Assembly: GCF_003946095.1 (NCBI RefSeq)
Contig: NZ_RHOD01000011.1
Span: 1 to 64,000 of the forward strand
DNA: 64,000 nucleotides
DNA from: Levilactobacillus lindianensis
GTDB lineage: Bacteria > Bacillota > Bacilli > Lactobacillales > Lactobacillaceae
Direction: 5' to 3'
The notes below the pieces were generated by a model. The model was given only the letters and a program-made list of their open reading frames with translations. It did not search any database and had not been told where the DNA came from. The position numbers and the translations under genes are program-made. This document shows positions 1 through 64,000 of this stretch, piece after piece; positions within the stretch are counted from its first letter, which is position 1; every line of letters begins with the position of its first letter.

Positions 1-450
1 TGGGAAGTAGATACGGTGCTTTCTAGTCGAAGTGAGTCACGATCATGTCTGGTTACATTCGTAGAACGTAAGACCCGACTTCTATGGGCCATCAAAGCCC
101 CTAATAGAACGGCTAAGGCTCTAAACACCGCCTTTGGCAAGTTTATGGGGGCCTTCGGTCCCCAAGTAAAATCCATTACTGTTGATCATGGTAAAGAGTT
201 TGCCAATTATCAGGCCTTAGAACAGGATTATCAGATCAAAGTTTATTTTTGCCATCCATATTCACCATGGGAGCGAGGTTCCAATGAATATTTTAATAGG
301 CGGTTACGCTGGTTCTTCCCGAAAAAGACCAATTTTAGCCAAGTAACGACTGATGAGATCCTAGCAGCACTTGAACTAATTAATCAACGACCATTAAAAA
401 TACATCATCAACAGACTGCCATTGAAAGATTCCGGGCTTGTTCGGATTAA
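1..450 (+). mobile_element. IS30-family transposase, 3' part
   Basis: This is the C-terminal catalytic part of a DDE transposase; the gene is open at the left edge of the window, and its first visible residues are WEVDTV. The first catalytic Asp lies in WEVDTV, the second in TVDHGKEFANY, and the Glu in SPWERGSNEYFNRRLRWFFP, the characteristic order and spacing of IS30-family enzymes. The frame ends at TAA 448-450, and the protein ends in an alpha-helical tail typical of the family. The gene ends within 3 bases of the stop codon of an oppositely oriented adhesin fragment, so the right end of the IS must lie just beyond 450. The left end and inverted repeats cannot be seen, so the exact element is not named. 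Confidence 0.9.
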
Positions 451-1280
451 ACTTGTAATTTGCCATAATAAAGAATATCCACTTTATGCGTTACATTTTT
501 TAACTTTATGACGACAGTTGAACCGGAGGCAGTCGTTTCAACATCATCCGATGGAAGGTCATCATCATCAACCTTTGCTGTCAAATTGCGTGAGTCGTCC
601 ACATCGTCAGCATTCTGATAAAAAGTCATGTGAGGCCCAATTTGATCCGTTAGCGTCACATTACCTAAATTTTTACTATCCGGATTGACAACGATTTGCC
701 ACACAACATATTGCGGATTTCCGTCTTTATCTACATCGTATTTAGTTATCGGCCAACCATTTTTTCTTATCAATGAAGCACTCGTACCACCAGCTCCAGA
801 ACCGCTAGATTCGGTTCCATGAACATGGATGCTAATAGTACCTTTTCGCCCCGTATTCGTGTTTTCCAAAACATTGTTAAAAGTAATAATCATTTGTTTG
901 TCGTTGTCAGGATCAAGTGTCATCGTCCCCACCGGCTTATCACTCCCAGAAAGCATGACATCAATAGGTTTTGTCATAAAATTATCGTAAACCGCGGTTT
1001 TAGGTAACTGTACCTTAACATAATCCCCACTGCTTATTGCCTTCTGATCTTTAATTCCCCAGTCGTACTCCAACATATAGTCTTGACTACTAAGTAAGTC
1101 TGTATCAATCGAAATCGGATCAGTTACACCACTTTCAGTAATGCTCGCGGGCTTTGTGACACTTCCGGTCAAGTCGTCACCCGACAGCTCTGCAGCATTA
1201 GCCCTCACCTGACCAACACCCATCAAAATAAGTAGTCCAACTAACAAACTAAACCCCAATACTCCAATTTTCTTCCACAT
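447..1280 (-). pseudogene. Secreted adhesin-type protein, 3'-truncated at an IS30 element
   Basis: The start is ATG at 1280, preceded by AGAGG at 8 bases; an in-frame GTG at 1289 overlaps that site. The 277-residue product has a classical signal peptide (WKKIG, then about 20 hydrophobic residues, cleavage near ANA-AE at residue 30). A region rich in beta strand, Gly, Ser and Asp follows, resembling the N2/N3 collagen- or fibrinogen-binding modules of Cna/SdrG-type surface proteins (YVKVQLPKT, ISIHVHGTE, VTLTDQIGPHMTF). No LPXTG motif, repeat region or membrane anchor remains: the frame stops at 447, exactly where the converging IS30 transposase ends. I infer that the IS cut off the C-terminal part of a wall-anchored adhesin. 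The remaining piece could be secreted but not anchored. The family call is by pattern only. Confidence 0.7.
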
Positions 1281-1385
1281 GACACACACCTCTACACCGT
1301 TTTTGTTTGCTGGCCTAATTATATATCAATCTCCGATCTAATTTAAGGGGTAATCTGTAATAGCATTAAACTAGGCTACCTCCAA

Positions 1386-1421
1386 TAATAAAAGCCGTTA
1401 TCAATCACCCGATAACGGCTT
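1386..1421 (-). terminator. Intrinsic terminator after recN
   Basis: An 11-bp perfect stem (AAGCCGTTATC at 1392-1402 with its complement at 1411-1421) is followed by TTTTATTATT on the minus strand, just beyond the recN stop codon. Confidence 0.85.
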
Positions 1422-1431
1422 AGTTATACAC

Positions 1432-3150
1432 TTATTCATTTTTACTATTAGGCTGAGAGTTCTTGACTTCATCAGCTAATTTCAATAGTTCATGCGCATG
1501 TTCCAACGCTAATTTCGTCACTTGAGTACCAGCTGACATCCGAGCCAATTCATCCACTCGGTTGGATTCGTCTAAACGTGTCAGAGAAGTCTCAGTCCGT
1601 TCACCCACAACCTTCTTCGCAATGAAGTAGTGATGATCGGCCATGGCCGCCACCTGCGGTAAATGGGTAATACACAAGACCTGAGACTCTCGGGCAATAC
1701 CGCTGATCTTCTCGGCAATTGCCTGCGCTACTCGGCCACTGACCCCCGTGTCGACTTCATCAAAGATAATGGACGTAATTCCCTGAGATTCAGAGAAAAT
1801 GGTCTTTAAAGCTAACATAATCCGGGACAGCTCACCACCGGAAGCAATCTTCGCCAGCGGCCGCATGGCTTCTCCCGGGTTGGTCCGTAGATAGAATTCC
1901 ACGTGGTCGAGTCCAGTGCTTAGCAATCCCTCATTCTTGGGACGGGAGAAGCGAACGGCAAAGACCGTCTTGGCCATATAGAGGTCCGCGAGCTCCGCGT
2001 GAATGGCTTTTTCTAACTTCTCAGCTGCATGGTGCCTGGCCTCACTCAGCTGTTCACCCACCTCGTGGAGCTTGGTTTCCTGCGCAGCCACCTGTTCCTC
2101 GAGATCATCGGCTTGTTCATCGGTCGCCTGCATCTGTTTTAATTCCGCCGCAATTTTATCGTAGTACTTGAGCACCTGGGCCTCGGAGTCGCCGTACTTA
2201 CGTTTGAGTTGATTGATCACGTCCAGACGCTGTTCAATCGCATCTAGCCGGCCCTCATCCCACTCAAGTAAATCCAATTGCGAAGACACGGCACCCACGG
2301 CATCCGTCAGCGCGTAGTAAGCCGTTTCTAAGCTGTCACTAATTTGTTTGAAGGCCGCGTCGAAGTCGGCAATGCCCTGCATGGCTTGCAAGGCACTACT
2401 CAGTTGGTCCGTGACACCCGGTGCGGTTTCCTCTCCCGTCAGCGTCATCTGACTGCGCTGTAGGGCGTCGTTGATCCGTTGATAATTATCCAGGCGGTCT
2501 CGTTCGGCCACCAGCTTATCCTCTTCTCCCGGTTGAAGATTGGCGGATTGAATTTCATTAACTTGGAAGGTCAACATGTCTAAGTGTTGCGCCCACTCTT
2601 TCTCGTTCGTCCGCCGATTCTCTAGCGTCGATTGGAGTTGGGTGTAGCGCTGATAGATCTGCCCATAATTTTTGCGGAGTTTAGCGACCTTGGCCCCGGA
2701 AAATTCGTCGAGCATTCCCAGGTGCTTCTCCGGTTGCATCAGCTCCTGATGCTCATTTTGCCCGTGAATATCTACGGCAGTTTCGCCAATCCGTTTCAAG
2801 GTACTGGTATTGACCAGCATCCCATTGACCCGACAGGTGTTGCGACCATTGGCGTGAATCTCTCTTTGGAGGATCACACTGCCATCATCATGGTCGATCC
2901 CCAGATCGTCTAAGACGCGGTAGGTGGTCCCCCCGGTGGGAAAAATAAAGCTCCCCTGAATGATCGCCTTATCAGTCCCGGTCCGCACGAAGTTGGCCGA
3001 GCCCCGACCACCGGCAAGTAAACCCACCGCATCAATAATGATAGATTTCCCGGCCCCGGTTTCCCCAGTTAAAACGGTCATGCCATTCTTAAAGGCCACG
3101 TCGAGGTGGTCGATAATTGCAAAATTTTTAATCGACAGTTCTTGTAACAC
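1432..3150 (-). CDS. recN: DNA repair protein RecN
   Basis: SMC-like ATPase that acts early at double-strand breaks. Its 572 residues match the usual length. The N-terminal half-ATPase has a Walker A motif (GETGAGKSIII, about residues 29-39); a long helical coiled-coil middle (about 150-370) follows; the C-terminal half has the signature LASGGELSRIMLALK and Walker B SIIFDEVDTGVSG. The start is GTG at 3150, preceded by GGGGG at 7 bases. It lies downstream of argR with 72 bases between them, as in many Firmicutes, and ends at a strong terminator. No missing motif was noticed. Confidence 0.97.
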   Translation of the reverse strand: MLQELSIKNFAIIDHLDVAFKNGMTVLTGETGAGKSIIIDAVGLLAGGRGSANFVRTGTDKAIIQGSFIFPTGGTTYRVLDDLGIDHDDGSVILQREIHANGRNTCRVNGMLVNTSTLKRIGETAVDIHGQNEHQELMQPEKHLGMLDEFSGAKVAKLRKNYGQIYQRYTQLQSTLENRRTNEKEWAQHLDMLTFQVNEIQSANLQPGEEDKLVAERDRLDNYQRINDALQRSQMTLTGEETAPGVTDQLSSALQAMQGIADFDAAFKQISDSLETAYYALTDAVGAVSSQLDLLEWDEGRLDAIEQRLDVINQLKRKYGDSEAQVLKYYDKIAAELKQMQATDEQADDLEEQVAAQETKLHEVGEQLSEARHHAAEKLEKAIHAELADLYMAKTVFAVRFSRPKNEGLLSTGLDHVEFYLRTNPGEAMRPLAKIASGGELSRIMLALKTIFSESQGITSIIFDEVDTGVSGRVAQAIAEKISGIARESQVLCITHLPQVAAMADHHYFIAKKVVGERTETSLTRLDESNRVDELARMSAGTQVTKLALEHAHELLKLADEVKNSQPNSKNE

Positions 3151-3164
3151 GTGTTGACCCCCTA

Positions 3165-3218
3165 AATAAAACGACCACCGCTGCTTATCAGCTTGTGCTG
3201 GTTAGTCAGTCGTGGTCG
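3165..3218 (-). terminator. Possible terminator or attenuator between argR and recN
   Basis: CGACCAC at 3172-3178 pairs with GTGGTCG at 3212-3218, and on the minus strand the stem is followed by TTTTATTT. The long 33-base loop makes it a weak terminator, so partial read-through from argR into recN is likely. Confidence 0.45.
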
Positions 3219-3222
3219 GTCT

Positions 3223-3678
3223 CTAATCCGCAATCATGCGGTTAATCGTCTTTTCCAATTGTAAGGCACCCTGATGGGAAACACAAATGGTGAGTACCGA
3301 GCTATCGTCACCCAGCGCCCCAAATACAAATTCATAACGCATCTGTGTCAGTAACGACGCAATGACTGGGCCGTTACCGGGTAGCACCTTCAGGATCGTT
3401 AGGTCGCCTTGAATGGCGAAGGAAACGTAGGCATTCTGTAAGGTGCGTTGTAATTTTTTCTGCGTATCAATCTTTTTCTGAACAGGGAGACTGTAGCGAT
3501 AACCGCCGGACTCCGCGGGGAGCTTGACCAGTTGCATCTCTTTAATATCCCGTGAGATGGTGGCCTGGGTCACATGAATCCCATCCTCAGCTAAGAGGTG
3601 GACAAAATCCTCTTGTCGTTCAATTTCTCGCGCAGTTAATAAACGTTTTAATAGCTGTTGGCGTTCCTGTTTCTTCAT
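3223..3678 (-). CDS. argR: Arginine repressor ArgR
   Basis: Transcription factor that represses arginine synthesis genes or activates catabolism when bound to arginine as a hexamer. It has 151 residues, the normal length. The N-terminal winged helix carries the signature THVTQATISRDIKEMQL-type segment (HVTQATISRDIKEMQLVKLP, about residues 34-53). The C-terminal oligomerisation and arginine-binding domain contains the GDDSSVLTICV region (Asp pair at about 122-123). The start is ATG at 3678 with GGGGGG upstream. A promoter-like TTCCAA-16 bases-TATGAT lies at about 3714-3741. Its position beside recN and the tlyA-ispA-xse genes is the classical Firmicute arrangement. Lactobacilli often carry two ArgR paralogues, so the target genes here are not deducible. 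Confidence 0.93.
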   Translation of the reverse strand: MKKQERQQLLKRLLTAREIERQEDFVHLLAEDGIHVTQATISRDIKEMQLVKLPAESGGYRYSLPVQKKIDTQKKLQRTLQNAYVSFAIQGDLTILKVLPGNGPVIASLLTQMRYEFVFGALGDDSSVLTICVSHQGALQLEKTINRMIAD

Positions 3679-3770
3679 ACTTGGCCCCCCTTATACGGAT
3701 AAAATGCATAATCTTATCATATACCAGAGCTTAGTATTTGGAAAGTAAATTCTCATAAATTTCTCATAAT

Positions 3771-4586
3771 CTATTTATTTAGGCCTTCGTAAGCCGCGTC
3801 AAGCGTGCTTTCAACGGAAACTGAACTTACACAGACTGCATTTTTATCAACTGATTTGAGGTGCACCAGGAACTCAATATTCCCTTCGCCCCCCTTAATT
3901 GGTGAATAATCCAGTCCCAGAACGCTGTAGCCGGTAGCCACGGCAAAATCAATGATACTCTGGACCACCTTGGTATGAACGGCGCGGTCTCGGATAATCC
4001 CGTGAGCCCCGACGTCTTCACGATCGGCTTCGAATTGGGGCTTAATGAGGGCGACCACCTCACCACCAGTAGCTAGAATGCCCTTTAGTGGTGGCAAGAT
4101 GAGCTTTAACGAGATAAAGGACACGTCAATCGAACTAAAGGTTGGCTGACCATGAGTAAAGTCGGCCAGCTGGCTGTAGCGGAAGTTCGTATGCTCCATA
4201 ACCACGACTCGTGGATCTTCCCGTAACTTCCACACCAACTGATTACTGCCGACATCCAAGGCATAACTGAGTTTGGCTCCGTTTTGAAGCATCACATCCG
4301 TGAAGCCCCCCGTCGACGAGCCAATGTCTAGAACCACGCGGTCGGTTACATCGATGTCAAAGACTTCGAGAGCCTTAGCCAGTTTGAACCCGCCTCGTGA
4401 CACGTAAGGCAACGGATGACCCTTTAAATGTAATTCGGTATCCGCTGGAATCAGTGTTCCCGGCTTATCCAAGCGTTCTTCGTTGGTCCCGAGAATTTCA
4501 CCAGCCATGACCGCGCGTTTCGCATCGGCCAGCTCATCAAATAACCCTTGTTCCACTAATAGCTCCGCTACTCGCTTCTTCTTCAT
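3771..4586 (-). CDS. TlyA-family rRNA 2'-O-methyltransferase
   Basis: The family methylates ribose of 16S and 23S rRNA (annotated in older databases as hemolysin A; YqxC in Bacillus). The 271 residues comprise an N-terminal S4 RNA-binding domain (residues 1-62, KKRVAELLVEQGLFDELADA) and an FtsJ-type methyltransferase domain, with SAM-binding motif VLDIGSSTGGFTDVML at about 84-99 and the VALIKPQFE segment at about 178-186. The ATG at 4586 overlaps the ispA stop by 4 bases (ATGA), so the two are translationally coupled. The substrate nucleotide has not been shown for lactobacilli; a cytolytic role is unlikely. Confidence 0.9.
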   Translation of the reverse strand: MKKKRVAELLVEQGLFDELADAKRAVMAGEILGTNEERLDKPGTLIPADTELHLKGHPLPYVSRGGFKLAKALEVFDIDVTDRVVLDIGSSTGGFTDVMLQNGAKLSYALDVGSNQLVWKLREDPRVVVMEHTNFRYSQLADFTHGQPTFSSIDVSFISLKLILPPLKGILATGGEVVALIKPQFEADREDVGAHGIIRDRAVHTKVVQSIIDFAVATGYSVLGLDYSPIKGGEGNIEFLVHLKSVDKNAVCVSSVSVESTLDAAYEGLNK

Positions 4587-5488
4587 GCTTTCACCCGTTT
4601 CGTATCAAAATAACTAAAGAATGCCCGTAATAGCGAGGCATCGGTCCCGGCTGGCAGATCGTCCAAGGCCTTTTGTCCGGCCGCAATGGTCTGAATGAGA
4701 GCCTGATTAGCGCCCTGTAGACCGAGCTTACCAGGATAGGTATTCTTAGCTTCGGCCGCATCCTTTTGTGTCGCCTTGCCCAATTCCGCTGCCGTACCCA
4801 CCACATCTAAGATATCGTCGTAGATCTGAAAGGCCAGGCCAAAGGCATCGGCAAACCGCAAGTAGGCCTCGCGCCCTGCTGTTGGGACACCACCCATAAT
4901 GAGTCCCGCCGCAACGGCATAATGAAGCAAAGCACCAGTCTTTTCTTTATGTAACACGCGGAGGTCGGCTAATGGTAAGTCAACGGCTTCGGACTGAATG
5001 TCCTTCGCCTGACCCGCTACCATCCCTGCCGGACCGGCTGCTTGCGCCAATGAAGTCACCAGCTCCGCCTGGACGGTTGTGTCAAGGCCGGTCGCCGTCA
5101 ACCATTGAAAGGCCAGCGTCAACAAACCATCCCCCGCGAGCGTGGCCATACCAGCGCCAAACTTCACGTGGTTGGTCGGTTCTCCCCGTCGAAGATCGTC
5201 GTTGTCCATGGCCGGTAAGTCGTCGTGAATCAAGGAGTAGGTGTGTAACAATTCCAGCGCCATAATGGGCCGCCAAACTCGTTTAAGATCAATGGTTTGC
5301 CCAAGCGTCTGAAGTGTCGCTACCGTCAGTAAGGGCCGCAAGCGTTTGCCTCCAGCCAGAACCGAATACTGCATGGCCGCCGCTAAGCGATCATCCCCCG
5401 TGTCTTGGGCAATAGCATCGGCAAGTGGCGCATTCAACCGGGGTAGCCAGGTTGCTTCAAACGTTGCCAACTGAGTCTCAATCGGCAT
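4583..5488 (-). CDS. ispA: Farnesyl/geranylgeranyl diphosphate synthase
   Basis: Prenyltransferase that condenses isopentenyl diphosphate with allylic diphosphates to make C15 or C20 precursors for undecaprenyl phosphate and quinones. It has 301 residues. The first aspartate-rich motif is [10 protein letters not shown] and the second is DDILD, with GKRLRP for IPP binding near the N-terminus. The chosen start is ATG 5488 because AGGAGG lies 8 bases upstream; an in-frame extension to 5539 has no such site. It overlaps xseB by 11 bases and tlyA by 4, forming an xseA-xseB-ispA-tlyA coupled unit. Chain length specificity cannot be read with certainty. Confidence 0.95.
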
Positions 5489-5726
5489 TGTCAGAGCCTC
5501 CTTGAGGCGTCTCAAAAGCCTGTTCCTGATCATTATCATTCATCATGGTTGCCAGGGTCTTCTCGGCACCTTGGAGCGTCGTCTGCAGGGTCTTACTGAG
5601 GTCGACCCCCTTCTTGAATTGTGCGAGGGCTTCTTCCAACGGCACATCGCCCTGTTCCAATTGCGTCACGATCTGTTCGAGTGTAGTCAAATTTTCTTCA
5701 AAGGTTGGTTGCTTTTCTTCAGTCAT
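5478..5726 (-). CDS. xseB: Exodeoxyribonuclease VII small subunit
   Basis: Small subunit of the ExoVII single-strand nuclease, binding several copies per large subunit. It has 82 residues, matching the family; the conserved pattern [19 protein letters not shown] and [14 protein letters not shown] is at the N-terminus, with an acidic tail. The start at 5726 gives [12 protein letters not shown] and overlaps the xseA stop by 8 bases. The AAGGAGACC site sits inside the end of xseA, so the subunits are probably coupled for stoichiometry. An in-frame extension upstream to 5786 lies entirely within xseA and is not likely real. Confidence 0.93.
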
Positions 5727-7074
5727 CTTGTTGGGTCTCCTTATCTGGTGTGATGCCCGTAATCTCTGCGGCAGCGGTCCCACCATCCAAATGAATGGTA
5801 ACCGCCGCCTGCTTTAAGTCTGTGATGTGGCGAACCACGTGATCGTCTTGGACCACGTACCCGTACCCGCGCCCCATGATCTTCAATGGGCTCAGATAGT
5901 CCAGACCATTGACTAGCCGGCCAACTTTTTCCTGTTGAGCCGCCAGGTAGCGAGTTGCCGCGGCCGTCAACCGCGTTCGCAGCTGATTCACGTCCTGTTG
6001 CCCACGTTGGACCCGTGTTAACGGGTTACGGCTACGCAAGCCCTGTTGGGCCAGGGCCACCCGTTGACCCTGTTGGCGCAACTGGGCCTGCATGTTACGT
6101 TGTAGGCCTTGTTGGGCGTGATCTAAGCGTTGAACGTAGGTCTCGTAGAGGCGTTGCGGTTGCTGGAACACGTAGGCCTTCAGGAGCTTATTCAGGCGCT
6201 CCTGCTGGAAATTAATCCGATTGGCCATGGCATTATAGAGCCGCGTACGTTGCTGCTGCAATTTTAAAATCTCGTCATTTAAGACGGGGACCGCTAGCTC
6301 GGCCGCGGCCGTCGGTGTAGCCGCTCTAACATCGGCAACCAAATCGGCAATCGTGGTGTCCGTTTCGTGACCCACTGAGGAGATAATCGGAATTCGACTA
6401 CCCGCAATGGCACGGGCGACCACTTCTTCATTGAACGGCCAGAGGTCTTCAATCGAGCCCCCACCACGACCAATAATCAGGGTGTCATAACTCCCATCAG
6501 CATTAACTCGTTGAATCTGGCGCACCAGATCCGGGGCCGCACCGTCACCCTGCACGACAGCCGGATACAACACGATCTGCGCGATCGGGTAACGTCGGCG
6601 CGTCGTCGTAATAATGTCACGGATGACCGCCCCACTGGGACTGGTAATCACCGCAATTCGTTTGGGAAAGCGGGGTAACGGGCGTTTAGGGGCACTAAAC
6701 AGGCCCTCTGCCTCGAGTTTCTTTTTCAGTTGTTCATAAGCCTGGTAAAGCTGCCCAATCCCGTCTGGTTCCATGCGTTCGACGTAGATCTGGTAACTCC
6801 CACTAGGTTCATACAGTGAGATGCGCCCGGTAACCAGCACCTTCATCCCGGTTTCCGGCGTAAATTTTAGTTTTTCAAAGGCCGATCGAAACATAATGGC
6901 ATTGATCTTGGCATGATCGTCTTTCAAACTAAAATATTGGTGCGCATGTGACCGTAACCGGAAGTTCGAAATTTCACCGGTTAGGTAGATCTTTCCCAGA
7001 TAGGGATCGACATCAAATTTACGTTTTAAGTATTGCGTTAAGGCCGTTACCGTTAAATAATCATTGGTTGCCAC
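5719..7074 (-). CDS. xseA: Exodeoxyribonuclease VII large subunit
   Basis: Catalytic subunit of ExoVII, which degrades single-stranded DNA from both ends in repair. The start is GTG 7074 ([17 protein letters not shown]), preceded by GGAG at 8 bases; a GTG at 7092 without a better site would add 6 residues. The N-terminal OB fold ([19 protein letters not shown]) is followed by the catalytic core with [27 protein letters not shown] and [17 protein letters not shown] (about residues 130-275), then a long coiled-coil region and a C-terminal segment. The 451 residues are typical. It overlaps folD by 14 bases, again implying coupling. Confidence 0.95.
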
Positions 7075-7927
7075 GTTGTTCACTCCACTCACAAATATCC
7101 ACGGTTTGTTGCATCAAGGTTGCGATGGTCATGGGACCCACGCCCCCAGGGACCGGCGTGATGGCTCCTGCACGGTCAAAGACGCCATCGAAGTCGACAT
7201 CTCCCGTCAGCTTGCCCTGGTCGTCACGGTCCATCCCCACGTCGATCACGATGGCTCCAGGTTTGACGTCGTTAGCTTTGATCAAATGAGCCACACCGGT
7301 TGCCACGACCAAGACATCGGCCTCACGGGTCACCTCACTCAGGTGTTTGGTATACACATGGGCGGTGGTGACCGTCATGTCGGCATTCAGTAGCATGGCC
7401 GCCATGGGCCGGCCGACAATGCGACTACGGCCAACCACGACGGCGCGCTTGCCCCGCAAATGCATATGGAGAGACGCCAACATGGTCATGATCCCCCGTG
7501 GGGTACAGGATACTGGATAGTTACCTGGGAGATTATTGAAGAGCCGACCGACATTGACGGGATGGAATCCATCCACGTCCTTTTGGGGATCGATGGCGGC
7601 CACAACTGCCTGTTCATCGAGGCCCCGGGGCAACGGTGACTGCACGAGAATCCCGTTAATGGTCGCGTCCTGATTGTATTCGGCCACGACAGCCATCAAA
7701 TCGGCTTGGCTGACCGTTGCGGGTAATTCCCGTACAACAGACTTGATGCCCAGCTTCACGGCCTTACGGTGCTTGTTACGCACGTATAAAGCACTGGCGG
7801 GATCGTCCCCCACGATAATCACGGCAAGTCCAGGCGTAATCCCCCGTTCCACTAACTTAGCGACGCGTTGCTGGGTCTGTGCGTTCAAGTCCTTGGCCAA
7901 TTGTTTGCCATCAATAATGGTCGTCAT
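7061..7927 (-). CDS. folD: Bifunctional methylenetetrahydrofolate dehydrogenase/cyclohydrolase
   Basis: Interconverts 5,10-methylene-, methenyl- and 10-formyl-tetrahydrofolate with NADP, supplying one-carbon units for purines and fMet. It has 288 residues. The conserved catalytic region YVRNKHRKAVKLGI contains the essential Lys; VQSPLPRG, DVDGFHPVNVGRL and the C-terminal GAITPVPGGVGPMT signature are all present, as is the nucleotide-binding VVGRSRIVGRPMA segment. The start is ATG 7927 with GGAGG 10 bases upstream. A -10-like TATGCTAAAAT lies just upstream, so folD probably opens a new transcript after the nusB terminator. Confidence 0.97.
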   Translation of the reverse strand: MTTIIDGKQLAKDLNAQTQQRVAKLVERGITPGLAVIIVGDDPASALYVRNKHRKAVKLGIKSVVRELPATVSQADLMAVVAEYNQDATINGILVQSPLPRGLDEQAVVAAIDPQKDVDGFHPVNVGRLFNNLPGNYPVSCTPRGIMTMLASLHMHLRGKRAVVVGRSRIVGRPMAAMLLNADMTVTTAHVYTKHLSEVTREADVLVVATGVAHLIKANDVKPGAIVIDVGMDRDDQGKLTGDVDFDGVFDRAGAITPVPGGVGPMTIATLMQQTVDICEWSEQRGNQ

Positions 7928-8045
7928 AAATTCCCATCCTCCCCAAAATCTTACAAAGTTTAACTTCCATTTTAGCATATCTTTTCTGAAAACGGGGTGG
8001 CGATTCCCCCTGACTTTTAGATCGCGTGGCGCGAGACTTAGACCA

Positions 8046-8077
8046 AATAAAAAAGAGTTTGGGATGGCATCCCAGAC
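8046..8077 (-). terminator. Second terminator between nusB and folD
   Basis: GTTTGGGAT at 8057-8065 pairs with ATCCCAGAC at 8069-8077 around a 3-base loop; the minus strand continues with CTCTTTTTTATTT. It closes a 75-base segment lying downstream of the nusB terminator, which suggests that segment may be transcribed separately. Confidence 0.75.
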
Positions 8078-8152
8078 CCCTTTTTCTCCAAACTGATATC
8101 GCCGAAACGTGTGCTCCAAGACAGCTGGTTCCGCCTTCAGCCGTCACGCTCA

Positions 8153-8184
8153 CAAAAAAAGCCCAAGACATAAGGTCTCAGGCT
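8153..8184 (-). terminator. Terminator after nusB
   Basis: AGCCCAAGAC at 8160-8169 pairs with GTCTCAGGCT at 8175-8184 (one mismatch); the minus strand continues with TTTTTTT directly after the stem, 7 bases past the nusB stop. Confidence 0.85.
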
Positions 8185-8190
8185 TCTGAA

Positions 8191-8619
8191 TTAATCTTCT
8201 TGGTTGGGCTCATTGTCCAGTGTGTGGGCCAATACCCCATTGATGAACCGTCGTGAGCGGTCGTCACTAAACATCTTGGCTAATTCCAAGGCTTCGTTGA
8301 CAGCCACCCGGTCAGGCACCTCATCCACGTGGTCAATTTCAAAGAATGCGAGGCGCATGATCACAAGGTCAGTCTTCGCAATTCGTTTCAACTGCCACCC
8401 GGTACTCAGATACTGGTCGATTTGGGCATCCAGTTCTGTTTGGTACTGAAGAACACCGTTAACCAGCGTCGACAAGTACTCCGGCACGGGGACGATTTGA
8501 TTGGGATCATCGGTCAGAACCCGCTGGTAGAGCGCGTCATGATCGGCTTCCGGGTTGGCATTTAATGCAAATAGCATTTGGAATGCGCGTTCCCGAATCT
8601 GATGTCGTGTAAGTGTCAC
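8191..8619 (-). CDS. nusB: Transcription antitermination factor NusB
   Basis: Helical RNA-binding protein that, with NusE (S10), binds boxA RNA and prevents premature termination in rRNA operons. It has 142 residues. The conserved N-terminus LTRHQIRERAFQMLFALN and the C-terminal VAVNEALELAKMFSDDRSRRFINGVLAH signature fill the normal NusB fold. The ATG at 8619 shares one base with the asp23 stop, so it is translated in a coupled way with that gene. It is the last gene of the rplU-to-nusB block before a strong terminator. Confidence 0.96.
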   Translation of the reverse strand: MTLTRHQIRERAFQMLFALNANPEADHDALYQRVLTDDPNQIVPVPEYLSTLVNGVLQYQTELDAQIDQYLSTGWQLKRIAKTDLVIMRLAFFEIDHVDEVPDRVAVNEALELAKMFSDDRSRRFINGVLAHTLDNEPNQED

Positions 8620-9059
8620 TATTGGTCACTGTCTCCTTCGTCGCTCTGGTTAAACAGGTGATCGGGATCGACCTGTTGCGCCGTCTTTTCGGGAATGACG
8701 CCTTCCACGTGAACGTTAACTTCACGTAAATCAAGGTCGGTCATGAACAACAATTGTTGTTTTACGCTGTCTTGAATGGCTAAGGCAACCTTAGGAACCG
8801 CTACCCCGTAATCCAAGTAAACGTACACGTCAACTGCTAATTCATCGCCGTCAAACACCAACTTGACACCCTTACCGTGTTGTTCCTTACGGCCAAGGAG
8901 TTCCGTCACGCTGTTTGCCAGTGAACCACGCATCCGCGCAACGCCTTCGGTTTGGCTGGCCGCAATGCCCACGATAATTTCGAGAACTTGTGGGGCCACC
9001 TCAATTCTGCCGAGTGCGGGTTCCTTTGATTCTAAAATGATATTAGTATCTTCTGCCAT
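8619..9059 (-). CDS. Asp23/Gls24 family envelope stress protein
   Basis: Small alpha/beta protein of the Asp23 (PF03780) family, YqhY in Bacillus; the family is linked to envelope stress and, for YqhY, to control of acetyl-CoA carboxylase. It has 146 residues. The family pattern GRIEVAPQVLEIIVGIAASQTEGVA lies at residues 17-41, and VYVYLDYGVAVPKVALAIQDSVK at 77-99. It has no signal peptide or membrane segment. The position between efp and nusB is the conserved one in Firmicutes. The upstream gap to efp is only 37 bases with GGGAGGGTCAATG as the binding site. The biochemical function is not established. Confidence 0.9.
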   Translation of the reverse strand: MAEDTNIILESKEPALGRIEVAPQVLEIIVGIAASQTEGVARMRGSLANSVTELLGRKEQHGKGVKLVFDGDELAVDVYVYLDYGVAVPKVALAIQDSVKQQLLFMTDLDLREVNVHVEGVIPEKTAQQVDPDHLFNQSDEGDSDQ

Positions 9060-9096
9060 TCATTGACCCTCCCTTACTGATTAAACGTTGGACTAA

Positions 9097-9657
9097 TTAA
9101 GCACGGGAAATGTAGGTCCCATCGGTCGTGTTGATTGAAAGCTTGTCCCCTTCGTTAACGAAGAAAGGTACTTGAACCACTAAACCAGTGTTCATCGTAG
9201 CAGGCTTGGAACCACCAGAAGCCGTGTTCCCCTTGATACCAGGTTCAGTAGCCTTAACTTCCAAGACAACCGTGTTGGGAACTTCGATCCCCAAGACTTC
9301 GGAACCGTATTGAATCAAGTCCACGTTCATGTTTTCTTGTAAGTACAAGAGTTGGTCTTTGATGGATTCTGAAGGCACTTCGATTTGTTCGAAGTTGTCC
9401 GTGTCCATGAAGACACGACTGTCACCATCTTCGTAAAGGTATTGCATGCTACGCGTTTGGATGTCAGCTAATTCCATCTTGGCACCAGAACGGAACGTTT
9501 TTTCTTGAACGGCACCGGTCCGCAAGTTCTTAAGCTTTGAACGAACGAAAGCGCCACCCTTACCAGGCTTGACGTGTTGGAACTCAACGATCCGCCAGAT
9601 AGCGTGATCAACTTCGATAGTTAAACCATTTTTAAAATCAGCAGTAGAAATTGCCAT
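9097..9657 (-). CDS. efp: Elongation factor P
   Basis: Binds between the ribosomal P and E sites and rescues ribosomes stalled at proline runs. It has 186 residues and three beta domains; [16 protein letters not shown] (residues 31-46) contains the loop with Lys32-type tip residue that is modified in many bacteria, and the C-terminal OB domain has the signature [20 protein letters not shown]. The ATG at 9657 has AGGAGG upstream. It lies in the conserved pepP-efp-asp23-nusB order. No modification enzyme for the tip Lys is visible nearby. Confidence 0.97.
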
Positions 9658-9732
9658 AATCTTGTAGCCTCCTAAAATATGTCCTCTTTATAATATCAAT
9701 TCTTACCCATAAAAAGCAAGACAGTAGCCGAC

Positions 9733-10797
9733 TTACAGAATAATTAAATTCCGTGGGGCAGTCGTGAGGATCTCGTGCCCAGTCGCCGTAACCAAGATAT
9801 CGTCTTCGATTCGCAAGCCACCCTCGTTGGCAAAGTACACCCCGGGTTCAACCGTAATGACTTCGTTAGCGGCCATCACATCCGGCCAATGACGACCGAT
9901 GTTTGGTCCCTCGTGGATGTCCAGTCCGATCCCATGACCAGTTCCGTGAATAAAGGCCTCACCGAAACCGCGATCCGTCAGTAAATCACGACCAATCCGA
10001 TCGAGTTCACCCCCGGTAACGCCCGGCTTGACCGCAGCGATGATGGCCTGTTGCGCATCTGCGACCGCCTGGTAGGCGGCCTTTAGATGCTCTCCCGGAT
10101 CGCCAAGGGCCACGGTTCGCGTCACATCAGACGTGTACCCGTCAACGTAGAACCCACAGTCAATTGTGACCATGTCGTGAGCGGCTAACACCTTGTCACT
10201 CGCCGATCCATGGGGCCAAGCGGCACGTTTGCCACTCGCCACGATCGTCTCGAAACTAGTGCCAGTTGCCCCGTGGTCCAGCATCCATTCTCCTAACCAG
10301 TTGGCTACCTGTCGCTCGGTCTGACCGACCTTAATCTGGTCAAACAACGCGATTAGACCTTGACTCGTCAGCGCAGTTGCCCGGCGAATCGCGGCCAATT
10401 CGGCGGCATCCTTAATCTGGCGGAGATTGTCGACCACCCCAGCCATCGGCACGATGTCCGTTACCAGGTGCTCGTCTAACCACTGATACTCGTTGAGCGG
10501 TAAACTATCCTCAATCCCGAGTACCGTGGCACCAGCGGCCTGTAAGCGGTCATTAACGGCTTGCAGGTAATCACGGGTAATGACCAGTGGCATCTGAGGC
10601 ACCGTGGTCTGAAATTCCGTCTGATAGCGGGCGTCGGTGATGAATACTGCTTCGTGCGCCGTGATGAGGAGATACCCGTCACCACCCTCCAAGCTAGCAC
10701 CGGCGAGATACTGCTGATTGCTAGCATTGGAGACCAAGAAGCTGTCGATACTTAACCGATCAAATTGCGCTTGTAACCGTTCAATTCGAGTTGTCAT
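9733..10797 (-). CDS. M24 family Xaa-Pro peptidase
   Basis: Metallopeptidase of the creatinase/aminopeptidase P fold that removes residues next to proline. It has 354 residues: an N-terminal creatinase-like domain (1-125) and a catalytic domain with the five metal ligands visible as Asp in TIDCGFYVDGYTSDVTRT (two Asp), His in HGTGHGIGLDIHEGP, Glu in TVEPGVYF and Glu in LRIEDDILV. The ATG at 10797 has GGGAGG at 8 bases. It sits just before efp, its usual neighbour, and 75 bases separate the genes. Whether it acts as dipeptidase or aminopeptidase P cannot be decided here. Confidence 0.93.
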   Translation of the reverse strand: MTTRIERLQAQFDRLSIDSFLVSNASNQQYLAGASLEGGDGYLLITAHEAVFITDARYQTEFQTTVPQMPLVITRDYLQAVNDRLQAAGATVLGIEDSLPLNEYQWLDEHLVTDIVPMAGVVDNLRQIKDAAELAAIRRATALTSQGLIALFDQIKVGQTERQVANWLGEWMLDHGATGTSFETIVASGKRAAWPHGSASDKVLAAHDMVTIDCGFYVDGYTSDVTRTVALGDPGEHLKAAYQAVADAQQAIIAAVKPGVTGGELDRIGRDLLTDRGFGEAFIHGTGHGIGLDIHEGPNIGRHWPDVMAANEVITVEPGVYFANEGGLRIEDDILVTATGHEILTTAPRNLIIL

Positions 10798-10825
10798 GGA
10801 CCGAACCTCCCTTGCTTTCTAAGAG

Positions 10826-10867
10826 AAAAAAGAAGAACTCAAAGCGAATTGGTCTCGCCTCAAGCTC
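10826..10867 (-). terminator. Terminator after rpmA
   Basis: GAACTCAAAGCGA at 10835-10847 pairs with TCGCCTCAAGCTC at 10855-10867 with two mismatches; the minus strand continues with TTCTTTTTTCTC. It separates the ribosomal protein operon from pepP. Confidence 0.7.
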
Positions 10868-10893
10868 TTCAGTCGTACGAGGAAAACCTCGTG

Positions 10894-11193
10894 TTATTTA
10901 GCTGCTTCTTCTGCAACTGGGTAAACGGATACTTGTCGCTTGTCGCGGCCGAGTCGTTCAAATTTAACAACACCGGCAACCTTAGCGAACAAAGTATCGT
11001 CACCACCGCGGCCTACGTTAACGCCAGGGTAAATGTGCGTCCCACGTTGACGGTAAAGGATTGAGCCACCGGTAACGATAGAGCCGTCAGCAGCCTTCGT
11101 TCCAAGACGACGACCAGCTGAGTCCCGACCGTTGGCAGTGGACCCACCCCCTTTATGGTGAGAGAAGAATTGTAAGTTCATGTTCATCAGCAT
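10894..11193 (-). CDS. rpmA: 50S ribosomal protein L27 with cleavable N-terminus
   Basis: Ribosomal large-subunit protein whose N-terminal tail reaches the peptidyl transferase centre. The 99-residue product begins [19 protein letters not shown]; the NLQFF extension before SHHKGGG is the Firmicute-type propeptide removed by the cysteine protease Prp, whose gene is immediately upstream. ATG 11193 is chosen because GGAGG lies 8 bases upstream; an in-frame GTG at 11202 overlaps that site. The body has the conserved [15 protein letters not shown] and GGDDTLFA segments. Confidence 0.97.
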
Positions 11194-11212
11194 CTGTTTC
11201 ACCTCCGCAAAT

Positions 11213-11551
11213 TTAATCGTTTATTTGAGCGAATTTCACAAAATCCGCGTAATTTTCGGCGACATCCTTTAATCCATCTTCAAAACTCTGGAGGAGTGTC
11301 TGTCCCTTTAATTCGGTCGTTGCTTCCAGCTTTGGTGGTAAGGTAACTTCCAGAAAGCCCCCTGCCTGATCGCGATTGTCGACTTGCACCGGAATCGAAG
11401 CGACCCGTTGTAAGCCATTGACAGTACTGATCGCAAGCACCGATACCGCAGCACAAACAATGTCTTGACCGTACTCACCTGAGTCAGCATGGCCAGTGAT
11501 TTGAAATGAATTGATTCGGTTGGTTCCATGATGGAACGTCGCATGAATCAC
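11213..11551 (-). CDS. prp: Ribosomal-processing cysteine protease Prp
   Basis: Protease (YsxB, DUF464) that cleaves the N-terminal extension from L27, an essential step shown in Staphylococcus. It has 112 residues. The catalytic His and Cys are in [21 protein letters not shown] (His about residue 21, Cys about 33), with the expected 12-residue spacing. The start is GTG 11551 with GAGGCG upstream. It is encoded between rplU and rpmA, the conserved rplU-prp-rpmA arrangement, so the protease and its substrate are made together. Confidence 0.94.
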
Positions 11552-11577
11552 GGCAATCGCCTCTTTAATCTTTGAAC

Positions 11578-11886
11578 TTAAGCGTTGATAGCATCAACGA
11601 CAACCTTGGTATATGGTTGACGGTGACCTACCTTCGTGTGTTGGCCCTTCTTAGGCTTGTACTTGTAAGAAACAACCTTCTTTTCCAGACCCTGCTTTTC
11701 AACAGTTCCAGTTACGGTTGCCCCTGCAACAGTTGGCGTCCCGATCTTAGGCTTGTCACCACCGACAAAGACAACTTGGTCAAAAGTAACCTTTTCACCA
11801 GCTTCAACGTTCAACTTTTCGACGTAAACAGGTTGGCCTGCTTCGACCTTGTACTGCTTGCCGCCAGTTACGATAATTGCGTACAT
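11578..11886 (-). CDS. rplU: 50S ribosomal protein L21
   Basis: Large-subunit protein that binds 23S rRNA. It has 102 residues, the normal length; [18 protein letters not shown] at the N-terminus and the C-terminal [21 protein letters not shown] signature are clear. The ATG at 11886 has AAGGAGG 9 bases upstream. It is the first gene of the rplU-prp-rpmA operon, preceded by a structured leader and a strong promoter that overlaps the end of the tetR-like gene. Confidence 0.98.
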
Positions 11887-12001
11887 GGATGTGCACCTCC
11901 TTATATATTTAGACTTAGACTCGCCGAAATCAAGTGCTCCGCAAGGGAAAACTTAATAACTTGTTCCGAGCGGTTGCAGCTGTGGAAGTCCACAAATACA
12001 A
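11887..12001 (-). promoter_or_regulatory. Probable L21 leader
   Basis: The transcribed region between the predicted start site (about 12002) and rplU folds into small stems, including GTGGACTTCCAC at about 11984-11995 and CTTGCGGAGCACTTG-type pairing at about 11929-11943. Position, length (about 115 bases) and stem arrangement fit the Firmicute L21 leader, thought to mediate autoregulation. The assignment is by position and fold, not by covariance search. Confidence 0.55.
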
Positions 12002-12037
12002 CATGAAAATTATACTTGATGGGTTTCTCCACGTCAA
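12002..12037 (-). promoter_or_regulatory. rplU operon promoter
   Basis: On the minus strand TTGACG (12032-12037), a 17-base spacer and TATAAT (12009-12014) form a near-consensus sigma-A promoter. The -35 box overlaps the last bases of the preceding regulator gene. Confidence 0.8.
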
Positions 12038-12669
12038 GCTTTTTCTGTAACCAACGCGGAATCCAGGCCCACCAGGGAGAACCAATCGGCTAGAACCGTG
12101 ACCTCACTGGAAGCTAATTGTCGAAAGGATTGGGCTAAAAAGTCGGGTCGATACCGCCGATTATCTGCCAGCCAAGCCTCGACTAACCCTAAAAAGCTGG
12201 TCGTGAGAAAGGTTATCTGCACATCAATCGGTGGCGTTGCCGTGACCGGAACATGTTGACTATAACCTTGCAATTCTTGGGTAAAGCGCTGCCGCAACTG
12301 TGGTCGAAATTGCGTGAATTGTGGGTCCAAGAGAACCGACAAAATTTGATGATGACCATCCACGTAACGTAGCGCGGGACCCAGAGCAAAACCACGGGTC
12401 AGCTCGCCATCCGGTGCCAGCGTTGTTTTAGCCGCCTCAAACCACTCGGTAATCACCTGTTGTTCGGTCTGTTCTAAAAAATCGGTCTTGTCCTTGTAAT
12501 GTAAATAGAAGGTCCCTCGAGTAATCTCGGCGGTCTTGGTGAGTTGCTGAACCGAGATCTGCCGAATGGTCTTCTGTTGGAGGAGCTGACTGAGTGCCTG
12601 GCGTAACCGTTCATTGGTCCGCACAACACGCGGGTCTTGTTGTCCGATAGTAATGACCTCCCTTCCCAT
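12034..12669 (-). CDS. TetR/AcrR-family transcriptional regulator
   Basis: About 211 residues. The N-terminal HTH is typical (RLRQALSQLLQQKTIRQISVQQLTKTAEITRGTFYLHYKDK, quoted as positions about 20-60, with key GTFYLHYKDK recognition helix end); the C-terminal ligand domain resembles the DhaS-like TetR subgroup. The start is uncertain. ATG 12669 has no ribosome binding site before it, whereas a perfect GGGAGG lies inside the frame at 12657-12662, 8 bases before an ATC codon (12646-12648). The gene is separated from its upstream neighbours by a terminator and followed directly by the rplU promoter. Its target is not evident: no efflux pump lies nearby. Confidence 0.8.
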   Translation of the reverse strand: MGREVITIGQQDPRVVRTNERLRQALSQLLQQKTIRQISVQQLTKTAEITRGTFYLHYKDKTDFLEQTEQQVITEWFEAAKTTLAPDGELTRGFALGPALRYVDGHHQILSVLLDPQFTQFRPQLRQRFTQELQGYSQHVPVTATPPIDVQITFLTTSFLGLVEAWLADNRRYRPDFLAQSFRQLASSEVTVLADWFSLVGLDSALVTEKA

Positions 12670-12674
12670 GAATC

Positions 12675-12709
12675 GCAAAAAGGAATCGAAACTTGCGCCA
12701 CGATTCCTT
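12675..12709 (-). terminator. Terminator of the three-gene unknown cluster
   Basis: AAGGAATCG at 12680-12688 pairs perfectly with CGATTCCTT at 12701-12709, and the minus strand continues with TTTT. It lies only 10 bases past the stop of the dUTPase-like gene and ends just before the tetR-like start region. Confidence 0.8.
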
Positions 12710-12718
12710 CAGTATCTA

Positions 12719-13261
12719 TCAGTAATTATGGGCCTGTCGGTCGAGATTGACTTGCCGTTTGGCCTCATAGGCTGCCTGAATCTCGTCTTGACTGAAGCCG
12801 AAATCCACGAAGCCCCATTTCAGAAAGAGCCGCCAAGCATGGCGGAAATCTTCCTGGCGGTGCGCAAAGTGACTGTTAAACACCATGCGTTTCAAAATTA
12901 AGTACTGCTGATCCAAGTCCTTGGCTGGACGACTCTTTTCGAGTCCCGCCAGATCCTCTTCAGTTGTCATAATTAAATGCGTCCAGGTCTTCTTGGCCGC
13001 AACCAGAAAGAAGAAGTCCATGGCATCGGTATATTCGGTCAATAGCGTTTCACGCGCCGACTGACCATCCGTTGCCTTACCTCGGTGCGTCTTCCAGACC
13101 TTGAACCACTCCGAGGTATTCGCAATCTCAGCCAGTTCAACATCTAAAGCCACATAAGCATTTTCGATCTGTGAGTTACGAGACATTTCGATATTCTTGT
13201 CTGCCGTAATCTGCTCATCCAAAGCAATGGATTGTTGGACCAATTTGGCTAATTCTAACAC
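12719..13261 (-). CDS. dUTPase_2-like all-alpha NTP pyrophosphatase
   Basis: The 180 residues match the pattern of the dimeric dUTPase/MazG all-alpha superfamily, which hydrolyses dUTP or other NTPs to the monophosphate. The two metal-binding helices are visible: ALDVELAEIANTSEWFKVWK (about residues 38-57, ExxE type) and TLLTEYTDAMDFFFLVAA (about 73-90, ExxxD). The N-terminal LAKLVQQSIALDEQI helix and the aromatic-rich C-terminus (FRHAWRLFLKWGF) also fit. It is the last gene of a cluster with two proteins I do not recognise, 14 bases behind the middle one and before a terminator. The substrate is inferred from family only; length is within the dUTPase_2 range. Confidence 0.7.
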   Translation of the reverse strand: MLELAKLVQQSIALDEQITADKNIEMSRNSQIENAYVALDVELAEIANTSEWFKVWKTHRGKATDGQSARETLLTEYTDAMDFFFLVAAKKTWTHLIMTTEEDLAGLEKSRPAKDLDQQYLILKRMVFNSHFAHRQEDFRHAWRLFLKWGFVDFGFSQDEIQAAYEAKRQVNLDRQAHNY

Positions 13262-13274
13262 GTCGTCTCGCCTC

Positions 13275-14216
13275 CTAACCGAAGATCAACGGATCGGATT
13301 TAATCTCCAAGTCCGTCAGGTTTTCTAAGTACCAGTCACGCATGAAGGCATATTTCAAGAGCACGTCAAACCAGGAGATCTTCTGGTCATCGTCGTGAAC
13401 CGTCAGAACCCATTCCGGCTGACCTGACAACTGATTGTTAAAGATGTCGACGATCACGCCGTCATCCAAGCTGATCTCCGCACCGTTGCCGTTGACGCCG
13501 TTAGTCAGCATGTAGTCATTCTTGGCGGCCATCACGAACAAGCGATCAACAATCCCAGCTGGCAAATCAGCGGCACGCACTGCATAATTTTGCCGGTTAG
13601 CGGCATCCAGAATATTAAAGTCCACGGAGTAGCCGTAGTCCGTCTTCAAGTAACGGGCAAAGTCAATCAAGACTTGAACGGAAGTCTTGACCGTCTCGGC
13701 AGGAACCGTTTCGTGTAAATCGATCACGAAGAGCTGCGTCAAGGCGTGGCTATTGAACCGGAGCATCTTGCGTTCCAAGTTCAAATAGAACAACGATTGG
13801 CCCGTCGCACGTTCCCGATAGAACACACCACCATTAGCGGAAGGTTCTACCCGGAAGTTAAACGTCCCCCGGTCACCTAACGCTGTCAATTGTTGGGTTA
13901 ACTCTTCATGATGATCCCGAGATTGTAAGATGACCTGATTGCCTTGGTCGTGTAATTCTAACATCCGCGACATAAATAATAAGTAGTAATCCGCATTACT
14001 GTACTGATGTGGGAACGTTACGTAATCCGAATCAAGCTGGAAATCGGCTAACTGGGTTGCTGCACTAACCAAATCGTCGGGATTCGTGGTCCGGATGAGT
14101 TGGTCCATTAACTTCGTAAAGGTTAAGCCGGTCTCGAGACCAGCCTTAATAGCCTCATTGTAGTTCAGGAGTCGACCACTCGTGGTCAGCGTCGATGGAT
14201 CATTTTCATTAATCAT
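13275..14216 (-). CDS. Protein of unknown function in dUTPase-like cluster
   Basis: I do not recognise this family. The 313 residues have no signal peptide, membrane segment or cysteine pair and look soluble, acidic and mixed alpha/beta. Noticeable stretches are SDYVTFPHQYSNADYYLLFM (about 66-85), LFVIDLHETVPAETVKTSVQ (about 165-184) and WVLTVHDDDQKISWFDVLLK (about 275-294). Its first 8 bases overlap the end of the coiled-coil gene upstream, and 14 bases separate it from the dUTPase-like gene, so the three are one operon. Base composition resembles its neighbours, giving no sign of recent transfer. No catalytic motif could be assigned. Confidence 0.75.
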   Translation of the reverse strand: MINENDPSTLTTSGRLLNYNEAIKAGLETGLTFTKLMDQLIRTTNPDDLVSAATQLADFQLDSDYVTFPHQYSNADYYLLFMSRMLELHDQGNQVILQSRDHHEELTQQLTALGDRGTFNFRVEPSANGGVFYRERATGQSLFYLNLERKMLRFNSHALTQLFVIDLHETVPAETVKTSVQVLIDFARYLKTDYGYSVDFNILDAANRQNYAVRAADLPAGIVDRLFVMAAKNDYMLTNGVNGNGAEISLDDGVIVDIFNNQLSGQPEWVLTVHDDDQKISWFDVLLKYAFMRDWYLENLTDLEIKSDPLIFG

Positions 14217-15087
14217 CGACCGTCACCTCACCCTCGCTCTTGCCTAGCAGGCTATTCAAGTAGTCCGCATATAGGCTGGCATTGTGGGCCTCGAAGTGTT
14301 CGAAGTCATCGAAGGCGTCGCGAATGCTCTGTTTTTCGTAATTCAAAATTGTATCTTCCTTGGACAATACCAAGATCCGATCATCATTAGCCTTGATGGC
14401 CTTGTGCGCATTCAAAGCCTTCTCGTCTTCGTCGGCTAACTTGGTCAGTTGGTCAATAATAGTTTGGCGTTCTTCCTTAACTTTCCCAGACTCCCAGGGC
14501 ATGCTACTCTTACCACTGTTTTCCTTGAGTTGGTCACGAAGTTCAGCCTTTTGGCTATCGCGGGCGTCTTGAGCGTCCACAAGCTGTTGAAGCCGCTCAC
14601 TTTCAGCGGAGACGGCTTCAATCTTAGCCGTGTTGAGCCGCTGATTCTGATTCTCTAAGGCAAAGGAGTCACGTAACTTTTGGTACTCGGTCTTATCGAA
14701 GTCAAAGCGGACGTTCACGACATCCAAATCACCGAACAAACGCCGGTCCCACCAATTTCCAAAGTAGATGTGGAATAGGCCAGTCGTATATTCTTCGTAA
14801 TAAAAGAACGGGTAAATGTGCCCTAAGTAATCGATTAAATTGTCACTCAAATAATGGCTAATCTGGGGATGAATGTTATCGACCAGCTCGGCTAAATGAT
14901 TCACGGCGCGCTTGGTTCGCGTCTTCTTTACTTCTTGGTAATAGCGAACTTGATCAAGCAGTTCGTAGATTTTTCGGTCATCGCCGTGTTGAACCGCTGC
15001 TTGCATGGTACTCAAGTAGTCTAGTTTGTTCGCAATTGCTTGCGTTAAAATGTCGGCTGCACTAGCTTGTTGTTCTTGGTTTTCCAT
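14209..15087 (-). CDS. Coiled-coil protein of unknown function (SbcC-like annotation in relatives)
   Basis: The 292-residue product has a helical N-terminus (1-70), a tyrosine- and tryptophan-rich globular part (about 78-125, including YPFFYYEEYTTGLFHIYFGN and WWDRRLFG) and a long charged coiled coil (about 135-260). Related lactobacillus proteins are, as far as I recall, sometimes labelled exonuclease SbcC, but no Walker A, zinc hook or ABC signature is present, so that label is not supported here. ATG 15087 opens the cluster; the stop overlaps the next gene by 8 bases. A shared role with a nucleotide pyrophosphatase would suit DNA or nucleotide metabolism, but this is inference. Confidence 0.72.
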   Translation of the reverse strand: MENQEQQASAADILTQAIANKLDYLSTMQAAVQHGDDRKIYELLDQVRYYQEVKKTRTKRAVNHLAELVDNIHPQISHYLSDNLIDYLGHIYPFFYYEEYTTGLFHIYFGNWWDRRLFGDLDVVNVRFDFDKTEYQKLRDSFALENQNQRLNTAKIEAVSAESERLQQLVDAQDARDSQKAELRDQLKENSGKSSMPWESGKVKEERQTIIDQLTKLADEDEKALNAHKAIKANDDRILVLSKEDTILNYEKQSIRDAFDDFEHFEAHNASLYADYLNSLLGKSEGEVTVDD

Positions 15088-15246
15088 GGATTATCCCTCA
15101 TTCTCATGTTCCCTAGCCGTTGCTGAAAACATTTGGTTATACCTTCATGTTACCAAAAATGGGAACAGAATAAAGCAGTTTGGCCGAATTTCACTTGAAA
15201 ACAAGGATTTTTTTAACCGCTTTCTGCTTTGTCCCCCCTTAGACAG

Positions 15247-15278
15247 CAAAAAGGACCGCCCCCGCAAGGTCGATCCTT
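15247..15278 (-). terminator. Terminator after glnA
   Basis: AAGGACCGCC from 15251 pairs with GGTCGATCCTT ending at 15278 with one bulge; the minus strand continues with TTTTTGC. It lies about 40 bases past the glnA stop. Confidence 0.75.
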
Positions 15279-15315
15279 CATTAGTTTGGCAGTCAAGCCG
15301 TCAAACGTTACTTTT

Positions 15316-16656
15316 TTAGTAGAGTTCCAGGTACTGATCCCGTTCCCACTGTGAGACTTGGGTCCGGTAAGAGTCGTATTCCAAGGTCTTGGCTTCGATG
15401 AAGCTCTGGAAGAGGTGTTCACCCATAGCGCCACGCATAACATCGTCGGCCGCTAAGTCCTTCAAGGCATTGTGCAGCGTATCTGGCAGGTTCGTGATGT
15501 GGTTCTCCTGTCGTTCGGAAGCATCCATGCGGTAAATGTTGCGATCAACCGCTTCACGAGGAGCTAATTGATTCCGCAACCCGTCCAGACCAGCCTCCAA
15601 GACGGCGGCAATGGCCAAGTATGGGTTGGCTGCGGGGTCAACACTCCGTAATTCCAACCGAGTAGACAAGCCACGAGAATTTGGTACTCGAATCAGTGGG
15701 GACCGGTTAGAACCGGACCAAGCCACGTAAACCGGGGCTTCATAGCCGGGAACCAGCCGCTTGTAACTGTTGACGATCGGGTTGCAGATAGCGGTAAAGC
15801 TCCGGGCGTGCTTGAGTAGTCCCCCCAGGAAGTGGAAGGCATCCTCAGACAATTCCATGTCGCCCTTAGCATCGTAGAACGCATTGCCTTGGTCGTGGAA
15901 GAGGGACATGTTCAAGTGCATCCCAGAACCGTTGATGCCGGCCAAAGGCTTTGGCATGAAGGTTGCATACAAGCCATACTTCCGAGCAATGGTCTTAACG
16001 ACCAGCTTGAACGTTTGAATGTTATCGGCAGCGGTCAAGGCATCGGCATACTTGAAGTCAATTTCGTGTTGGCCAGGTGCCACTTCATGATGCGCTGCTT
16101 CGACGTCGAAGCCCATGTCTTCCATGGTCAGCACAATCTCACGGCGGCAATTTTCACCCAAGTCCATTGGAGCCATATCAAAGTAGCTCCCTTTATCGTT
16201 GAGTTCCGTCGTTGGCTTCCCATTTTCATCCATCTTGAACAGGAAGAATTCTGGCTCCGGCCCAATATTGAAGTCCGTGAAGCCGGCCTTGCGCATGTCA
16301 TCTAAAACCCGGATCAGGTTATTCCGTGGATCGCCCTCAAATGGCTTTCCATCGGTCGTGTAGACCTCACAAATGACTCGGGCAATCTTGCCACGTTCTG
16401 TACTCCAGGGGAAGATCATCCAAGTCGAGAGGTCGGGATATAAGTACATGTCACTTTCTTCAATCCGCACAAAGCCGTCAATTGAAGACCCGTCAAACAT
16501 CAATTTGTTATCAAGTAGCTTATCCATTTGACTGATAGGCACTTCCACGTTCTTAATCGTTCCGAATAAGTCCGTAAACATTAACCGTAAAAACTTCACG
16601 TTTTCTTCCTTCGCCATGCGGCGAATATCGTCCTTCGTATTGGTTGCTTTTGCCAT
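15316..16656 (-). CDS. glnA: Glutamine synthetase type I
   Basis: Makes glutamine from glutamate, ammonia and ATP as a dodecamer. It has 446 residues, typical of the Firmicute GSI-alpha form. Signatures include [19 protein letters not shown] near residue 55-73 (with the Arg used in feedback control in Bacillus GS), the ATP-binding [18 protein letters not shown] at about 240-257, and the NRSPLIRVP segment around 320. ATG 16656 has GGGAG 9 bases upstream; a TTG three bases earlier is less likely. It is the second gene of the glnR-glnA operon and in relatives its enzyme also signals to GlnR. Confidence 0.98.
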
Positions 16657-16703
16657 CAAAAATCGCTCCCTGTCAGTTATCTTGTCGTCTAATGTCGGTC
16701 GGG

Positions 16704-17084
16704 TTAAAAGGGTCGTTGAATCCCTGAATTGGGATGTCCCAGACCACCCTGACGAATAAATTCATCCTGCAAGATTCGCCGGACGTCCTCATCGGTCAAG
16801 GGTTGTTGCTGGGCTGACTGCTTCGCCTTCGTAGCCGCTTGCTGTTGATCATAGATCGCCTTGATACCAGCAATGTTTACGCCGTCAGCAAGGTAATCGC
16901 GAATCTCTAGTAACCGATCCACGTCGTTGAGTGAATACAACCGGCGATTCCCGTCACTCCGTTCAGGCGTGATTAATCCCTGTGCTTCGTAATAGCGAAT
17001 CTGCCGAGCAGTCAGGCTCGTCAGTTTCATGACAGTTCCCATTGGCAAAACGGCTAATGAACGCCGTAATTCCTTCTCCTTCAT
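16704..17084 (-). CDS. glnR: MerR-family nitrogen regulator GlnR
   Basis: Dimeric repressor of nitrogen-assimilation genes that is activated through feedback-inhibited glutamine synthetase. It has 126 residues: a winged-helix MerR domain ([20 protein letters not shown], about residues 21-40; [15 protein letters not shown] at about 47-61), a short dimer helix and a C-terminal tail that in Bacillus receives the signal from GS. The ATG at 17084 has AAGGGGGTC upstream. A GlnR box and promoter lie just upstream, so it represses its own operon. Confidence 0.95.
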
Positions 17085-17104
17085 TCGACTGACCCCCTTA
17101 ACTT

Positions 17105-17140
17105 ATGATGTCATCATACCACCTGGACAACTTGAGTCAA
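17105..17140 (-). promoter_or_regulatory. glnRA promoter
   Basis: On the minus strand TTGACT (17135-17140), 16 bases, then TATGAT (17113-17118) form a near-consensus promoter that gives a short leader of about 20 bases before glnR. Confidence 0.85.
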
Positions 17141-17147
17141 GCTTTCA

Positions 17148-17164
17148 TGTCATGTTTCCTAACA
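17148..17164 (-). promoter_or_regulatory. GlnR box
   Basis: The 17 bases read TGTCATGTTTCCTAACA on the plus strand, matching the TGTNAN7TNACA operator of GlnR/TnrA exactly on both halves. It lies 8 bases upstream of the -35 box of the glnRA promoter, the usual position for autoregulation. Confidence 0.9.
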
Positions 17165-17182
17165 TGAAAGTAAAAGATTTTA

Positions 17183-18100
17183 TTAACTCTCTAACCACTG
17201 GCTAACCTGGTGGTCGATGACTGTCCGTTGTTCGGGATGTTGGACCAGATCATACCAGGTTGCCGTTGTCTGATTCCGAAACCAAGTTAGTTGGCGTTTG
17301 GCATAGTGCCGTGAGTCCTGTTTAATCTGTTCAAAGGCTTGCGACCAGGCCGCTGGTTGGTCGATCACTGGCAACAATTCACGATACCCAATCCCAGTGG
17401 CTGCCGGGAGGGTTGTTCCTCCCTGAGCAGCCAACCAGGCCACTTCATCTGTCAGACCAGCCGTCTTCATCAGATCCACTCGTTGGTTGATTCGGTCATA
17501 TAACAGGGCGCGATCGGTGTTCAGTGCCAGATAGAGTTCGTCATACTGTGCCCCGTCATCCGCTTGATGGGAGAATGGGCGCCCGGTCACCGCGATGACC
17601 TCTAAGGCCCGCACGGTGCGGCGGACATTAGCAACCGGAATCTTACTAGCCGCCAGTGGATCTTGGTCCGCCAGTCGGTGCCACAATACCTCAGGACCCT
17701 CCTTCGCCGCAATCGCACGGAACTTTTCTCGAACCACCGGATCACCGGGAGCCGAGGACCCCAAGCGCAAACCGTCAAACAATGCCTGCAGATAAAACCC
17801 GGTCCCACCGGCAATGATCGGTAGATGCCCGCGATCGTGAATTTCCGTGATTAGCCGCTGGGCAGCGGCCACGAATTGGGCCACCGTGAACTGTTCATTA
17901 ACGTCACAAACATCGATCAGGTGGTGAGTCGCCTGGGCCTGTTCTGCGGGGGTCGCTTTGGCCGTTCCAATATCCAGATGCCGATAGACCTGCATTGAGT
18001 CCCCCGAGATAATTTCACCGTTGAATTCTTGAGCCAGCGCAATCGCTAACGCTGTCTTGCCGACCGCCGTGGGGCCGACAATTGCTAAAACCTTTTCCAT
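17183..18100 (-). CDS. miaA: tRNA dimethylallyltransferase
   Basis: Transfers a dimethylallyl group to A37 of tRNAs reading UNN codons. It has 305 residues. The P-loop is VGPTAVGKTALAIALA (about 8-23); GEIISGDSMQVYRHLDIGTAK and HHLIDV follow, then IIAGGTGFYLQALFDGL and the C-terminal GIGYRE and YAKRQLTWFR motifs. The ATG at 18100 lies 4 bases after the glycerophosphodiesterase gene, so the two are co-transcribed. It ends 19 bases before the GlnR box; the arrangement miaA-glnR-glnA matches Bacillus. Confidence 0.96.
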   Translation of the reverse strand: MEKVLAIVGPTAVGKTALAIALAQEFNGEIISGDSMQVYRHLDIGTAKATPAEQAQATHHLIDVCDVNEQFTVAQFVAAAQRLITEIHDRGHLPIIAGGTGFYLQALFDGLRLGSSAPGDPVVREKFRAIAAKEGPEVLWHRLADQDPLAASKIPVANVRRTVRALEVIAVTGRPFSHQADDGAQYDELYLALNTDRALLYDRINQRVDLMKTAGLTDEVAWLAAQGGTTLPAATGIGYRELLPVIDQPAAWSQAFEQIKQDSRHYAKRQLTWFRNQTTATWYDLVQHPEQRTVIDHQVSQWLES

Positions 18101-18104
18101 GACT

Positions 18105-18845
18105 CTAGTCTCCTTGTATGTGACGTCGTAACTGGACTGCCCGCGCCGGATAGTCCGTGATAATGCCGCGAAAATGATGTCTGAAGCAATAACTCATGTC
18201 TGCTGGCCGGTTAACCGTCCAGGGCCGTAATTGGACCCGTGGCAACCAAAAGCGATGGGCTTTGACCCACCGAATATCTGGGTGCCACTCCACCACCTCA
18301 TGTCGTCTTAATAGGCGCTTAGCCCAGCGACTATTGGTCTGAAATAACTGCGCGTATTCCGCCTGTGGGTACAGGTGCCGAAGACTAACTAATGATTGTG
18401 GCCGAAAGCTTGAAAAAACGAGTTTAAATGACCGAGAGTGTTGCGCAAAATAGGTGGCCACCTGGGTCTCAATCCCCGGATATGGATACCTATTCGTTTT
18501 TAATTCGAGGTTGAGGCTTCCTGTGAAGTGTCGGCCATTCAGCAGATCCACTACTTCGTCTAACGTGGGAATGGTTGCCGGTAGCTGTCGTTGCGGATCT
18601 CCCGCGTCTAGCTGCCGCAACTGGGCTAGCGTAAGATCCTTCACTGCCCCGGTACCGTTCGTGGTTCGATCAACTGTCTCATCGTGAATGATGACCAGTT
18701 GGCCGTCTCGCGACAACTGAACGTCCGTCTCAATACCATCAGCACCGGCAGTTAAGGCGGCCTTAAAGGCCATCAAGGTGTTCTCCGGTAAGGTACCGGC
18801 ACTCCCCCGATGTGCGAAGATCTGTGTCCACTGGAATTGTCCCAT
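18105..18845 (-). CDS. Glycerophosphodiester phosphodiesterase family protein
   Basis: Hydrolyses glycerophosphodiesters to glycerol-3-phosphate and an alcohol. It has about 246 residues. FAHRGSAGTLPENTLMAF carries the catalytic His-Arg and the metal-binding Glu-Asn; GADGIETDVQLSRDGQLVIIHDETVDRTTNG carries the Glu-x-Asp pair and the second His (motif positions about 35-65). There is no signal peptide, so this is the cytosolic UgpQ-like type. ATG 18845 is favoured over ATG 18860 because a GGGGGG tract lies 7-8 bases before it. It is co-transcribed with miaA. Confidence 0.92.
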   Translation of the reverse strand: MGQFQWTQIFAHRGSAGTLPENTLMAFKAALTAGADGIETDVQLSRDGQLVIIHDETVDRTTNGTGAVKDLTLAQLRQLDAGDPQRQLPATIPTLDEVVDLLNGRHFTGSLNLELKTNRYPYPGIETQVATYFAQHSRSFKLVFSSFRPQSLVSLRHLYPQAEYAQLFQTNSRWAKRLLRRHEVVEWHPDIRWVKAHRFWLPRVQLRPWTVNRPADMSYCFRHHFRGIITDYPARAVQLRRHIQGD

Positions 18846-19008
18846 CTCGTCGCCCCCCATTTTCTTTCCACTAGCAAGGTTACCACAAAATCTCGGTCAA
18901 TTTGCGAAACTTTTACGCCGCGACTTCCGCTAATCGCTAGCATTTTCGCCGGATAAACGGCATAATGGAAGCGGATAACTTAAATTCTATGATGATGGGA
19001 GTCGAGTT

Positions 19009-19188
19009 ATGATGAAGCATTTTACCAAGGGATTTATCTTTGGCGTTGTGGCAACTGCTAGTGCCGTTGCCGGTGCCGTCTTCTCTTTCAAGAAGACCGT
19101 TGTTGAACCAATTGAGGACCAAGAATCTCGGTTTGAAGAAAACCGGAAACGCGCTAACCGGAAGAGCCACTCAGCTCACCACGGTTAA
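19009..19188 (+). CDS. DUF3042 family small membrane-associated protein
   Basis: A 59-residue protein beginning MMKHFTKGFIFGVVATASAV, with one hydrophobic helix (about residues 8-26), then FSFKKTVVEPIED and a basic tail. This is the pattern of DUF3042, found in lactobacilli and streptococci, with no known function. GGGAG lies 7 bases before the first ATG; the second ATG at 19012 is also possible. It is transcribed alone on the plus strand and ends at a terminator shared with the convergent rhodanese-like gene. Confidence 0.88.
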   Translation: MMKHFTKGFIFGVVATASAVAGAVFSFKKTVVEPIEDQESRFEENRKRANRKSHSAHHG

Positions 19189-19198
19189 TCAGTCGCAA

Positions 19199-19242
19199 TT
19201 AAAAATGGACGTCTGGCTAATTACCGGGACGTCCATTTTTGT
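19199..19242. terminator. Bidirectional terminator between DUF3042 gene and rhodanese-like gene
   Basis: AAAAATGGACGTC at 19201-19213 pairs perfectly with GACGTCCATTTTT at 19228-19240. A T-run follows on the plus strand and also, through the A-run, on the minus strand, so it can end transcripts from both sides. Confidence 0.9.
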
Positions 19243-19245
19243 TGT

Positions 19246-19668
19246 TTAATACTTTGACTTCTTGGTCTTACCTTGCCAACGCGCATAGCCCGATTTCAAG
19301 ATATAGATTTCTTTGTAGTCGTCCTTGCCGAGGATCAAAGCGGCCCGCGTACTCAGCGCCTTACTTTGGTCATACAAGTAAATGGGGAGGTCATCCCGCA
19401 GTTGCTTGTAGTAAGCCTTAAACGTTGAATAAGGGATGTTCCGTGCGCCTAAAATGTGGCCCGCATCAAATTCCTTCTTTTCACGCAGATCCACAACCTG
19501 AGCCTTACGCATCCCCGCCTGGAAAGTCGGTTCATCGATGACCTTAGCCACCCGATTACGCCGAATGACCGTTGACCATTGCCAACCGCCCCAGACCGCG
19601 ATGAGAACGATAAGGATGATCAAGTAGACCGTCCATACTGAAATTGTACCTGTTGCTCCAATAACCAA
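19246..19668 (-). CDS. Membrane-anchored rhodanese-like protein without catalytic Cys
   Basis: A 140-residue protein with an N-terminal membrane helix (about residues 11-30, VWTVYLIILIVLIAVWGGW) and a rhodanese fold (AQVVDLREKKEFDAGHILGARNIPYSTF at about 56-83). The active-site loop, normally C-x-x-G-x-R, reads YDQSKALSTRA, and no cysteine is present in the protein, so sulfurtransferase activity is unlikely. It is the last gene of the fthC-rhomboid-yqgQ-glcK operon (46 bases after glcK). The start is a TTG at 19668 with AAGGG about 10 bases upstream. A binding or scaffold role is inferred. Confidence 0.88.
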   Translation of the reverse strand: MVIGATGTISVWTVYLIILIVLIAVWGGWQWSTVIRRNRVAKVIDEPTFQAGMRKAQVVDLREKKEFDAGHILGARNIPYSTFKAYYKQLRDDLPIYLYDQSKALSTRAALILGKDDYKEIYILKSGYARWQGKTKKSKY

Positions 19669-19713
19669 AACTAATTCGCCCTTCCTAATTCCATAGACTC
19701 GTTAAGTCTTTTA

Positions 19714-20685
19714 TTAATTTGTTTTTTGAAAACGCAGTGCTAACGATGCGGCACCGATGATCCCAGCGTCGTTACCCAATTGTGCCAACCGCAACTTAGT
19801 TGAATCTCGAACGGATGGGAAGGCATTTTCTTGGAAGTAACGGGTCGTTGGTTGTAACAAGGTGTTCCCAGCGTTTGACACGCCCCCGCCAATGATGATA
19901 TTGGCAGGATTCAGAATATTGGCCACGTTGGCCAAAGCCAAGCCCAGATAGAAGGTTACCCGGTCAACCACTTGGTTAGCCAGAATATCGCCATTATCTG
20001 CCAGGTAGAAGACCATCTTAGACGTCACACTCTCTTGGTTGTCTTCCATTTCCTTCAAACGTGACGTCCCCATGAAGTCCTTGGCCATGTCGGCAGCGAC
20101 GTGGACCACACCCGTTGCGGATGCATACTGTTCAAGACAACCACGCTTCCCACAGGTACACAGGTAGCCATTAGGTTGAACGGTCACGTGGCCAAGTTCA
20201 CCAGCGCCACCATTTACCCCATGAAGGAGGTGTCCACCGGCAATGACCCCGCCACCAACACCAGTACCTAAGGTTACAAAGACAACATCATCGTCCTTTT
20301 CCCCGGCACCTTTCCAGTATTCACCCAATGAAGCCACGTTGGCATCATTGTCCAGAATGAACTGTAATCCGACACCGGCCTGGATCTGGTCACGAACACG
20401 TTGCCGCTTCGTCCAGTTCAGATTGAAGGCGCCAATAACCGTTCCGTTTTCAATATCAACGGAACCCGGCGTCCCCATCCCGATACCAAGAAAATCGTTC
20501 TTACTGAATTCTGAATTGCTGATATGTTGATTGATGGACGTCACAATGTTTGGCACAATGTGGCTGCCTTCATCGGAGATATCCGTAGGAATACTCCACT
20601 TTGCAAGGACTTCGCCCGCAACGGACAAGAAGGCCATCTTGGTGGTTGTCCCACCCAAGTCAATTCCGATTAAATTACGTGCCAT
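19714..20685 (-). CDS. glcK: ROK-family glucokinase
   Basis: Phosphorylates glucose to glucose-6-phosphate with ATP. It has 323 residues: the phosphate loop IGIDLGGTTTKMAFL at 6-20, the sugar-binding NDANVASLGEYW around 104-115, and the zinc-binding motif CTCGKRGCLEQYAS around 170-183 typical of ROK kinases. ATG 20685 is chosen since GGAGGG lies 10 bases upstream; the frame extends further back but overlaps yqgQ. It follows yqgQ by 4 bases, as in Bacillus. Confidence 0.96.
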   Translation of the reverse strand: MARNLIGIDLGGTTTKMAFLSVAGEVLAKWSIPTDISDEGSHIVPNIVTSINQHISNSEFSKNDFLGIGMGTPGSVDIENGTVIGAFNLNWTKRQRVRDQIQAGVGLQFILDNDANVASLGEYWKGAGEKDDDVVFVTLGTGVGGGVIAGGHLLHGVNGGAGELGHVTVQPNGYLCTCGKRGCLEQYASATGVVHVAADMAKDFMGTSRLKEMEDNQESVTSKMVFYLADNGDILANQVVDRVTFYLGLALANVANILNPANIIIGGGVSNAGNTLLQPTTRYFQENAFPSVRDSTKLRLAQLGNDAGIIGAASLALRFQKTN

Positions 20686-20689
20686 AACT

Positions 20690-20920
20690 CTAAATCCCTC
20701 CAATGGATTGGTGTCGATCTCTTGCTTTTTCTTCTTCAATACGGTGTTCGCGACGCAAAACGAGTTTGGCGGCGATGAAGGTCTCAGTGTCGACAACCCC
20801 TGCCTTTCGCAGGTTGTTGAGCTCCAAGGTCATCACCTCGATGTCCCACATCCGCTTGCCTACGTACACGTAAATATCAAATTTTTTAAGTAGCTGCTGA
20901 ACATCATATAACGTTTTCAT
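20690..20920 (-). CDS. yqgQ: YqgQ family protein (DUF910)
   Basis: A 76-residue three-helix protein of the DUF910/YqgQ family (KTLYDVQQLLKKFDIYVYVG, then DIEVMTLELNNLRKAGVV). Its structure is known for Bacillus but its function is not; the tight, conserved linkage to glcK suggests a nucleic-acid or glucokinase-linked role, which is unproven. ATG 20920 has GGAGG 10 bases upstream; the stop lies 4 bases before glcK. Confidence 0.9.
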   Translation of the reverse strand: MKTLYDVQQLLKKFDIYVYVGKRMWDIEVMTLELNNLRKAGVVDTETFIAAKLVLRREHRIEEEKARDRHQSIGGI

Positions 20921-20963
20921 TGTCCCACAACCTCCATGAAATTGCACGAGCCATTTTGGCCAT

Positions 20964-21647
20964 TTAGCGGCTTAGCCCGTTCATATACAACCAGACCAAT
21001 CCACCAATTAGGACTACGGTCGCTACAACTCGTTTAACTGTACTTACTCGACCAATTCTTGGAACACCCAATGTATACGCTGTCAAGAATCCGGCAACCA
21101 AACCACCAATATGCCCAGCAAGATCGATCCCTGGGGCAAAGAGGTCAAACAAAATGTTCATGACAACAAACGCCAGGAAAGTCTGGGATAGCTGCCGAAT
21201 CCCAGGATTCTGCCAGAAGGACTCTCCCAACATCAGAAAGGCCCCAAACAAGCCGAAGATAGCGGTACTAGCCCCAGCTGACAGACTGTCAGAGAAGCAA
21301 AAGCTCGCAATGTTCCCGCCAATTCCAGATATCAGAAAAAGTCCCAGGAACCGCGCGTGGCCAAAGGCCGCTTCGATTTGAATCCCCACAAAGTATAACG
21401 TAATCATGTTCATGAGGATATGGGTAAATCCAATATGCAGGAATATTGGTGTGATTAACCGCCACCACTGACCCTGTTGAATAAGCACGTTCACCTTGGC
21501 CCCGTAAGTAATCAGAACGTTAACGTTGGTGCTTCCCCCGCTAACCGTCATGGCGAGATAAACCACGACCATGATCGCGACTAACCCGACAGTCATATAG
21601 GGCTGGTTATCCAAACGATTCAATCGATATTTGAATTTTTGTGCCAC
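20964..21647 (-). CDS. Rhomboid intramembrane serine protease
   Basis: Cleaves transmembrane substrates within the bilayer (GluP/YqgP-type in Bacillus). It has 227 residues with about six or seven membrane helices. The catalytic Ser is in GASTAIFGLFGA (about 126-137; Thr replaces the usual Gly after Ser), the His in DLAGHIGGLVAGF (about 177-189), and HILMNM carries the His-Asn pair of helix 2. The start is GTG 21647 with GGGAG 7 bases upstream. It lacks the extra cytoplasmic domain of Bacillus YqgP. It lies in the conserved fthC-rhomboid-yqgQ-glcK operon. Confidence 0.94.
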   Translation of the reverse strand: MAQKFKYRLNRLDNQPYMTVGLVAIMVVVYLAMTVSGGSTNVNVLITYGAKVNVLIQQGQWWRLITPIFLHIGFTHILMNMITLYFVGIQIEAAFGHARFLGLFLISGIGGNIASFCFSDSLSAGASTAIFGLFGAFLMLGESFWQNPGIRQLSQTFLAFVVMNILFDLFAPGIDLAGHIGGLVAGFLTAYTLGVPRIGRVSTVKRVVATVVLIGGLVWLYMNGLSR

Positions 21648-21662
21648 CTTGCCGCTCCCTTT

Positions 21663-22214
21663 CTACTTGGTTGGTGCGACGAGCACCCGATCGAGAATGA
21701 CGTCGAAGGGGTCAACTTGCCAATTTGGTACGCTCACCTGCTGCACAGGAAACGCTAACGCCACCTTGGTTCCCGTAGTCCGTTGTAGGTAACGGTCGTA
21801 ATAACCACCACCAAACCCAATCCGTTCTCCGCTTCGCGCGTAGAGCAAACCGGGTACCACAATCAGGTCAAAGGCGGCCGGTGAGATAATCTGCCCATCC
21901 GCCGGCTCCATCAGGCCAAACGCCGTCTTAGCCAGGTGTGTATCGTTAGTCAGCGTATGAAATGCCATCTGTCGTGCCGGCAACGTTTGGGGCACGGCCA
22001 CCGTCTTACCGGTCCGCTGAGCAGCGGCGATGATCGGGGCCGTAGGCAGCTCTAAATCGGTGCTGATGGTCGTTGCAATGGTTGTCGCTTGCTGCCACTC
22101 GGTCAATGCAAACAATTGCTCATAGAGGCTCTGAGCACCCGCCTCGCGTTCTGCTGGTGTCAATTGCTTTAAAGCCCGAATCGTCTGCTGGCGCAGATCT
22201 GCTTTACTTACCAT
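21663..22214 (-). CDS. 5-formyltetrahydrofolate cyclo-ligase
   Basis: Converts 5-formyl-THF to 5,10-methenyl-THF with ATP. It has 183 residues. An N-terminal KADLRQQ helix precedes the C-terminal phosphate loop and binding signature VVPGLLYARSGERIGFGGGYYDRYL (about 136-160, quoted in part: RIGFGGGYYDRYL). The ATG at 22214 has AAGGGGG 9 bases upstream. It is the first gene of the glcK operon and lies just past the rpmG terminator. Confidence 0.93.
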   Translation of the reverse strand: MVSKADLRQQTIRALKQLTPAEREAGAQSLYEQLFALTEWQQATTIATTISTDLELPTAPIIAAAQRTGKTVAVPQTLPARQMAFHTLTNDTHLAKTAFGLMEPADGQIISPAAFDLIVVPGLLYARSGERIGFGGGYYDRYLQRTTGTKVALAFPVQQVSVPNWQVDPFDVILDRVLVAPTK

Positions 22215-22245
22215 GATAGTTGACCCCCTTTAAGAAAATTTCAAT

Positions 22246-22277
22246 AAAAAAAGGTGCGGGCTCCCGCCCGTACCCTT
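22246..22277 (-). terminator. Terminator after rpmG
   Basis: AAGGTGCGGG ending at 22260 pairs with CCCGTACCCTT ending at 22277 around a CTCCCG loop region; the minus strand continues with TTTTTTTATT. Confidence 0.85.
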
Positions 22278-22425
22278 ACTTAGTTTCGCGATGCAAAGTT
22301 ACTTTCCGGTCACGTGGGCAGTACTTCTTAAATTCAACCCGGTCCGGATTATTACGCCGGTTCTTGCTGGATAAGTAGTTGCGTTCGTGACATTCAGTAC
22401 ATTCTAAAGTGATGTGTACACGCAT
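22276..22425 (-). CDS. rpmG: 50S ribosomal protein L33
   Basis: Ribosomal protein of 49 residues ([20 protein letters not shown]...HRETK). Zinc-ribbon L33 carries two CxxC pairs; here the first (CTEC) is intact but the second reads CPRD, so one ligand is missing. ATG 22425 has GGAGG 9 bases upstream. The gene stands alone between an unusual palindromic promoter region and a strong terminator. Confidence 0.95.
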
Positions 22426-22489
22426 TGTGGGTAACCTCCCAACTTTTTCAGAATTACAGGCTAGAGCCTTAACTTGTAATATATTACCA

Positions 22490-22503
22490 TTATCCCGGGA
22501 TAA
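22490..22503. promoter_or_regulatory. 14-bp palindrome in the rpmG promoter region
   Basis: A perfect palindrome TTATCCCGGGATAA lies about 65 bases before rpmG, between a TTGACT box (22509-22514) and an extended TGGTAATAT box (about 22481-22489) on the minus strand. It is placed like an operator; no regulator is identified. Confidence 0.5.
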
Positions 22504-22662
22504 TTACCAGTCAAAATTCCAAATATGTTAAGGGGAAATACTTAACAGCTGAATTATCGGGTCCTGAGCGGCTTTCCTTATCCCTTGCAGTAAGGAACAT
22601 GACGCCAATGACCCTTTTCCTTCAACATTTCCGCCCAGTCCATAATTTTAACGCGTTAGACT

Positions 22663-22700
22663 AAAAAAGGATGCTGACCGCATGACTGGTCAGCATCCTT
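22663..22700 (-). terminator. Terminator after class B PBP gene
   Basis: AAGGATGCTGACC ending at 22679 pairs with GGTCAGCATCCTT at 22688-22700; the minus strand continues with TTTTTT. Confidence 0.9.
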
Positions 22701-22708
22701 CTAAAATC

Positions 22709-24775
22709 CTATTGATCAATCGTTGAAGTCGATTGCACGGACTTCCAGTAAGCCGCGTAAATCTTCTTCGCCAACTGCATATTGTTACTTTCGGCGTTAA
22801 CCCCCAGGTTCGGCATGGCCAAGGCCACCACTACCTGTGGATGCGTCGATGGTGCGTAAGACGCCAGACTCAAGGTAACCGTTTCGCTACCCTTGTAGAA
22901 GGTTTGTGCCGTCCCCGTCTTAGCGGAAATCTTTGGCGTAATGGATGACATCGCGCCACCGGTCTTATAAGTATTGCTCCCATGAACCACGTCATAGAGC
23001 CCTTCCTTAACCAACCGCTTCTCGGCTGCCGTCATATCAATCGTGTTCAAGACCTTAGGTTCTACCGTCGACTTGACGGCACCCAACGTGCCATCGGACT
23101 TGGTTCCCCGAATGGCATGAACCACGTGGGGAGCGATTCGCGTTCCCCCATTGGCAATTGTTGACATGTACTGAGCAACTTGAAGCACCGTGTACGCGTC
23201 GTAGTTCCCGAAGGACAAGTCCAGGGCATTCCCAATGTGGGCAAAACTGCTAGACCCTTCCAAACCAGAACTTTCGCCAGGTAGATCGATCCCCGTTTTG
23301 ACCCCGAGACCGAATTGCTTAAAGTAGCCTCGTTCGATATCAAAAGCCTTGGTGCTCATGGTCAGAGCGGCACCGGATGAGTAATTAAAACCGGCTTCCT
23401 TCATGGCCAATTGCATCATATAGGAGTTAGATGATACTTCCAAAGCACCGGCTGCGTTAACCGCGATGTTCGAACCCCCACCATGGTTAAACCAGGAAGA
23501 CTTCTTTACCCCACCGATGTTGATCGGCATATCGGTTAAGGTACTGTTGGTGGGGGTAATGACACCTTTCATCAAGGCACCAGAAACCATGGCCCCCTTG
23601 ACGACAGACCCCATCACAATATCGCTATTGATGGTTCCCAAGGCATTGTTAGTGATCTTACCCGTGGATGGATTCCGGTCGACCCCGGCCATCCCAATCA
23701 CGCCCCCAGTATTCGGGTTCATGACGACGGCGTAGGTCCCGGTCGAATAACCACCGGCACCTTGTTCGGCCGATTTCACGAGCGACTGCAACTGACTCTG
23801 GAACTTCGAGTTGATGGTGAGCTGGAGGTTGTCCCCCTTCTGGCCCCCATACTTCTGAACTTCCTTCGTCACGGTATTGTTACCGGCAACCTCGACCTGC
23901 TTTTCAGCCTTGGTTCCCCGCAAGACGGACTCATATTCCTTTTCCAGATACGATTGTCCGACACTGTCGTTTCGTGAATAGCCTTGTGCTAAGAGCTCAT
24001 TGATCCGGTCACTTGGTAACCCGGTCTTTTCCGATGAAACCGTCCCGATGATGGAATTCATCGACGTGCCATTAGGATAATCACGTGACCAGCTCGTGCC
24101 AACCTTCACGCCTGGCATCTCGGATAAGTGTTCCCCAATCTCGGCGATTTCTCGATTGGAAACACCAGAGTCCTTGATGTACGTGGTTGACAAGGCATAG
24201 GCCCCACTCATCTTCGCAAAAATTGTCGCCGCATTCTGTTGCGACTTCGTCAATTTAAAGGATGAGTCATTTTCGAGGTAGCTATGGGCCTTATCATAGA
24301 GCTGTGTGACGGTCATCCCCTTGGTCCCGGATAATTTACCCTCCACGGCCTTAAGGTTCTTGGAATCCGTCAAGTAGTAATCGATCGCCTGGCGTGGCGT
24401 CAAACTACTCGTCGAAACCGTTAAGTAATCACCTAATGTATTGGCAATCTGATACATGTTGGTCGATAAAACATTGACCCCTTTAGTGTAGGAGATCGCT
24501 TGGTGCGCTTTGTTTCCCACTAAGACTTTCCCGGTGGAATCGTAAACCATTCCCCGTTGAACGTTAGTGGTTTCAATCGTGGTGTCGGTTGAGTTCACCT
24601 CAGCCTTGAATTTTGCCCCATAGAAGACTTGCAGATACGCTAACTGACCAATCAGCGCCGCAAATAATAGGGCAACAATGATGAAAAGAAAGTTTAACCG
24701 AAACGGGATCTCCGACTTTTTAGGGCCGCCAGATCGCTGACTTCGGTTACTTACTCGATTATAGAAATTCTTCAC
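22709..24775 (-). CDS. Class B penicillin-binding protein (PBP2 family)
   Basis: Transpeptidase that cross-links peptidoglycan. The 688 residues have a short cytoplasmic part, one membrane helix (about 27-50), a dimerisation and linker region, and the transpeptidase domain with catalytic S390-V-V-K393 (GSVVKG), the SSN motif in EVSSNSYMM and KTGTAQTF near the C-terminus. The N-terminal RGMVYDSTGKVL segment is usual for class B enzymes. It resembles the PbpA/PbpH (elongation) type rather than FtsI, which is usually in the dcw cluster, but the paralogue is not certain. It is divergent from yfhO and ends at its own terminator. Confidence 0.94.
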   Translation of the reverse strand: MKNFYNRVSNRSQRSGGPKKSEIPFRLNFLFIIVALLFAALIGQLAYLQVFYGAKFKAEVNSTDTTIETTNVQRGMVYDSTGKVLVGNKAHQAISYTKGVNVLSTNMYQIANTLGDYLTVSTSSLTPRQAIDYYLTDSKNLKAVEGKLSGTKGMTVTQLYDKAHSYLENDSSFKLTKSQQNAATIFAKMSGAYALSTTYIKDSGVSNREIAEIGEHLSEMPGVKVGTSWSRDYPNGTSMNSIIGTVSSEKTGLPSDRINELLAQGYSRNDSVGQSYLEKEYESVLRGTKAEKQVEVAGNNTVTKEVQKYGGQKGDNLQLTINSKFQSQLQSLVKSAEQGAGGYSTGTYAVVMNPNTGGVIGMAGVDRNPSTGKITNNALGTINSDIVMGSVVKGAMVSGALMKGVITPTNSTLTDMPINIGGVKKSSWFNHGGGSNIAVNAAGALEVSSNSYMMQLAMKEAGFNYSSGAALTMSTKAFDIERGYFKQFGLGVKTGIDLPGESSGLEGSSSFAHIGNALDLSFGNYDAYTVLQVAQYMSTIANGGTRIAPHVVHAIRGTKSDGTLGAVKSTVEPKVLNTIDMTAAEKRLVKEGLYDVVHGSNTYKTGGAMSSITPKISAKTGTAQTFYKGSETVTLSLASYAPSTHPQVVVALAMPNLGVNAESNNMQLAKKIYAAYWKSVQSTSTIDQ

Positions 24776-24940
24776 AACAGTTCTGCTCCTTATTGTACAG
24801 CTACTATTTTACCAAACTTCACCGCGTGCCACTATCCCGCTACCGAAATTTAATGTTTCTATGCTATTCTAGAGACCATAATCAAAAATGTACAGGATCA
24901 CGTGCAACTTTTATAATTTCTAAAGATTGAGGTGGCTTTT

Positions 24941-27571
24941 TTGCAAGATCGAAAACAGCGTCAACGGCTTTCACCACGCCAATTAACTTTAATTGGGGCT
25001 TTCCTAACGCCTCTAATTCTAATGACGGCCTACTTTATTTATCGGAAGATGGCGCCCTTTGGGTCGAGTAGCCTCCTGACTGTCGACCTGGGACAACAGT
25101 ACATCGATTTCTTTGCTTACATGCGCCGAGCCCTACTCCACGATCCCAGCAGCATCTTCTACTCGTTTGCTAACGGACTGGGAGGCGAAATGCTGGGAAC
25201 TTGGGCTTACTACCTCTTGAGCCCCCTCAATTGGCTGTTACTCTTCTTCCCTGGGTCCTCACTGACCAGTGGTGTCTTTATCATCACCGTCCTCAAGTAT
25301 GGCCTGGCCGGACTGACCTTTGGCTGGCTATTATTAAAGACGACTAAGCAACGTGGCCTGTTCGTCATCACCTTTGCCACGGCTTATGCCCTGATGGGCT
25401 GGTCCGTTGCCAACCAGTTAAATGTTATGTGGCTCGATGCCGCTTACCTACTCCCCCTGGTTTTCTATGGACTTTACCAGCTCATGCACACCGGTAAATG
25501 GCGGCCTTACGTGCTTTGGTTGGCAGTTACTTTAATCGTGAACTACTACATGGCCTACATGGTCTGTCTCTTCATGATCCTGAGCTTTGTCTTCCTGGCC
25601 GTCGACCGCTATACCAACTGGCGACACCTCGCCCAACAGATGGGCCAATTTGCCGTAACCTCGATCACGGCTGGCCTTCTCTCGGCGGTGGTGCTCCTGC
25701 CAACCTGGTGGTCGCTCTCTCAGAGCAAGGCCCAGTACACCGTGACGTCTTTTAAATGGAAGTTTGAATTCTTCCCACCAAAAATGGTGGCCAAGTTTTT
25801 CCTCGGCGCCTTTAACTTTGATCAGATGCCATCCGGTACGGCCAACCTCTTCATCGGTGCCATTGCCCTAATTGGCGCGCTCTTCTACTTTGGCGATCGG
25901 CGGGTTCACCTGCGGACACGGATCACAGCGGGACTCATTACGATCTTTTTAGCCTTATCATTGTGCGTTCAGCCACTCGATCTCCTGTGGCACGCCGGCC
26001 AGTTCCCAGTCTGGTACCCGTACCGCTTCTCCTTTGTCGTGAGCTTCTGGCTCATCTGGTTGGCTGCTCAGACGCTGACCATCGACTTTCAACCAAGTGC
26101 TCTGGCAATTGCGTTGGTAACGCTGATTATTGTCGCCGGTAGTGCCTACGTCGCCATCTCCCTCAAACAATTTAAGTTTCTTCAATTTAATCAAGTTCTC
26201 TTGGGTCTGCTCTTCGTCATTCTCGCCCTCGCGTTAACGACCTTGCCCGTCAAACATCACTGGATTTACCCGATCACCTTCTTCGTCATCGGGGTAACCG
26301 AGGTGACAGCCAACGCCTTCATCTCCTTAAACAATATTAGTTACGTTTCTCAGGACGAGTACGGCAACTACACGGATGAGCTCCAACGTTTAGTAAACGG
26401 CGTCCAGAAGACCGATAACGGCTTCTATCGCATGGGCAAGACCTTTGTGCGAACTAAGGGCGATGCCTTCCAAACCGGTTTCAATGGTGGCGGCGTCTTC
26501 TCCTCCGTTCTACCCAAAGCGGTTCCCGCCTTCTATGGCAACACCGGGAATCCCGATGGCGACGGTTTCGTCGCCTATAGTAACGGGACGCTAGTGACCG
26601 ACTCTCTGTTAAACATGAAGTACTACTTCCAGAATAAGACGCTTTCAGGGGCCTTAAGTGGTGCAAGTATGCTCCCCGCCAGCAGTAATAAGGCCGACCT
26701 GGCCGATTATCGCGCCCTGAGTCAGGATCACTGGACCACCACCTATCAGAACCCCTACGCTTTACCACTGGGTTATGCGGCCAATTCCCAAATTTTGTCG
26801 TTGAAGGACACGACCGCCGATCCCGCACAGTATCAAGCTAACTGGTTAGCTGCGTTGACGGGTCGTCAAGCAGACCGTCACCTGTACCAAGCAGAAAACT
26901 TCGATCAGGTCACCTTTGATAACATTAACCAGCAAACCAAGATTACCGGTGCCGTGTTGCAAAAGAAGAATCTCCTGAAACCTGGTAGCATCACCCTCAC
27001 GATCAAGCCGAAAACCAATGATGCCATCTATATGACATTTGGATCGACCGTTAATCCGGACAATGCAACCTTCGTCTTGAATGGTCAGCCCTTGAATCAG
27101 TACAAGACCTATCGTCATACCATCCTAGTCAGTGTGGCCGATCATGCCAAAGGCAAGACCACCAAGCTCACTGTCCAGCTGAAGAAAGGATCGTTGTGGC
27201 TGGAAAACTTCACGCTTTATCGGCTGGATACCGCACAGTTCAAGTCTGCGGTAACTCAACTCAAGACCAGTCCTTGGCGTCTAACCAAGCACAGTAGCCG
27301 GTCATTTAGCGGTAACATCACGACCAAGAAAGACCACCAAGTCCTCAATACGTCGATCCCATACTCTGCCGGTTGGCGAGCAACCGTTAATGGCCATCGC
27401 GTCAAGACCTACAAGACTGTTGGCATGTTCACCGCGCTCAAGCTACCTCGTGGTACTAGTCACGTCACGTTATCCTACTGGCCACCACTGTTTAACGCGG
27501 GCCTCCTGCTCAGCGGATTAACAGCATTGAGCCTCATTGGTCTCAGCTGGTTCCAGCGACGACGTCATTAA
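24941..27571 (+). CDS. YfhO family membrane protein
   Basis: A large membrane protein (about 876 residues) of the YfhO family with roughly 12 or more predicted helices in the first 480 residues (for example TLIGAFLTPLILMTAYFIYR) and a further helix near the C-terminus (about 855-870). A large extracellular region lies between them. YfhO family proteins act in glycosylation of lipoteichoic or wall teichoic acid in Bacillus and Listeria, which I infer here. The start is TTG 24941 with AGGTGG 6 bases upstream; a GTG 9 bases earlier overlaps that site. It is divergent from the PBP gene and monocistronic. Confidence 0.92.
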   Translation: MQDRKQRQRLSPRQLTLIGAFLTPLILMTAYFIYRKMAPFGSSSLLTVDLGQQYIDFFAYMRRALLHDPSSIFYSFANGLGGEMLGTWAYYLLSPLNWLLLFFPGSSLTSGVFIITVLKYGLAGLTFGWLLLKTTKQRGLFVITFATAYALMGWSVANQLNVMWLDAAYLLPLVFYGLYQLMHTGKWRPYVLWLAVTLIVNYYMAYMVCLFMILSFVFLAVDRYTNWRHLAQQMGQFAVTSITAGLLSAVVLLPTWWSLSQSKAQYTVTSFKWKFEFFPPKMVAKFFLGAFNFDQMPSGTANLFIGAIALIGALFYFGDRRVHLRTRITAGLITIFLALSLCVQPLDLLWHAGQFPVWYPYRFSFVVSFWLIWLAAQTLTIDFQPSALAIALVTLIIVAGSAYVAISLKQFKFLQFNQVLLGLLFVILALALTTLPVKHHWIYPITFFVIGVTEVTANAFISLNNISYVSQDEYGNYTDELQRLVNGVQKTDNGFYRMGKTFVRTKGDAFQTGFNGGGVFSSVLPKAVPAFYGNTGNPDGDGFVAYSNGTLVTDSLLNMKYYFQNKTLSGALSGASMLPASSNKADLADYRALSQDHWTTTYQNPYALPLGYAANSQILSLKDTTADPAQYQANWLAALTGRQADRHLYQAENFDQVTFDNINQQTKITGAVLQKKNLLKPGSITLTIKPKTNDAIYMTFGSTVNPDNATFVLNGQPLNQYKTYRHTILVSVADHAKGKTTKLTVQLKKGSLWLENFTLYRLDTAQFKSAVTQLKTSPWRLTKHSSRSFSGNITTKKDHQVLNTSIPYSAGWRATVNGHRVKTYKTVGMFTALKLPRGTSHVTLSYWPPLFNAGLLLSGLTALSLIGLSWFQRRRH

Positions 27572-27582
27572 TTTCAGACAAA

Positions 27583-27622
27583 CGAAAAGCATCAGCGACA
27601 TGCGCTCGCTGATGCTTTTTTG
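27583..27622. terminator. Bidirectional terminator between yfhO and hesB-like gene
   Basis: AAAAGCATCAGCGA at 27585-27598 pairs with TCGCTGATGCTTTT from 27606; both strands end in T-runs. Confidence 0.92.
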
Positions 27623-27631
27623 CGTTCAAAC

Positions 27632-27937
27632 TTAATCCAATTCACCGTTATCCTGATAGATGTAGGTTGGTCCATCCGTCTCCGGGTCATAATCAATCGT
27701 CAGATCGTACCCAACGAAGAACCACTCGTCGCCCTCCGTGATGTAGTACGTCACGTTATCCTTCTTTTCAGCTACGATGGGATCACGGGGGTGATCATCG
27801 GGGGTCATCCCCAGTGAAAAACCTTGGTGTACAGGGGTCTTCCCGTACACCTTGCCGAAGAACCGAATACCACGGCCAGTCATACCCATCTCGTCGCGGA
27901 ACCACTTGCTAGCCGTATCCGTCACCGTAATCTTCAT
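27632..27937 (-). CDS. HesB-like (YneR) family protein
   Basis: A 101-residue protein with the HesB/IscA-like fold (MKITVTDTASKWFRDEMGM; VHQGFSLGMTPDDHP), similar to Bacillus YneR. It lacks the three conserved Cys of true A-type Fe-S carriers (there is no Cys at all), so a role in cluster transfer is doubtful. ATG 27937 has AAGGGAG upstream. It is monocistronic, convergent with yfhO; a TTGCGT-18 bases-TATAAA promoter lies at about 27982-28014. Confidence 0.85.
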   Translation of the reverse strand: MKITVTDTASKWFRDEMGMTGRGIRFFGKVYGKTPVHQGFSLGMTPDDHPRDPIVAEKKDNVTYYITEGDEWFFVGYDLTIDYDPETDGPTYIYQDNGELD

Positions 27938-28288
27938 GTCGTAGGACTCCCTTTACCGTTTAATGAATTCGCTTTCAACACCATTTATACCACGTCTACA
28001 TGCTTGCACGCAAGATAATGGTTACGCTTTCATTATGGCGGAAGTTAAGCCCCATTACCACCCTTCTGCTTGTGGGATTTATCACGAATCCAAGCTTACC
28101 GAGCACAACAAAAGGGAGGCAACTGTGGTCACCTCCCTTGGATTTACTGTAAAAATATTTTTTGAGAATCAGGTTAGCTCGTAAAGTTGCCCGAGTCACT
28201 TAAGTTGGAATTGTCGAGACGTGCGCCAGCAGGCAACTGGCTTCGCTTAAACCTGATAACCAGCTAAACGTCTTCTGGCATACTCTTT
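27938..28288. other. Gene-less stretch: promoter of hesB-like gene, greA terminator and 3' region
   Basis: The right part (28142-28288) is transcribed as the tail of greA and contains nested stems (AGACG 28217-28221 with CGTCT 28269-28273; GCCAG 28225-28229 with CTGGC 28237-28241). The left part holds the promoter of the hesB-like gene, including a CTTGC-two bases-GCAAG inverted repeat at 28003-28014. No coding frame was seen. Confidence 0.6.
28109..28140 (-). terminator. Terminator after greA
   Basis: AAGGGAGG at 28112-28119 pairs with CCTCCCTT at 28132-28139; the minus strand continues with TTGTTG. It lies about 150 bases past the greA stop. Confidence 0.7.
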
Positions 28289-28765
28289 TTATTCCACGTC
28301 CAAGATCTTAACGGACATGTCACCACCAGGCGTTGGGAAGGTTACTTCATCGCCCTTGCGGTGACCTAGCAGGCCCTTAGCAATCGCAGAGTCATTAGAA
28401 ATCTTGCCAGCCATTGGATCGGCTTCGGCAGCACCGACGATGGTGTATTCTTCAGGTTCTTCATCTGGTAATTCCTTGAAGGTAACCTTCTTACCTACCG
28501 TCAATTCGTCCTTATCGGTTCCATCGTTGTCGATGATTTGGGCGTATTGGATCATCCGTTCAACCGTGCTGATCCGGGTTTCTAACATACTTTGTTCATC
28601 CTTGGCTGATTCGTATTCAGAGTTCTCGGAAAGGTCCCCGTATGATCGCGCAATCTTGATGCGGTCGATAACCTTAGGCCGTTTGACCATCTTTAAATCT
28701 TCAAGTTCTTTTTCGAGCTTTTCCTTACCCTCTTCAGTCATTGGATACATTTTATCTTGTGCCAC
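28289..28765 (-). CDS. greA: Transcription elongation factor GreA
   Basis: Binds the RNA polymerase secondary channel and stimulates cleavage of backtracked RNA. It has 158 residues: an N-terminal antiparallel coiled coil with the acidic tip [15 protein letters not shown] (about 47-61) and a C-terminal FKBP-like domain with the [19 protein letters not shown] signature. GTG 28765 is chosen for its AGGGG site 8 bases upstream. Confidence 0.96.
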
Positions 28766-28944
28766 GCTGAACACCCCTAATTATTAGTTTTATTTTTTAG
28801 TTGCCCTGCCGAGTGGCGGGTCGCTAGTCTTCGTGTCAATGCTATCTCACCGAAAAGTGTGCTAAAAAGGCCGCCGATGCCGAATCAACGCTATTGCTGA
28901 CCGGCTAGTCGTCCCTTTTACACACCGAATTTTGGTTAAGTTCA

Positions 28945-28972
28945 CAAAAGGTTAGCCCACTTGCAGCTAACC
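28945..28972 (-). terminator. Terminator after udk
   Basis: GGTTAGC at 28950-28956 pairs with GCTAACC at 28966-28972; the minus strand continues with TTTTGTG. Confidence 0.75.
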
Positions 28973-28981
28973 CGTCCTATT

Positions 28982-29665
28982 CTATATGGTTGTGTCTGGA
29001 TTGTCAAAAACTTGGTGATTCCCATTAGCTTCGAGGATGGCCCGAATCTTCGTTACCAAGAGGTCAATGGCAACTTGGTTCTCGCCACCTTCTGGCACGA
29101 TGAGATCGGCATATCGCTTGGTTGGTTCCACGAATTGATGGTACGTTGGCTTAACCGTCGCTAAGTACTGTTGGATGATGGAATCTAAAGAACGACCCCG
29201 TTCATTCATGTCCCGTTCGATCCGCCGAATAATCCGGATATCATCATCCGTATCAACGAAGACTTTGATATCCATCAAGTCTCGCAGGCGTTCGTCATCC
29301 AAGATCAGAATTCCTTCCAAAATGATGACATCGCGAGGTTCCTGATGAATGGTCTTAGTGCTTCGTGTCGAAAGGTTGTAGTCGTAGACCGGTTTTTCGA
29401 TGGGTTGGTAGTTCAGCAGTTGTTGTAACTGACTGATTAACAAATCTGTATCGAAGGCCAGTGGGTGGTCGTAGTTTACGGCTGCCCGTTCTTCCATGGT
29501 CATTTCTGACTGGTCATTGTAGTATGAATCTTGCTGTAAGATCATGATTGAATGTCCAATCAACTGATTGAAGATTGCTCGACTAACAGTGGTCTTTCCA
29601 CTCCCGGAACCCCCGGTAACACCAATAATGATCGGTCGCTTTTTCCCTGCCAAATCTGTCGCCAT
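28982..29665 (-). CDS. udk: Uridine kinase
   Basis: Phosphorylates uridine and cytidine in pyrimidine salvage. It has 227 residues. The P-loop is [15 protein letters not shown] (about 13-27); QDSYYND and the NYDHPLAFD segment are present, as is the [21 protein letters not shown] region. ATG 29665 follows mltG by 3 bases, so the two are one operon, closed by a terminator. Confidence 0.96.
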
Positions 29666-29668
29666 CCT

Positions 29669-30802
29669 TTATTTATTATCGCTTGCTAATGAACTGGTTA
29701 ACGCCTGATGCTGTGCATAAGTTTCTGAGAAGTAAACCTTCCCCGTCTTGGTATTGGCAATGAAGTAATAGTACCCCTTACTACGTGCCTTCGGGTGCAG
29801 TACCGCCGTAATCGACGAAGTACTTGGGTTGTTGAAAGGTCCCGGTCCAAAGCCCGTATGAATGTACAGGTTGTATGGCGACTTTTTCCTCAAATCCTTA
29901 TAGGTCAACGTCTTCTTGGTAGTCTTCAAGGCATACTGAACGGAAATATCTGATTGGAGTGCCATTCCGGCCTTCAAACGATTAAAGAAGACACCCGCAA
30001 TCTTATCACGATCGGTCTGTGAAACCCCTTCGCGTTCGACCAGAGAAGCTAACGTCAAGACTTCCTGCACGCTGTACTTCTGTTTTTTAATCGTCGCATA
30101 ATTACCCTGCAGGTTCTGATTCGTCTTAGCCACCATCTGGGTCACGATCTGCTTGAGAGTCATCTTCTTCCCGGCTTCATAAGTTGCCGGTGCCAGATAA
30201 CCTTCTAACCGATAGCGAACGTTCTTGGCCGACTTAGCGGAACCCAACAATTGGGGGTACTTTTCGACCAACTGGTTAAAGAAGGCTTCATCACCCATCA
30301 ACTTGAGGAACTCCGTCTTGGTAAAGTCCGTCTGAATTGGAATTTCGGCGGCCAATTGGTCCACCGTTTCTCCTTCACGTACCAGTAATTTACCCGCCGT
30401 GCTTTGGATTGGTTCCGCTGAACCACCCTTCTGCAATTGCTTGGCAATCTGATGCAAGGTCATTGAAGGCTTGAGTTGATAATAACCGGCCTGAAAGTTT
30501 GTGAACTTATTGGATTTAACGTAATAGTTAAACACCATCCCGCTCTTAACGACTTTCTGATCCTGAAGGATCTGGCCAATCTTATTGGACGTGGCACCCA
30601 GGGGAACGTGAACCTGTACCACATTGTTATTCTTGGTATCCATCGGCTTGAGTGCCGTCTGGAAGAAATGATACCCAAAGAATCCAATCACAACGGCTAA
30701 GATGACTATCAGGCTAATCACCCCGACCATAATTCTGTGGCCAAACGACCGTTTGTTACCCGAATCCTGTCGTGACGGGATGGGATTTTTGTCATTATCC
30801 AA
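29669..30802 (-). CDS. mltG: Endolytic transglycosylase MltG
   Basis: Membrane protein of the YceG family that cuts nascent glycan strands and releases peptidoglycan chains. With a TTG start at 30802 it has 377 residues: a cytoplasmic N-terminus, one membrane helix (about 25-48), a LysM-like region and the YceG domain with the catalytic Glu in ASLVEREG (about residue 250) and the NLYIHTGFGPGPFNNPS signature. TTG 30802 is preferred because GGAGG lies 7 bases upstream, while upstream in-frame ATGs at 30826 and 30868 lack one, and a TATAAT box at 30838-30843 fits a leader of about 30 bases. It is followed by udk 3 bases on. Confidence 0.9.
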   Translation of the reverse strand: MDNDKNPIPSRQDSGNKRSFGHRIMVGVISLIVILAVVIGFFGYHFFQTALKPMDTKNNNVVQVHVPLGATSNKIGQILQDQKVVKSGMVFNYYVKSNKFTNFQAGYYQLKPSMTLHQIAKQLQKGGSAEPIQSTAGKLLVREGETVDQLAAEIPIQTDFTKTEFLKLMGDEAFFNQLVEKYPQLLGSAKSAKNVRYRLEGYLAPATYEAGKKMTLKQIVTQMVAKTNQNLQGNYATIKKQKYSVQEVLTLASLVEREGVSQTDRDKIAGVFFNRLKAGMALQSDISVQYALKTTKKTLTYKDLRKKSPYNLYIHTGFGPGPFNNPSTSSITAVLHPKARSKGYYYFIANTKTGKVYFSETYAQHQALTSSLASDNK

Positions 30803-30829
30803 CTTATTTCCTCCGTTCTTTGCCATAGT

Positions 30830-30843
30830 CCACTCTATTATAC
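30830..30843 (-). promoter_or_regulatory. mltG-udk promoter (-10)
   Basis: A consensus TATAAT lies at 30838-30843, about 29-36 bases before the TTG start. The -35 region is weak (TTTCCG-like at 17 bases), so this is moderate evidence. Confidence 0.5.
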
Positions 30844-30908
30844 AGAAGTTCCCGGCTCGCGGAAACATGAAAGCGCTACTTTGATAAAATTGTAATCTTT
30901 AGGACTTA

Positions 30909-30955
30909 TACGAAAGACGCGTCCAACTCTCGAGTGAGAATCAAACGCGTCTAAA
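30909..30955 (-). terminator. Weak terminator after pheT
   Basis: AGACGCGT at 30915-30922 pairs with ACGCGTCT at 30945-30952; the minus strand continues with TTCG only, so the T-run is poor. Confidence 0.5.
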
Positions 30956-30964
30956 GTAAGCAAT

Positions 30965-33373
30965 TTAACGGATTTCGGCACCAAGTTCTTCTTCAAGCCG
31001 CTTCGATACTTTATCAAAGGCTTGAGTAACGGCGTCATCCACCAGCGTCTCGTGCTTGTCTTGGTAAGTTAAGGTGTAAGCCAAGGACTTCTTGCCCTTA
31101 GGTACCTTAACCCCATCGTAAACGTCAAACAACTTGACAGATTGGAGGAAGGCCCCCCCGCGACGTTCAATTAACGCCACGATCTGGTCGTTGGTCACAT
31201 CATTATCCACCAACATCGCAATATCACGGGTGATGGCTGGGTAACGCGAAATGACATCGTATTGGTTTTCTTGCTTTGGCATATCCACAATGGCCTGCAG
31301 GTTCAATTCGAAGACATAAGTCGTCCCCACCTTGAACTGTTTGGCGATCGATGGATGCACCTCACCTAAGAACCCAATCCGGTGACCGTGAACTAAGATA
31401 TCCGCGGTCCGTCCGGGATGCATCTCTGGCATGTCGGCGTTAGGCACATACGTGACGTCGCCATTAACTGCCATGTCCTTGAGATAAGCCGCCACGATCC
31501 CCTTCATTTGGAAAAAGTCGACGGGTTGTGCTGGTTGATTCCAAGCCGCGGGCAGTAAGGTTCCCGTGATGGCCCCAGCAATATGTTCCTCTTCGGCTGG
31601 ACGGTCTTGCCCATCTTCACGGTAGAAGACCCGGCCTTGTTCATACAACGCGACGTCTTTAACTTTCCGCGCTGAGTTGTAGGCAATATCATCTAACAAA
31701 CCAGTGATGAGATTCATTCGCAGAACGGCGTGATCCACCGTCATTGGCCAAGCCAATTCGGTCGTTTCACTGGCTCGCATCATAAACATCTTCGCCTTAT
31801 CAGCCGTCGTTAAGGCGTATGAGATGGCCTGGTTGAGGCCTAAGCCCTCTAAAGACTTGCGAGTTGCCCGTACTAAGCGGTGCTTAGCCGTCAAGGATCC
31901 CATTGTCATTCGGCCGGTTGGTAAGGTTGCTGGCAAGCGATCGTATCCGTAAATACGGGCGATTTCTTCCAACAGATCGGCTGGAATGTGGATGTCATTG
32001 CGTCGAACTGGAACCGTCACGGTCAACTCATCTTCAGCCACCTTAACCTGGAATTCCAAGCTTTCCAAGATGTGGACAACTTGATCCATCGTTAACTTGG
32101 TCCCGAGCACGGCATTAACGTGCGTCAAAGTCAGACTAATCACAGCGGGTTCTGGCACGTTGTTACTCCCGACAACGGACCCCCGCTGAACTTCTCCATC
32201 GGCCAGTTCGTTCATCATCTGAGCGGCAGCATCCAAGGCTTCTTGTACACCAGCTTGGTTAACGCCTCGTTCGAAACGTTGGGAAGCATCCGTGTGTAAA
32301 TTATGCCGCTGGGCCGCCTTACGGATATGGTCATGTTCGAAGACCGCAGATTCAATCGCCACCGTGGTCGTGCCATCCTGAATGGAAGCATCTAAGCCAC
32401 CCATGACACCGGCTAAGGCGATGGGGCCCTTTTGATCGGCGATCACAATATCATTTTCGTCGAGGTCGTGGTCATTTTCATCCAAAGTGGTTAACTTTTC
32501 GCCGGCCTTGGCAGTCCGAACGTAAACATCTTCACCATTGAACTTATCATAGTCGAAAGCGTGTAAAGGTTGACCGTATTTCAGCATGATGTAGTTCGTG
32601 ATATCAACCACATTATTGATTGGCCGCATCCCAGCGTTCCACAGACGAATCTGTAACCACATTGGACTTGGTGCCAGCTTCAAATTTTTCACCAGGCGCA
32701 TCCGATATTGTGATGATAACGTGGCGTCCACGTGAACGGCCAACTGGTCATCAATCGTGGCACCAGCTTCCTTAACCTCTGGATGGTCTAACTCAACTGG
32801 CTTGTCGTAAATGGCGGCCAAGTCATGCAGGGTTCCGTAGACACTCAACATGTCTCCACGGTTAGGGGTAACATCGAGATCGATCAGGCTGTCGTTCATC
32901 CCTAAATAATCGTAAACGGCATCCCCGGGCGTAGCGTCCTCTGGCAAGACATAAATACCTTCAACGTAAGCCTTAGGCACAACATCTTCACTGAAGCCGA
33001 TTTCTTGTAAGGCACAGATCATCCCTGCTGAAGGGATCCCACGCATCTTAGACTTCTTGATCTTTACGTTGTTGGCAATCCGTGAACCTGGTAAAGCCAC
33101 AATCACGTGTTGACCCTTGGCAATGTTAGGGGCCCCACAGACAATCTGTAAGGGGTCATCCTCCCCAACGTCTACCTGGCAAACGTGCAGGTGATCGGAA
33201 TCTGGGTGAGCTTCCACCGAAAGGACGTGGCCGACCACGATCTTCTTCAACCCATCGCTAGGCTTGGTGACATCATCGACTTCAACGGAGGTCCGTTCAA
33301 TCTTCTCAGCCAAGTCAACGGGCTTAACGTCTAAATCTAAATATTCTTTAATCCAATTGTATGAAATCTTCAT
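30965..33373 (-). CDS. pheT: Phenylalanyl-tRNA synthetase beta subunit
   Basis: Large subunit of the alpha2beta2 PheRS, carrying tRNA binding and editing. It has 802 residues, normal length. The N-terminal B1/B2 tRNA-binding domain (residues 40-150, VGHVLSVEAHPDSDHLHVCQVDVG), the B3/B4 editing domain (about 210-400, with NVVDITNYIMLKYGQPLHAFD), B5, and the C-terminal FDX-ACB domain (SRYPAITRDIAMLV near 700) are all present. ATG 33373 lies 9 bases after pheS. It ends with a weak terminator. Confidence 0.98.
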   Translation of the reverse strand: MKISYNWIKEYLDLDVKPVDLAEKIERTSVEVDDVTKPSDGLKKIVVGHVLSVEAHPDSDHLHVCQVDVGEDDPLQIVCGAPNIAKGQHVIVALPGSRIANNVKIKKSKMRGIPSAGMICALQEIGFSEDVVPKAYVEGIYVLPEDATPGDAVYDYLGMNDSLIDLDVTPNRGDMLSVYGTLHDLAAIYDKPVELDHPEVKEAGATIDDQLAVHVDATLSSQYRMRLVKNLKLAPSPMWLQIRLWNAGMRPINNVVDITNYIMLKYGQPLHAFDYDKFNGEDVYVRTAKAGEKLTTLDENDHDLDENDIVIADQKGPIALAGVMGGLDASIQDGTTTVAIESAVFEHDHIRKAAQRHNLHTDASQRFERGVNQAGVQEALDAAAQMMNELADGEVQRGSVVGSNNVPEPAVISLTLTHVNAVLGTKLTMDQVVHILESLEFQVKVAEDELTVTVPVRRNDIHIPADLLEEIARIYGYDRLPATLPTGRMTMGSLTAKHRLVRATRKSLEGLGLNQAISYALTTADKAKMFMMRASETTELAWPMTVDHAVLRMNLITGLLDDIAYNSARKVKDVALYEQGRVFYREDGQDRPAEEEHIAGAITGTLLPAAWNQPAQPVDFFQMKGIVAAYLKDMAVNGDVTYVPNADMPEMHPGRTADILVHGHRIGFLGEVHPSIAKQFKVGTTYVFELNLQAIVDMPKQENQYDVISRYPAITRDIAMLVDNDVTNDQIVALIERRGGAFLQSVKLFDVYDGVKVPKGKKSLAYTLTYQDKHETLVDDAVTQAFDKVSKRLEEELGAEIR

Positions 33374-33382
33374 GGTTGGCGA

Positions 33383-34429
33383 TTATCCTTTCTTTGTGAA
33401 TTGTGTGAGAAAACGAACGTCATTCAAGTAGAAGTTCCGGATGTCATCAACACCGTACTTCAACATGGCGAAACGGTCAGGACCGACCCCAAAGGCAAAT
33501 CCGCCGTAAACGTCGGGATCCACACCAGCCATCTTCAAAACATTCGGGTGAACCATACCGGCACCAAGAACTTCGATCCAACCGGTATTCTTGCAGACCT
33601 TGCAACCCTTACCACCACAGTTGAAGCAGGTAATATCGGCTTCAACAGATGGTTCGGTAAACGGGAAGTAACTTGGGCGTAACCGTACATCGAACTTGTC
33701 CCCGAATAATTCGTGGGCCAAGACCTGTAACGTCCCCTTTAAGTCAGCCATGGTGATGTGCTTGTCGATAACCAAACCTTCTACCTGATGGAATTGGTGA
33801 GAGTGGGTTGGGTCATCGGTATCACGCCGGTAAACCACACCTGGGGAGATCATCTTCAATGGACCCTTGTTGAAATCATGCTTTTCCAGCGTCCGTGCTT
33901 GCATGGGTGATGTCTGCGTCCGCATCAGGATTTCTTTCGTGATGTAGAAGGTATCTTGCATATCACGGGCTGGGTGATTCTTAGGCAGGTTCATCATTTC
34001 AAAGTTGTACTTGTCTTCTTCGACTTCTGGACCACTCAAAACTTGGTAACCCATGCCCAAGAATAAGTCTTCAATCTGATCGATGATCTGTTGAATCACG
34101 TGAGGTTCACCCTTAGCAACGGGCGTTCCCGGTAACGTGACGTCGACAGTCTCCTTGGCTAATTGAGCATTCAAGACGGCCTGTTCCAATTCTTCCTTAC
34201 GTTGCGTCAACGCAGCGGTCAGGTCATCTCTGATTTCGTTAGCAAATGCCCCCACCTTTGGTCGTTCAGCGGCATCCAAGTCACGCATCCCCCGCAGAAC
34301 TTCGGTGATGGGCCCCTTTTTCCCTAACAGCTGGACACGCACTTGATTAACGTCTTTTAAATCTGCTGATTGCTTGATATCTGCTAAGCCACGTTGCCGC
34401 AGCTCGCTGAGTTTATCTTTTAACGACAT
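33383..34429 (-). CDS. pheS: Phenylalanyl-tRNA synthetase alpha subunit
   Basis: Catalytic subunit of PheRS. It has 348 residues: an N-terminal coiled-coil, then the class II core with motif 2 ([15 protein letters not shown], in part [13 protein letters not shown]) and motif 3 ([18 protein letters not shown] near the C-terminus); [17 protein letters not shown] contains the Cys-rich stretch typical of the bacterial alpha subunit. ATG 34429 is preceded by GGAGGATGACGT. The gene is preceded by a T-box leader. Confidence 0.98.
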
Positions 34430-34504
34430 ACGTCATCCTCCATTTATCTATTTATTTTCACTATTTATCGACTCACTACTGGGATCCGGGACCGAAATTG
34501 GCCC

Positions 34505-34790
34505 CTTTTTCCACAAAAAAGGCTCCGTCCCCATAACTAGGGACGAAGCTTCGCGGTACCACCCTGATTCAGTTGGTACACAAGGATACCAACCACACTC
34601 AGAAGTGATAACGGTCACTCACCGGTCAATCATTCATCACGTCGCCGTGACTCCCGATTACAACTCAAGAACTGAATTCACCCAAGTAATTTGAAGTTTG
34701 CTTCCAATCACGGCAAACTCTTCCTGACAAATTGCACCGGCTACTGCTTTTCTATCATCGTCTTTAAATTATTACATCTCATAGCCTAGC
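34505..34790 (-). promoter_or_regulatory. T-box leader of pheST (tRNA-Phe)
   Basis: The minus strand contains the conserved AGGGTGGTACCGCG T-box sequence (about 34552-34566) and a terminator stem (GTCCC with GGGAC around ATAACTA, followed by TTTTTT at 34515-34520). Upstream stem I has a GAATTC specifier candidate (about 34673-34678) where TTC is a Phe codon. Uncharged tRNA-Phe is expected to favour antitermination and raise pheST expression. Confidence 0.88.
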
Positions 34791-34811
34791 GAACTTCTGC
34801 GTCGCTGTCAA

Positions 34812-35186
34812 CTACTTCTGATCTTCCTCAACGGGGCAAGACCACTTGTCTGACCACACGTGGATGGCGGTCATCACGTCCTTGAGCTCAGCACCCTTGG
34901 CGGTTAACTCATATTCAATCAACGAATTATCCGGAAAGGTCCGTCGCAAAATGACGCCATTAACCTCCAACTCCTTGAGCCGCTCAACTAATACCCGGTC
35001 ACTACAACGGGGAATCTTCCGGGCTAAATCCCGGAACCGCTGAGGTCCTTCCTGCAGAAGTACCTCAATAATGAGTCCATTCCACTTCTTTCCTAAGAAA
35101 GAAAAGGTACGTTCAAATCTCGGGCAGAGTGAGAAGTCCACTTCGGAACCCGTGGCTGTATTCGATGGCACTGTTTGCATATTCAA
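34812..35186 (-). CDS. HxlR-family winged-helix regulator
   Basis: A 124-residue MarR-like DNA-binding protein of the HxlR/DUF24 family. The CPRFERTFSFLGKKWNGLII and FRDLARKIPRCSDRVLVERLKELEV motifs (about residues 21-75) form the winged helix. A Cys at residue 21 near the N-terminus is in the redox-sensitive position known for some family members (YodB, HypR), so oxidative control is possible. It is not linked to an obvious target; the next gene leftwards is pheS with its own leader. Confidence 0.88.
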   Translation of the reverse strand: MNMQTVPSNTATGSEVDFSLCPRFERTFSFLGKKWNGLIIEVLLQEGPQRFRDLARKIPRCSDRVLVERLKELEVNGVILRRTFPDNSLIEYELTAKGAELKDVMTAIHVWSDKWSCPVEEDQK

Positions 35187-35213
35187 CTCGCCCCCATCCG
35201 CGTTTCAACGAAA

Positions 35214-35711
35214 CTAGGCGTTCGGCGTTAACTTTTCAACCAACGTGTGGACGCGCTTGCGAGCAGGCCCACAAAATTCGTGAACTGCTTCGTAGTCATC
35301 GACCAGCGACACAATGGCGCTTTCCCGATACTTTGGCATAGCCAGGGTTGCTCCCCACATGTGCTTCAAAATGATATCCTTTTCCATTGGGCTTAAGTCC
35401 GTTAGCTTCTCAGCATTACGCAGAGCCACCCGTGGGTGGATAAAGGCATGGGACCCCAAGTTAAACTTCGTCGTCCGCCAATCATAATAGAAGAGATCAT
35501 GTAACAAACCACCCCGTGCAGTGGCCCGGGTATTCAAACCAAGTTTCTTCGCAATCAAATAACTGTTATACGACACCGAAATAGAATGTTCCAAGCGTGT
35601 CGAATGGTGGTGCTGGGTGTAATTCGCCAGGCGTTGAACCGGCTCCTTTTCCAACAAGTCAGAAACTAAGGCAAGGTACTCGGGATCATCACGCCAAGTA
35701 AGTTTGTTCAT
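35214..35711 (-). CDS. HD-domain phosphohydrolase
   Basis: The 165-residue product has the HD signature: His in TRLEHSISVSYNSYLIAKKLG, the metal pair HD in GGLLHDLFYYDW, and further His residues in GSHAFIHPRVA (about residues 43-95). This is the YfbR/YqeK-like HD fold, probably a nucleotidase or nucleotide phosphohydrolase; the substrate is unknown. ATG 35711 has AAGGA 8 bases upstream; an earlier in-frame start at 35729 lacks one. It is followed by the HxlR regulator 27 bases on. Confidence 0.85.
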   Translation of the reverse strand: MNKLTWRDDPEYLALVSDLLEKEPVQRLANYTQHHHSTRLEHSISVSYNSYLIAKKLGLNTRATARGGLLHDLFYYDWRTTKFNLGSHAFIHPRVALRNAEKLTDLSPMEKDIILKHMWGATLAMPKYRESAIVSLVDDYEAVHEFCGPARKRVHTLVEKLTPNA

Positions 35712-35834
35712 AGAATGCTTCCTTTTCATTATAGATTATGATTTTTGTCCCTCAATTACACCTTATCATACTGCCTTTGGCGCAAAAAGCAACCATATTG
35801 CTTGCAATTAACCGCGGTTAACCCTTTCTTAACC

Positions 35835-36602
35835 TTATTCAGCCAACCGAAACATCACGATCCCAGCCGCAATCGCAACATTCAACGACTCCGCCCGACC
35901 CTTAATTGGAATATACAGGTTCTGAGTCGTCATCCGCTGAAGATCTGGTGCCATCCCGTTGCCTTCATTTCCCATGACAATAGCGCCTTGACTCAGACTA
36001 GGCACCTCACGATAGTCCTTGGCCTGTGGGTCCAGATTGGTCCCATAGACGGGCAATTTCCGGTCGGTAAAGGCCGTGATCCAGTCATGAAGGTCACCTT
36101 CGACCAACTGCACATGGAATTGACTCCCCTGCATTGAACGTAGGACCTTGGGCAGAAAACGACTGACACTGCCGTGACCCAAGACCACCCCGGTTAGTCC
36201 GGCCGCATCCGCCGTCCGAACCATCGTCCCAATGTTCCCTGGATCCTGAACCTGATCCAGAAATAACCAGACGCCAGTGGCTTGTTTGGGATCAACGTGG
36301 GCATCGTTGGGTATCGAAGCCGTCGCAAAGATCCCTTGTGGGGTACTCGTATCCCCAATCGTTTGCGCAATGCTGTCCGTCAATTCATAAACTGGAACCG
36401 CCGGGAAAGCCCCCTCATGTGCCGTAAGCTGCTCTTCAGTCCCCATGATGGCTGTGAGTGGCAGCTGCGCCTTAATGGCCTCCTGCACCAAATGCCAGCC
36501 CTCTAAGAGGTACGTCTGAGTCGACTTACGCCCCTTCTTGGTGGTCAGCGCTCGCCACTGCTTAACCCGCTTATTTTGACTTGATGTGATCCGTTCTCTC
36601 AA
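35835..36602 (-). CDS. SpoU-family rRNA 2'-O-methyltransferase
   Basis: A TrmH/RlmB-type knotted methyltransferase of 255 residues. It has an N-terminal substrate-binding domain and the SPOUT core with motif 1 QDPGNIGTMVRTADAAG (about 119-135), motif 2 IVMGNEGNG (about 212-220) and motif 3 IPIKGRAESLNVAIAAGIVMF (about 232-250). It resembles Bacillus YsgA, located near pheS. The target nucleotide is not known from sequence. It is divergent from the acylphosphatase gene. Confidence 0.9.
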   Translation of the reverse strand: MRERITSSQNKRVKQWRALTTKKGRKSTQTYLLEGWHLVQEAIKAQLPLTAIMGTEEQLTAHEGAFPAVPVYELTDSIAQTIGDTSTPQGIFATASIPNDAHVDPKQATGVWLFLDQVQDPGNIGTMVRTADAAGLTGVVLGHGSVSRFLPKVLRSMQGSQFHVQLVEGDLHDWITAFTDRKLPVYGTNLDPQAKDYREVPSLSQGAIVMGNEGNGMAPDLQRMTTQNLYIPIKGRAESLNVAIAAGIVMFRLAE

Positions 36603-36711
36603 CGTTGATTACTCCTATCCGTTACTTTTTTCTAATTTTACCACATCACTAGGCAGACCTGAGCACTCGCGGTATGATTAACCTAAATCTTTTTATAGGA
36701 GGCTATTCGCC

Positions 36712-36984
36712 TTGGAAACGCAAAAAATCCTAGTTGCCGGTCAAGTTCAGGGCGTCGGTTTTCGTTGGTCCGCTAGCCAAGTGGCTCAGCGAATCGGCCT
36801 AACTGGCACCGTTCGCAACCGTCGCGATGGTCAGGTCGAACTCATTGCCACCGGGTCGGCAGAGCAACTGGCCGAACTCGTCGTCCAACTTAAACGGGGA
36901 ATCACTCCCTGGATTGTCGTCGATCGTCTTAGCATCACGTCGTTACCATTACAGAAGTTTTCGGACTTCCAGATTATTATTTGA
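36712..36984 (+). CDS. Acylphosphatase
   Basis: Hydrolyses acyl phosphates such as acetyl phosphate or carbamoyl phosphate. It has 90 residues: VAGQVQGVGFRWSASQVAQ holds the active-site loop with the catalytic Arg (the RW in place of the RY usual form), and GTVRNRRDGQVEL holds the catalytic Asn. The start is TTG 36712, with AGGAGG 8 bases upstream. It stands about 105 bases before yidC. Confidence 0.9.
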   Translation: METQKILVAGQVQGVGFRWSASQVAQRIGLTGTVRNRRDGQVELIATGSAEQLAELVVQLKRGITPWIVVDRLSITSLPLQKFSDFQIII

Positions 36985-37088
36985 AAAACGGCGTCAGATC
37001 AAGTAATATGTTGACTGTTAATGACGATTTCGTCGTTTGGGGGCGTACGCGCTCTACATCGTTTACTAAAAAGGGGTTCAAATTAAAT

Positions 37089-37994
37089 ATGAAGATTTCC
37101 AAAAAAGTCTCGGTAACCGCCGCGCTGGCGGGACTAGCCTTAGTCCTCAGTGGTTGTGTACAGACTAAGAATGGTAAACCGTACGGCTTTGTCTACGATT
37201 ATCTAGCCGTTCCGGGACAACACGTCATGAACTGGCTGGCTCAGGTCTTCGGCGGCAGCTACGGCTGGGCCATCATCGTCTTGACCTTCATCGTGCGGAT
37301 GGTTCTGCTTCCCGTCATGGTTCGCCAGATGCGTAGCGCCACCGTTCAACAAGAAAAGGTCTCCATGATTCGCCCACAACTGGCCAAGTACCAGGAAATG
37401 CAAAAGAATGCCAAGACCCAAGAAGAAAAGGCTGCGGCTGGCCAAGCTATCATGGCCGTCTACAAGAACAACGGGATTAGCATGACCGGTGGACTCGGTT
37501 GTCTGCCCCTACTGATTCAGATGCCAATCTTCGCCGCCCTCTATGCCGCTATCCGGTATTCACCAGAACTTTCTAAGGCTGCCTTCTTCGGCATTCCTTT
37601 AGGAAAGTCCAGTTGGATTCTCGCAATCTTATCCTTTGCCGCCTACCTGTTGCAGGGTTACCTCTCTACTCTTGGGGTACCGAAGGAACAGAAGAAGCAA
37701 ATGCAAACAGCCATGCTGATGTCACCCATCATGATCTTATTCTTCACGATGAGTTCACCTGCTGGTCTAGGTCTTTACTTCTTCGTCGGGGGACTGTTCG
37801 CCTGTGTTCAGACGTTAATCATCAACTTCTACCGTCCTCGAATCCGGCGTGAAATCAGTGACCAGATGGCTAAGAATCCCAAGCCAGTGGTTGAGGTTCC
37901 GATCGTCAAACCAACCGAAGCCAAGGCTGCTAAGAAACAAGTCCAACAGAAAAACCGCCAACGTAACGCTGGTAAGCAACAACATCACAAATAA
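37089..37994 (+). CDS. yidC: YidC/Oxa1-family membrane protein insertase
   Basis: Inserts membrane proteins with or without the Sec translocon. It has 302 residues, starting with a lipoprotein signal (LVLSGC, lipid-modified Cys at residue 23). Five membrane helices follow in the pattern of Gram-positive YidC1/SpoIIIJ (WAIIVLTFIVRMVLLPVMVRQM contains the conserved Arg; GCLPLLIQMPIFAALYAA follows), and there is a basic C-terminal tail (KKQVQQKNRQRNAGKQQHHK) for ribosome contact. The start is ATG 37089 with AAGGGG 12 bases upstream. It ends at a strong terminator. Confidence 0.93.
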   Translation: MKISKKVSVTAALAGLALVLSGCVQTKNGKPYGFVYDYLAVPGQHVMNWLAQVFGGSYGWAIIVLTFIVRMVLLPVMVRQMRSATVQQEKVSMIRPQLAKYQEMQKNAKTQEEKAAAGQAIMAVYKNNGISMTGGLGCLPLLIQMPIFAALYAAIRYSPELSKAAFFGIPLGKSSWILAILSFAAYLLQGYLSTLGVPKEQKKQMQTAMLMSPIMILFFTMSSPAGLGLYFFVGGLFACVQTLIINFYRPRIRREISDQMAKNPKPVVEVPIVKPTEAKAAKKQVQQKNRQRNAGKQQHHK

Positions 37995-38008
37995 AGTCAT
38001 GTCAAAAT

Positions 38009-38043
38009 GGCCATTACTGCTAATCCAGTAATGGCCCTTTTTG
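38009..38043 (+). terminator. Terminator after yidC
   Basis: GGCCATTACTG at 38009-38019 pairs perfectly with CAGTAATGGCC at 38026-38036; the plus strand continues with CTTTTTG. Confidence 0.9.
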
Positions 38044-38202
38044 TATCTAACAATATTCAATTTCTTTCAGTACTGAACAAGCCAAATGGTTATCTCTGAA
38101 CACCTAATCTAGTGATTGCCTTTAATCAATAAAGTAGCACTCATCCTGATTTATTGTTGTTAGTAGCAATATGCTTACCAGCAGCATTTAAGAGATGCTA
38201 TT

Positions 38203-38607
38203 TTAGCTCATCATCAGGTTCTGTCGGGCGCCGCTAGGAACCGTTTCCCGGGCCACTGCCTTCCAAGTTTCGACATTTTGGCCCTTAGTCTCAATCTTCA
38301 AGAAATGGTGTGGCTTAAGCTTCCACTGAACGTCAAAGGTTAATTTCCGTGACTTGCCTTGTTCATTATAGGTTTGCAAAACATAGGTGTATTCATCCTC
38401 ACCACCACCCCCAATGAAATGTTTAATCGGTTGACTCGTCGTGTCGGCATACACCGTCTCGTTCTTCACCCAAGGATTCACATTATCGTGGGCCATCGCC
38501 ACCTCACTCCCCCGATTGCGAGTCATGGCTGGCGCAAAGATGGCACCAATTGCCAGTAAGATCAACAGGGTTCCTGAGATGGTCAGTAATGCTTTAAGAA
38601 TTTTCAT
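38203..38607 (-). CDS. YxeA family secreted or membrane-anchored protein
   Basis: A 134-residue protein with an N-terminal membrane helix (about 7-27, LLTISGTLLILLAIGAIFAP) followed by an extracytoplasmic beta-rich region. YADTTSQPIKHFIGGGGEDEYTYVLQTYNEQG matches the YxeA/DUF1093 pattern (in part: EDEYTYVLQTYNEQG). The function of this family is unknown; in Bacillus and lactobacilli it is found near envelope-stress genes. ATG 38607 has GGAGGAG 7 bases upstream. Its promoter carries a 24-base inverted repeat, indicating specific regulation. No terminator is visible. Confidence 0.85.
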   Translation of the reverse strand: MKILKALLTISGTLLILLAIGAIFAPAMTRNRGSEVAMAHDNVNPWVKNETVYADTTSQPIKHFIGGGGEDEYTYVLQTYNEQGKSRKLTFDVQWKLKPHHFLKIETKGQNVETWKAVARETVPSGARQNLMMS

Positions 38608-38626
38608 GAATAATCTCCTCCAAGTT

Positions 38627-38687
38627 GCTTAGTTACTAGACTAACTAAGCAGTTATCTTAGAATACCATTCTTTCACAATCTGTCAA
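38627..38687 (-). promoter_or_regulatory. Promoter of yxeA-like gene with operator-like palindrome
   Basis: TTGACA (38682-38687), a 16-base spacer and TATTCT (38660-38665) precede a perfect 9-bp inverted repeat, GCTTAGTTA at 38627-38635 and TAACTAAGC at 38642-38650, covering the predicted transcription start. The pattern fits a repressor operator, type TetR, MarR or PadR; no cognate regulator can be named. Confidence 0.75.
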
Positions 38688-38711
38688 CCACTATTCGCAC
38701 CTTAGGCGATC

Positions 38712-38746
38712 AAAAAAAGGGGTGAGACTTTGGTCTCACCCCTTTT
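38712..38746 (-). terminator. Terminator after the histidine kinase gene
   Basis: AAGGGGTGAGAC at 38717-38728 pairs with GTCTCACCCCTT at 38733-38744; the minus strand continues with TTTTTTTG. It lies about 155 bases downstream of the kinase stop. Confidence 0.9.
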
Positions 38747-38782
38747 CGCTTCAAGCGTCTATCGTTGAAACATGCAACAAAA

Positions 38783-38870
38783 GGCAGTCAACTCCACTTA
38801 CCCCCATAGACAAACAATCCCAGACTGGGGTTGTTCACCTATCGACGTGAAGGCTCATTGACTCCTTGCC
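38783..38870 (-). ncRNA. Candidate structured RNA in the 3' region of the kinase transcript
   Basis: A nested structure can be drawn: GGC 38783-38785 with GCC 38868-38870, AGTCAA 38786-38791 with TTGACT 38858-38863, ATAG 38806-38809 with CTAT 38839-38842, AACAA 38813-38817 with TTGTT 38831-38835, CCCA 38819-38822 with TGGG 38826-38829. The terminator at 38712 would end it. Whether it is an independent small RNA, a processed 3' UTR or chance is unproven. Confidence 0.35.
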
Positions 38871-38900
38871 CTTTGCCACACTCTCCTTACGCCTTATTTA

Positions 38901-40544
38901 TTAAGATTTTGTCTTAGGATCTTCATGGTGATCGTCGTTGCTATCATCTTCCAATAGCGCCGATTTAATGCCGGTGGACACACCACCGTTGGCGATAGCC
39001 TGAGCCTGTTCCTTCTTGGCATTCAGAACCTTCGCTGCGGCATCCGGTAGAATTGGTAACGAAATCCGGAACACAGATCCGTGTCCCACCGCACTTTCAA
39101 TGGTAATTCGCCCATGGTAAGCCTCGATTAGGCGCTTGGCAATCGCCAAGCCTAAACCGTTGCCACCCTTGGTCCTAGAACGCGCCTTGTCAACTCGGTA
39201 GAATCGGTTGAAGACGCGGTCCATATTCTGCTGTGAGATCCCTTCACCGAAGTCCTGAACGGCTACCTCGACGTTACGCATGTCACTTTCAAACGTCAAG
39301 TGGATTTCCTTGCGGGCCTGCGTGTACTTAACCGCATTGTCCAGGAGGATGATGAGAATCTGTTCCAAATGGTTCCGATAAATTTGCACCTGAACCGGAC
39401 GATGAACATCGTCGTCCAGGATAAAGGTGAAGTCTGGATGAATCATTTTAAAGTTATCATAGACCTGCTGGACGACCTCGCTGACGTTGGTCACCTCATT
39501 AGTGTAGTTAACCTCGATCTGTTCGGCCCGCTGGAGATCCAACATCTCTTGAACCAAGCTCTTCATCCGTTTGGTTTCCTGTAAGGAAGCCTTGATCGAC
39601 TCATCCAAGACCTCTGGATCATCTTTACCCCAACGGTCTAGCATTTCCATATGTCCCTGGATAATCGCCACTGGCGTCCGTAACTCGTGGGAAACGTCCT
39701 CAACGAATTGTTGTTGCTGGTCCATGTAGCCCTGAGTCGTGTCCAACATGTCGTTAAATAGCGTTCCGAGGTCGCTGAGCTCGTCCGTATGCCGAATCTC
39801 GGGTACTCGTCGGTCCGTCTGCGGATCCTCTCTAACGGCATGAATCGTCTCTCTAATGGCCTCCACTGGGCGCAGTAAGAACGAAGCCAGAATATAACTC
39901 AAGATGGCTGCCGCCAATCCCGCAATAAGTCCTAACACCAAGGCAACCTGGTAGAGCTTTACCTGAGTCGCTCGGTAATCCTTCAGATTATCAGTAACCT
40001 GAACATATCCCAATAAACGATTCCCTTGCTTACCTCGGATTGGCATCCGACCGACAAGGTGTGTCGTCTTATTGATCGTTTTAACAGCAATCCGCTGACG
40101 CGATGAGGCTTTGAATGGTGCCACGGTCTTATCGGTCGCATAGAGAATTTCTCCTTGCGTGTCGTAAACTGTCACCGTTTGACTGTCTCGTGACAATGTC
40201 GATAAGATCGCATTGTTGTAAGGCATGGCACCCTTACCTTTGCCCCTTGGCTCATCGGCTAACACCGTCCGTGGTCGTAACAGCTCATCCACCTGACCAC
40301 TCGATAACGCCTTCTTTTGACTACTCAAGCGTTCCACCACGACGTTTAAAGAATCAGCCACGTGGGTGCGCTCTTGTCGCATCAACACCGTCATAAAACT
40401 ACTAAAAATAAGAATGATGATAACCCCAAAGATAACCAACACCCCGAACGCGGTAGACAGTGTCCATTCCCATTTCAAAGAAAGACGGAAGCCCCGCTTT
40501 TTAGGCTGTTCTTCCGTTCCCCGTTCTAATTCAGTTGCTTTCAC
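38901..40544 (-). CDS. HAMP-domain sensor histidine kinase (LisK-like)
   Basis: Membrane-bound sensor of 547 residues: helix 1 (31-53), an extracellular region of about 145 residues (54-197), helix 2 (198-223), a HAMP domain (224-275), the HisKA domain with H286 in VEDVSHELRTPVA, and an ATPase domain with N-box LDNAVKYT and the G1 motif FGEGI, and a G2 motif GGNGLGLAIAKRL near the C-terminus. A short low-complexity, acidic tail ends it. The start overlaps the end of the response-regulator gene by 4 bases. It resembles LisK/CesK of Listeria, which senses envelope stress; that function is inferred. Confidence 0.94.
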   Translation of the reverse strand: MKATELERGTEEQPKKRGFRLSLKWEWTLSTAFGVLVIFGVIIILIFSSFMTVLMRQERTHVADSLNVVVERLSSQKKALSSGQVDELLRPRTVLADEPRGKGKGAMPYNNAILSTLSRDSQTVTVYDTQGEILYATDKTVAPFKASSRQRIAVKTINKTTHLVGRMPIRGKQGNRLLGYVQVTDNLKDYRATQVKLYQVALVLGLIAGLAAAILSYILASFLLRPVEAIRETIHAVREDPQTDRRVPEIRHTDELSDLGTLFNDMLDTTQGYMDQQQQFVEDVSHELRTPVAIIQGHMEMLDRWGKDDPEVLDESIKASLQETKRMKSLVQEMLDLQRAEQIEVNYTNEVTNVSEVVQQVYDNFKMIHPDFTFILDDDVHRPVQVQIYRNHLEQILIILLDNAVKYTQARKEIHLTFESDMRNVEVAVQDFGEGISQQNMDRVFNRFYRVDKARSRTKGGNGLGLAIAKRLIEAYHGRITIESAVGHGSVFRISLPILPDAAAKVLNAKKEQAQAIANGGVSTGIKSALLEDDSNDDHHEDPKTKS

Positions 40545-41227
40545 GACCGCATCACGTACCCTGTCCCACGGACCGTTTGGATGTAACTCTTCTGGCCAGG
40601 AACGTCAATTTTATTTCGAAGGTACCGCACATACACGTCGACCACATTGGTTTCGACTTCGGACTCATAACCCCAGACCTTGGTTAACAGCACGTCTCGT
40701 GCTAAAACGACGTTGATGTTTTCCATTAAAGCCAGGAGTAATTCATATTCTCGCTTCGTCAGGTTAATCACTTCATCACCACGCCGAACGATCCGGTTTT
40801 CCTTCTCGATCGTTAAATCCTTGAACTTAACCGTGGTCTGCTTGGTATTCTTCTGTTCACCTTCAAGGTGAATCCGGCGTAAGAGTGCCCGCACCCGAGC
40901 CAAAAGCTCTTCGATGGCAAATGGCTTCACAATGTAGTCATCGGCACCATGGTCCAAGCCGGAAACGCGATCGATCACAGAATCCCGAGCCGTCATCATG
41001 ATAATTGGTGTGCTCTTCACTTCACGAACTCGGCGAGCCACTTCAATCCCATTTAGTTCGGGGAGCATCAGATCGAGCAGAATCACATCAAAATCCTGTG
41101 ACAAGGCTGCTTCCAACCCTGTCCGTCCGTTAAACTGCACGTTAGTCTCATAACCCTCGTGCTTTAGTTCCAGCTCAACAAAGCGAGCAAGATTTTTTTC
41201 ATCTTCAATAATTAAAATTCGACTCAT
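40541..41227 (-). CDS. OmpR-family response regulator (LisR-like)
   Basis: Two-domain regulator of 228 residues. The receiver has acidic pocket E8-D9, phosphoacceptor D52 in DVILLDLMLPELNG, Thr in MMTARD and Lys in IVKPF. The C-terminal winged helix includes NLTKREYELLLALMEN and the DVYVRYLRNKI recognition segment with TVRGTGYVM. ATG 41227 opens the operon; the kinase gene follows with a 4-base overlap. A 7-bp inverted repeat (41265-41271 and 41281-41287) lies in its leader. It is closest in pattern to LisR and YkoG-type regulators. Confidence 0.95.
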   Translation of the reverse strand: MSRILIIEDEKNLARFVELELKHEGYETNVQFNGRTGLEAALSQDFDVILLDLMLPELNGIEVARRVREVKSTPIIMMTARDSVIDRVSGLDHGADDYIVKPFAIEELLARVRALLRRIHLEGEQKNTKQTTVKFKDLTIEKENRIVRRGDEVINLTKREYELLLALMENINVVLARDVLLTKVWGYESEVETNVVDVYVRYLRNKIDVPGQKSYIQTVRGTGYVMRS

Positions 41228-41643
41228 TGCACTTTAACTCCTCTGGTTGGTTAACTGCGTTCGAGTCGCTGCAAAACCACCAGCGACAAGGACGTCCGAT
41301 ATTCATTTCAACATTTAATTTTATCATAGTTTCTCATAATTGTATGCGAAAACCAACATCCCTGTCATATTTATCTAATTATTAAGACTTCTAGGCCCCA
41401 TTGAAAAGCCTCATAAGAAAATGCAACCGGTTGTACCCATTTGATATCCTTGCTTTTGCAAATCGTGCTAGCATGTTGCTTCACATTTGGTTGTTCAGCG
41501 TATAATCTGTGCGATCCAGTGGTGCCGTGGCCCGGTACGACGGCGTTTGAAAATTATTTATTTTTTGTTCATTTTTTCACTTGAAATTGGGAGCGAATTT
41601 AGTATACTAGCCTTGTAGACAAAATAAAAAGGAGTCTTAAATT
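41228..41643. other. Gene-less divergent region between response regulator and adh
   Basis: The stretch holds the promoters for both directions. Toward the regulator it carries a GTCGCTG/CAGCGAC repeat. Toward adh it holds a CAACCGGTTG palindrome (41424-41433), a TATAAT-like box near 41500, an inverted repeat near 41525-41545 (GCCGT with ACGACGGC) and the adh promoter at 41581. No coding frame was seen. Confidence 0.6.
41581..41615 (+). promoter_or_regulatory. adh promoter
   Basis: TTGAAA (41581-41586), a 16-base spacer and TATACT (41603-41608) lie 35 bases before the AAGGAG site of the alcohol dehydrogenase gene. A cre-like palindromic ATGCAACCGGTTGTA lies upstream at 41421-41435, differing from the CcpA consensus in one arm. 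Confidence 0.75.
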
Positions 41644-42660
41644 ATGAAAGCAGCAGTTATTCGCGATTCAGTTGACGGTTACGTCGATATTAAAGATGTT
41701 ACCTTACGTCCTATCACCCACGGTGAAGCCCTAGTTAAGATGGAATATTGTGGTCTTTGCCACACCGACTTACACGTTGCCGCTGGTGACTTCGGTAAGC
41801 AACCAGGCCGGATCATTGGCCATGAAGGTGTCGGCCGTGTTATCCAAGTTGCCGATGACGTTAACAACTTAAAGATCGGTGACCGGGTTTCTATCGCTTG
41901 GTTCTTCAAGGGCTGTGGCCACTGTGAATACTGCTTGACTGGCCGCGAAACACTTTGCCGTAACGTCAAGAACTCTGGCTTTACTGTTGACGGTGCCATG
42001 GCTGAAGAATGTATCGTTGATGCCAACTACGCTGTCAAGGTCCCAGAAGGTTTGGACCCAGTTGAAGCAACTTCCCTGACCTGTGCTGGTGTTACCATGT
42101 ACAAGGCTCTCAAGGTTGGCGAAACGAAGCCAGGCCAATGGGTTGAAGTTGTTGGTGCCGGTGGTTTAGGTAACTTGGCTATTCAATACGCTCACAACGT
42201 TTTCGGCGCCCACGTCGTTGCCGTTGATGGTAACCCAGACAAATTAGCTGCTGCTAAGGCAAACGGTGCCGAAGTCCTGATCAACCGTCATGACAACAAC
42301 GTTGCTGAACAAATTCAAGAAAAGGTCGGCGGTGTTAATAACGCCCAAGTCACTGCTGTTAACAAGGATGCCTTCACACAATCCGTTAACGCTTTGAAGC
42401 CAGATGGTAAGTTAGTTGCCGTTGCCTTACCACAAGGTGACATGGAATTAAACATTGCCAAGACTGTTTTGGATGGTATCTCCGTTCGTGGTTCCCTGGT
42501 TGGAACTCGTCAAGACTTAGCCGAAACCTTCCAATTTGGTGCCGAAGGTAAAGTTCACCCAATCGTTCAGACCCGTCGTTTGGATGAAGTTAATGACATC
42601 ATTGACGAAATGAAAGCTAACAAGATTGTTGGCCGGATGGTTGTCGACTTCACTAAGTAA
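41644..42660 (+). CDS. adhP: Zinc-dependent alcohol dehydrogenase
   Basis: Medium-chain NAD-linked alcohol dehydrogenase of 338 residues that interconverts acetaldehyde (or other aldehydes) and alcohol. The catalytic zinc ligands are in [10 protein letters not shown] (Cys about 37) and GHEGVG (His about 60); the structural zinc uses the four Cys in [15 protein letters not shown]. The nucleotide fold has [13 protein letters not shown] at about 171-183. ATG 41644 has AAGGAG upstream. High use of the codons favoured in the genome suggests strong expression. It is monocistronic and ends at a strong terminator. Confidence 0.95.
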
Positions 42661-42684
42661 TTTAAGAAAATTCAATACTTCCAT

Positions 42685-42722
42685 GAAAAGCCCGCTCTCC
42701 GTGACAGAGCGGGCTTTTTGCT
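42685..42722 (+). terminator. Terminator after adh
   Basis: AAAGCCCGCTCT at 42687-42698 pairs with AGAGCGGGCTTT from 42706; the plus strand continues with TTTTG. Confidence 0.92.
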
Positions 42723-42729
42723 GTTCCTT

Positions 42730-43371
42730 TCAGATGTACAATGCGTGCAGCGTCTTAAGATCCGCGACCGAGAGTTTTAAGTGGCCTTGATCCATAGGAT
42801 ACATGACCGAACGCCGGCTCTGACTGTGATCGAGTCCAATGGCATGGCCAACCTCATGAATGGCCACAGACGTCCGAATACCCGTCTCTGGGTGCGCCAG
42901 GTTCAGACCAGCATGGGCCCGATTGATAGTATAAGTTCCAAGACCAACGTAGTGTTCAATCTCGGGTCCCCCCTCGCCTAATTCCAAATAATTGGGCCGC
43001 TGGTCATCGGCCGCACGGTGATAGGTAAAGAAGGTAATGCCATTCTGGCGGCCCCGTGGCGTTCCCGGGACTAATCGCACAGCCCCAGTTTGATTGTACA
43101 CCGCCACAGCTTTCTTGAAGGCTGGTCGCACCTCACTAGGAACCTTGGCATCAAAATGATAGTAATAGGTTCGCCGTAACGGATGCTCCCCAGCAATCTT
43201 TTCAATTGGCGTTGGTGCGCCATCTTTTGGCCGTGGAAGCACTGTCTCTAATTTCCGCACGACTTGTTTGGCCTCGATGAGACTTGCGTGAAAGTTCCGC
43301 GGCAATTCCCAAATTAAAAATACGACTGACACAACAAATATAACGAGCCGTCCCCAGCGACGTTTGGTCAT
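42730..43371 (-). CDS. Matrixin-type metalloprotease, membrane-anchored or secreted
   Basis: A 213-residue protein with an N-terminal hydrophobic segment (about 8-25, LVIFVVSVVFLIW) and a matrixin/metzincin zinc site HEVGHAIGLDHSQSRRSVMYP: the three His are complete and the Met-turn SVMYP follows. YYYHFDAKVP and the GNVR-like substrate strand are also present. ATG 43371 has GGGAG 7 bases upstream. Such small matrixins occur in lactobacilli with unknown targets; the substrate is not known. It is monocistronic, convergent with adh. Confidence 0.88.
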   Translation of the reverse strand: MTKRRWGRLVIFVVSVVFLIWELPRNFHASLIEAKQVVRKLETVLPRPKDGAPTPIEKIAGEHPLRRTYYYHFDAKVPSEVRPAFKKAVAVYNQTGAVRLVPGTPRGRQNGITFFTYHRAADDQRPNYLELGEGGPEIEHYVGLGTYTINRAHAGLNLAHPETGIRTSVAIHEVGHAIGLDHSQSRRSVMYPMDQGHLKLSVADLKTLHALYI

Positions 43372-43591
43372 CAGCAATCTCCCTTACTTCAATTGATTAA
43401 AACTAGTTTAGCCGGTTTCGACGCCAACCCCTAGAGATATTCGCTCACTTGCCCAAATTCTGTGCAGTTGACTTTCATTTTTGAGCCACAGAAAATTAGT
43501 CTTATTATAATTTAAGAATTCAATCGTCAAGACAACACAATTGTGCACAACCTGTCGATCATATGAGAATTTGCTAAAACTTCCAGAACCA

Positions 43592-43619
43592 CAAAAAAAA
43601 CGAACCCCATCGGGTCCGT
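43592..43619 (-). terminator. Terminator after HAD-phosphatase gene
   Basis: ACGAACCCC at 43600-43608 pairs with GGGTCCGT at 43612-43619 with a mismatch; the minus strand continues with TTTTTTTTG. Confidence 0.75.
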
Positions 43620-43631
43620 CTTCAACGCTAT

Positions 43632-44270
43632 TTAAATAGTTAGCAAGTCTGCTGGGGTCTTCAAGAAATACGTCGGCCTTTCAGCCTTAACTGATTCGGG
43701 ATCTGCTGCCCCCCACATAGCTGCGGCAGTCGCCACTCCTGCATTGTGACCCATTTGCATGTCATATTTGGCATCACCAATCATGACACTCTCTGCCAAA
43801 TCAAGATCAAATCGGCGAACCAGATTCACAATGCCATCTGGAGCTGGCTTGTAATGATCCACGGTATCGGACCCGCTGATCGCCACGAACGTCGACTCGA
43901 GCCCAACTTGTTTGAGGTTACGCTGGAGTGGCACCGAATGTTTACTGGAGACCACATAGAGATTGGCGCCTCGCTGTTTTAATTGCTTCAGAGTTGTGGC
44001 CATACCGTCGAATAAGGCGATACCTTCCCGTTCCGTCACATGGTACTGGGAACGAAAGACCGTGTAGAGATCGTCAAGGTCTTGATCACTCAAGGATTCC
44101 TGAGCCATCTTGGCAAAGGAGACCTCAATGGGAACGCCCATATAGCTCACCACAGCCTCACGACTGGGAACAGCCAACCCCTGAGCCTCATAGGCCCGTT
44201 GGGTCGACAACACAGCCACATTACGCGTATCGGCTAAAGTACTATCAAAATCAAAGAAGAAGTTCTTCAT
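43632..44270 (-). CDS. HAD-superfamily hydrolase (phosphoglycolate phosphatase-like)
   Basis: A 212-residue phosphatase of the HAD superfamily, subfamily IA. Motif I DFDSTLADT carries both Asp; motif II SSKHS provides the Ser; motif III is the Lys in YKPAPDG; motif IV is GDAKYDMQMG. The inserted helical cap lies at about 20-80. The substrate is not identifiable. ATG 44270 has GAGGTGAG upstream. It follows the Cof-type gene by 5 bases and ends at a terminator. Confidence 0.88.
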   Translation of the reverse strand: MKNFFFDFDSTLADTRNVAVLSTQRAYEAQGLAVPSREAVVSYMGVPIEVSFAKMAQESLSDQDLDDLYTVFRSQYHVTEREGIALFDGMATTLKQLKQRGANLYVVSSKHSVPLQRNLKQVGLESTFVAISGSDTVDHYKPAPDGIVNLVRRFDLDLAESVMIGDAKYDMQMGHNAGVATAAAMWGAADPESVKAERPTYFLKTPADLLTI

Positions 44271-44275
44271 CTCAC

Positions 44276-45103
44276 TCACCTCGTCAAATCATCCGCCAGC
44301 AATGCGGCTTGAATCGTCCGTAAGACGCCATCATGCTCGTTATCCAGACTGGTCGTTTGCGTAGCGGCCTCTCGGATTTTTGCCGGGGCATTGGCCATCG
44401 CCCAGCCCTGACCGGCATATGCAATCAAGGGGAGATCGTTATCACCGTCACCAAAAGCCATAATGTCCTCAGCTTCCACCTCAAAGTGACGCGCTAACCA
44501 CTGAATAGCTTGAAGCTTACCAACGTTAGCCCCCACCACATCAACAACGCCATACCCGCTGTCATGGGCTCGTAGCCGGCCATCAAAGTGGCGATTGAGT
44601 GTCAGGACCAAGTCGGCCGCTTGACCCGGCGCCGTTGAAACACTGATCTTTTTGATACGATCAGACACCGTGGTCAAATCGTCAACCTGTTGGAGATTAT
44701 CGTAGAATTTCGAAGCGGCATCCAAAAGCACCTGTGGCGCACCCGTCTCAGTATATGATCCATTTTGACCAACCAAGATGATGTAAGCATTCGCTAAGAC
44801 TGCCTGCTGGCGATCAACAGTCAGAAATTGATGAACCTGTTCGGTTGTCAGACTCCCGTCGAAGACCTGGTGGCCTTTGAGATAGATGGAAGCCCCATTC
44901 TCCGCCACGATCGCTAAGTTGTCAGCCATGACGTCCTTGAAGAGTTGCTTCAGATGGGCAAACTGATTTCCAGACGATAGCACCAATTGAATGCCGCGCC
45001 GGTCAAGGGCTTGGAGCGTCTCTTTAAAGAGGTTCCGATTGAAGCTCTGGTCATTGTGTAGTAGCGTCCCATTTAAGTCGGTCGCAATTAATTTAGTTCC
45101 CAA
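44276..45103 (-). CDS. Cof-type HAD hydrolase with DxN motif I
   Basis: A 275-residue Cof/YidA-like phosphatase (class IIB cap). The first motif reads ATDLNGTLLHN, so the second Asp of DxD is Asn, which would remove the general acid/base of most HAD phosphatases. Motif II is SSGNQ, motif III is Lys in VGANVGKLQA, motif IV is FGDGDNDLPL. TTG 45103 is selected since GAGGAG lies 7 bases upstream; the in-frame extension to 45166 is unlikely. It is co-transcribed with the second HAD gene. Confidence 0.85.
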   Translation of the reverse strand: MGTKLIATDLNGTLLHNDQSFNRNLFKETLQALDRRGIQLVLSSGNQFAHLKQLFKDVMADNLAIVAENGASIYLKGHQVFDGSLTTEQVHQFLTVDRQQAVLANAYIILVGQNGSYTETGAPQVLLDAASKFYDNLQQVDDLTTVSDRIKKISVSTAPGQAADLVLTLNRHFDGRLRAHDSGYGVVDVVGANVGKLQAIQWLARHFEVEAEDIMAFGDGDNDLPLIAYAGQGWAMANAPAKIREAATQTTSLDNEHDGVLRTIQAALLADDLTR

Positions 45104-45163
45104 AATTTCACTCCTCGGATAGTAGTCAGTGAGGTCATTATACCTGTTTTTAAATTGAAATGA

Positions 45164-45205
45164 CAAAAAAACTCCCAGAAGCCGCGGACTTCATGGGAGT
45201 TTCTT
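45164..45205 (-). terminator. Terminator after rpmF
   Basis: AAACTCCCAGAAG ending at 45182 pairs with CTTCATGGGAGTTT at 45190-45203 with one mismatch; the minus strand continues with TTTT. Confidence 0.85.
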
Positions 45206-45223
45206 ATTGCTAATTCGTTAAAA

Positions 45224-45412
45224 TTAGTTGTTTGCGTTCTTAACCGCAACGACCTGACGGCCATCGTAGAAACCGCAACTTGGGCAAACCATGTGTGACT
45301 TACGTAATTCACCACAGTTTGGGCAAGGAGTCAAACCTGGGGTAGCCAACTTAATGTGACCCCGACGCATACGCTTCTTCGTCTTAGACGTTTTCCGTGC
45401 TGGTACAGCCAA
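45224..45412 (-). CDS. rpmF: 50S ribosomal protein L32
   Basis: Zinc-binding ribosomal protein of 62 residues: basic N-terminus ([20 protein letters not shown]) and the zinc ribbon CPNC (about 30-33) and CPSC (about 43-46). TTG 45412 has AGGAGG 8 bases upstream. It lies behind yceD with a gap of 67 bases, the usual yceD-rpmF pair. Confidence 0.95.
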
Positions 45413-45479
45413 AGAAAACACCTCCTTTTAATAAAATTATATCCACTAGTGAAAAAATTTTTAAGGCTTACAAAGGCGA

Positions 45480-46034
45480 TTATTGATCATCCTGATCAGG
45501 GAAGAAATCTTTTAACTTTGCAAGACGTGGATCAACTGATTGATTTTCCTTCTCGACCTTGGCAAGATCGGCTTCCGCAACAACCGCCCAGTCATCACCG
45601 GTTGGCATTGCGGCACCTTGCTTCTCGGTGTCTGAAAGAATGTGCATCGGAATCTGTAAAATAATGTTGTCCCCGATGGCCTTATCGAAATCGATTAGGT
45701 CATCCTTGACGACCATCACCACGTCGGTTTTCTCAAACCGTTGTGTGGCTTCAGGGTCGGACACATAAAATTCCGTCATGTTAAAGGCTACTGGTAAATC
45801 CACCGGTGTAAGTGACCGGCTGGATGGGACCGTTAAGTCCGCGGTAACCTGTGCGTCAACGACAATGTCACCACCCGTAATCACGGATACCTGACCCTTG
45901 ACGTGGACGGGACCGAGGTCCAAGACCTCTTCGCCGTATCGTTCCATCAAATCGGCGCGTAAATCTAAGGTCTCATCAAACGCCAACGGGTCGTTACGGT
46001 GACTTCTTCGTAGCTCGGTCAATGACCATTTCAT
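45480..46034 (-). CDS. YceD family protein (DUF177)
   Basis: A 184-residue protein of the DUF177 family, which is coupled to rpmF in most bacteria and, in plants and E. coli, is linked to 23S rRNA accumulation. LTELRRSHRNDPLAFDETLDL opens it (in part: ELRRSHRNDPLAFDETLDL); VHVKGQVSVITGGDIVVDAQVTADLTVPSSRSL is the core beta region. There is no Cys pair. It is followed by rpmF. Precise function remains uncertain. Confidence 0.9.
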   Translation of the reverse strand: MKWSLTELRRSHRNDPLAFDETLDLRADLMERYGEEVLDLGPVHVKGQVSVITGGDIVVDAQVTADLTVPSSRSLTPVDLPVAFNMTEFYVSDPEATQRFEKTDVVMVVKDDLIDFDKAIGDNIILQIPMHILSDTEKQGAAMPTGDDWAVVAEADLAKVEKENQSVDPRLAKLKDFFPDQDDQ

Positions 46035-46086
46035 CGTAATCCCTCCAATGCAACGTGATAAATTATACCTGTCAAAAATAATGATG

Positions 46087-47256
46087 TCAAGGTAATTTCC
46101 TTGATAGTCGATCAGAATCCACCATTTTTACCGGAATTCGACCATAATCCTGAGGGATACCGGTAATCAGGGTACGAATCTCACCCAATCGATTATCCAG
46201 AGCACCCACCCCATTTAACCAGTCGCGGTCGGCACGACTGATCAGCGGTAAGGCAACTTGCTTCTTGATCTGGTGCAGGTATGCCTGCCCCCGATCCGTA
46301 TACCCTAACACGCGTAAGTATCGCGGCTGAGCCCCCATTTCGGTGGGTTTGATCTGTCCCAACAAATAGGTTGCCTGCCGTTGCAAACGTGTATAGGTAT
46401 AACGCTTGGTCTTTACGGCTTGCATGAAGGCAGCAAAACTCGAACTGCCTAATGCGGCCCGCTGCAGGCGATACTCGACACCCTCGGTGATCTGATAATG
46501 TTCTCGCAGATCCGTCACGTGCCCACTCACCAGCTGATATCGTAAGGCCGGCCAGAAATTCTCCCAGTCTGTCAGCTGAACGGCTTGTAAAGCCGCTAGC
46601 GTGCTCTCGGGGACGACCGGAGTAACTGCCCCCCAATCCTGCTTAAGGGCCGCAGAACGGATAGCAGTCGCACTGGCAAACGAGCTCGTTGCCGCGATCG
46701 TCTGATCACCATGCTGACTTCCCCGTCGAGACAGGGGCAACAATCCTAAATTGCCGTCTTGTTGCCGATTGGCCAACGCATAGAAGAAGCCCAAGATATC
46801 GTTTGGCGCATCGAGGGTAATGCCCGTCTGCTCCTTGAGATAGCCTTGAAATAAGGTGGCATAAGTCTGATCAAAACGCTTGAAGGTCGCCGGGTCCTGC
46901 GGAATATGGGCCATCAACCGATCGTAGTCCATATCTGGATGTTCGGTCCCAAAGGCCATCCAGTCGCAACCCAACGCCTGAAGGATGGCCACCCCACCCG
47001 CAGCAAAGAGATGCGCCGGTTGAACCGCTATGGCACTGGGTAGTTCGATCACCAGATCAACACCACCGGCCAAGGCTGCCTTAGTTCGTTGCCATTTATC
47101 CATGAGTGCTGGTTCGCCGCGCTGAACCCAGTTGCCACTCATCGCTGCGACCACCACATCGGCACCGGTCGCAGCTTGCGCCCGGTAAATCTGATCGGCA
47201 TGGCCATTATGAAATGGATTGTATTCGGCAACAATCCCCACTGCATGTAACGTCAT
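46087..47256 (-). CDS. tmcAL: tRNA(Met) cytidine acetate ligase TmcAL
   Basis: Forms N4-acetylcytidine at the wobble position of elongator tRNA-Met using acetate and ATP. It has 389 residues. The nucleotidyltransferase start VGIVAEYNPFHNGHADQIY includes the HxGH motif; ALMDKWQRTKAAL and the FGTEH segment are also present. ATG 47256 has GGGAGG 9 bases upstream; the longer frame starting at 47334 overlaps yqeM and is less likely. It is the last gene of the yqe cluster. Confidence 0.93.
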   Translation of the reverse strand: MTLHAVGIVAEYNPFHNGHADQIYRAQAATGADVVVAAMSGNWVQRGEPALMDKWQRTKAALAGGVDLVIELPSAIAVQPAHLFAAGGVAILQALGCDWMAFGTEHPDMDYDRLMAHIPQDPATFKRFDQTYATLFQGYLKEQTGITLDAPNDILGFFYALANRQQDGNLGLLPLSRRGSQHGDQTIAATSSFASATAIRSAALKQDWGAVTPVVPESTLAALQAVQLTDWENFWPALRYQLVSGHVTDLREHYQITEGVEYRLQRAALGSSSFAAFMQAVKTKRYTYTRLQRQATYLLGQIKPTEMGAQPRYLRVLGYTDRGQAYLHQIKKQVALPLISRADRDWLNGVGALDNRLGEIRTLITGIPQDYGRIPVKMVDSDRLSRKLP

Positions 47257-47260
47257 GTCG

Positions 47261-48004
47261 CTAGGCCTCCCGCGTAACCTCGAAGAACCAGCGGGTTGTA
47301 TCTGGCGCAACCTCAGCCTGACCAAAGTCGGCACTCACCCGTTTCACAGTGAGCCCAGCTTGCGCCAGGGCTTGACGGTAATCCGCCAGGTCGTAGGTCC
47401 GCTCATGGTGGAGTTCCGTCACCTTACGATAGTCTCCAGTTTCTTCGTTTTGTGTAAAGAATGTCAAATCATGTTCGGCAGCATGAGGTTCATCTTCGAT
47501 ACCATAGCTAGTCCAGATAAAGGCCCGCTCATCATCAACGTAGTTATACATGTACCCTGGATAAACATCGTCCGTCTGATGCGGGGTAATCACGTCAAAA
47601 AGAAATTTCCCACCAACTGCCAGGTGCTGTTCAACCTGATGAAAGGCCTGTGTTACGGCGTCCAGATCCGGTAAATAACAGAATGAATCCGCAAAACACG
47701 TTACCGTCTGATAGGTACCAATCATTGACAGGTCGAGCATGTCACCGGCCATCAAGGGCATCGTGATTTCAGCTTCAGCCGCGTGTTTCGAGGCCAAAGC
47801 CAACATTTCCTCGGAGAGGTCCAAGCCACTAACTTGATACCCCTTCTGGGCCAATAGAACCCCCAGACGGCCACTCCCACAGGCAAGGTCTAATAAATCC
47901 CCGTCCTTCGGATCAACACGTTGGGCAACAAAATCCAGCCACTGATCGTACATGGCTGGATCAAACAATTCGTCGTAAAGCTCGGCAAAGGTTTGGTAAA
48001 TCAT
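47261..48004 (-). CDS. Class I SAM-dependent methyltransferase YqeM
   Basis: A 247-residue Rossmann methyltransferase. Motif I is LLDLACGSGRLGVLLAQKG (about 37-55), followed by VSGLDLSEEMLALA (about 58-71) and an acidic motif in CFADSFCYLPDLDAV. The substrate is unknown; Bacillus YqeM is grouped with the same cluster. Its ATG overlaps the rsfS stop by 4 bases, so the two are coupled. The stop lies 4 bases before tmcAL. Confidence 0.9.
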   Translation of the reverse strand: MIYQTFAELYDELFDPAMYDQWLDFVAQRVDPKDGDLLDLACGSGRLGVLLAQKGYQVSGLDLSEEMLALASKHAAEAEITMPLMAGDMLDLSMIGTYQTVTCFADSFCYLPDLDAVTQAFHQVEQHLAVGGKFLFDVITPHQTDDVYPGYMYNYVDDERAFIWTSYGIEDEPHAAEHDLTFFTQNEETGDYRKVTELHHERTYDLADYRQALAQAGLTVKRVSADFGQAEVAPDTTRWFFEVTREA

Positions 48005-48363
48005 GCCTCAGCCTCTACCCACTGGCCTAAGTCCACTTCAGGAGCATCGGACCAGAGCTTCTCTAAGTTATAGTGACCCCGCTGGTCTCGCTGGAAGACG
48101 TGAACGATAACATCGCCCAAGTCAATCAGGACCCAACTGGCCTCATTCTTACCTTCAACGTCCTTGATCGGCACGTTGTTGGCGTTCATTTGGTCCACAA
48201 TCTCGTCGGCAATTGCTTGGACCTGACGGCTTGAACCGGCTTCCATGATTAAGAAGTAATCGGCCATGAGGCTAACCTTGCTCATATCCAACGCGGTCAT
48301 ATCCTCCGCGCGCTTATTGTCCGCAGCCTTAACTGCAATCTTTAGTACTGACTTGCTATCCAT
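48001..48363 (-). CDS. rsfS: Ribosomal silencing factor RsfS
   Basis: Binds L14 and blocks subunit joining when nutrients run out. It has 120 residues: KIAVKAADNKRAEDMTALDM, then SLMADYFLIMEAGSSRQVQAIAD (family core) and GKNEASWVLIDLGDVIVHVF. ATG 48363 has GAGGAG 7 bases upstream; the longer frame beginning at 48387 lies before it. It follows yqeK with 25 bases between them. Confidence 0.94.
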   Translation of the reverse strand: MDSKSVLKIAVKAADNKRAEDMTALDMSKVSLMADYFLIMEAGSSRQVQAIADEIVDQMNANNVPIKDVEGKNEASWVLIDLGDVIVHVFQRDQRGHYNLEKLWSDAPEVDLGQWVEAEA

Positions 48364-48388
48364 GCAAGCACTCCTCTCATAACTCATT

Positions 48389-49006
48389 TTAGTTTTGCTT
48401 TAATTCTTCTGCGTACTGGGGAACCCAGGCATTGTACGTATCCAGTGAGGCCGGGTAAACGGCCAAATCGTGGGCAACCAAATATTGGAGGGTGTGTTGC
48501 GCCTGAAAGGCAACGCCTGCCCCCAAGTTTTCGGCCGTGAGCTTCCGGGCAACATCGACCCCAGGAAAATCACGAGCCGGTTCGATGTAATCCGCCATGT
48601 ACACAATCTGTTCCAGTGGCGTCATGTAGACGGCCCCAGTTGTATGGTGACGTACGGCGTTCAAAACATCCTCATCGTAGATGTGAAGCTCACGTTTGAT
48701 GAGTTCCGCTCCCACGACACCGTGCCAAATGGCATTCCCATATTGACGAAGTTCTGCCGGCAAATGGTAGGCCGTAATGGCCGCCAAAAAGTCCTCGTCG
48801 GGTCGTTGCTTGGCGTAATCGTGAATCAGGCCTGCAATGCTGGCCTTTTCCATATCCACTCCATTTGCCTGAGCCAACGAGATGGCCGTCTGCTCAACTC
48901 GCAAGACGTGCTGAAACCGTTTAGGCCGCAACGCCTGTTTTAGTTCCGCGACGAGCGCCGCGCGAGTTCCAGGAAAAATATGTTGCTGATAATCTAACTC
49001 AGTCAC
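48389..49006 (-). CDS. yqeK: HD-domain protein YqeK (predicted Ap4A hydrolase)
   Basis: A 205-residue HD-domain protein; in Bacillus and streptococci YqeK cleaves diadenosine tetraphosphate symmetrically. KRFQHVLRVEQTAISLAQANG holds the first His, SIAGLIHDYAKQRPDED holds HD, and AIWHGVVGAELIKRE plus AVRHHTTG carry the remaining metal ligands. GTG 49006 overlaps the nadD stop by 8 bases. The gene lies in the usual nadD-yqeK-rsfS order. Confidence 0.92.
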   Translation of the reverse strand: MTELDYQQHIFPGTRAALVAELKQALRPKRFQHVLRVEQTAISLAQANGVDMEKASIAGLIHDYAKQRPDEDFLAAITAYHLPAELRQYGNAIWHGVVGAELIKRELHIYDEDVLNAVRHHTTGAVYMTPLEQIVYMADYIEPARDFPGVDVARKLTAENLGAGVAFQAQHTLQYLVAHDLAVYPASLDTYNAWVPQYAEELKQN

Positions 49007-49631
49007 GATATAACAGATGCTCCTTTATATAGAGATCCACCATTGTTGGTACCAGGTAACGAATGGATTGCCCCCGCCGTACCTGATCACGAACCATGGT
49101 CGAACTAATCCCAATCTGGGGCACATCCACCCAGAGAACCGGATACGGTGACTCGTGAGTGAATCCCTGCCGACAGACGCCGACAAACTGAACTAATTTC
49201 AAAAGATCATTGATGCGATACCACTTCGGCAGGTAGGCCACCATATCGCCCCCGATAATGAAGTAGTATTGATTCTCCGGGTGAGCCCGGGTTAATTGCA
49301 ACATCGTGTCATACGAATAGCTCTTACCACCCCGCTCAACCTCAGTCAGCTCAAGGGAAAATCGTGGATTATCCTTGATAGCTGCCTTAACCATGGCAAC
49401 CCGATCGGCTGCTGGAATGGCTATTTTACGGTCAACGTGTGGCGGCTCAGCATCGGGCATAAACAAAACCTTATCTAGCCCCAATTGGGTTGCGACTTGA
49501 TCGGCGATGACGAGATGTCCCAGGTGCGGCGGATTGAAGGTTCCACCAAGAATGCCAATCCGGCGCTTCTTGGCGGTTGCCGCCATTTGTGTCGCAACCT
49601 GTGTACTCGTTTGCTCTGCAATTTTAACCAC
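48999..49631 (-). CDS. nadD: Nicotinate-nucleotide adenylyltransferase
   Basis: Makes deamido-NAD from nicotinate mononucleotide and ATP. It has 210 residues. RRIGILGGTFNPPHLGHLVIAD contains the HxGH nucleotidyltransferase motif (about 23-43, in part GGTFNPPHLGHLVIAD), PDAEPPHVDRK is the substrate loop, and ISSTMVRDQVRRG near the C-terminus is the ISSTxIR motif. GTG 49631 has AGGAGG 10 bases upstream. It ends inside the start of yqeK. Confidence 0.95.
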   Translation of the reverse strand: MVKIAEQTSTQVATQMAATAKKRRIGILGGTFNPPHLGHLVIADQVATQLGLDKVLFMPDAEPPHVDRKIAIPAADRVAMVKAAIKDNPRFSLELTEVERGGKSYSYDTMLQLTRAHPENQYYFIIGGDMVAYLPKWYRINDLLKLVQFVGVCRQGFTHESPYPVLWVDVPQIGISSTMVRDQVRRGQSIRYLVPTMVDLYIKEHLLYRD

Positions 49632-49645
49632 GACTGCCAGGCCTC

Positions 49646-49954
49646 CTACATGTTTTCAACGATTGATGAAATTCTTTGGTTTTCCTCATCCGTTGCTGGC
49701 CGGTACAGAACCAGGACGCGACCGATCGTTTGGACCACTTGAATCGACGTGTTGTCTTCGATAAAGGCCTTGGTTTCGTCAACCGTGACGTCAGCACTCT
49801 GTTGGAGATTAATCTTAATTAATTCGCGGTTTTCCAAAGCACCGGTTAGTTGATCTAACCAAGCTTCGGTTAAACCATTCTTCCCAACTGAGAAGAGTGG
49901 TCGCATGTTGTGGGCGTGGGCCCGTAAATAGCGTTTCTGTTTCCCTCGTAACAA
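49646..49954 (-). CDS. yhbY: RNA-binding protein YhbY (CRM domain)
   Basis: A CRM-domain protein of about 102 residues that associates with pre-50S particles. GKQKRYLRAHAHNMRPLFSVGKNGLTEAWL (residues 3-32) has the GxxG-like loop, and ELIKINLQQS and IGRVLVLYRP follow. TTG 49954 is favoured since GGAGG lies 8 bases upstream; an ATG at 49969 overlaps that site. It lies between yqeH and nadD with 14-19 base gaps. Confidence 0.93.
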   Translation of the reverse strand: MLRGKQKRYLRAHAHNMRPLFSVGKNGLTEAWLDQLTGALENRELIKINLQQSADVTVDETKAFIEDNTSIQVVQTIGRVLVLYRPATDEENQRISSIVENM

Positions 49955-49973
49955 ATTGTCATCCTCCATTTAA

Positions 49974-51116
49974 TTAAATCATTGCGCGACGTACTAGGAC
50001 GCCGACTCCTGCTGGTGCCCAACCGGTCACATTGACACCGGCGGGAACGGTAATCCAACCCAGTCCTTCAAAGACCAGATCGCTTTTTTCAGTGATTTTA
50101 AATTCATGCGCAACCAAAGCTGGAAAATCGTCCACATTTTCTGCGTGAGGTGGTGTCAACAGTTGACCCACCTGTCGGCTGTAAAAGTCATCAGCGTTTT
50201 CCAACTTGGTGCGGTGAATGTAAAGATTATTTTCAAAGTAAGCCGTGAAACCAGCCTTAGGTCCCTTAGTATAGTCGAAGCGTGCCACCCCACCAAAGAA
50301 CAGTGTTTGTTGGTCGTTCAACTGGTATTCCTTAGGCTTAACGGGTTTCTGTGGTGTCACAATCTTGAGGTCTTTACCATCCAAGAAGTGCGCCATCTGT
50401 TGGTTTTGAATGATCCCGGGGGTGTCGACTAAGACGTGGTCATCATCCAGCGGAATTTCAATCTTATCCAACGTGGTTCCAGGGAAGCGAGACGTCGTGA
50501 TTAAATCCTTGACTCCGGTGTTTTGCCGGATGATCTGATTAATCAGCGTGGACTTCCCAACGTTCGTCACCCCGACGACGTAAACGTCGCGATCGCCACG
50601 GTACTTGTTGATGAGCTGTAGTAATTCGTCAACAGATTGGTTGGTCTTGGCACTCAACAGGGCCACGTCCATTGGACGGATACCCTGTTCATTGGCGCGT
50701 TGCCGAATCCAATCCTTCAGCTTACTACGCTTCAACGAGCGGGGCATCAGATCTTCCTTGTTCCCCACTAATAAGACGGGGTTATCCCCGACGAACCGGT
50801 GCAGACCAGGAATCACACTCCCATTAAAATCAAAGATATCGACGACGTAGACGATCAGCGCGTTGGCATCCTGAATCTGGGTCAGTAATTGTAAGAAGTC
50901 ATCATCCGTCAGACCAACCGGTACGATTTCATTGTAGTGTCGTAACCGGAAGCATCGTTGACAATAGACCTCTTCTTTTTCAAGTCCCTTGTCGAGAGCC
51001 GACTGGGGCGTATAGCCAGGTGCCGTCTTGTCCGTCGTCTGAATAATCGCACCACAGCCAATACAATGAAGTGGTTCGCCATCAATTAAAACGGGTTCAG
51101 TGTGTTTTTCGTTCAT
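49974..51116 (-). CDS. yqeH: Ribosome-biogenesis GTPase YqeH
   Basis: Circularly permuted GTPase needed for 30S assembly. It has 380 residues. An N-terminal zinc finger (CIGCGAIIQT and CQRCFRLRHY) is followed by permuted G motifs: G4 VGNKEDLMPRS, G5 SAKTNQSVDEL, G1 VGVTNVGKSTLI and G3 DTPGI, then a C-terminal RNA-binding region. ATG 51116 has AGGAGG 6 bases upstream. The start region overlaps yqeG by 20 bases. Confidence 0.96.
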   Translation of the reverse strand: MNEKHTEPVLIDGEPLHCIGCGAIIQTTDKTAPGYTPQSALDKGLEKEEVYCQRCFRLRHYNEIVPVGLTDDDFLQLLTQIQDANALIVYVVDIFDFNGSVIPGLHRFVGDNPVLLVGNKEDLMPRSLKRSKLKDWIRQRANEQGIRPMDVALLSAKTNQSVDELLQLINKYRGDRDVYVVGVTNVGKSTLINQIIRQNTGVKDLITTSRFPGTTLDKIEIPLDDDHVLVDTPGIIQNQQMAHFLDGKDLKIVTPQKPVKPKEYQLNDQQTLFFGGVARFDYTKGPKAGFTAYFENNLYIHRTKLENADDFYSRQVGQLLTPPHAENVDDFPALVAHEFKITEKSDLVFEGLGWITVPAGVNVTGWAPAGVGVLVRRAMI

Positions 51117-51639
51117 CAAGATCCTCCTGCCAGGTTAATTCTGGATAATTGTGGTGTAACCGCCACAAAATGACTTTTTCTAAGAGCCGGTTTCCCTTGG
51201 TTACCCATGCGTCCGACTTCAAAATAGGTTTTACTAAGACACTTCTGACGCCGCTACGATGTGCAGCCCAGACGTCAGTCAAAATTTGGTCACCGACCAT
51301 CACCGCTTCACGGCGGTTGAGGTGCCAGCGACGCAAGGCCCGCCGAATTCCCCAAGTGAGGGGTTTCAAGGCCCGATGTACATAAGGTAAGTCGAACGGC
51401 GCCACTGCACGGTCAACTCGAGCGCGACTGTTATTTGAGACCACAATCACCTGAATCCCGGCCATCTCAAGCATCGTCAACCAATGACGTAACTCGGGGG
51501 TCCCATCGGGATTGTTCCAAGCAATGAGCGTATTATCTAGGTCGGTTAACACCGCTTTGATGCCATTAGCCCGTAGTTGAGCCGGCGTCAAATCGTATAT
51601 GTTTGTAACCATCCACGTTGGCTTGAATCTGGATACCAT
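51097..51639 (-). CDS. YqeG-family HAD phosphatase
   Basis: A 180-residue HAD IIIA phosphatase. Motif I is TDLDNTLIAW, motif II VVSNNS, motif III Lys in ALKPLTW and motif IV VGDQILTDVWAA. The family (YqeG) is universally linked to yqeH in Firmicutes; PgpA-like phosphatidylglycerophosphate phosphatase activity has been suggested for relatives, unproven here. ATG 51639 follows a consensus TATAAT at 51693-51698. First gene of the eight-gene yqe operon. Confidence 0.9.
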   Translation of the reverse strand: MVSRFKPTWMVTNIYDLTPAQLRANGIKAVLTDLDNTLIAWNNPDGTPELRHWLTMLEMAGIQVIVVSNNSRARVDRAVAPFDLPYVHRALKPLTWGIRRALRRWHLNRREAVMVGDQILTDVWAAHRSGVRSVLVKPILKSDAWVTKGNRLLEKVILWRLHHNYPELTWQEDLDERKTH

Positions 51640-51692
51640 GCGGGTGACTGCCCCCCTTCGTCCAATTGCCGTTACCGGCTGTCTAGCATTTA

Positions 51693-51698
51693 ATTATA
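51693..51698 (-). promoter_or_regulatory. -10 box of the yqeG operon
   Basis: TATAAT lies about 54 bases before yqeG on the minus strand. The -35 region is poor, so the promoter may rely on an activator or an extended form. The segment to its right (51720-51800) can form an imperfect stem (CCAGGATCC with GGATC and CCTGG). Confidence 0.45.
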
Positions 51699-51825
51699 CG
51701 CAATTCCGGCCAATTTTACCACTCGGAACCGCCAGGATCCACGGCTAATTTCACACGGTAAAGTACGGATCGCGTCTCCCTGGAATAGAAGGCGCTTTCT
51801 CCTCCTTGGCCCCAGCCTCGTACTA

Positions 51826-51862
51826 ATAAAAAAGACCCCGCTTAACAGCGAAGTCCCTTTCC
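51826..51862 (-). terminator. Terminator after rplT
   Basis: AAAGACCCCGCT ending at 51842 pairs with AGCGAAGTCCCTT at 51847-51859 with one mismatch; the minus strand continues with TTTTTTATT. Confidence 0.8.
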
Positions 51863-51872
51863 ATCGACTGAA

Positions 51873-52232
51873 TTAAGCAGCCAATGCTTCTTTAGCTTGG
51901 TCAGCTAAAGCCTTGAATGCAGCCGCATCATTAACGGCTAAGTCGGCTAACATCTTACGGTTAACATCAATGTTAGCTAACTTCAAACCATGCATCAACT
52001 TGCTGTAGCTCAAACCATTGATCCGAGCAGCTGCGTTGATCCGAGTGATCCAAAGCTTACGGAAGTCACGCTTCGTGGCCTTACGATCACGGTAAGCGTA
52101 TTGGTAACCCTTCCGAACTTGGTCCTTAGCAACCTTGAATAAACGGTGCTTTGAGCCCCGGTAACCCTTGGCTAACTTCAAAACTTTTCTACGACGTGCG
52201 CGTGTAACAGTACCGCCTTTAACTCGTGGCAT
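51873..52232 (-). CDS. rplT: 50S ribosomal protein L20
   Basis: Ribosomal assembly protein of 119 residues, beginning [20 protein letters not shown] with a long basic helix and ending in the globular RNA-binding domain ([20 protein letters not shown], in part). L20 in Firmicutes represses its own operon through the infC leader. AAGGAGG lies before ATG 52232. Last gene of infC-rpmI-rplT. Confidence 0.98.
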
Positions 52233-52302
52233 AATCTTTTCCTCCTAAATCAATTCAAACATTATGTCGACATTTCGTCGACCCGAAAATCTAACGACTA
52301 GC

Positions 52303-52497
52303 TTACTTTTGTAATAATTGGTGGTAAGTCTTTAAAGTCGTTTCATCCATCATCCGGGTTCCACGAAGGTTCCGGCGTTGTTTCTTGGTCTTACCATGGA
52401 AACGGTGTTGCGTGTAGGCGTTACCACTCTTAAGGCCGCCATTAGCAGTTACTTTGAACCGCTTTGCTGCAGCACGGTTAGTCTTCATCTTTGGCAT
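52303..52497 (-). CDS. rpmI: 50S ribosomal protein L35
   Basis: A 64-residue basic ribosomal protein, [32 protein letters not shown] and the C-terminal LKTYHQLL typical of L35. ATG 52497 has AAGGAGG upstream. It lies between infC and rplT with gaps of 50 and 70 bases. Confidence 0.97.
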
Positions 52498-52547
52498 AAT
52501 ACGAAATTTCCTCCTTAAATTGGTAGCCGAGGCTACCCCATCAATTC

Positions 52548-53072
52548 TTACTTTTGTTCAGCGATGGGAGATAGCATGAGGAACATGCTTCGTCCATCCA
52601 TCTTTGGTCGTTGTTCAACCGTCGCAACTTCAGAAGTTTCCGCTGCCATCCGGTTGAGCACCTGGCGACCAATGTCTTTATGGGTAATTGCCCGGCCCTT
52701 AAACCGAATCGATACCCGAACCTTTTCACCCTTAGCCAGGAACTTCTTAGCGTTCTTCAGCTTGGTGTTAAAGTCATTAGTATCAATGGTAGGACTCAGA
52801 CGAACTTCCTTAACACTGACCACTTTTTGCTTTTTGCGCGCTTCGCGTTGCTTCTTTTGCAACTCGAACCGGTACTTCCCATAGTCCATAATGCGGGCTA
52901 CCGGTGGCTTAGCTTTCGGTGCAACCAAAACTACATCGAGGTTCGCCTCTTCAGCGATCTGTAAAGCTTCACTCTTGGACTTAATGCCCAATTGTTCGCC
53001 ATCATCGGCGATCAGCCGTACTTCACGTGCTCGAATCCCCTCGTTGACAATCGTGTCGTTTGCTATGGTAAT
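52548..53072 (-). CDS. infC: Translation initiation factor IF-3
   Basis: Controls start-codon selection on the 30S subunit. With start ATT 53072 it has 174 residues: [25 protein letters not shown] opens (in part [17 protein letters not shown]), then [17 protein letters not shown] and the C-terminal [17 protein letters not shown]-like [17 protein letters not shown] and [12 protein letters not shown]. No ATG, GTG or TTG lies in frame near the GGAGG site (53076-53080). ATT 53072 is 3 bases from it; ATA 53066 is 9 bases away and equally possible. Non-AUG starts are normal for infC and allow autorepression. Confidence 0.95.
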
Positions 53073-53253
53073 CCACCTCCAAAATAATCTCGAGAACTTG
53101 CAGAAATCAACCCACAAAAAATGCGGGAACTTTTGATGAAAATCAAACAGCTCCCGCATGAAGTTCCATCGTAAAATGGAAATAACGTGCATATCCAGCC
53201 CAGTAACTTGCGTCGCTAGGCGAGAAGCGGAAGCCTCTGCTTAATTTCTCAAC
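53073..53253 (-). promoter_or_regulatory. L20-type leader with attenuator upstream of infC
   Basis: Between the predicted start (about 53253) and infC lies about 180 bases containing a strong terminator-like hairpin: TGCGGGA at about 53152-53158 paired with TCCCGCA at about 53120-53126, followed on the minus strand by TTTTTTTG. The position and the hairpin fit the Firmicute L20 leader (rplT autoregulation by attenuation). Confidence 0.75.
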
Positions 53254-53288
53254 TTAACCATCATACCAGCTAGCCGATTCGATGTCAA
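53253..53288 (-). promoter_or_regulatory. infC-rpmI-rplT promoter
   Basis: TTGACA (53283-53288), a 17-base spacer and TATGAT (53260-53265) make one of the best sigma-A matches in the window. Confidence 0.9.
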
Positions 53289-53325
53289 CGAGTTTTCGCT
53301 AAAGTTCGCTGATACCGGGGCTAGA

Positions 53326-53358
53326 CACAAAACGAGGCCGTCTAAGCGCCCCCGTTTC
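53326..53358 (-). terminator. Terminator after thrS
   Basis: AACGAGGCCG at 53331-53340 pairs with GCGCCCCCGTT at 53346-53356 with mismatches; the minus strand continues with TTTTGTG. It lies about 40 bases past thrS. Confidence 0.65.
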
Positions 53359-53396
53359 TTCTATTCTCTGGTTGGCTACCAGAATTAAATTTAAAT

Positions 53397-55340
53397 CTAG
53401 TTTTCTTCACGACTGTATGAAGCAATGTCACTCAGAATTTCCTTGACGAAGGCGTCACTACTCATGGAGTTACTGTCGTCTTCCCCGTACTTCCGGACAG
53501 AGACAGTGCCATTAGCCATTTCGTCTTCACCAACGACCAACGTGTATGGAATCTTGTGCGTTTGGGCGTCCCGAATCAGGTAGCCCATCTTTTCACCACG
53601 CTTGTCGACGTTAACCCGAACATCAGCAGCCTTTAATTCAGCAGCTAACTTGTCAGCGTAAGCCCCATGCTTTTCTTCGGAAACAGGAATGATGGTAACT
53701 TGTTTAGGTGCCAACCAAGTTGGGAAAGCACCCTTGTAGATTTCAGTCAGGTAAGCGGTGAACCGTTCCATCGTTGAAACCAAGCCACGGTGAATCATAA
53801 CTGGACGGTGTTCTTCACCATCGGCACCGACATAGTGTAAGTCGAAGCGTTCTGGCAACATGAAGTCCAATTGGATAGTTGAGAGCGTTTCTTCGTTCCC
53901 AAGGGCCGTCTTGGTTTGGACGTCCAACTTAGGACCGTAGAAGGCTGCTTCCCCTTCGGCTTCAACGTAAGGCAAGCCAAGGTCATCCATGGCACCCTTC
54001 AACATCTTCTGGGCGTTGTTCCACATTTCATCGTCATCAAAGTACTTTTCAGTGTTCTTAGGATCACGGTAGCTTAACCGGAACGTGTAGTCCTTGATAT
54101 CAAAGTCTTTGTAAACTTTAACCATCAAGTCCAGGATGCTCTTGAATTCGTCTTGGATTTGCTCTGGAGCAACGAACGTGTGACCATCGTTCAAGGTCAT
54201 TTCACGAACCCGTTGCAAACCACTCAGGGCACCGGACTTTTCGTAACGGTGCATCATCCCTAATTCGGCGATCCGTAATGGCAATTCACGGTAAGAACGG
54301 ATGTGGTGGTTGTAGATTTGAATATGGCTAGGACAGTTCATTGGCCGTAATTCAAGTTGTTCGCCATCACCCATGTCCATTGGTGGGAACATGTCTTCAC
54401 GGTAGTGTGCCCAGTGACCGGATTGCTTGTACAGATCCAGGTTAGCTAAGACTGGCGTGTAAACGTGTTGGTAACCGTTGGCAACTTCCTTGTCGATGAT
54501 GTAACGTTCGATCGTACGACGGATGGTAGCGCCATTTGGCATCCAGTATGGCAAGCCGGCACCAACCTTAGGATCAACGAAGAACAAGTCCAGTTGGTTC
54601 CCGATAACCCGGTGGTCACGTTCGCGAGCTTCTTGGCGCTTAGCTAAATCAGCGTCTAAGTCAGCTTGCTTGTAGAAGGCCGTCCCGTAGATCCGTTGGA
54701 GCATTGGATTTGAGGACTTGCCTTGCCAGTAAGCACCAGCAACGGAGAGTAACTTGAACTTCTTCACGTCACCCGTGTTAGCTAATTGGGCCCCGTCACT
54801 TAAGATTTCGTGGTCGCCAATCTTCAAGAAGTTAACTTGGTCGCCATCAACGGCTTTGATCAAGTCAGTCGTGTAAGGATCGTCCTTGGCCTTAGCCAAA
54901 GCGTCATCCTTGCTAACGGCGATGCGTTCGATAGTAGCCTTGTCGGCAATCAGCTTTTCAACGATTACGGCAATGGCGTCTAATTCATCAACACTGACTT
55001 GTTGGTCATCCTTGTCGGTATCCACGTAGAAGCCATCTTCGTCGGCACTAACTTCACCCAAACGAATGGCTGGGAATTCCTTCTTCAAGGCCATCCGAAC
55101 TAAGGCGGCAGTCGTGTTCCGCAGAACAGTCAAGCCATCTTCGTCACCCTTCGTCACGATTTCGATACTGCCATCGTGTGCGATTGGGGTCAAATTGTCG
55201 ATCAATTCGCCATCCAACTTAGCGGCAACTGCCTTTTTCCCTAAGCTAATGGAAATCGACTTTGCAACGTCTTCTGGCGTGGTGCCGGCTGGAAATTCTT
55301 TAACGTTGCCATCTGGAAACTTCAATGAAATATCTGCCAT
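53397..55340 (-). CDS. thrS: Threonyl-tRNA synthetase with degenerate editing site
   Basis: Class II synthetase of 647 residues: N-terminal TGS domain (1-62), the N2 editing domain (about 63-225), catalytic core (about 240-535) with [15 protein letters not shown], motif 2 [17 protein letters not shown] and the active-site zinc His in [13 protein letters not shown], then the anticodon domain. The editing domain normally carries HxxxH and CxxxH; here the four positions read N75, A79, S181 and Q185 (RNTTAA and ILSDGAQ), so hydrolysis of Ser-tRNA-Thr in cis is not expected. The fold around them ([18 protein letters not shown]) is retained. ATG 55340 follows a GGGAG site; a T-box leader precedes. 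Confidence 0.96.
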
Positions 55341-55377
55341 AGTTTACAATCTCCCTTACTGATTTTGGGCCTGACTA

Positions 55378-55612
55378 CGAAAAAATCCCCAGTGCCAAAG
55401 AAGGCACTGGGGACGTCATTAACGTGGTTCCACCCGATATTTTTCACGAGACTGGTCCCGTGAACTCTAATCGTCGCTAACGGAACGGACCGGTCGAAAA
55501 TTTCCTTTCGACAGCTAAGAAAGCGGTAATGTTGGCGGGCGCTAAGTCGGCTTCCAATCTAGTCCGGCTCTTCCTGTAAACGACTCCGCCACCACCATGT
55601 CTTTCATCATAG
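55378..55612 (-). promoter_or_regulatory. T-box leader of thrS (tRNA-Thr)
   Basis: The minus strand contains the T-box TGGAACCACG (about 55423-55433) followed by a perfect terminator stem CCCCAGTGCC/GGCACTGGGG (55387-55413) and TTTTTT. The ATTACC candidate specifier (about 55525-55530) has ACC, a Thr codon. A TATGAT box lies at its start near 55606-55611. Antitermination by uncharged tRNA-Thr is expected. Confidence 0.9.
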
Positions 55613-55784
55613 CTCTTGTGGTTTCAAAGACTATTAAACACTTGCGGCCAAATATTGTCAAGGGATGGCTGCGAAAAAATTCGAATCAACGATTAGTTTG
55701 ATAATAACCGTCGCCTCCGGGGCGGTGGCAATGGGCTGGAACGCCGAGGGCGGACGGCCAAAGCCACAGAACGGTCTTTAGCCT

Positions 55785-55820
55785 TGTCCTTGAGCCGCTC
55801 AGAATTGCGTCTCAAGGACA
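55785..55820. repeat. Perfect 10-bp inverted repeat
   Basis: TGTCCTTGAG (55785-55794) and CTCAAGGACA (55811-55820) form a perfect stem with a 16-base loop. Confidence 0.9.
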
Positions 55821-55822
55821 CC

Positions 55823-55862
55823 AATTCTCTAACCGGCCTGGCCCCCTGCCGGCAAGAGAATT
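55823..55862. repeat. Nested inverted repeat
   Basis: AATTCTC (55823-55829) pairs with GAGAATT (55856-55862) and, inside, CCGGC (55833-55837) pairs with GCCGG (55848-55852). Together they form a long hairpin with a small internal loop. Confidence 0.9.
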
Positions 55863-55879
55863 CCCACAGCTGAGCTCAT
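55829..55879 (-). CDS. Possible 16-codon leader-like peptide frame
   Basis: ATG at 55877-55879 opens a frame of 16 codons ending at TAG 55829-55831 (MSSAVGILLPAGGQAG). A GGAGG lies 10 bases upstream. It sits within the nested hairpin element. It may be a chance frame; no homologue is known to me. Confidence 0.2.
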   Translation of the reverse strand: MSSAVGILLPAGGQAG

Positions 55880-55977
55880 TGTCACCACCCCTCCGCCTCA
55901 CATTTTCGCTTTTTTTTAATCGACCACTAAAGTTTTCCTGCAATCTGCGTTTTTAAAACGTTTAAAGACCTCCAAAA

Positions 55978-56026
55978 TAAAAACTAACCAACTCTGACAG
56001 ATAAATCCGCAGCGATAGTTAGTTTG
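55978..56026 (-). terminator. Terminator after dnaI
   Basis: AACTAAC (55982-55988) pairs with GTTAGTT (56018-56024), and the minus strand continues with TTTATTTT. It closes the nrdR-dnaB-dnaI block. Confidence 0.6.
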
Positions 56027-56042
56027 CAATTTATATTCAGTC

Positions 56043-56969
56043 TTACTGTGGCCGGCGGTTAACCCCAACCATCGTGATCTCACGAGCTAAGAAACGAATC
56101 CGTTGCATCAGCCGTTGGGCCTTCAGCGGTTCGTCATCTCCGCGTGTTGAGATCCGCAAATGTTCCTTCTCCAATTGAGCCATGGAGAAGTTGGAACTGA
56201 AGAAAGTTGGTAATTCTTCTTGCATCCGGTATTCCAAAATCACACCCAAAATATCATCACGTACCCACGCCGACATGGCGTCGGCTCCGATATCATCAAT
56301 CATCAAAACAGGTGCCTTTTTCAGGGATTCCAATTTGTCAGCCACCCCATTCTGAGCAATGGCATTCTTCATTTCAACGGCAAAGCTTGGGAAGTGGACC
56401 AACGTCGTAGCGAAGCCATCCGTTGCCAGTTGATGGGCAACGGCAGCTAACAAGTAGGTCTTACCGACGCCGAAGCTTCCGGCCAGATAAAGTGCCTGGT
56501 GACGACGTTTAGGGTTGGCTTCGTAAGCGTCGATGAAGTCTAGGGCTGCCATTAATGCCTCCGCCCGATCGTCATCCTGATCAAAATTGGCCAGTGTGGC
56601 TTCCCGAATGCTCTTAGGCATTGCAATCGACTTCACCCGTTGACGAAGCTGTTGCTGGGCTTGACGTTCCTGCGTCTGCGCCGTGGGCACGTAGGCCACA
56701 TCAATCAAGTGGTTGGAGACGATCAACTGCGGTTCATAACCAGCTGCAAACGTCTCACCACCATTAGCAACTTTCGCGCGCTCCGTCACGAATTCATAGA
56801 GCTTAGCCGCCGAACGTGTCAACACGTCCTCTGCCAATTCTCCCTCATGATCTTGTAGAAATTTTTTAACCTCGGGATCGTTCGTTGCTTTCGCCATCAA
56901 TTGACGGTAATTGTCATTGAGATGACGTTGGTTCATCAGCTTTTGCATCGTCTTACTTAGGTCTTCCAT
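56043..56969 (-). CDS. dnaI: Primosomal protein DnaI (helicase loader)
   Basis: AAA+ loader of the replicative helicase. It has 308 residues: Walker A GSFGVGKT (164-171), Walker B VLMIDDIGAD, sensor SSNFSMAQLE and Arg finger region near RISTRGDDEPLKAQRLMQRIRFLA. The N-terminal third (about 1-110), which in Bacillus DnaI holds a Cys/His zinc site, contains no Cys here. ATG 56969 follows dnaB by 3 bases. Confidence 0.94.
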   Translation of the reverse strand: MEDLSKTMQKLMNQRHLNDNYRQLMAKATNDPEVKKFLQDHEGELAEDVLTRSAAKLYEFVTERAKVANGGETFAAGYEPQLIVSNHLIDVAYVPTAQTQERQAQQQLRQRVKSIAMPKSIREATLANFDQDDDRAEALMAALDFIDAYEANPKRRHQALYLAGSFGVGKTYLLAAVAHQLATDGFATTLVHFPSFAVEMKNAIAQNGVADKLESLKKAPVLMIDDIGADAMSAWVRDDILGVILEYRMQEELPTFFSSNFSMAQLEKEHLRISTRGDDEPLKAQRLMQRIRFLAREITMVGVNRRPQ

Positions 56970-56972
56970 GCG

Positions 56973-58352
56973 CTAGTCCTCCTTCCCTTCTTTAGATCGC
57001 TGTTCTAATCGCGCAATCCGGGCTTTTAATTGGTCTTGTTGCTCAGGTGACAGTTTAGCTTGACTCGACGTCTGGACCTGTTCACTCGGCTTCTTCGCCC
57101 ACTCTGGCAAAGTTTCCTTAACTGTCGGCTGTTTCCGCGAGCGACGTGGCTTGGTCGCGGCCGCCTGGCGTTCGCGGATTTTTTGAATCGCCAACTGAGG
57201 GGTGTTGACCTTGGCCTTACTCCAGTCGTTGGCAATCGTATCCAAGAGATTTTTATTCAGAGTCGGCCGATCCTCATCCACGAGAACGTGAAAGATCATT
57301 AGATTTAGCACCGACTCTGGGAATAGCTGGCGACTCACGAGGTCGCGAACCACCCGCTGTTCGCCGTCTGTGACAAAACCACCGTTCTTCTGCTTGATAG
57401 CCCGTAAAAAGAGTGCCGGGGCCGTCTCACTTGCTACCTTGATCAGGGCTGCTTCTTGGCTCAAGTTTCCCGTCGACTGACTGGCACCGGAAGTTGGCGT
57501 CGCCTGCGGGGCAGCCATAGATACCGTCTGTGGGGCCGCCTGCCGACCAAATTGATCGGCAATCAACCGTTTAAATTGTTGTGGGTTAAATTGATTTGAA
57601 GCGAGATCAGTTGCCTCACCAATAAATCGCGCCAGGGTTGGTTCATCCAGACCATACATTGTAATTTCGGTAATCAATAAGGACCGGTATCGTCCGAGAT
57701 CCTGAATATCCACATACGACCGGTTGAGAATCTCTCCTAATAACTTAAAATCAAAGTCTGCTGGTTCCGTGGCCGTGTCTGAAGCCTCACTGGCCGGAGT
57801 CAATGCCTGGCGTGCATGGGAGACAGCTTCTGGAACGTTCATGATCTGTTGGCTATTGACGTGAAAGACGTCTAAGAAGTTTTTACTGATATTTTCTTCA
57901 TCCGGGTCTGGGTCAACGGAAATCGTATTGGCCGTCACCAGTGACTGATACAACGAATCTCCCAGCATCCCCAATAACTGGACACTCAGGAGGTCATCGT
58001 TAAAGAAGGCTGTCGGCACCAGAGGAGCATGCAGCTCATAAATAAAGCTCTGCAAGCCCTGTTCCTTTTTGACGCGTGTCGTCAGTAGGCCCGTGGCTTC
58101 CAGCCGGAGCCGAGCCTCATAAAGGTGCGCGAGATCCATCCCCAACTCTGCTAATAACGTCGCATGTCGTTGATAAGTTCCCCGCTTAGGGAGCCAAAAA
58201 AGGGCCGAGAAGAGCCCCGTGGCACTCGGTCCGATGATCGGTTGATACAGTTGCGTTAACGATTGCCAACTTTGATCGGCAACCCGATCGACCACGCGGA
58301 CCAAAAAAGTGGTCTTGGGTTGTAACTGATGCCAAGAGTCTTCCATTCCCAA
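56973..58352 (-). CDS. dnaB: Replication initiation/membrane attachment protein DnaB
   Basis: Firmicute DnaB (not the helicase) that remodels oriC with DnaD and loads the helicase through DnaI. It has about 459 residues: an N-terminal DnaD-like region (about 15-120), a helical middle, the DnaD/DnaB C-terminal domain (about 320-400) and a basic, Lys/Arg/Gln-rich tail (from about 410). The start is uncertain: TTG 58352 or ATG 58346, both behind GAGG. It follows nrdR by 12 bases and precedes dnaI by 3. Confidence 0.92.
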   Translation of the reverse strand: MGMEDSWHQLQPKTTFLVRVVDRVADQSWQSLTQLYQPIIGPSATGLFSALFWLPKRGTYQRHATLLAELGMDLAHLYEARLRLEATGLLTTRVKKEQGLQSFIYELHAPLVPTAFFNDDLLSVQLLGMLGDSLYQSLVTANTISVDPDPDEENISKNFLDVFHVNSQQIMNVPEAVSHARQALTPASEASDTATEPADFDFKLLGEILNRSYVDIQDLGRYRSLLITEITMYGLDEPTLARFIGEATDLASNQFNPQQFKRLIADQFGRQAAPQTVSMAAPQATPTSGASQSTGNLSQEAALIKVASETAPALFLRAIKQKNGGFVTDGEQRVVRDLVSRQLFPESVLNLMIFHVLVDEDRPTLNKNLLDTIANDWSKAKVNTPQLAIQKIRERQAAATKPRRSRKQPTVKETLPEWAKKPSEQVQTSSQAKLSPEQQDQLKARIARLEQRSKEGKED

Positions 58353-58364
58353 TTTCGCCTCACT

Positions 58365-58850
58365 TTATTGTTTCGACCGCTTCTGGGCCTTTTGTTTGTC
58401 CTTATCCATCATATCCTTCAATTCATTGAAGAACACGCCGGTATCCTTGAATTGCCGATAAACACTGGCAAAGCGGATGTAGGCAATCTCGTCCACGTCA
58501 ACCAAACGATTCATGACATATTCCCCAATCAATTGACTGGAGATTTCATTAACCCCCAGTGCGCGAATTTTATTTTCGACTTCGTCCACGACCTTGGTCA
58601 TGACGTCCATCCCCACCGGCCGCTTTTCCGCGGACCGGATAATCCCTCTTAAGATCTTTTCTCTGTTAAATTCCTCGCGGGTCCCGTTTTTCTTAATTAC
58701 TAAAAGCGGGGTCACTTCAACGCGTTCAAACGTCGTGAAGCGGAAGCCACAGCTCTCACATTCACGACGCCGGCGAATGACGCGGCCGTCGTCGGTTGGC
58801 CGGCTATCCACGACCCGCGACCCATTATGATGACAGTGCGGACACTGCAT
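58365..58850 (-). CDS. nrdR: Transcriptional repressor NrdR
   Basis: ATP-cone and zinc-ribbon repressor of ribonucleotide reductase genes. It has 161 residues. The zinc ribbon is [19 protein letters not shown] with CPHC and CESCGFRF (Cys at about 3, 6, 31, 34); the ATP cone is at about 49-139 ([20 protein letters not shown]). ATG 58850 with an AGGTGAC site. The usual NrdR-coaE-mutM-polA neighbourhood is present. Confidence 0.96.
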
Positions 58851-58861
58851 ACCTGGTCACC

Positions 58862-59482
58862 TCATTTTATTTGATTACTTCGTCCAAATTTATTCGTGTC
58901 AAGCCATTTTACCACTTGTTGCCGCGTTTGAGCAATCGTTCCCCCGTTATCGATGACCACGTCGGCCACCGCTACCTTGCGCGTGATCGGCCATTGTTGC
59001 GCCATTCGGGCCAACGCACCCTCAGCGGTCAACCCATCTCGTCTCTGAAGACGTTGTTGCTGAGTCGTGGCGTCAGTGGCCACGACCAAGACGTGATCAA
59101 CCAAGTCAATCAGGTAACCCACTTCAAAAAATGTCGGGGCATCGATGACCACCACCGGAGCATGACGGGCTTTGGCGCGCGCCAATTGGCGCATGATTTC
59201 CGTTTGAATCAGTGGCTGGGTAATGGCTTCAAGGCGACTGAGTTGCGCGGTGTCGTGAAATACCAGATTACCCAACTTTTTTCGATTCAAGGCCCCATCT
59301 GATTGACGATAGCTTTCACCGAACGTGGCCACGATCTGGGTCAACCCTGCGGTTCCCGGTGCAACCACCTGACGGGCAATCAGATCGGCATCGATCACGG
59401 TCAAACCAGCTTGGTGTAGCCAGTGACTGACCGTTGACTTACCGGTCGCAATCCCCCCGGTGAGTCCCCAAACCTCAGTCAT
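58862..59482 (-). CDS. coaE: Dephospho-CoA kinase
   Basis: Last enzyme of CoA synthesis. It has 206 residues. The P-loop is GLTGGIATGKSTVS (about 6-19); VIDADLIARQVVAPG and the WQQQRLQRRDGLT-like TTQQQRLQRRDGLTAEGA lid region are present, and VVIDNGGT near the C-terminus. The start ATG 59482 overlaps the end of mutM by 8 bases. Confidence 0.95.
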   Translation of the reverse strand: MTEVWGLTGGIATGKSTVSHWLHQAGLTVIDADLIARQVVAPGTAGLTQIVATFGESYRQSDGALNRKKLGNLVFHDTAQLSRLEAITQPLIQTEIMRQLARAKARHAPVVVIDAPTFFEVGYLIDLVDHVLVVATDATTQQQRLQRRDGLTAEGALARMAQQWPITRKVAVADVVIDNGGTIAQTRQQVVKWLDTNKFGRSNQIK

Positions 59483-60335
59483 GATTCAAGTCCTCCAGTG
59501 CACCCGCTGGCACTGGCTGGCAGTGCGGACAGTAGTGTGTCCCACGCTGAGCCACCTTAATTTTCACAATCTCGGTGCCGCAGCGTTCACAAGGTTCCCC
59601 CTCATGACCATATACGTCGAGATTGTTCTGGAAGTTCCCCGTTTCGCCAAAAGCATTGGAGAAACTGTGCACCGTGGTCCCGTGACCTTGAATGGCTCGG
59701 GCAATTTCATCAATAATGTTTTGCCGCAATGTCTTAAGTTGATCGACGGTCAAATCATCCGCCGGTGTTAGTGGATTGATCTTTGATAGCCAAAGCACCT
59801 CATCGACATAGATATTCCCTAGACCCGCAATACGTGACTGGTCCAGTAAGAAGGGTTTGACCACCTTATGGGACTTGCCAAATATCGTCTGCATATACGC
59901 TAATGTCAGGCTTTCTTCCGTTGGTTCTGGTCCCAATTTGCCTAATGATGGGATCTCCTGGTCCTCTGTCCCGGTTGGGACCAACCGCATCCGGCCAAAC
60001 TTCCGCGTATCGTTGTACCGTAGCTCTCGCTGATCCGTCAGATGAAAGACCACATGGGTGTGTTTGGCCAGTGGACTCCCCTCCGGCTGGACATCATACT
60101 TGCCCTCCATTCGCAGGTGAGAGACCAAAGTCAACCCACCACTGAAACGAAAGAGGAGATACTTTCCCCGTCGATCGATCCGTTCAATTCGACGGCCGAT
60201 CAGGTCTGCCGTAAACTCTTCAGCATCCGGTCGCACCATTTTGGCGTAGAACACCTCAACGTGATCGATAGTGGCCCCTTCTACCAACCGAGTTAGACCC
60301 CGTCGAACTGTTTCAACTTCTGGTAATTCAGGCAT
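59475..60335 (-). CDS. mutM: Formamidopyrimidine-DNA glycosylase (Fpg)
   Basis: Base-excision enzyme that removes 8-oxoG and Fapy lesions. It has 286 residues, slightly longer than the usual 274. PELPEVETVRRG at the start holds the catalytic N-terminal Pro and Glu; the H2TH region and GLGNIYVDEVLW follow, and the C-terminal zinc finger C-x2-C-x16-C-x2-C is CERCG...CPHC. ATG 60335 with AAGGAG upstream. It lies between coaE and polA. Confidence 0.96.
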   Translation of the reverse strand: MPELPEVETVRRGLTRLVEGATIDHVEVFYAKMVRPDAEEFTADLIGRRIERIDRRGKYLLFRFSGGLTLVSHLRMEGKYDVQPEGSPLAKHTHVVFHLTDQRELRYNDTRKFGRMRLVPTGTEDQEIPSLGKLGPEPTEESLTLAYMQTIFGKSHKVVKPFLLDQSRIAGLGNIYVDEVLWLSKINPLTPADDLTVDQLKTLRQNIIDEIARAIQGHGTTVHSFSNAFGETGNFQNNLDVYGHEGEPCERCGTEIVKIKVAQRGTHYCPHCQPVPAGALEDLNHD

Positions 60336-60352
60336 GCGCTCACTCCTTTGAC

Positions 60353-63013
60353 CTATTTCGCATCGTACCAGGTTGGGCCGTAGTGGCTCTCAACCTTCAA
60401 CGGAATCTCCAGCTTAATGGCTGAATCCATCACGCTTGGCACTAATTTCGACAACGTTTCGATCTCCTCGGCAGGCGCCTCGAAGATCAACTCATCATGA
60501 ACTTGAAGCAACATCGTCGCCTGGAGATCCTTGATAGCATCTTCCATCCGAATCATGGCAATCTTAATGATGTCAGCGGCACTACCCTGAATAGGCGTGT
60601 TCATCGCCGTCCGTTCGGCAAACGACCGTTGATTGAAGTTACGGGAGTTAATGTCTGGCAAATAACGCCGCCGATGGGCAATGGTTTCGACGTAACCCAG
60701 CTCATGTGCCTGTTGCACCATGCGGTCCATGTAATCCTTAACTCCGGGATACTCCTGGAAGTAGGTGTCAATAAAGGCCTTAGCCTGCTTACGAGAGATG
60801 CCGATATTCTGGGATAAACCGAAGTCACTGATGCCGTACACAATCCCGAAGTTAACGGCCTTGGCTTGGCGCCGAATGTTGGGCGTAACCTCTTCGTCTG
60901 GTCCCATCCTAAAGATCCGCCGAGCGGTTGCCGCATGAATATCCTCGCCTTCCCGGAAGGCCTCCTGCATATTGGCGTCATGACTCATGTGAGCCAGCAC
61001 CCGCAATTCAATCTGTGAATAGTCAGACGAGAAGATCTGCCAGCCTTCATGGCGTGGCACGAAGGCCTTACGAATGGCCCGTCCCTCTTCGGTTCTCACT
61101 GGAATATTTTGCAAGTTCGGGTCAACCGAGGACAACCGACCAGTCTGGGTCAGCGTCTGTAGGTAACGCGTATGCACCTTCTGATCCTTAGGATGAATGA
61201 CCTTCAAAAGGCCCTCAACGTAGGTCGACTGAATCTTGGCAATCTTTCGGTAACGCAAGATATTTTCCGCAATTGGGGCGTCCGGTGCTAATTTTTCCAA
61301 CACACCCACGGCGGTCGAGTATCCCGTCTTGGTCTTCTTAATGACAGGCAAATTCATCTTCTCAAAGAGAATATGACCGAGCTGCTTCGGGGACCCAATA
61401 TTGAATTCCTCACCAGCCTCGTTATAAATGGTCTGTTCAATCTCGGCCAACTGTTCGGTAAACTTGCTACCCATAGCCTCGAGTTCACTGGCATCCACCG
61501 TAATACCAGCGACTTCCATGCGTGCTAGGACAAAACTCATGGGTAATTCAATATCCCGGTACAACTGATCTTGATCGTTTTCTTTTAATTCGGTTAATAA
61601 CTTGGGCCGCAAGTCGGCAATCGCCTGAGCCTTGCGTGCCAAATGACTAAACAAGACCTGGTCATCGGTTGGGATGGCCCGCTTGGCGCCCTTGCCATAG
61701 ACATCTTCGTCTAAGGCAACCTGTTCATCCCCATGTTCATGGGCGATTTGACCCAAATCATTGCTATTATCATAGGTATTTAACAGGTAAGAACATAATA
61801 AGAGATCACCGTCTACACCTGCTAAGGTCACGCCTAAGCGATTTAAGCCCACGTACGTCCGCTTAGCGTCAAAGACCTGTTTGGCAACGTCAGCAGACTC
61901 TAAGAGGCCTTTAAGTGGCGCCTGAGCCAACAGTTCGACGTCACGGCTAACCCACCAGTGTTGGTCGGTCCCAATGACGAAACCAACGAAATCAGCCAGA
62001 TGGTAATTATCGCCGTCCATTTCCAAATAAAAGTCACAGCCAGCCGAAAAGTCTGGCAACTGATCACAGTTGTCGACCGTTAACGTGGTGAAGGTGACGG
62101 GCCTAAGTTCCGCGGTATCCGTTAGCGGTTCGCCACCATCTCCCATTTGTGCCAAGAATTTCTTAAAGTTCATGCGCCGGTAGAAATCAACCAGTTCATC
62201 ATGATGGTCACCCTCATAGACAAGATCGGTAACCTTCTTCGTCACGGGGGCATCACGCTTAATCGTGGCTAATGTCTTGGACATCAGCGCCTGCTCATGG
62301 TCAGCAATCAAGTGTTCCTTGAGTTTCTTAGCTGTAATCTCGTCGATATGGTCGTAGACACCTTCAACACTGCCATATTTGCTGATCAGATCGACAGCTC
62401 GCTTGGGACCGACACCGGTTACTCCGGGGTAATTGTCAGAATTATCGCCTTGAAGTCCTTTGATATCAATAATCTGGGCTGGGGTAACCCCCATCGTTTC
62501 CTGAACGTAGGCCGGCGTGTAATGTTCAACATCGCTGACCCCCTTCTTAGAAATCGCCACCGTCGTATGGTCATCGGCCAACTGCGTCAAATCACGATCT
62601 CCAGTCACAATGGTCGTCGTGAAGCCTTGTTCCCCGGCCTGTTTGGCTAAGGTCCCGATAATATCATCGGCTTCAAAATTTGGTAATTCGTAAGTTTGAA
62701 TTCCGCGATGTTCTAGGAGTTCCTTCACGTAAGGGAACTGTTCGGAGAGTTCGGGTGCGGTCTTGGGCCGGCCACCCTTGTAGTCATCATACATTTTGGT
62801 GCGAAACGTGGTCTTACCAGCGTCAAAAGCCACCAAAGCGTGCGTGGGTTTCACCGTCTTCAGCATCGTCTCTAACATCGTGTTAAACCCGTAGATTGCG
62901 GTCGTGTGGAGCCCCTCGCTGTTGGTAAATGTACCTAACGCCGTGTACAACGCGTAAAACGCCTTAAACGCAACGCTGTTACCATCGATTAATAAAAGTC
63001 GTTTCTCCACCAT
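60353..63013 (-). CDS. polA: DNA polymerase I
   Basis: Repair polymerase of 886 residues. The 5' nuclease (1-300) is intact (DGNSVAFKAFYA, PNFEADDIIG, VTGDRDLTQL). The 3'-5' exonuclease region (about 315-480) lacks the catalytic DxE (FYLEMDG in place of FDTET), as in other Firmicute PolA proteins, so it is inactive. The polymerase domain has motif A DYSQIELRVLAHMS, motif B RRQAKAVNFGIVYGIS and motif C QVHDELIFEAP. ATG 63013 with AAGGAG 7 bases upstream. Confidence 0.97.
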   Translation of the reverse strand: MVEKRLLLIDGNSVAFKAFYALYTALGTFTNSEGLHTTAIYGFNTMLETMLKTVKPTHALVAFDAGKTTFRTKMYDDYKGGRPKTAPELSEQFPYVKELLEHRGIQTYELPNFEADDIIGTLAKQAGEQGFTTTIVTGDRDLTQLADDHTTVAISKKGVSDVEHYTPAYVQETMGVTPAQIIDIKGLQGDNSDNYPGVTGVGPKRAVDLISKYGSVEGVYDHIDEITAKKLKEHLIADHEQALMSKTLATIKRDAPVTKKVTDLVYEGDHHDELVDFYRRMNFKKFLAQMGDGGEPLTDTAELRPVTFTTLTVDNCDQLPDFSAGCDFYLEMDGDNYHLADFVGFVIGTDQHWWVSRDVELLAQAPLKGLLESADVAKQVFDAKRTYVGLNRLGVTLAGVDGDLLLCSYLLNTYDNSNDLGQIAHEHGDEQVALDEDVYGKGAKRAIPTDDQVLFSHLARKAQAIADLRPKLLTELKENDQDQLYRDIELPMSFVLARMEVAGITVDASELEAMGSKFTEQLAEIEQTIYNEAGEEFNIGSPKQLGHILFEKMNLPVIKKTKTGYSTAVGVLEKLAPDAPIAENILRYRKIAKIQSTYVEGLLKVIHPKDQKVHTRYLQTLTQTGRLSSVDPNLQNIPVRTEEGRAIRKAFVPRHEGWQIFSSDYSQIELRVLAHMSHDANMQEAFREGEDIHAATARRIFRMGPDEEVTPNIRRQAKAVNFGIVYGISDFGLSQNIGISRKQAKAFIDTYFQEYPGVKDYMDRMVQQAHELGYVETIAHRRRYLPDINSRNFNQRSFAERTAMNTPIQGSAADIIKIAMIRMEDAIKDLQATMLLQVHDELIFEAPAEEIETLSKLVPSVMDSAIKLEIPLKVESHYGPTWYDAK

Positions 63014-63098
63014 AATGCGCTCCTTTCGAGCAACCAGCTCCGGTCGTTCGAGTATTCTGCTTACATTCTACCAAAAAAGGCCAGAAATCCGAAATAAT

Positions 63099-63135
63099 AA
63101 AAAACGAAGTTCCAGGAGAGTCCTGAAACTTCGTT
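63099..63135 (-). terminator. Terminator after the BI-1 family gene
   Basis: AACGAAGTTCCAGGA ending near 63117 pairs with TCCTGAAACTTCGTT with one mismatch near 63120-63134; the minus strand continues with TTTTTATT. Confidence 0.9.
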
Positions 63136-63149
63136 CGTGATTGGGTTAT

Positions 63150-63854
63150 TTAGTCGCGACTGCCACCAAACATCCCAAAGATTTGTAAGAATTGTAAGAA
63201 CAAGTTCACAAAGTCGAGGTATAGTTGCAAAGCCCCGTTAACGGCTAACCCGTTTACAGAAACCTGATCACCGTACTGCAAGTACATTCTCTTCATCCGT
63301 TGCGTATCCCAAGCTGTCAAAGCAGCAAAGATAATCACAGCGACGAATGAGAAGATGAAGGCGATTAATTGGCTTCTCAAGAACAGATTCACAATCATTG
63401 CGACAATTAGCCCAATGAGCGCGGCAGAAGCCTGTGTCCCAACTTTAGTCAAGTCACGCTTGGTCATAGCACCAATAGCAGCCATCGAGAGAAAGACAGC
63501 GGCACTGGATACAAACGCAGCGGCCATCGTTTCACCCGAGTAAATCATGCTATACATCGAGATTACGGCACCAGTCACCACGGCGTAAACCATGAGTCCA
63601 ACGAAGGCCACGGTCGGCCGTTTCATTGATTGACCACTAATCACGAATGGCAGGATAATCCAAACGATCAACGGAATAAAGAGACTCCCGCCATGCAGGT
63701 TGCTAATGGATACGCTGTACATGTTCATGGCAAACGCGGTTGCCGCTGAAACCAGTACGGCGAGACCCATCCAACCGAACATCTTGGTCATAAAACCATT
63801 CAGACCGACCTCGGTGTTAATCGTCTGACGGGGCTGCTGTTCATAATTGTTCAT
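63150..63854 (-). CDS. Bax inhibitor-1 (BI-1) family membrane protein
   Basis: A seven-helix membrane protein of 234 residues of the BI-1/YetJ (LFG/TMBIM) family; YetJ of Bacillus is a pH-sensitive calcium leak channel. Helices cover about 25 to 225; DTQRMKRMYLQYGDQ and FVNLFLQFLQIFGMFGGSRD near the C-terminus include the two Asp positions that gate YetJ (one in AWDTQRM, one in YLDFVN). The function in lactobacilli is unproven. ATG 63854 with AAGGAGCG upstream. Confidence 0.92.
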   Translation of the reverse strand: MNNYEQQPRQTINTEVGLNGFMTKMFGWMGLAVLVSAATAFAMNMYSVSISNLHGGSLFIPLIVWIILPFVISGQSMKRPTVAFVGLMVYAVVTGAVISMYSMIYSGETMAAAFVSSAAVFLSMAAIGAMTKRDLTKVGTQASAALIGLIVAMIVNLFLRSQLIAFIFSFVAVIIFAALTAWDTQRMKRMYLQYGDQVSVNGLAVNGALQLYLDFVNLFLQFLQIFGMFGGSRD

Positions 63855-63926
63855 TCAAACGCTCCTTCTTTCAAGTCAATTCCCGGCTTAGCTATCACCA
63901 TGATAGTCAATTTCTCCGGTTGATTA

Positions 63927-63960
63927 AGGACCATTTTATCAAATCTATAATGAATTACAA
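63927..63960 (-). promoter_or_regulatory. Promoter of the BI-1 family gene
   Basis: TTGTAA (63955-63960), a 16-base spacer and TAAAAT (63933-63938) on the minus strand make a plausible sigma-A promoter about 75 bases before the gene. Confidence 0.6.
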
Positions 63961-64000
63961 GTATTCTGTTGCCAGGACAACCCCATCATTTCGGCCTTAA

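Follow-up and report, generated by a model that had tools for sequence, protein, structure and literature searches.

Loss of the editing ligands of threonyl-tRNA synthetase in Levilactobacillus lindianensis and in most Lactobacillaceae genera examined

Editing-competent threonyl-tRNA synthetases (ThrRSs) carry the motifs HxxxH and CxxxH in their N2 domain. The thrS gene of Levilactobacillus lindianensis encodes an enzyme with neither, and the locus thus raises the question of whether the proofreading of Ser-tRNA(Thr) has been replaced, made dispensable, or given up. The gene lies at 53397..55340 on the minus strand of the DNA analyzed here (positions 1 to 64,000 of contig NZ_RHOD01000011.1; this whole stretch of 64,000 nucleotides is referred to as the window). 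It starts with ATG, encodes 647 amino acids, and is the sole full ThrRS match in the genome. The product is an ordinary full-length bacterial ThrRS, scoring 651 bits against NCBIfam thrS TIGR00418 (cut-off, 384), with a TGS (N1) domain (residues 1 to 64; 55149..55340; Pfam TGS at residues 8 to 63), an N2 (SAD) editing domain (residues 65 to 225; 54666..55148; Pfam tRNA_SAD at 169 to 218, 32.8 bits), a class II aminoacylation core (residues 240 to 540; 53721..54623; Pfam tRNA-synt_2b at 326 to 535), and an anticodon-binding domain (residues 541 to 640; 53421..53720; Pfam HGTP_anticodon at 547 to 636), all on the minus strand. Upstream are dnaB-like and dnaI genes; infC and the L20 gene lie downstream. 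Ahead of thrS is a candidate T-box leader (55406..55619, minus strand; Rfam, 61.0 bits, E value of 1e-12, below the gathering score of 93), and an inverted repeat of 14 bp with an 8-base spacer (55785 to 55820), possibly a terminator, separates dnaI from this leader. Elsewhere in the window, a second T-box leader (34536 to 34767, minus strand) precedes the pheS-pheT genes (34429 to 30965), a ribosomal protein L21 leader (11907 to 11985, minus strand) scores above its Rfam gathering score, and an 879-aa protein (24932 to 27571, plus strand) matches streptococcal PgfM glycosyltransferases at scores far under their cut-offs.

To map residues, we aligned the window ThrRS to the ThrRSs of Staphylococcus aureus (1nyq) and Escherichia coli (1qf6). 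The E. coli editing ligands H73, H77, C182, and H186 (H-H-C-H) correspond to N75 (55116..55118), A79 (55104..55106), S181 (54798..54800), and Q185 (54786..54788; all on the minus strand), and the state of the window enzyme is thus N-A-S-Q. The first-pass annotation had placed the loss of all four ligands at 54775 to 55130 and had described the aminoacylation core as intact; both alignments bear out the loss and its position, and the core is indeed unaltered. The zinc ligands C336, H387, and H517 (E. coli C334, H385, and H511) are identical in all 189 aligned ThrRSs, as are the core residues D385, R365, Y468, and Q490. The N-A-S-Q state was found in this genome, in 29 other genomes of the genus (34 were found, and the ThrRSs of 29 were read), and in 16 named Levilactobacillus records, sets that partly overlap; the nearest named records, also from Levilactobacillus, have ThrRSs 97 to 98% identical to that of the window. 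The presence of N-A-S-Q in every congener read, together with the orderly locus, argues against chance or sequencing error. That the loss is an artefact of misassembly, of a pseudogene, or of misalignment is so improbable as to be negligible, since the frame is intact, the core is conserved, and the same state recurs across many assemblies.

In a study of E. coli ThrRS (PMC4041444), the C182A and C182S changes each lower the kcat of editing more than 500-fold, H73A lowers it 7,000-fold, and H186A lowers it 70-fold. With all four ligands gone and single changes this costly in E. coli, editing in cis has very probably been lost from the window enzyme, whose S181 is the same change as C182S. By the same analogy, the earlier prediction that mischarged serine is not cleared in cis is very probably correct.

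A reading of the loss as peculiar to this lactobacillus is not supported. We sampled named Lactobacillaceae records, congeners, and at least one genome from each of 39 other genera, reading the ThrRSs of one to five genomes per drawn genus. Of 151 family genomes, all but one (G119, 65% complete) gave a ThrRS match. Among 143 distinct Lactobacillaceae proteins, 124 are eroded at the editing site (119 keep none of the four ligands, and 5 keep one), 14 have the state H-H-D-L, and 5 have H-H-C-H. Counted by genus, 32 of 40 are eroded, 7 have the H-H-D-L change instead, and 1 keeps H-H-C-H in all five of the ThrRSs read from it. Judging from genome sizes and tree position, the H-H-D-L and H-H-C-H genera may be the former Leuconostocaceae, and the H-H-C-H genus may be Periweissella. 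Outside the family, 23 genomes of the order were considered and 20 fetched (without G045, G052, and G054); one ThrRS was cut by a contig end, and all 19 readable ThrRSs, from eight other families, are H-H-C-H. The ligand positions of the eroded proteins show 46 different four-letter states, a diversity that fits a site released from catalytic constraint.

A survey of the class with the PF07973 SAD profile (E value, 1e-12) gave at least two matches in 243 of 247 genomes outside the family and one match in the other four; both Lactobacillaceae members drawn gave one match. Two matches are what intact AlaRS and ThrRS should give; the survey is a proxy, since it consists of match counts tallied by eye rather than residues read, and two matches may also be AlaRS plus AlaX. 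Some family members depart from the usual architecture. In genera g20 and g23, the match to the window ThrRS starts at residue 45 to 55 in 11 of 11 listed places, and the same holds for rows L159, L161, and L101 and for Paucilactobacillus vaccinostercus, so the TGS domain seems to have been lost or replaced there. One genome of g20 (G098) has two eroded thrS genes (C1:215196-217004 and C1:1927723-1929507; L160 and L161), the first of which gives a match that runs across a TAG codon. A truncated ThrRS in genome G055 is unlikely, because the match stops at a contig end and an N2-type piece lies at the other end of that contig.

The first-pass annotation had proposed an alignment with other Lactobacillaceae ThrRSs as a means of dating the loss. 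We built a tree from ThrRS residues 241 to 640, leaving out the editing domain, with SH-aLRT values as the measure of support and no bootstrap. The 81 Lactobacillaceae rows group together (SH-aLRT, 99). Within them, an inner branch separates the 62 eroded rows (SH-aLRT, 88; not starred) from the 14 H-H-D-L and 5 H-H-C-H rows (SH-aLRT, 93; not starred). Horizontal regain of the ligands by the H-H-C-H genus is unlikely, as its five proteins fall inside the Lactobacillaceae clade; from this position it looks like a genus that has kept the ligands since early on rather than one that imported them recently. On this tree H-H-D-L requires two changes, and a single origin was not rejected (AU test, P = 0.109). 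The states HQSQ and QQSQ, found in Furfurilactobacillus, Dellaglioa, and Lactiplantibacillus, share with the NASQ of the window a Ser in place of the Cys and a Gln in place of the His that follows it, which hints, at the level of these residues, at a shared first step.

If the site no longer edits, the N2 domain should carry the marks of relaxed constraint, and it does. In pairs at similar catalytic divergence (distance, 0.20 to 0.35), the median ratio of N2 distance to catalytic distance is 1.39 for intact relatives in the order (16 pairs), 1.46 for H-H-D-L enzymes (24 pairs), and 2.89 for eroded enzymes (58 pairs), so that the eroded N2 domain diverges about twice as fast as that of intact enzymes. 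Column conservation was scored over 39 eroded, 14 H-H-D-L, 5 H-H-C-H family, and 19 order rows. Of the N2 columns, 58 are invariant in the 24 intact enzymes, and their mean retention is 0.86 in H-H-D-L enzymes and 0.58 in eroded ones; for the 160 catalytic columns that are invariant in the intact enzymes, the corresponding means are 0.96 and 0.97. Within Levilactobacillus, the median dN/dS of ThrRS differs by domain (TGS, 0.115; N2, 0.108; core, 0.018; anticodon domain, 0.039). Taken together, the distance ratios, column retention, and dN/dS values indicate that N2 is relaxed yet still under selection in the eroded group; in the H-H-D-L group it is nearly normally constrained. An AlphaFold2 model of residues 1 to 240 of the window ThrRS has a mean pLDDT of 95.4 and matches 1nyq_A (Foldseek TMq, 0.89) and the ThrRS editing domain 1tje (TMt, 0.82); a model of the first 244 residues of an H-H-D-L ThrRS (mean pLDDT, 94.7) matches 1tje with a TMt of 0.89. 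The input alignments (60 and 43 rows) mix intact and altered relatives and may pull the models toward a common fold, so the models make the N2 fold plausible but do not prove it. The predicted picture for the eroded domain is of a fold kept and a chemistry gone.

The retained fold and the dN/dS of 0.108 could also mean that the eroded site still edits with other residues. This we consider very improbable: columns E167, R206, Y106, and K157 of N2 have been lost in eroded enzymes along with the ligands, the ligand positions show 46 different states, and the C182S change alone is costly in E. coli, as cited above (PMC4041444). A further match of the two N1-N2 models is to a protein from the large subunit of the mammalian mitochondrial ribosome (TMq, 0.68 to 0.79). 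We presume this protein to be mL39, and it is perhaps an older case of the N1-N2 fold retained without editing.

The seven sister genera with H-H-D-L present a different change, one of remodeling. In window numbering, the pocket is described by residues 172, 179, 181, and 185: all 14 proteins read (rows L158, L165, L166, L174, L176, L186, L196, L205 to L210, and L213) have D for C181, L for H185, and A for Y172, and 12 of the 14 have Glu for D179, with milder changes at columns such as 78, 88, 90, 182, 203, and 213. Both HxxxH histidines, K157, Y105, Y106, and R206 are kept in all 14. These bacteria often lack catalase and make peroxide. A Cys-to-Asp change coupled with loss of the partner His to Leu might be what a peroxide-proof site looks like, judging from these residues. 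The thiol site may have been left by two roads, with the lactobacilli abandoning editing and the H-H-D-L genera rebuilding the pocket as a peroxide-proof editing site, in which the carboxylate of the new Asp would either activate the tRNA 2'-OH or join two His as a ligand of a metal site. In E. coli ThrRS, C182 is oxidized by peroxide after activation by H73 and H186, and editing is thereby switched off (PMC4041444). Against this reading, relatives in the order retain the Cys, and we hold the two-road history to be a tentative and somewhat doubtful idea. If it is true, ThrRS editing has a second chemistry, and there is a natural link between exposure to oxidants and the fate of proofreading.

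Could another protein clear Ser-tRNA(Thr) in the eroded lineage? The first-pass annotation had named a second thrS gene and a free editing domain as things to look for, and we searched the genome (2.33 Mb, 67 contigs, 99.8% complete) for both. Neither was found. A search with the ThrRS protein gave no second ThrRS, the other matches being weak (E values of 4.7e-7 and above) and lying in C13 (ProRS) and C34. PF07973 gave two matches, ThrRS itself and an AlaRS-sized frame reading as AlaRS, and hence no AlaX and no free ThrRS editing domain. (Separately, a genome from another family of the order with intact ThrRS editing, G044, encodes a 385-aa AlaX-like protein at L157:279-1436.) PF04073 matched ProRS and one stand-alone protein of 170 aa (G000 C5), which clears the YbaK_EbsC cut-off narrowly (158.7 versus 153.25 bits); as this sole stand-alone PF04073 protein fits YbaK_EbsC, the search yielded no ProXp-ST-like protein. 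Within the families searched (PF07973, PF04073, and PF02580), no known Ser-tRNA(Thr) deacylase was thus seen. The single DTD (PF02580) was rejected as a distinguishing factor, since all 58 genomes searched have one (57 of them a single match, and G032 a DTD in two pieces).

The first-pass annotation had offered a second factor acting in trans as one of two alternatives. As regards a second ThrRS and the known Ser-tRNA(Thr) editing families, none of which was recognized in the genome, that suggestion found no support; what is left of it is a YbaK-type protein with widened specificity or a deacylase outside the known families. The 170-aa protein would be the candidate, and YbaK relatives, ProXp-ST1 and ProXp-ST2, act on Ser- and Thr-tRNAs (PMC11295145). 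However, the genome has no AlaX, free ThrRS editing domain, or second stand-alone PF04073 protein, and PF07973 gave at most two matches in 150 of 151 family genomes. Moreover, 21 of the 23 genomes from other families of the order also have stand-alone PF04073 frames (counted by presence, irrespective of type), so that neither such frames nor DTD marks the lineage with the loss. We regard such trans editing as rather improbable. Tolerance of the errors, the other alternative in the first-pass annotation, is the likelier of the two, given that neither a second ThrRS nor a member of a known Ser-tRNA(Thr) editing family was recognized in the genome. A general decay of editing was not seen: HxxxH and CxxxH are present in the AlaRS of this genome, and the putative LeuRS and ValRS (assigned by motif) retain HDERD and HDPND, all of which we take to be editing motifs. 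For IleRS, one motif search recovered only part of the editing region and another none of it; the PheRS beta chain encoded in the window can be aligned over its length to chain 2rhs_B of known structure.

Editing at N2 would also be dispensable if fidelity were secured at the synthetic site, through a pocket that rejects serine better or through pretransfer editing of seryl-adenylate. Residue 494 (E. coli S488 by our own count), which we take to lie near the catalytic pocket, is Met in 108 of 124 eroded ThrRSs and Leu in 38 of 38 others; this change could bring better selectivity instead of tolerance. Residue 338, two positions past the zinc Cys, is Ser in all 143 family proteins, in place of the His of all 19 order relatives, but Ser338 does not track the loss, as it is also present in the H-H-C-H family members. 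Routes of this kind are listed for other synthetases with degenerate editing domains (PMC4787780). On the other side, the catalytic columns are as well kept in eroded enzymes as reported above (0.97 on average), and for the cyanobacterial T2 enzyme the same paper reports no effective compensation in the active site (PMC4787780). We therefore judge fidelity at the synthetic site to be an unlikely, if reasonable, explanation.

Instead, we favor the reading that editing was given up without a known replacement, leaving Ser-tRNA(Thr) uncleared and Thr-to-Ser errors tolerated, and we put its probability at about 0.62. The lineage of the lactobacilli would have dropped posttransfer ThrRS editing, probably once and early, with no known factor taking over. 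Threonine would still be chosen at the zinc site, an occasional Ser-tRNA(Thr) would escape hydrolysis in cis, and Ser would appear at Thr codons more often than in editing-competent bacteria, a mild substitution that the cells would tolerate. Freed from catalysis, N2 would drift at the pocket and keep its fold, probably for tRNA docking or for the structure of the dimer; the purifying selection on N2 (median dN/dS of 0.108) also leaves room for an unrecognized function. In E. coli, the ThrRS C182A mutant is reported in a review to show little growth defect, and Thr-to-Ser errors to be well tolerated (PMC10057733). Tolerance in E. coli has limits, however: oxidized ThrRS is harmful in cells without heat-shock proteases, according to the same review (PMC10057733), and another review lists growth defects resulting from defective ThrRS editing (PMC11415595). 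Also against the favored reading, a study of a duplicated cyanobacterial ThrRS argues that selection acts against a misacylating ThrRS in the housekeeping role (PMC4787780).

Should this reading hold, Lactobacillaceae offer tractable, harmless species for a direct measurement of how far Thr-to-Ser errors are tolerated. Moreover, the intact, H-H-D-L, and eroded states within one family form a natural series for asking why proofreading goes and whether its loss is driven by the editing cysteine becoming oxidized. The Lactobacillaceae live in food and in the gut, freely or in loose association with a host. According to a review, free-living bacteria keep robust synthetase editing and host-restricted ones lose it (PMC10057733); the Lactobacillaceae, with genomes of 1.2 to 3.5 Mb, would be a clear exception to this rule. 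The loss in most of the genera examined suggests that they tolerate more translation errors than is held to be usual for such bacteria.

Compared with known systems, the window enzyme shares with the E. coli and S. aureus ThrRSs the order TGS, N2, class II core, and anticodon domain and the same zinc site, and it differs from them in the replacement of the four N2 ligands and in the drifting columns of the pocket. Loss of the N2 ligands in the only ThrRS, as found here, is the mark of naturally editing-deficient ThrRSs such as those of Mycoplasma, whose editing site is likewise degenerate (Li et al. 2011; PMC7373986, PMC10057733, and PMC4787780). Mycoplasmas are genome-reduced parasites with degenerate LeuRS and PheRS editing as well (PMC7373986, PMC10057733, and PMC4787780); in contrast, the Lactobacillaceae genomes drawn reach the sizes given above, and the AlaRS and putative LeuRS and ValRS motifs are kept in L. 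lindianensis. Many mycoplasma ThrRSs also have an insertion of about 20 residues by the CxxxH motif (PMC4787780). The window enzyme, unlike these and the Anabaena T2 enzyme, has no insertion near CxxxH, and its alignment to the S. aureus N2 domain has single-residue gaps only. Anabaena T2 resembles it as a case of impaired N2 editing in a free-living bacterium, but T2 retains the ligand motifs and is compensated by a second ThrRS, T1 (PMC4787780), whereas the genome examined here has one ThrRS. Archaeal ThrRSs likewise lack editing in cis, and there a free-standing ThrRS-ed protein is present (PMC7373986 and PMC11295145), a counterpart of which was not found in the L. lindianensis genome with PF07973, PF04073, and PF02580. 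Among the matches listed, titles and beginnings of abstracts in the open-licence literature gave no report of ThrRS editing loss in Lactobacillaceae (the survey of Melnikov et al. 2018 lies outside this scope), and no report of an H-H-D-L pocket was found among the open-licence matches listed. Within the literature searched, then, natural loss of ThrRS editing was already known from mycoplasmas, and what is new is its spread through most of the Lactobacillaceae genera read and the H-H-D-L pocket of the sister genera.
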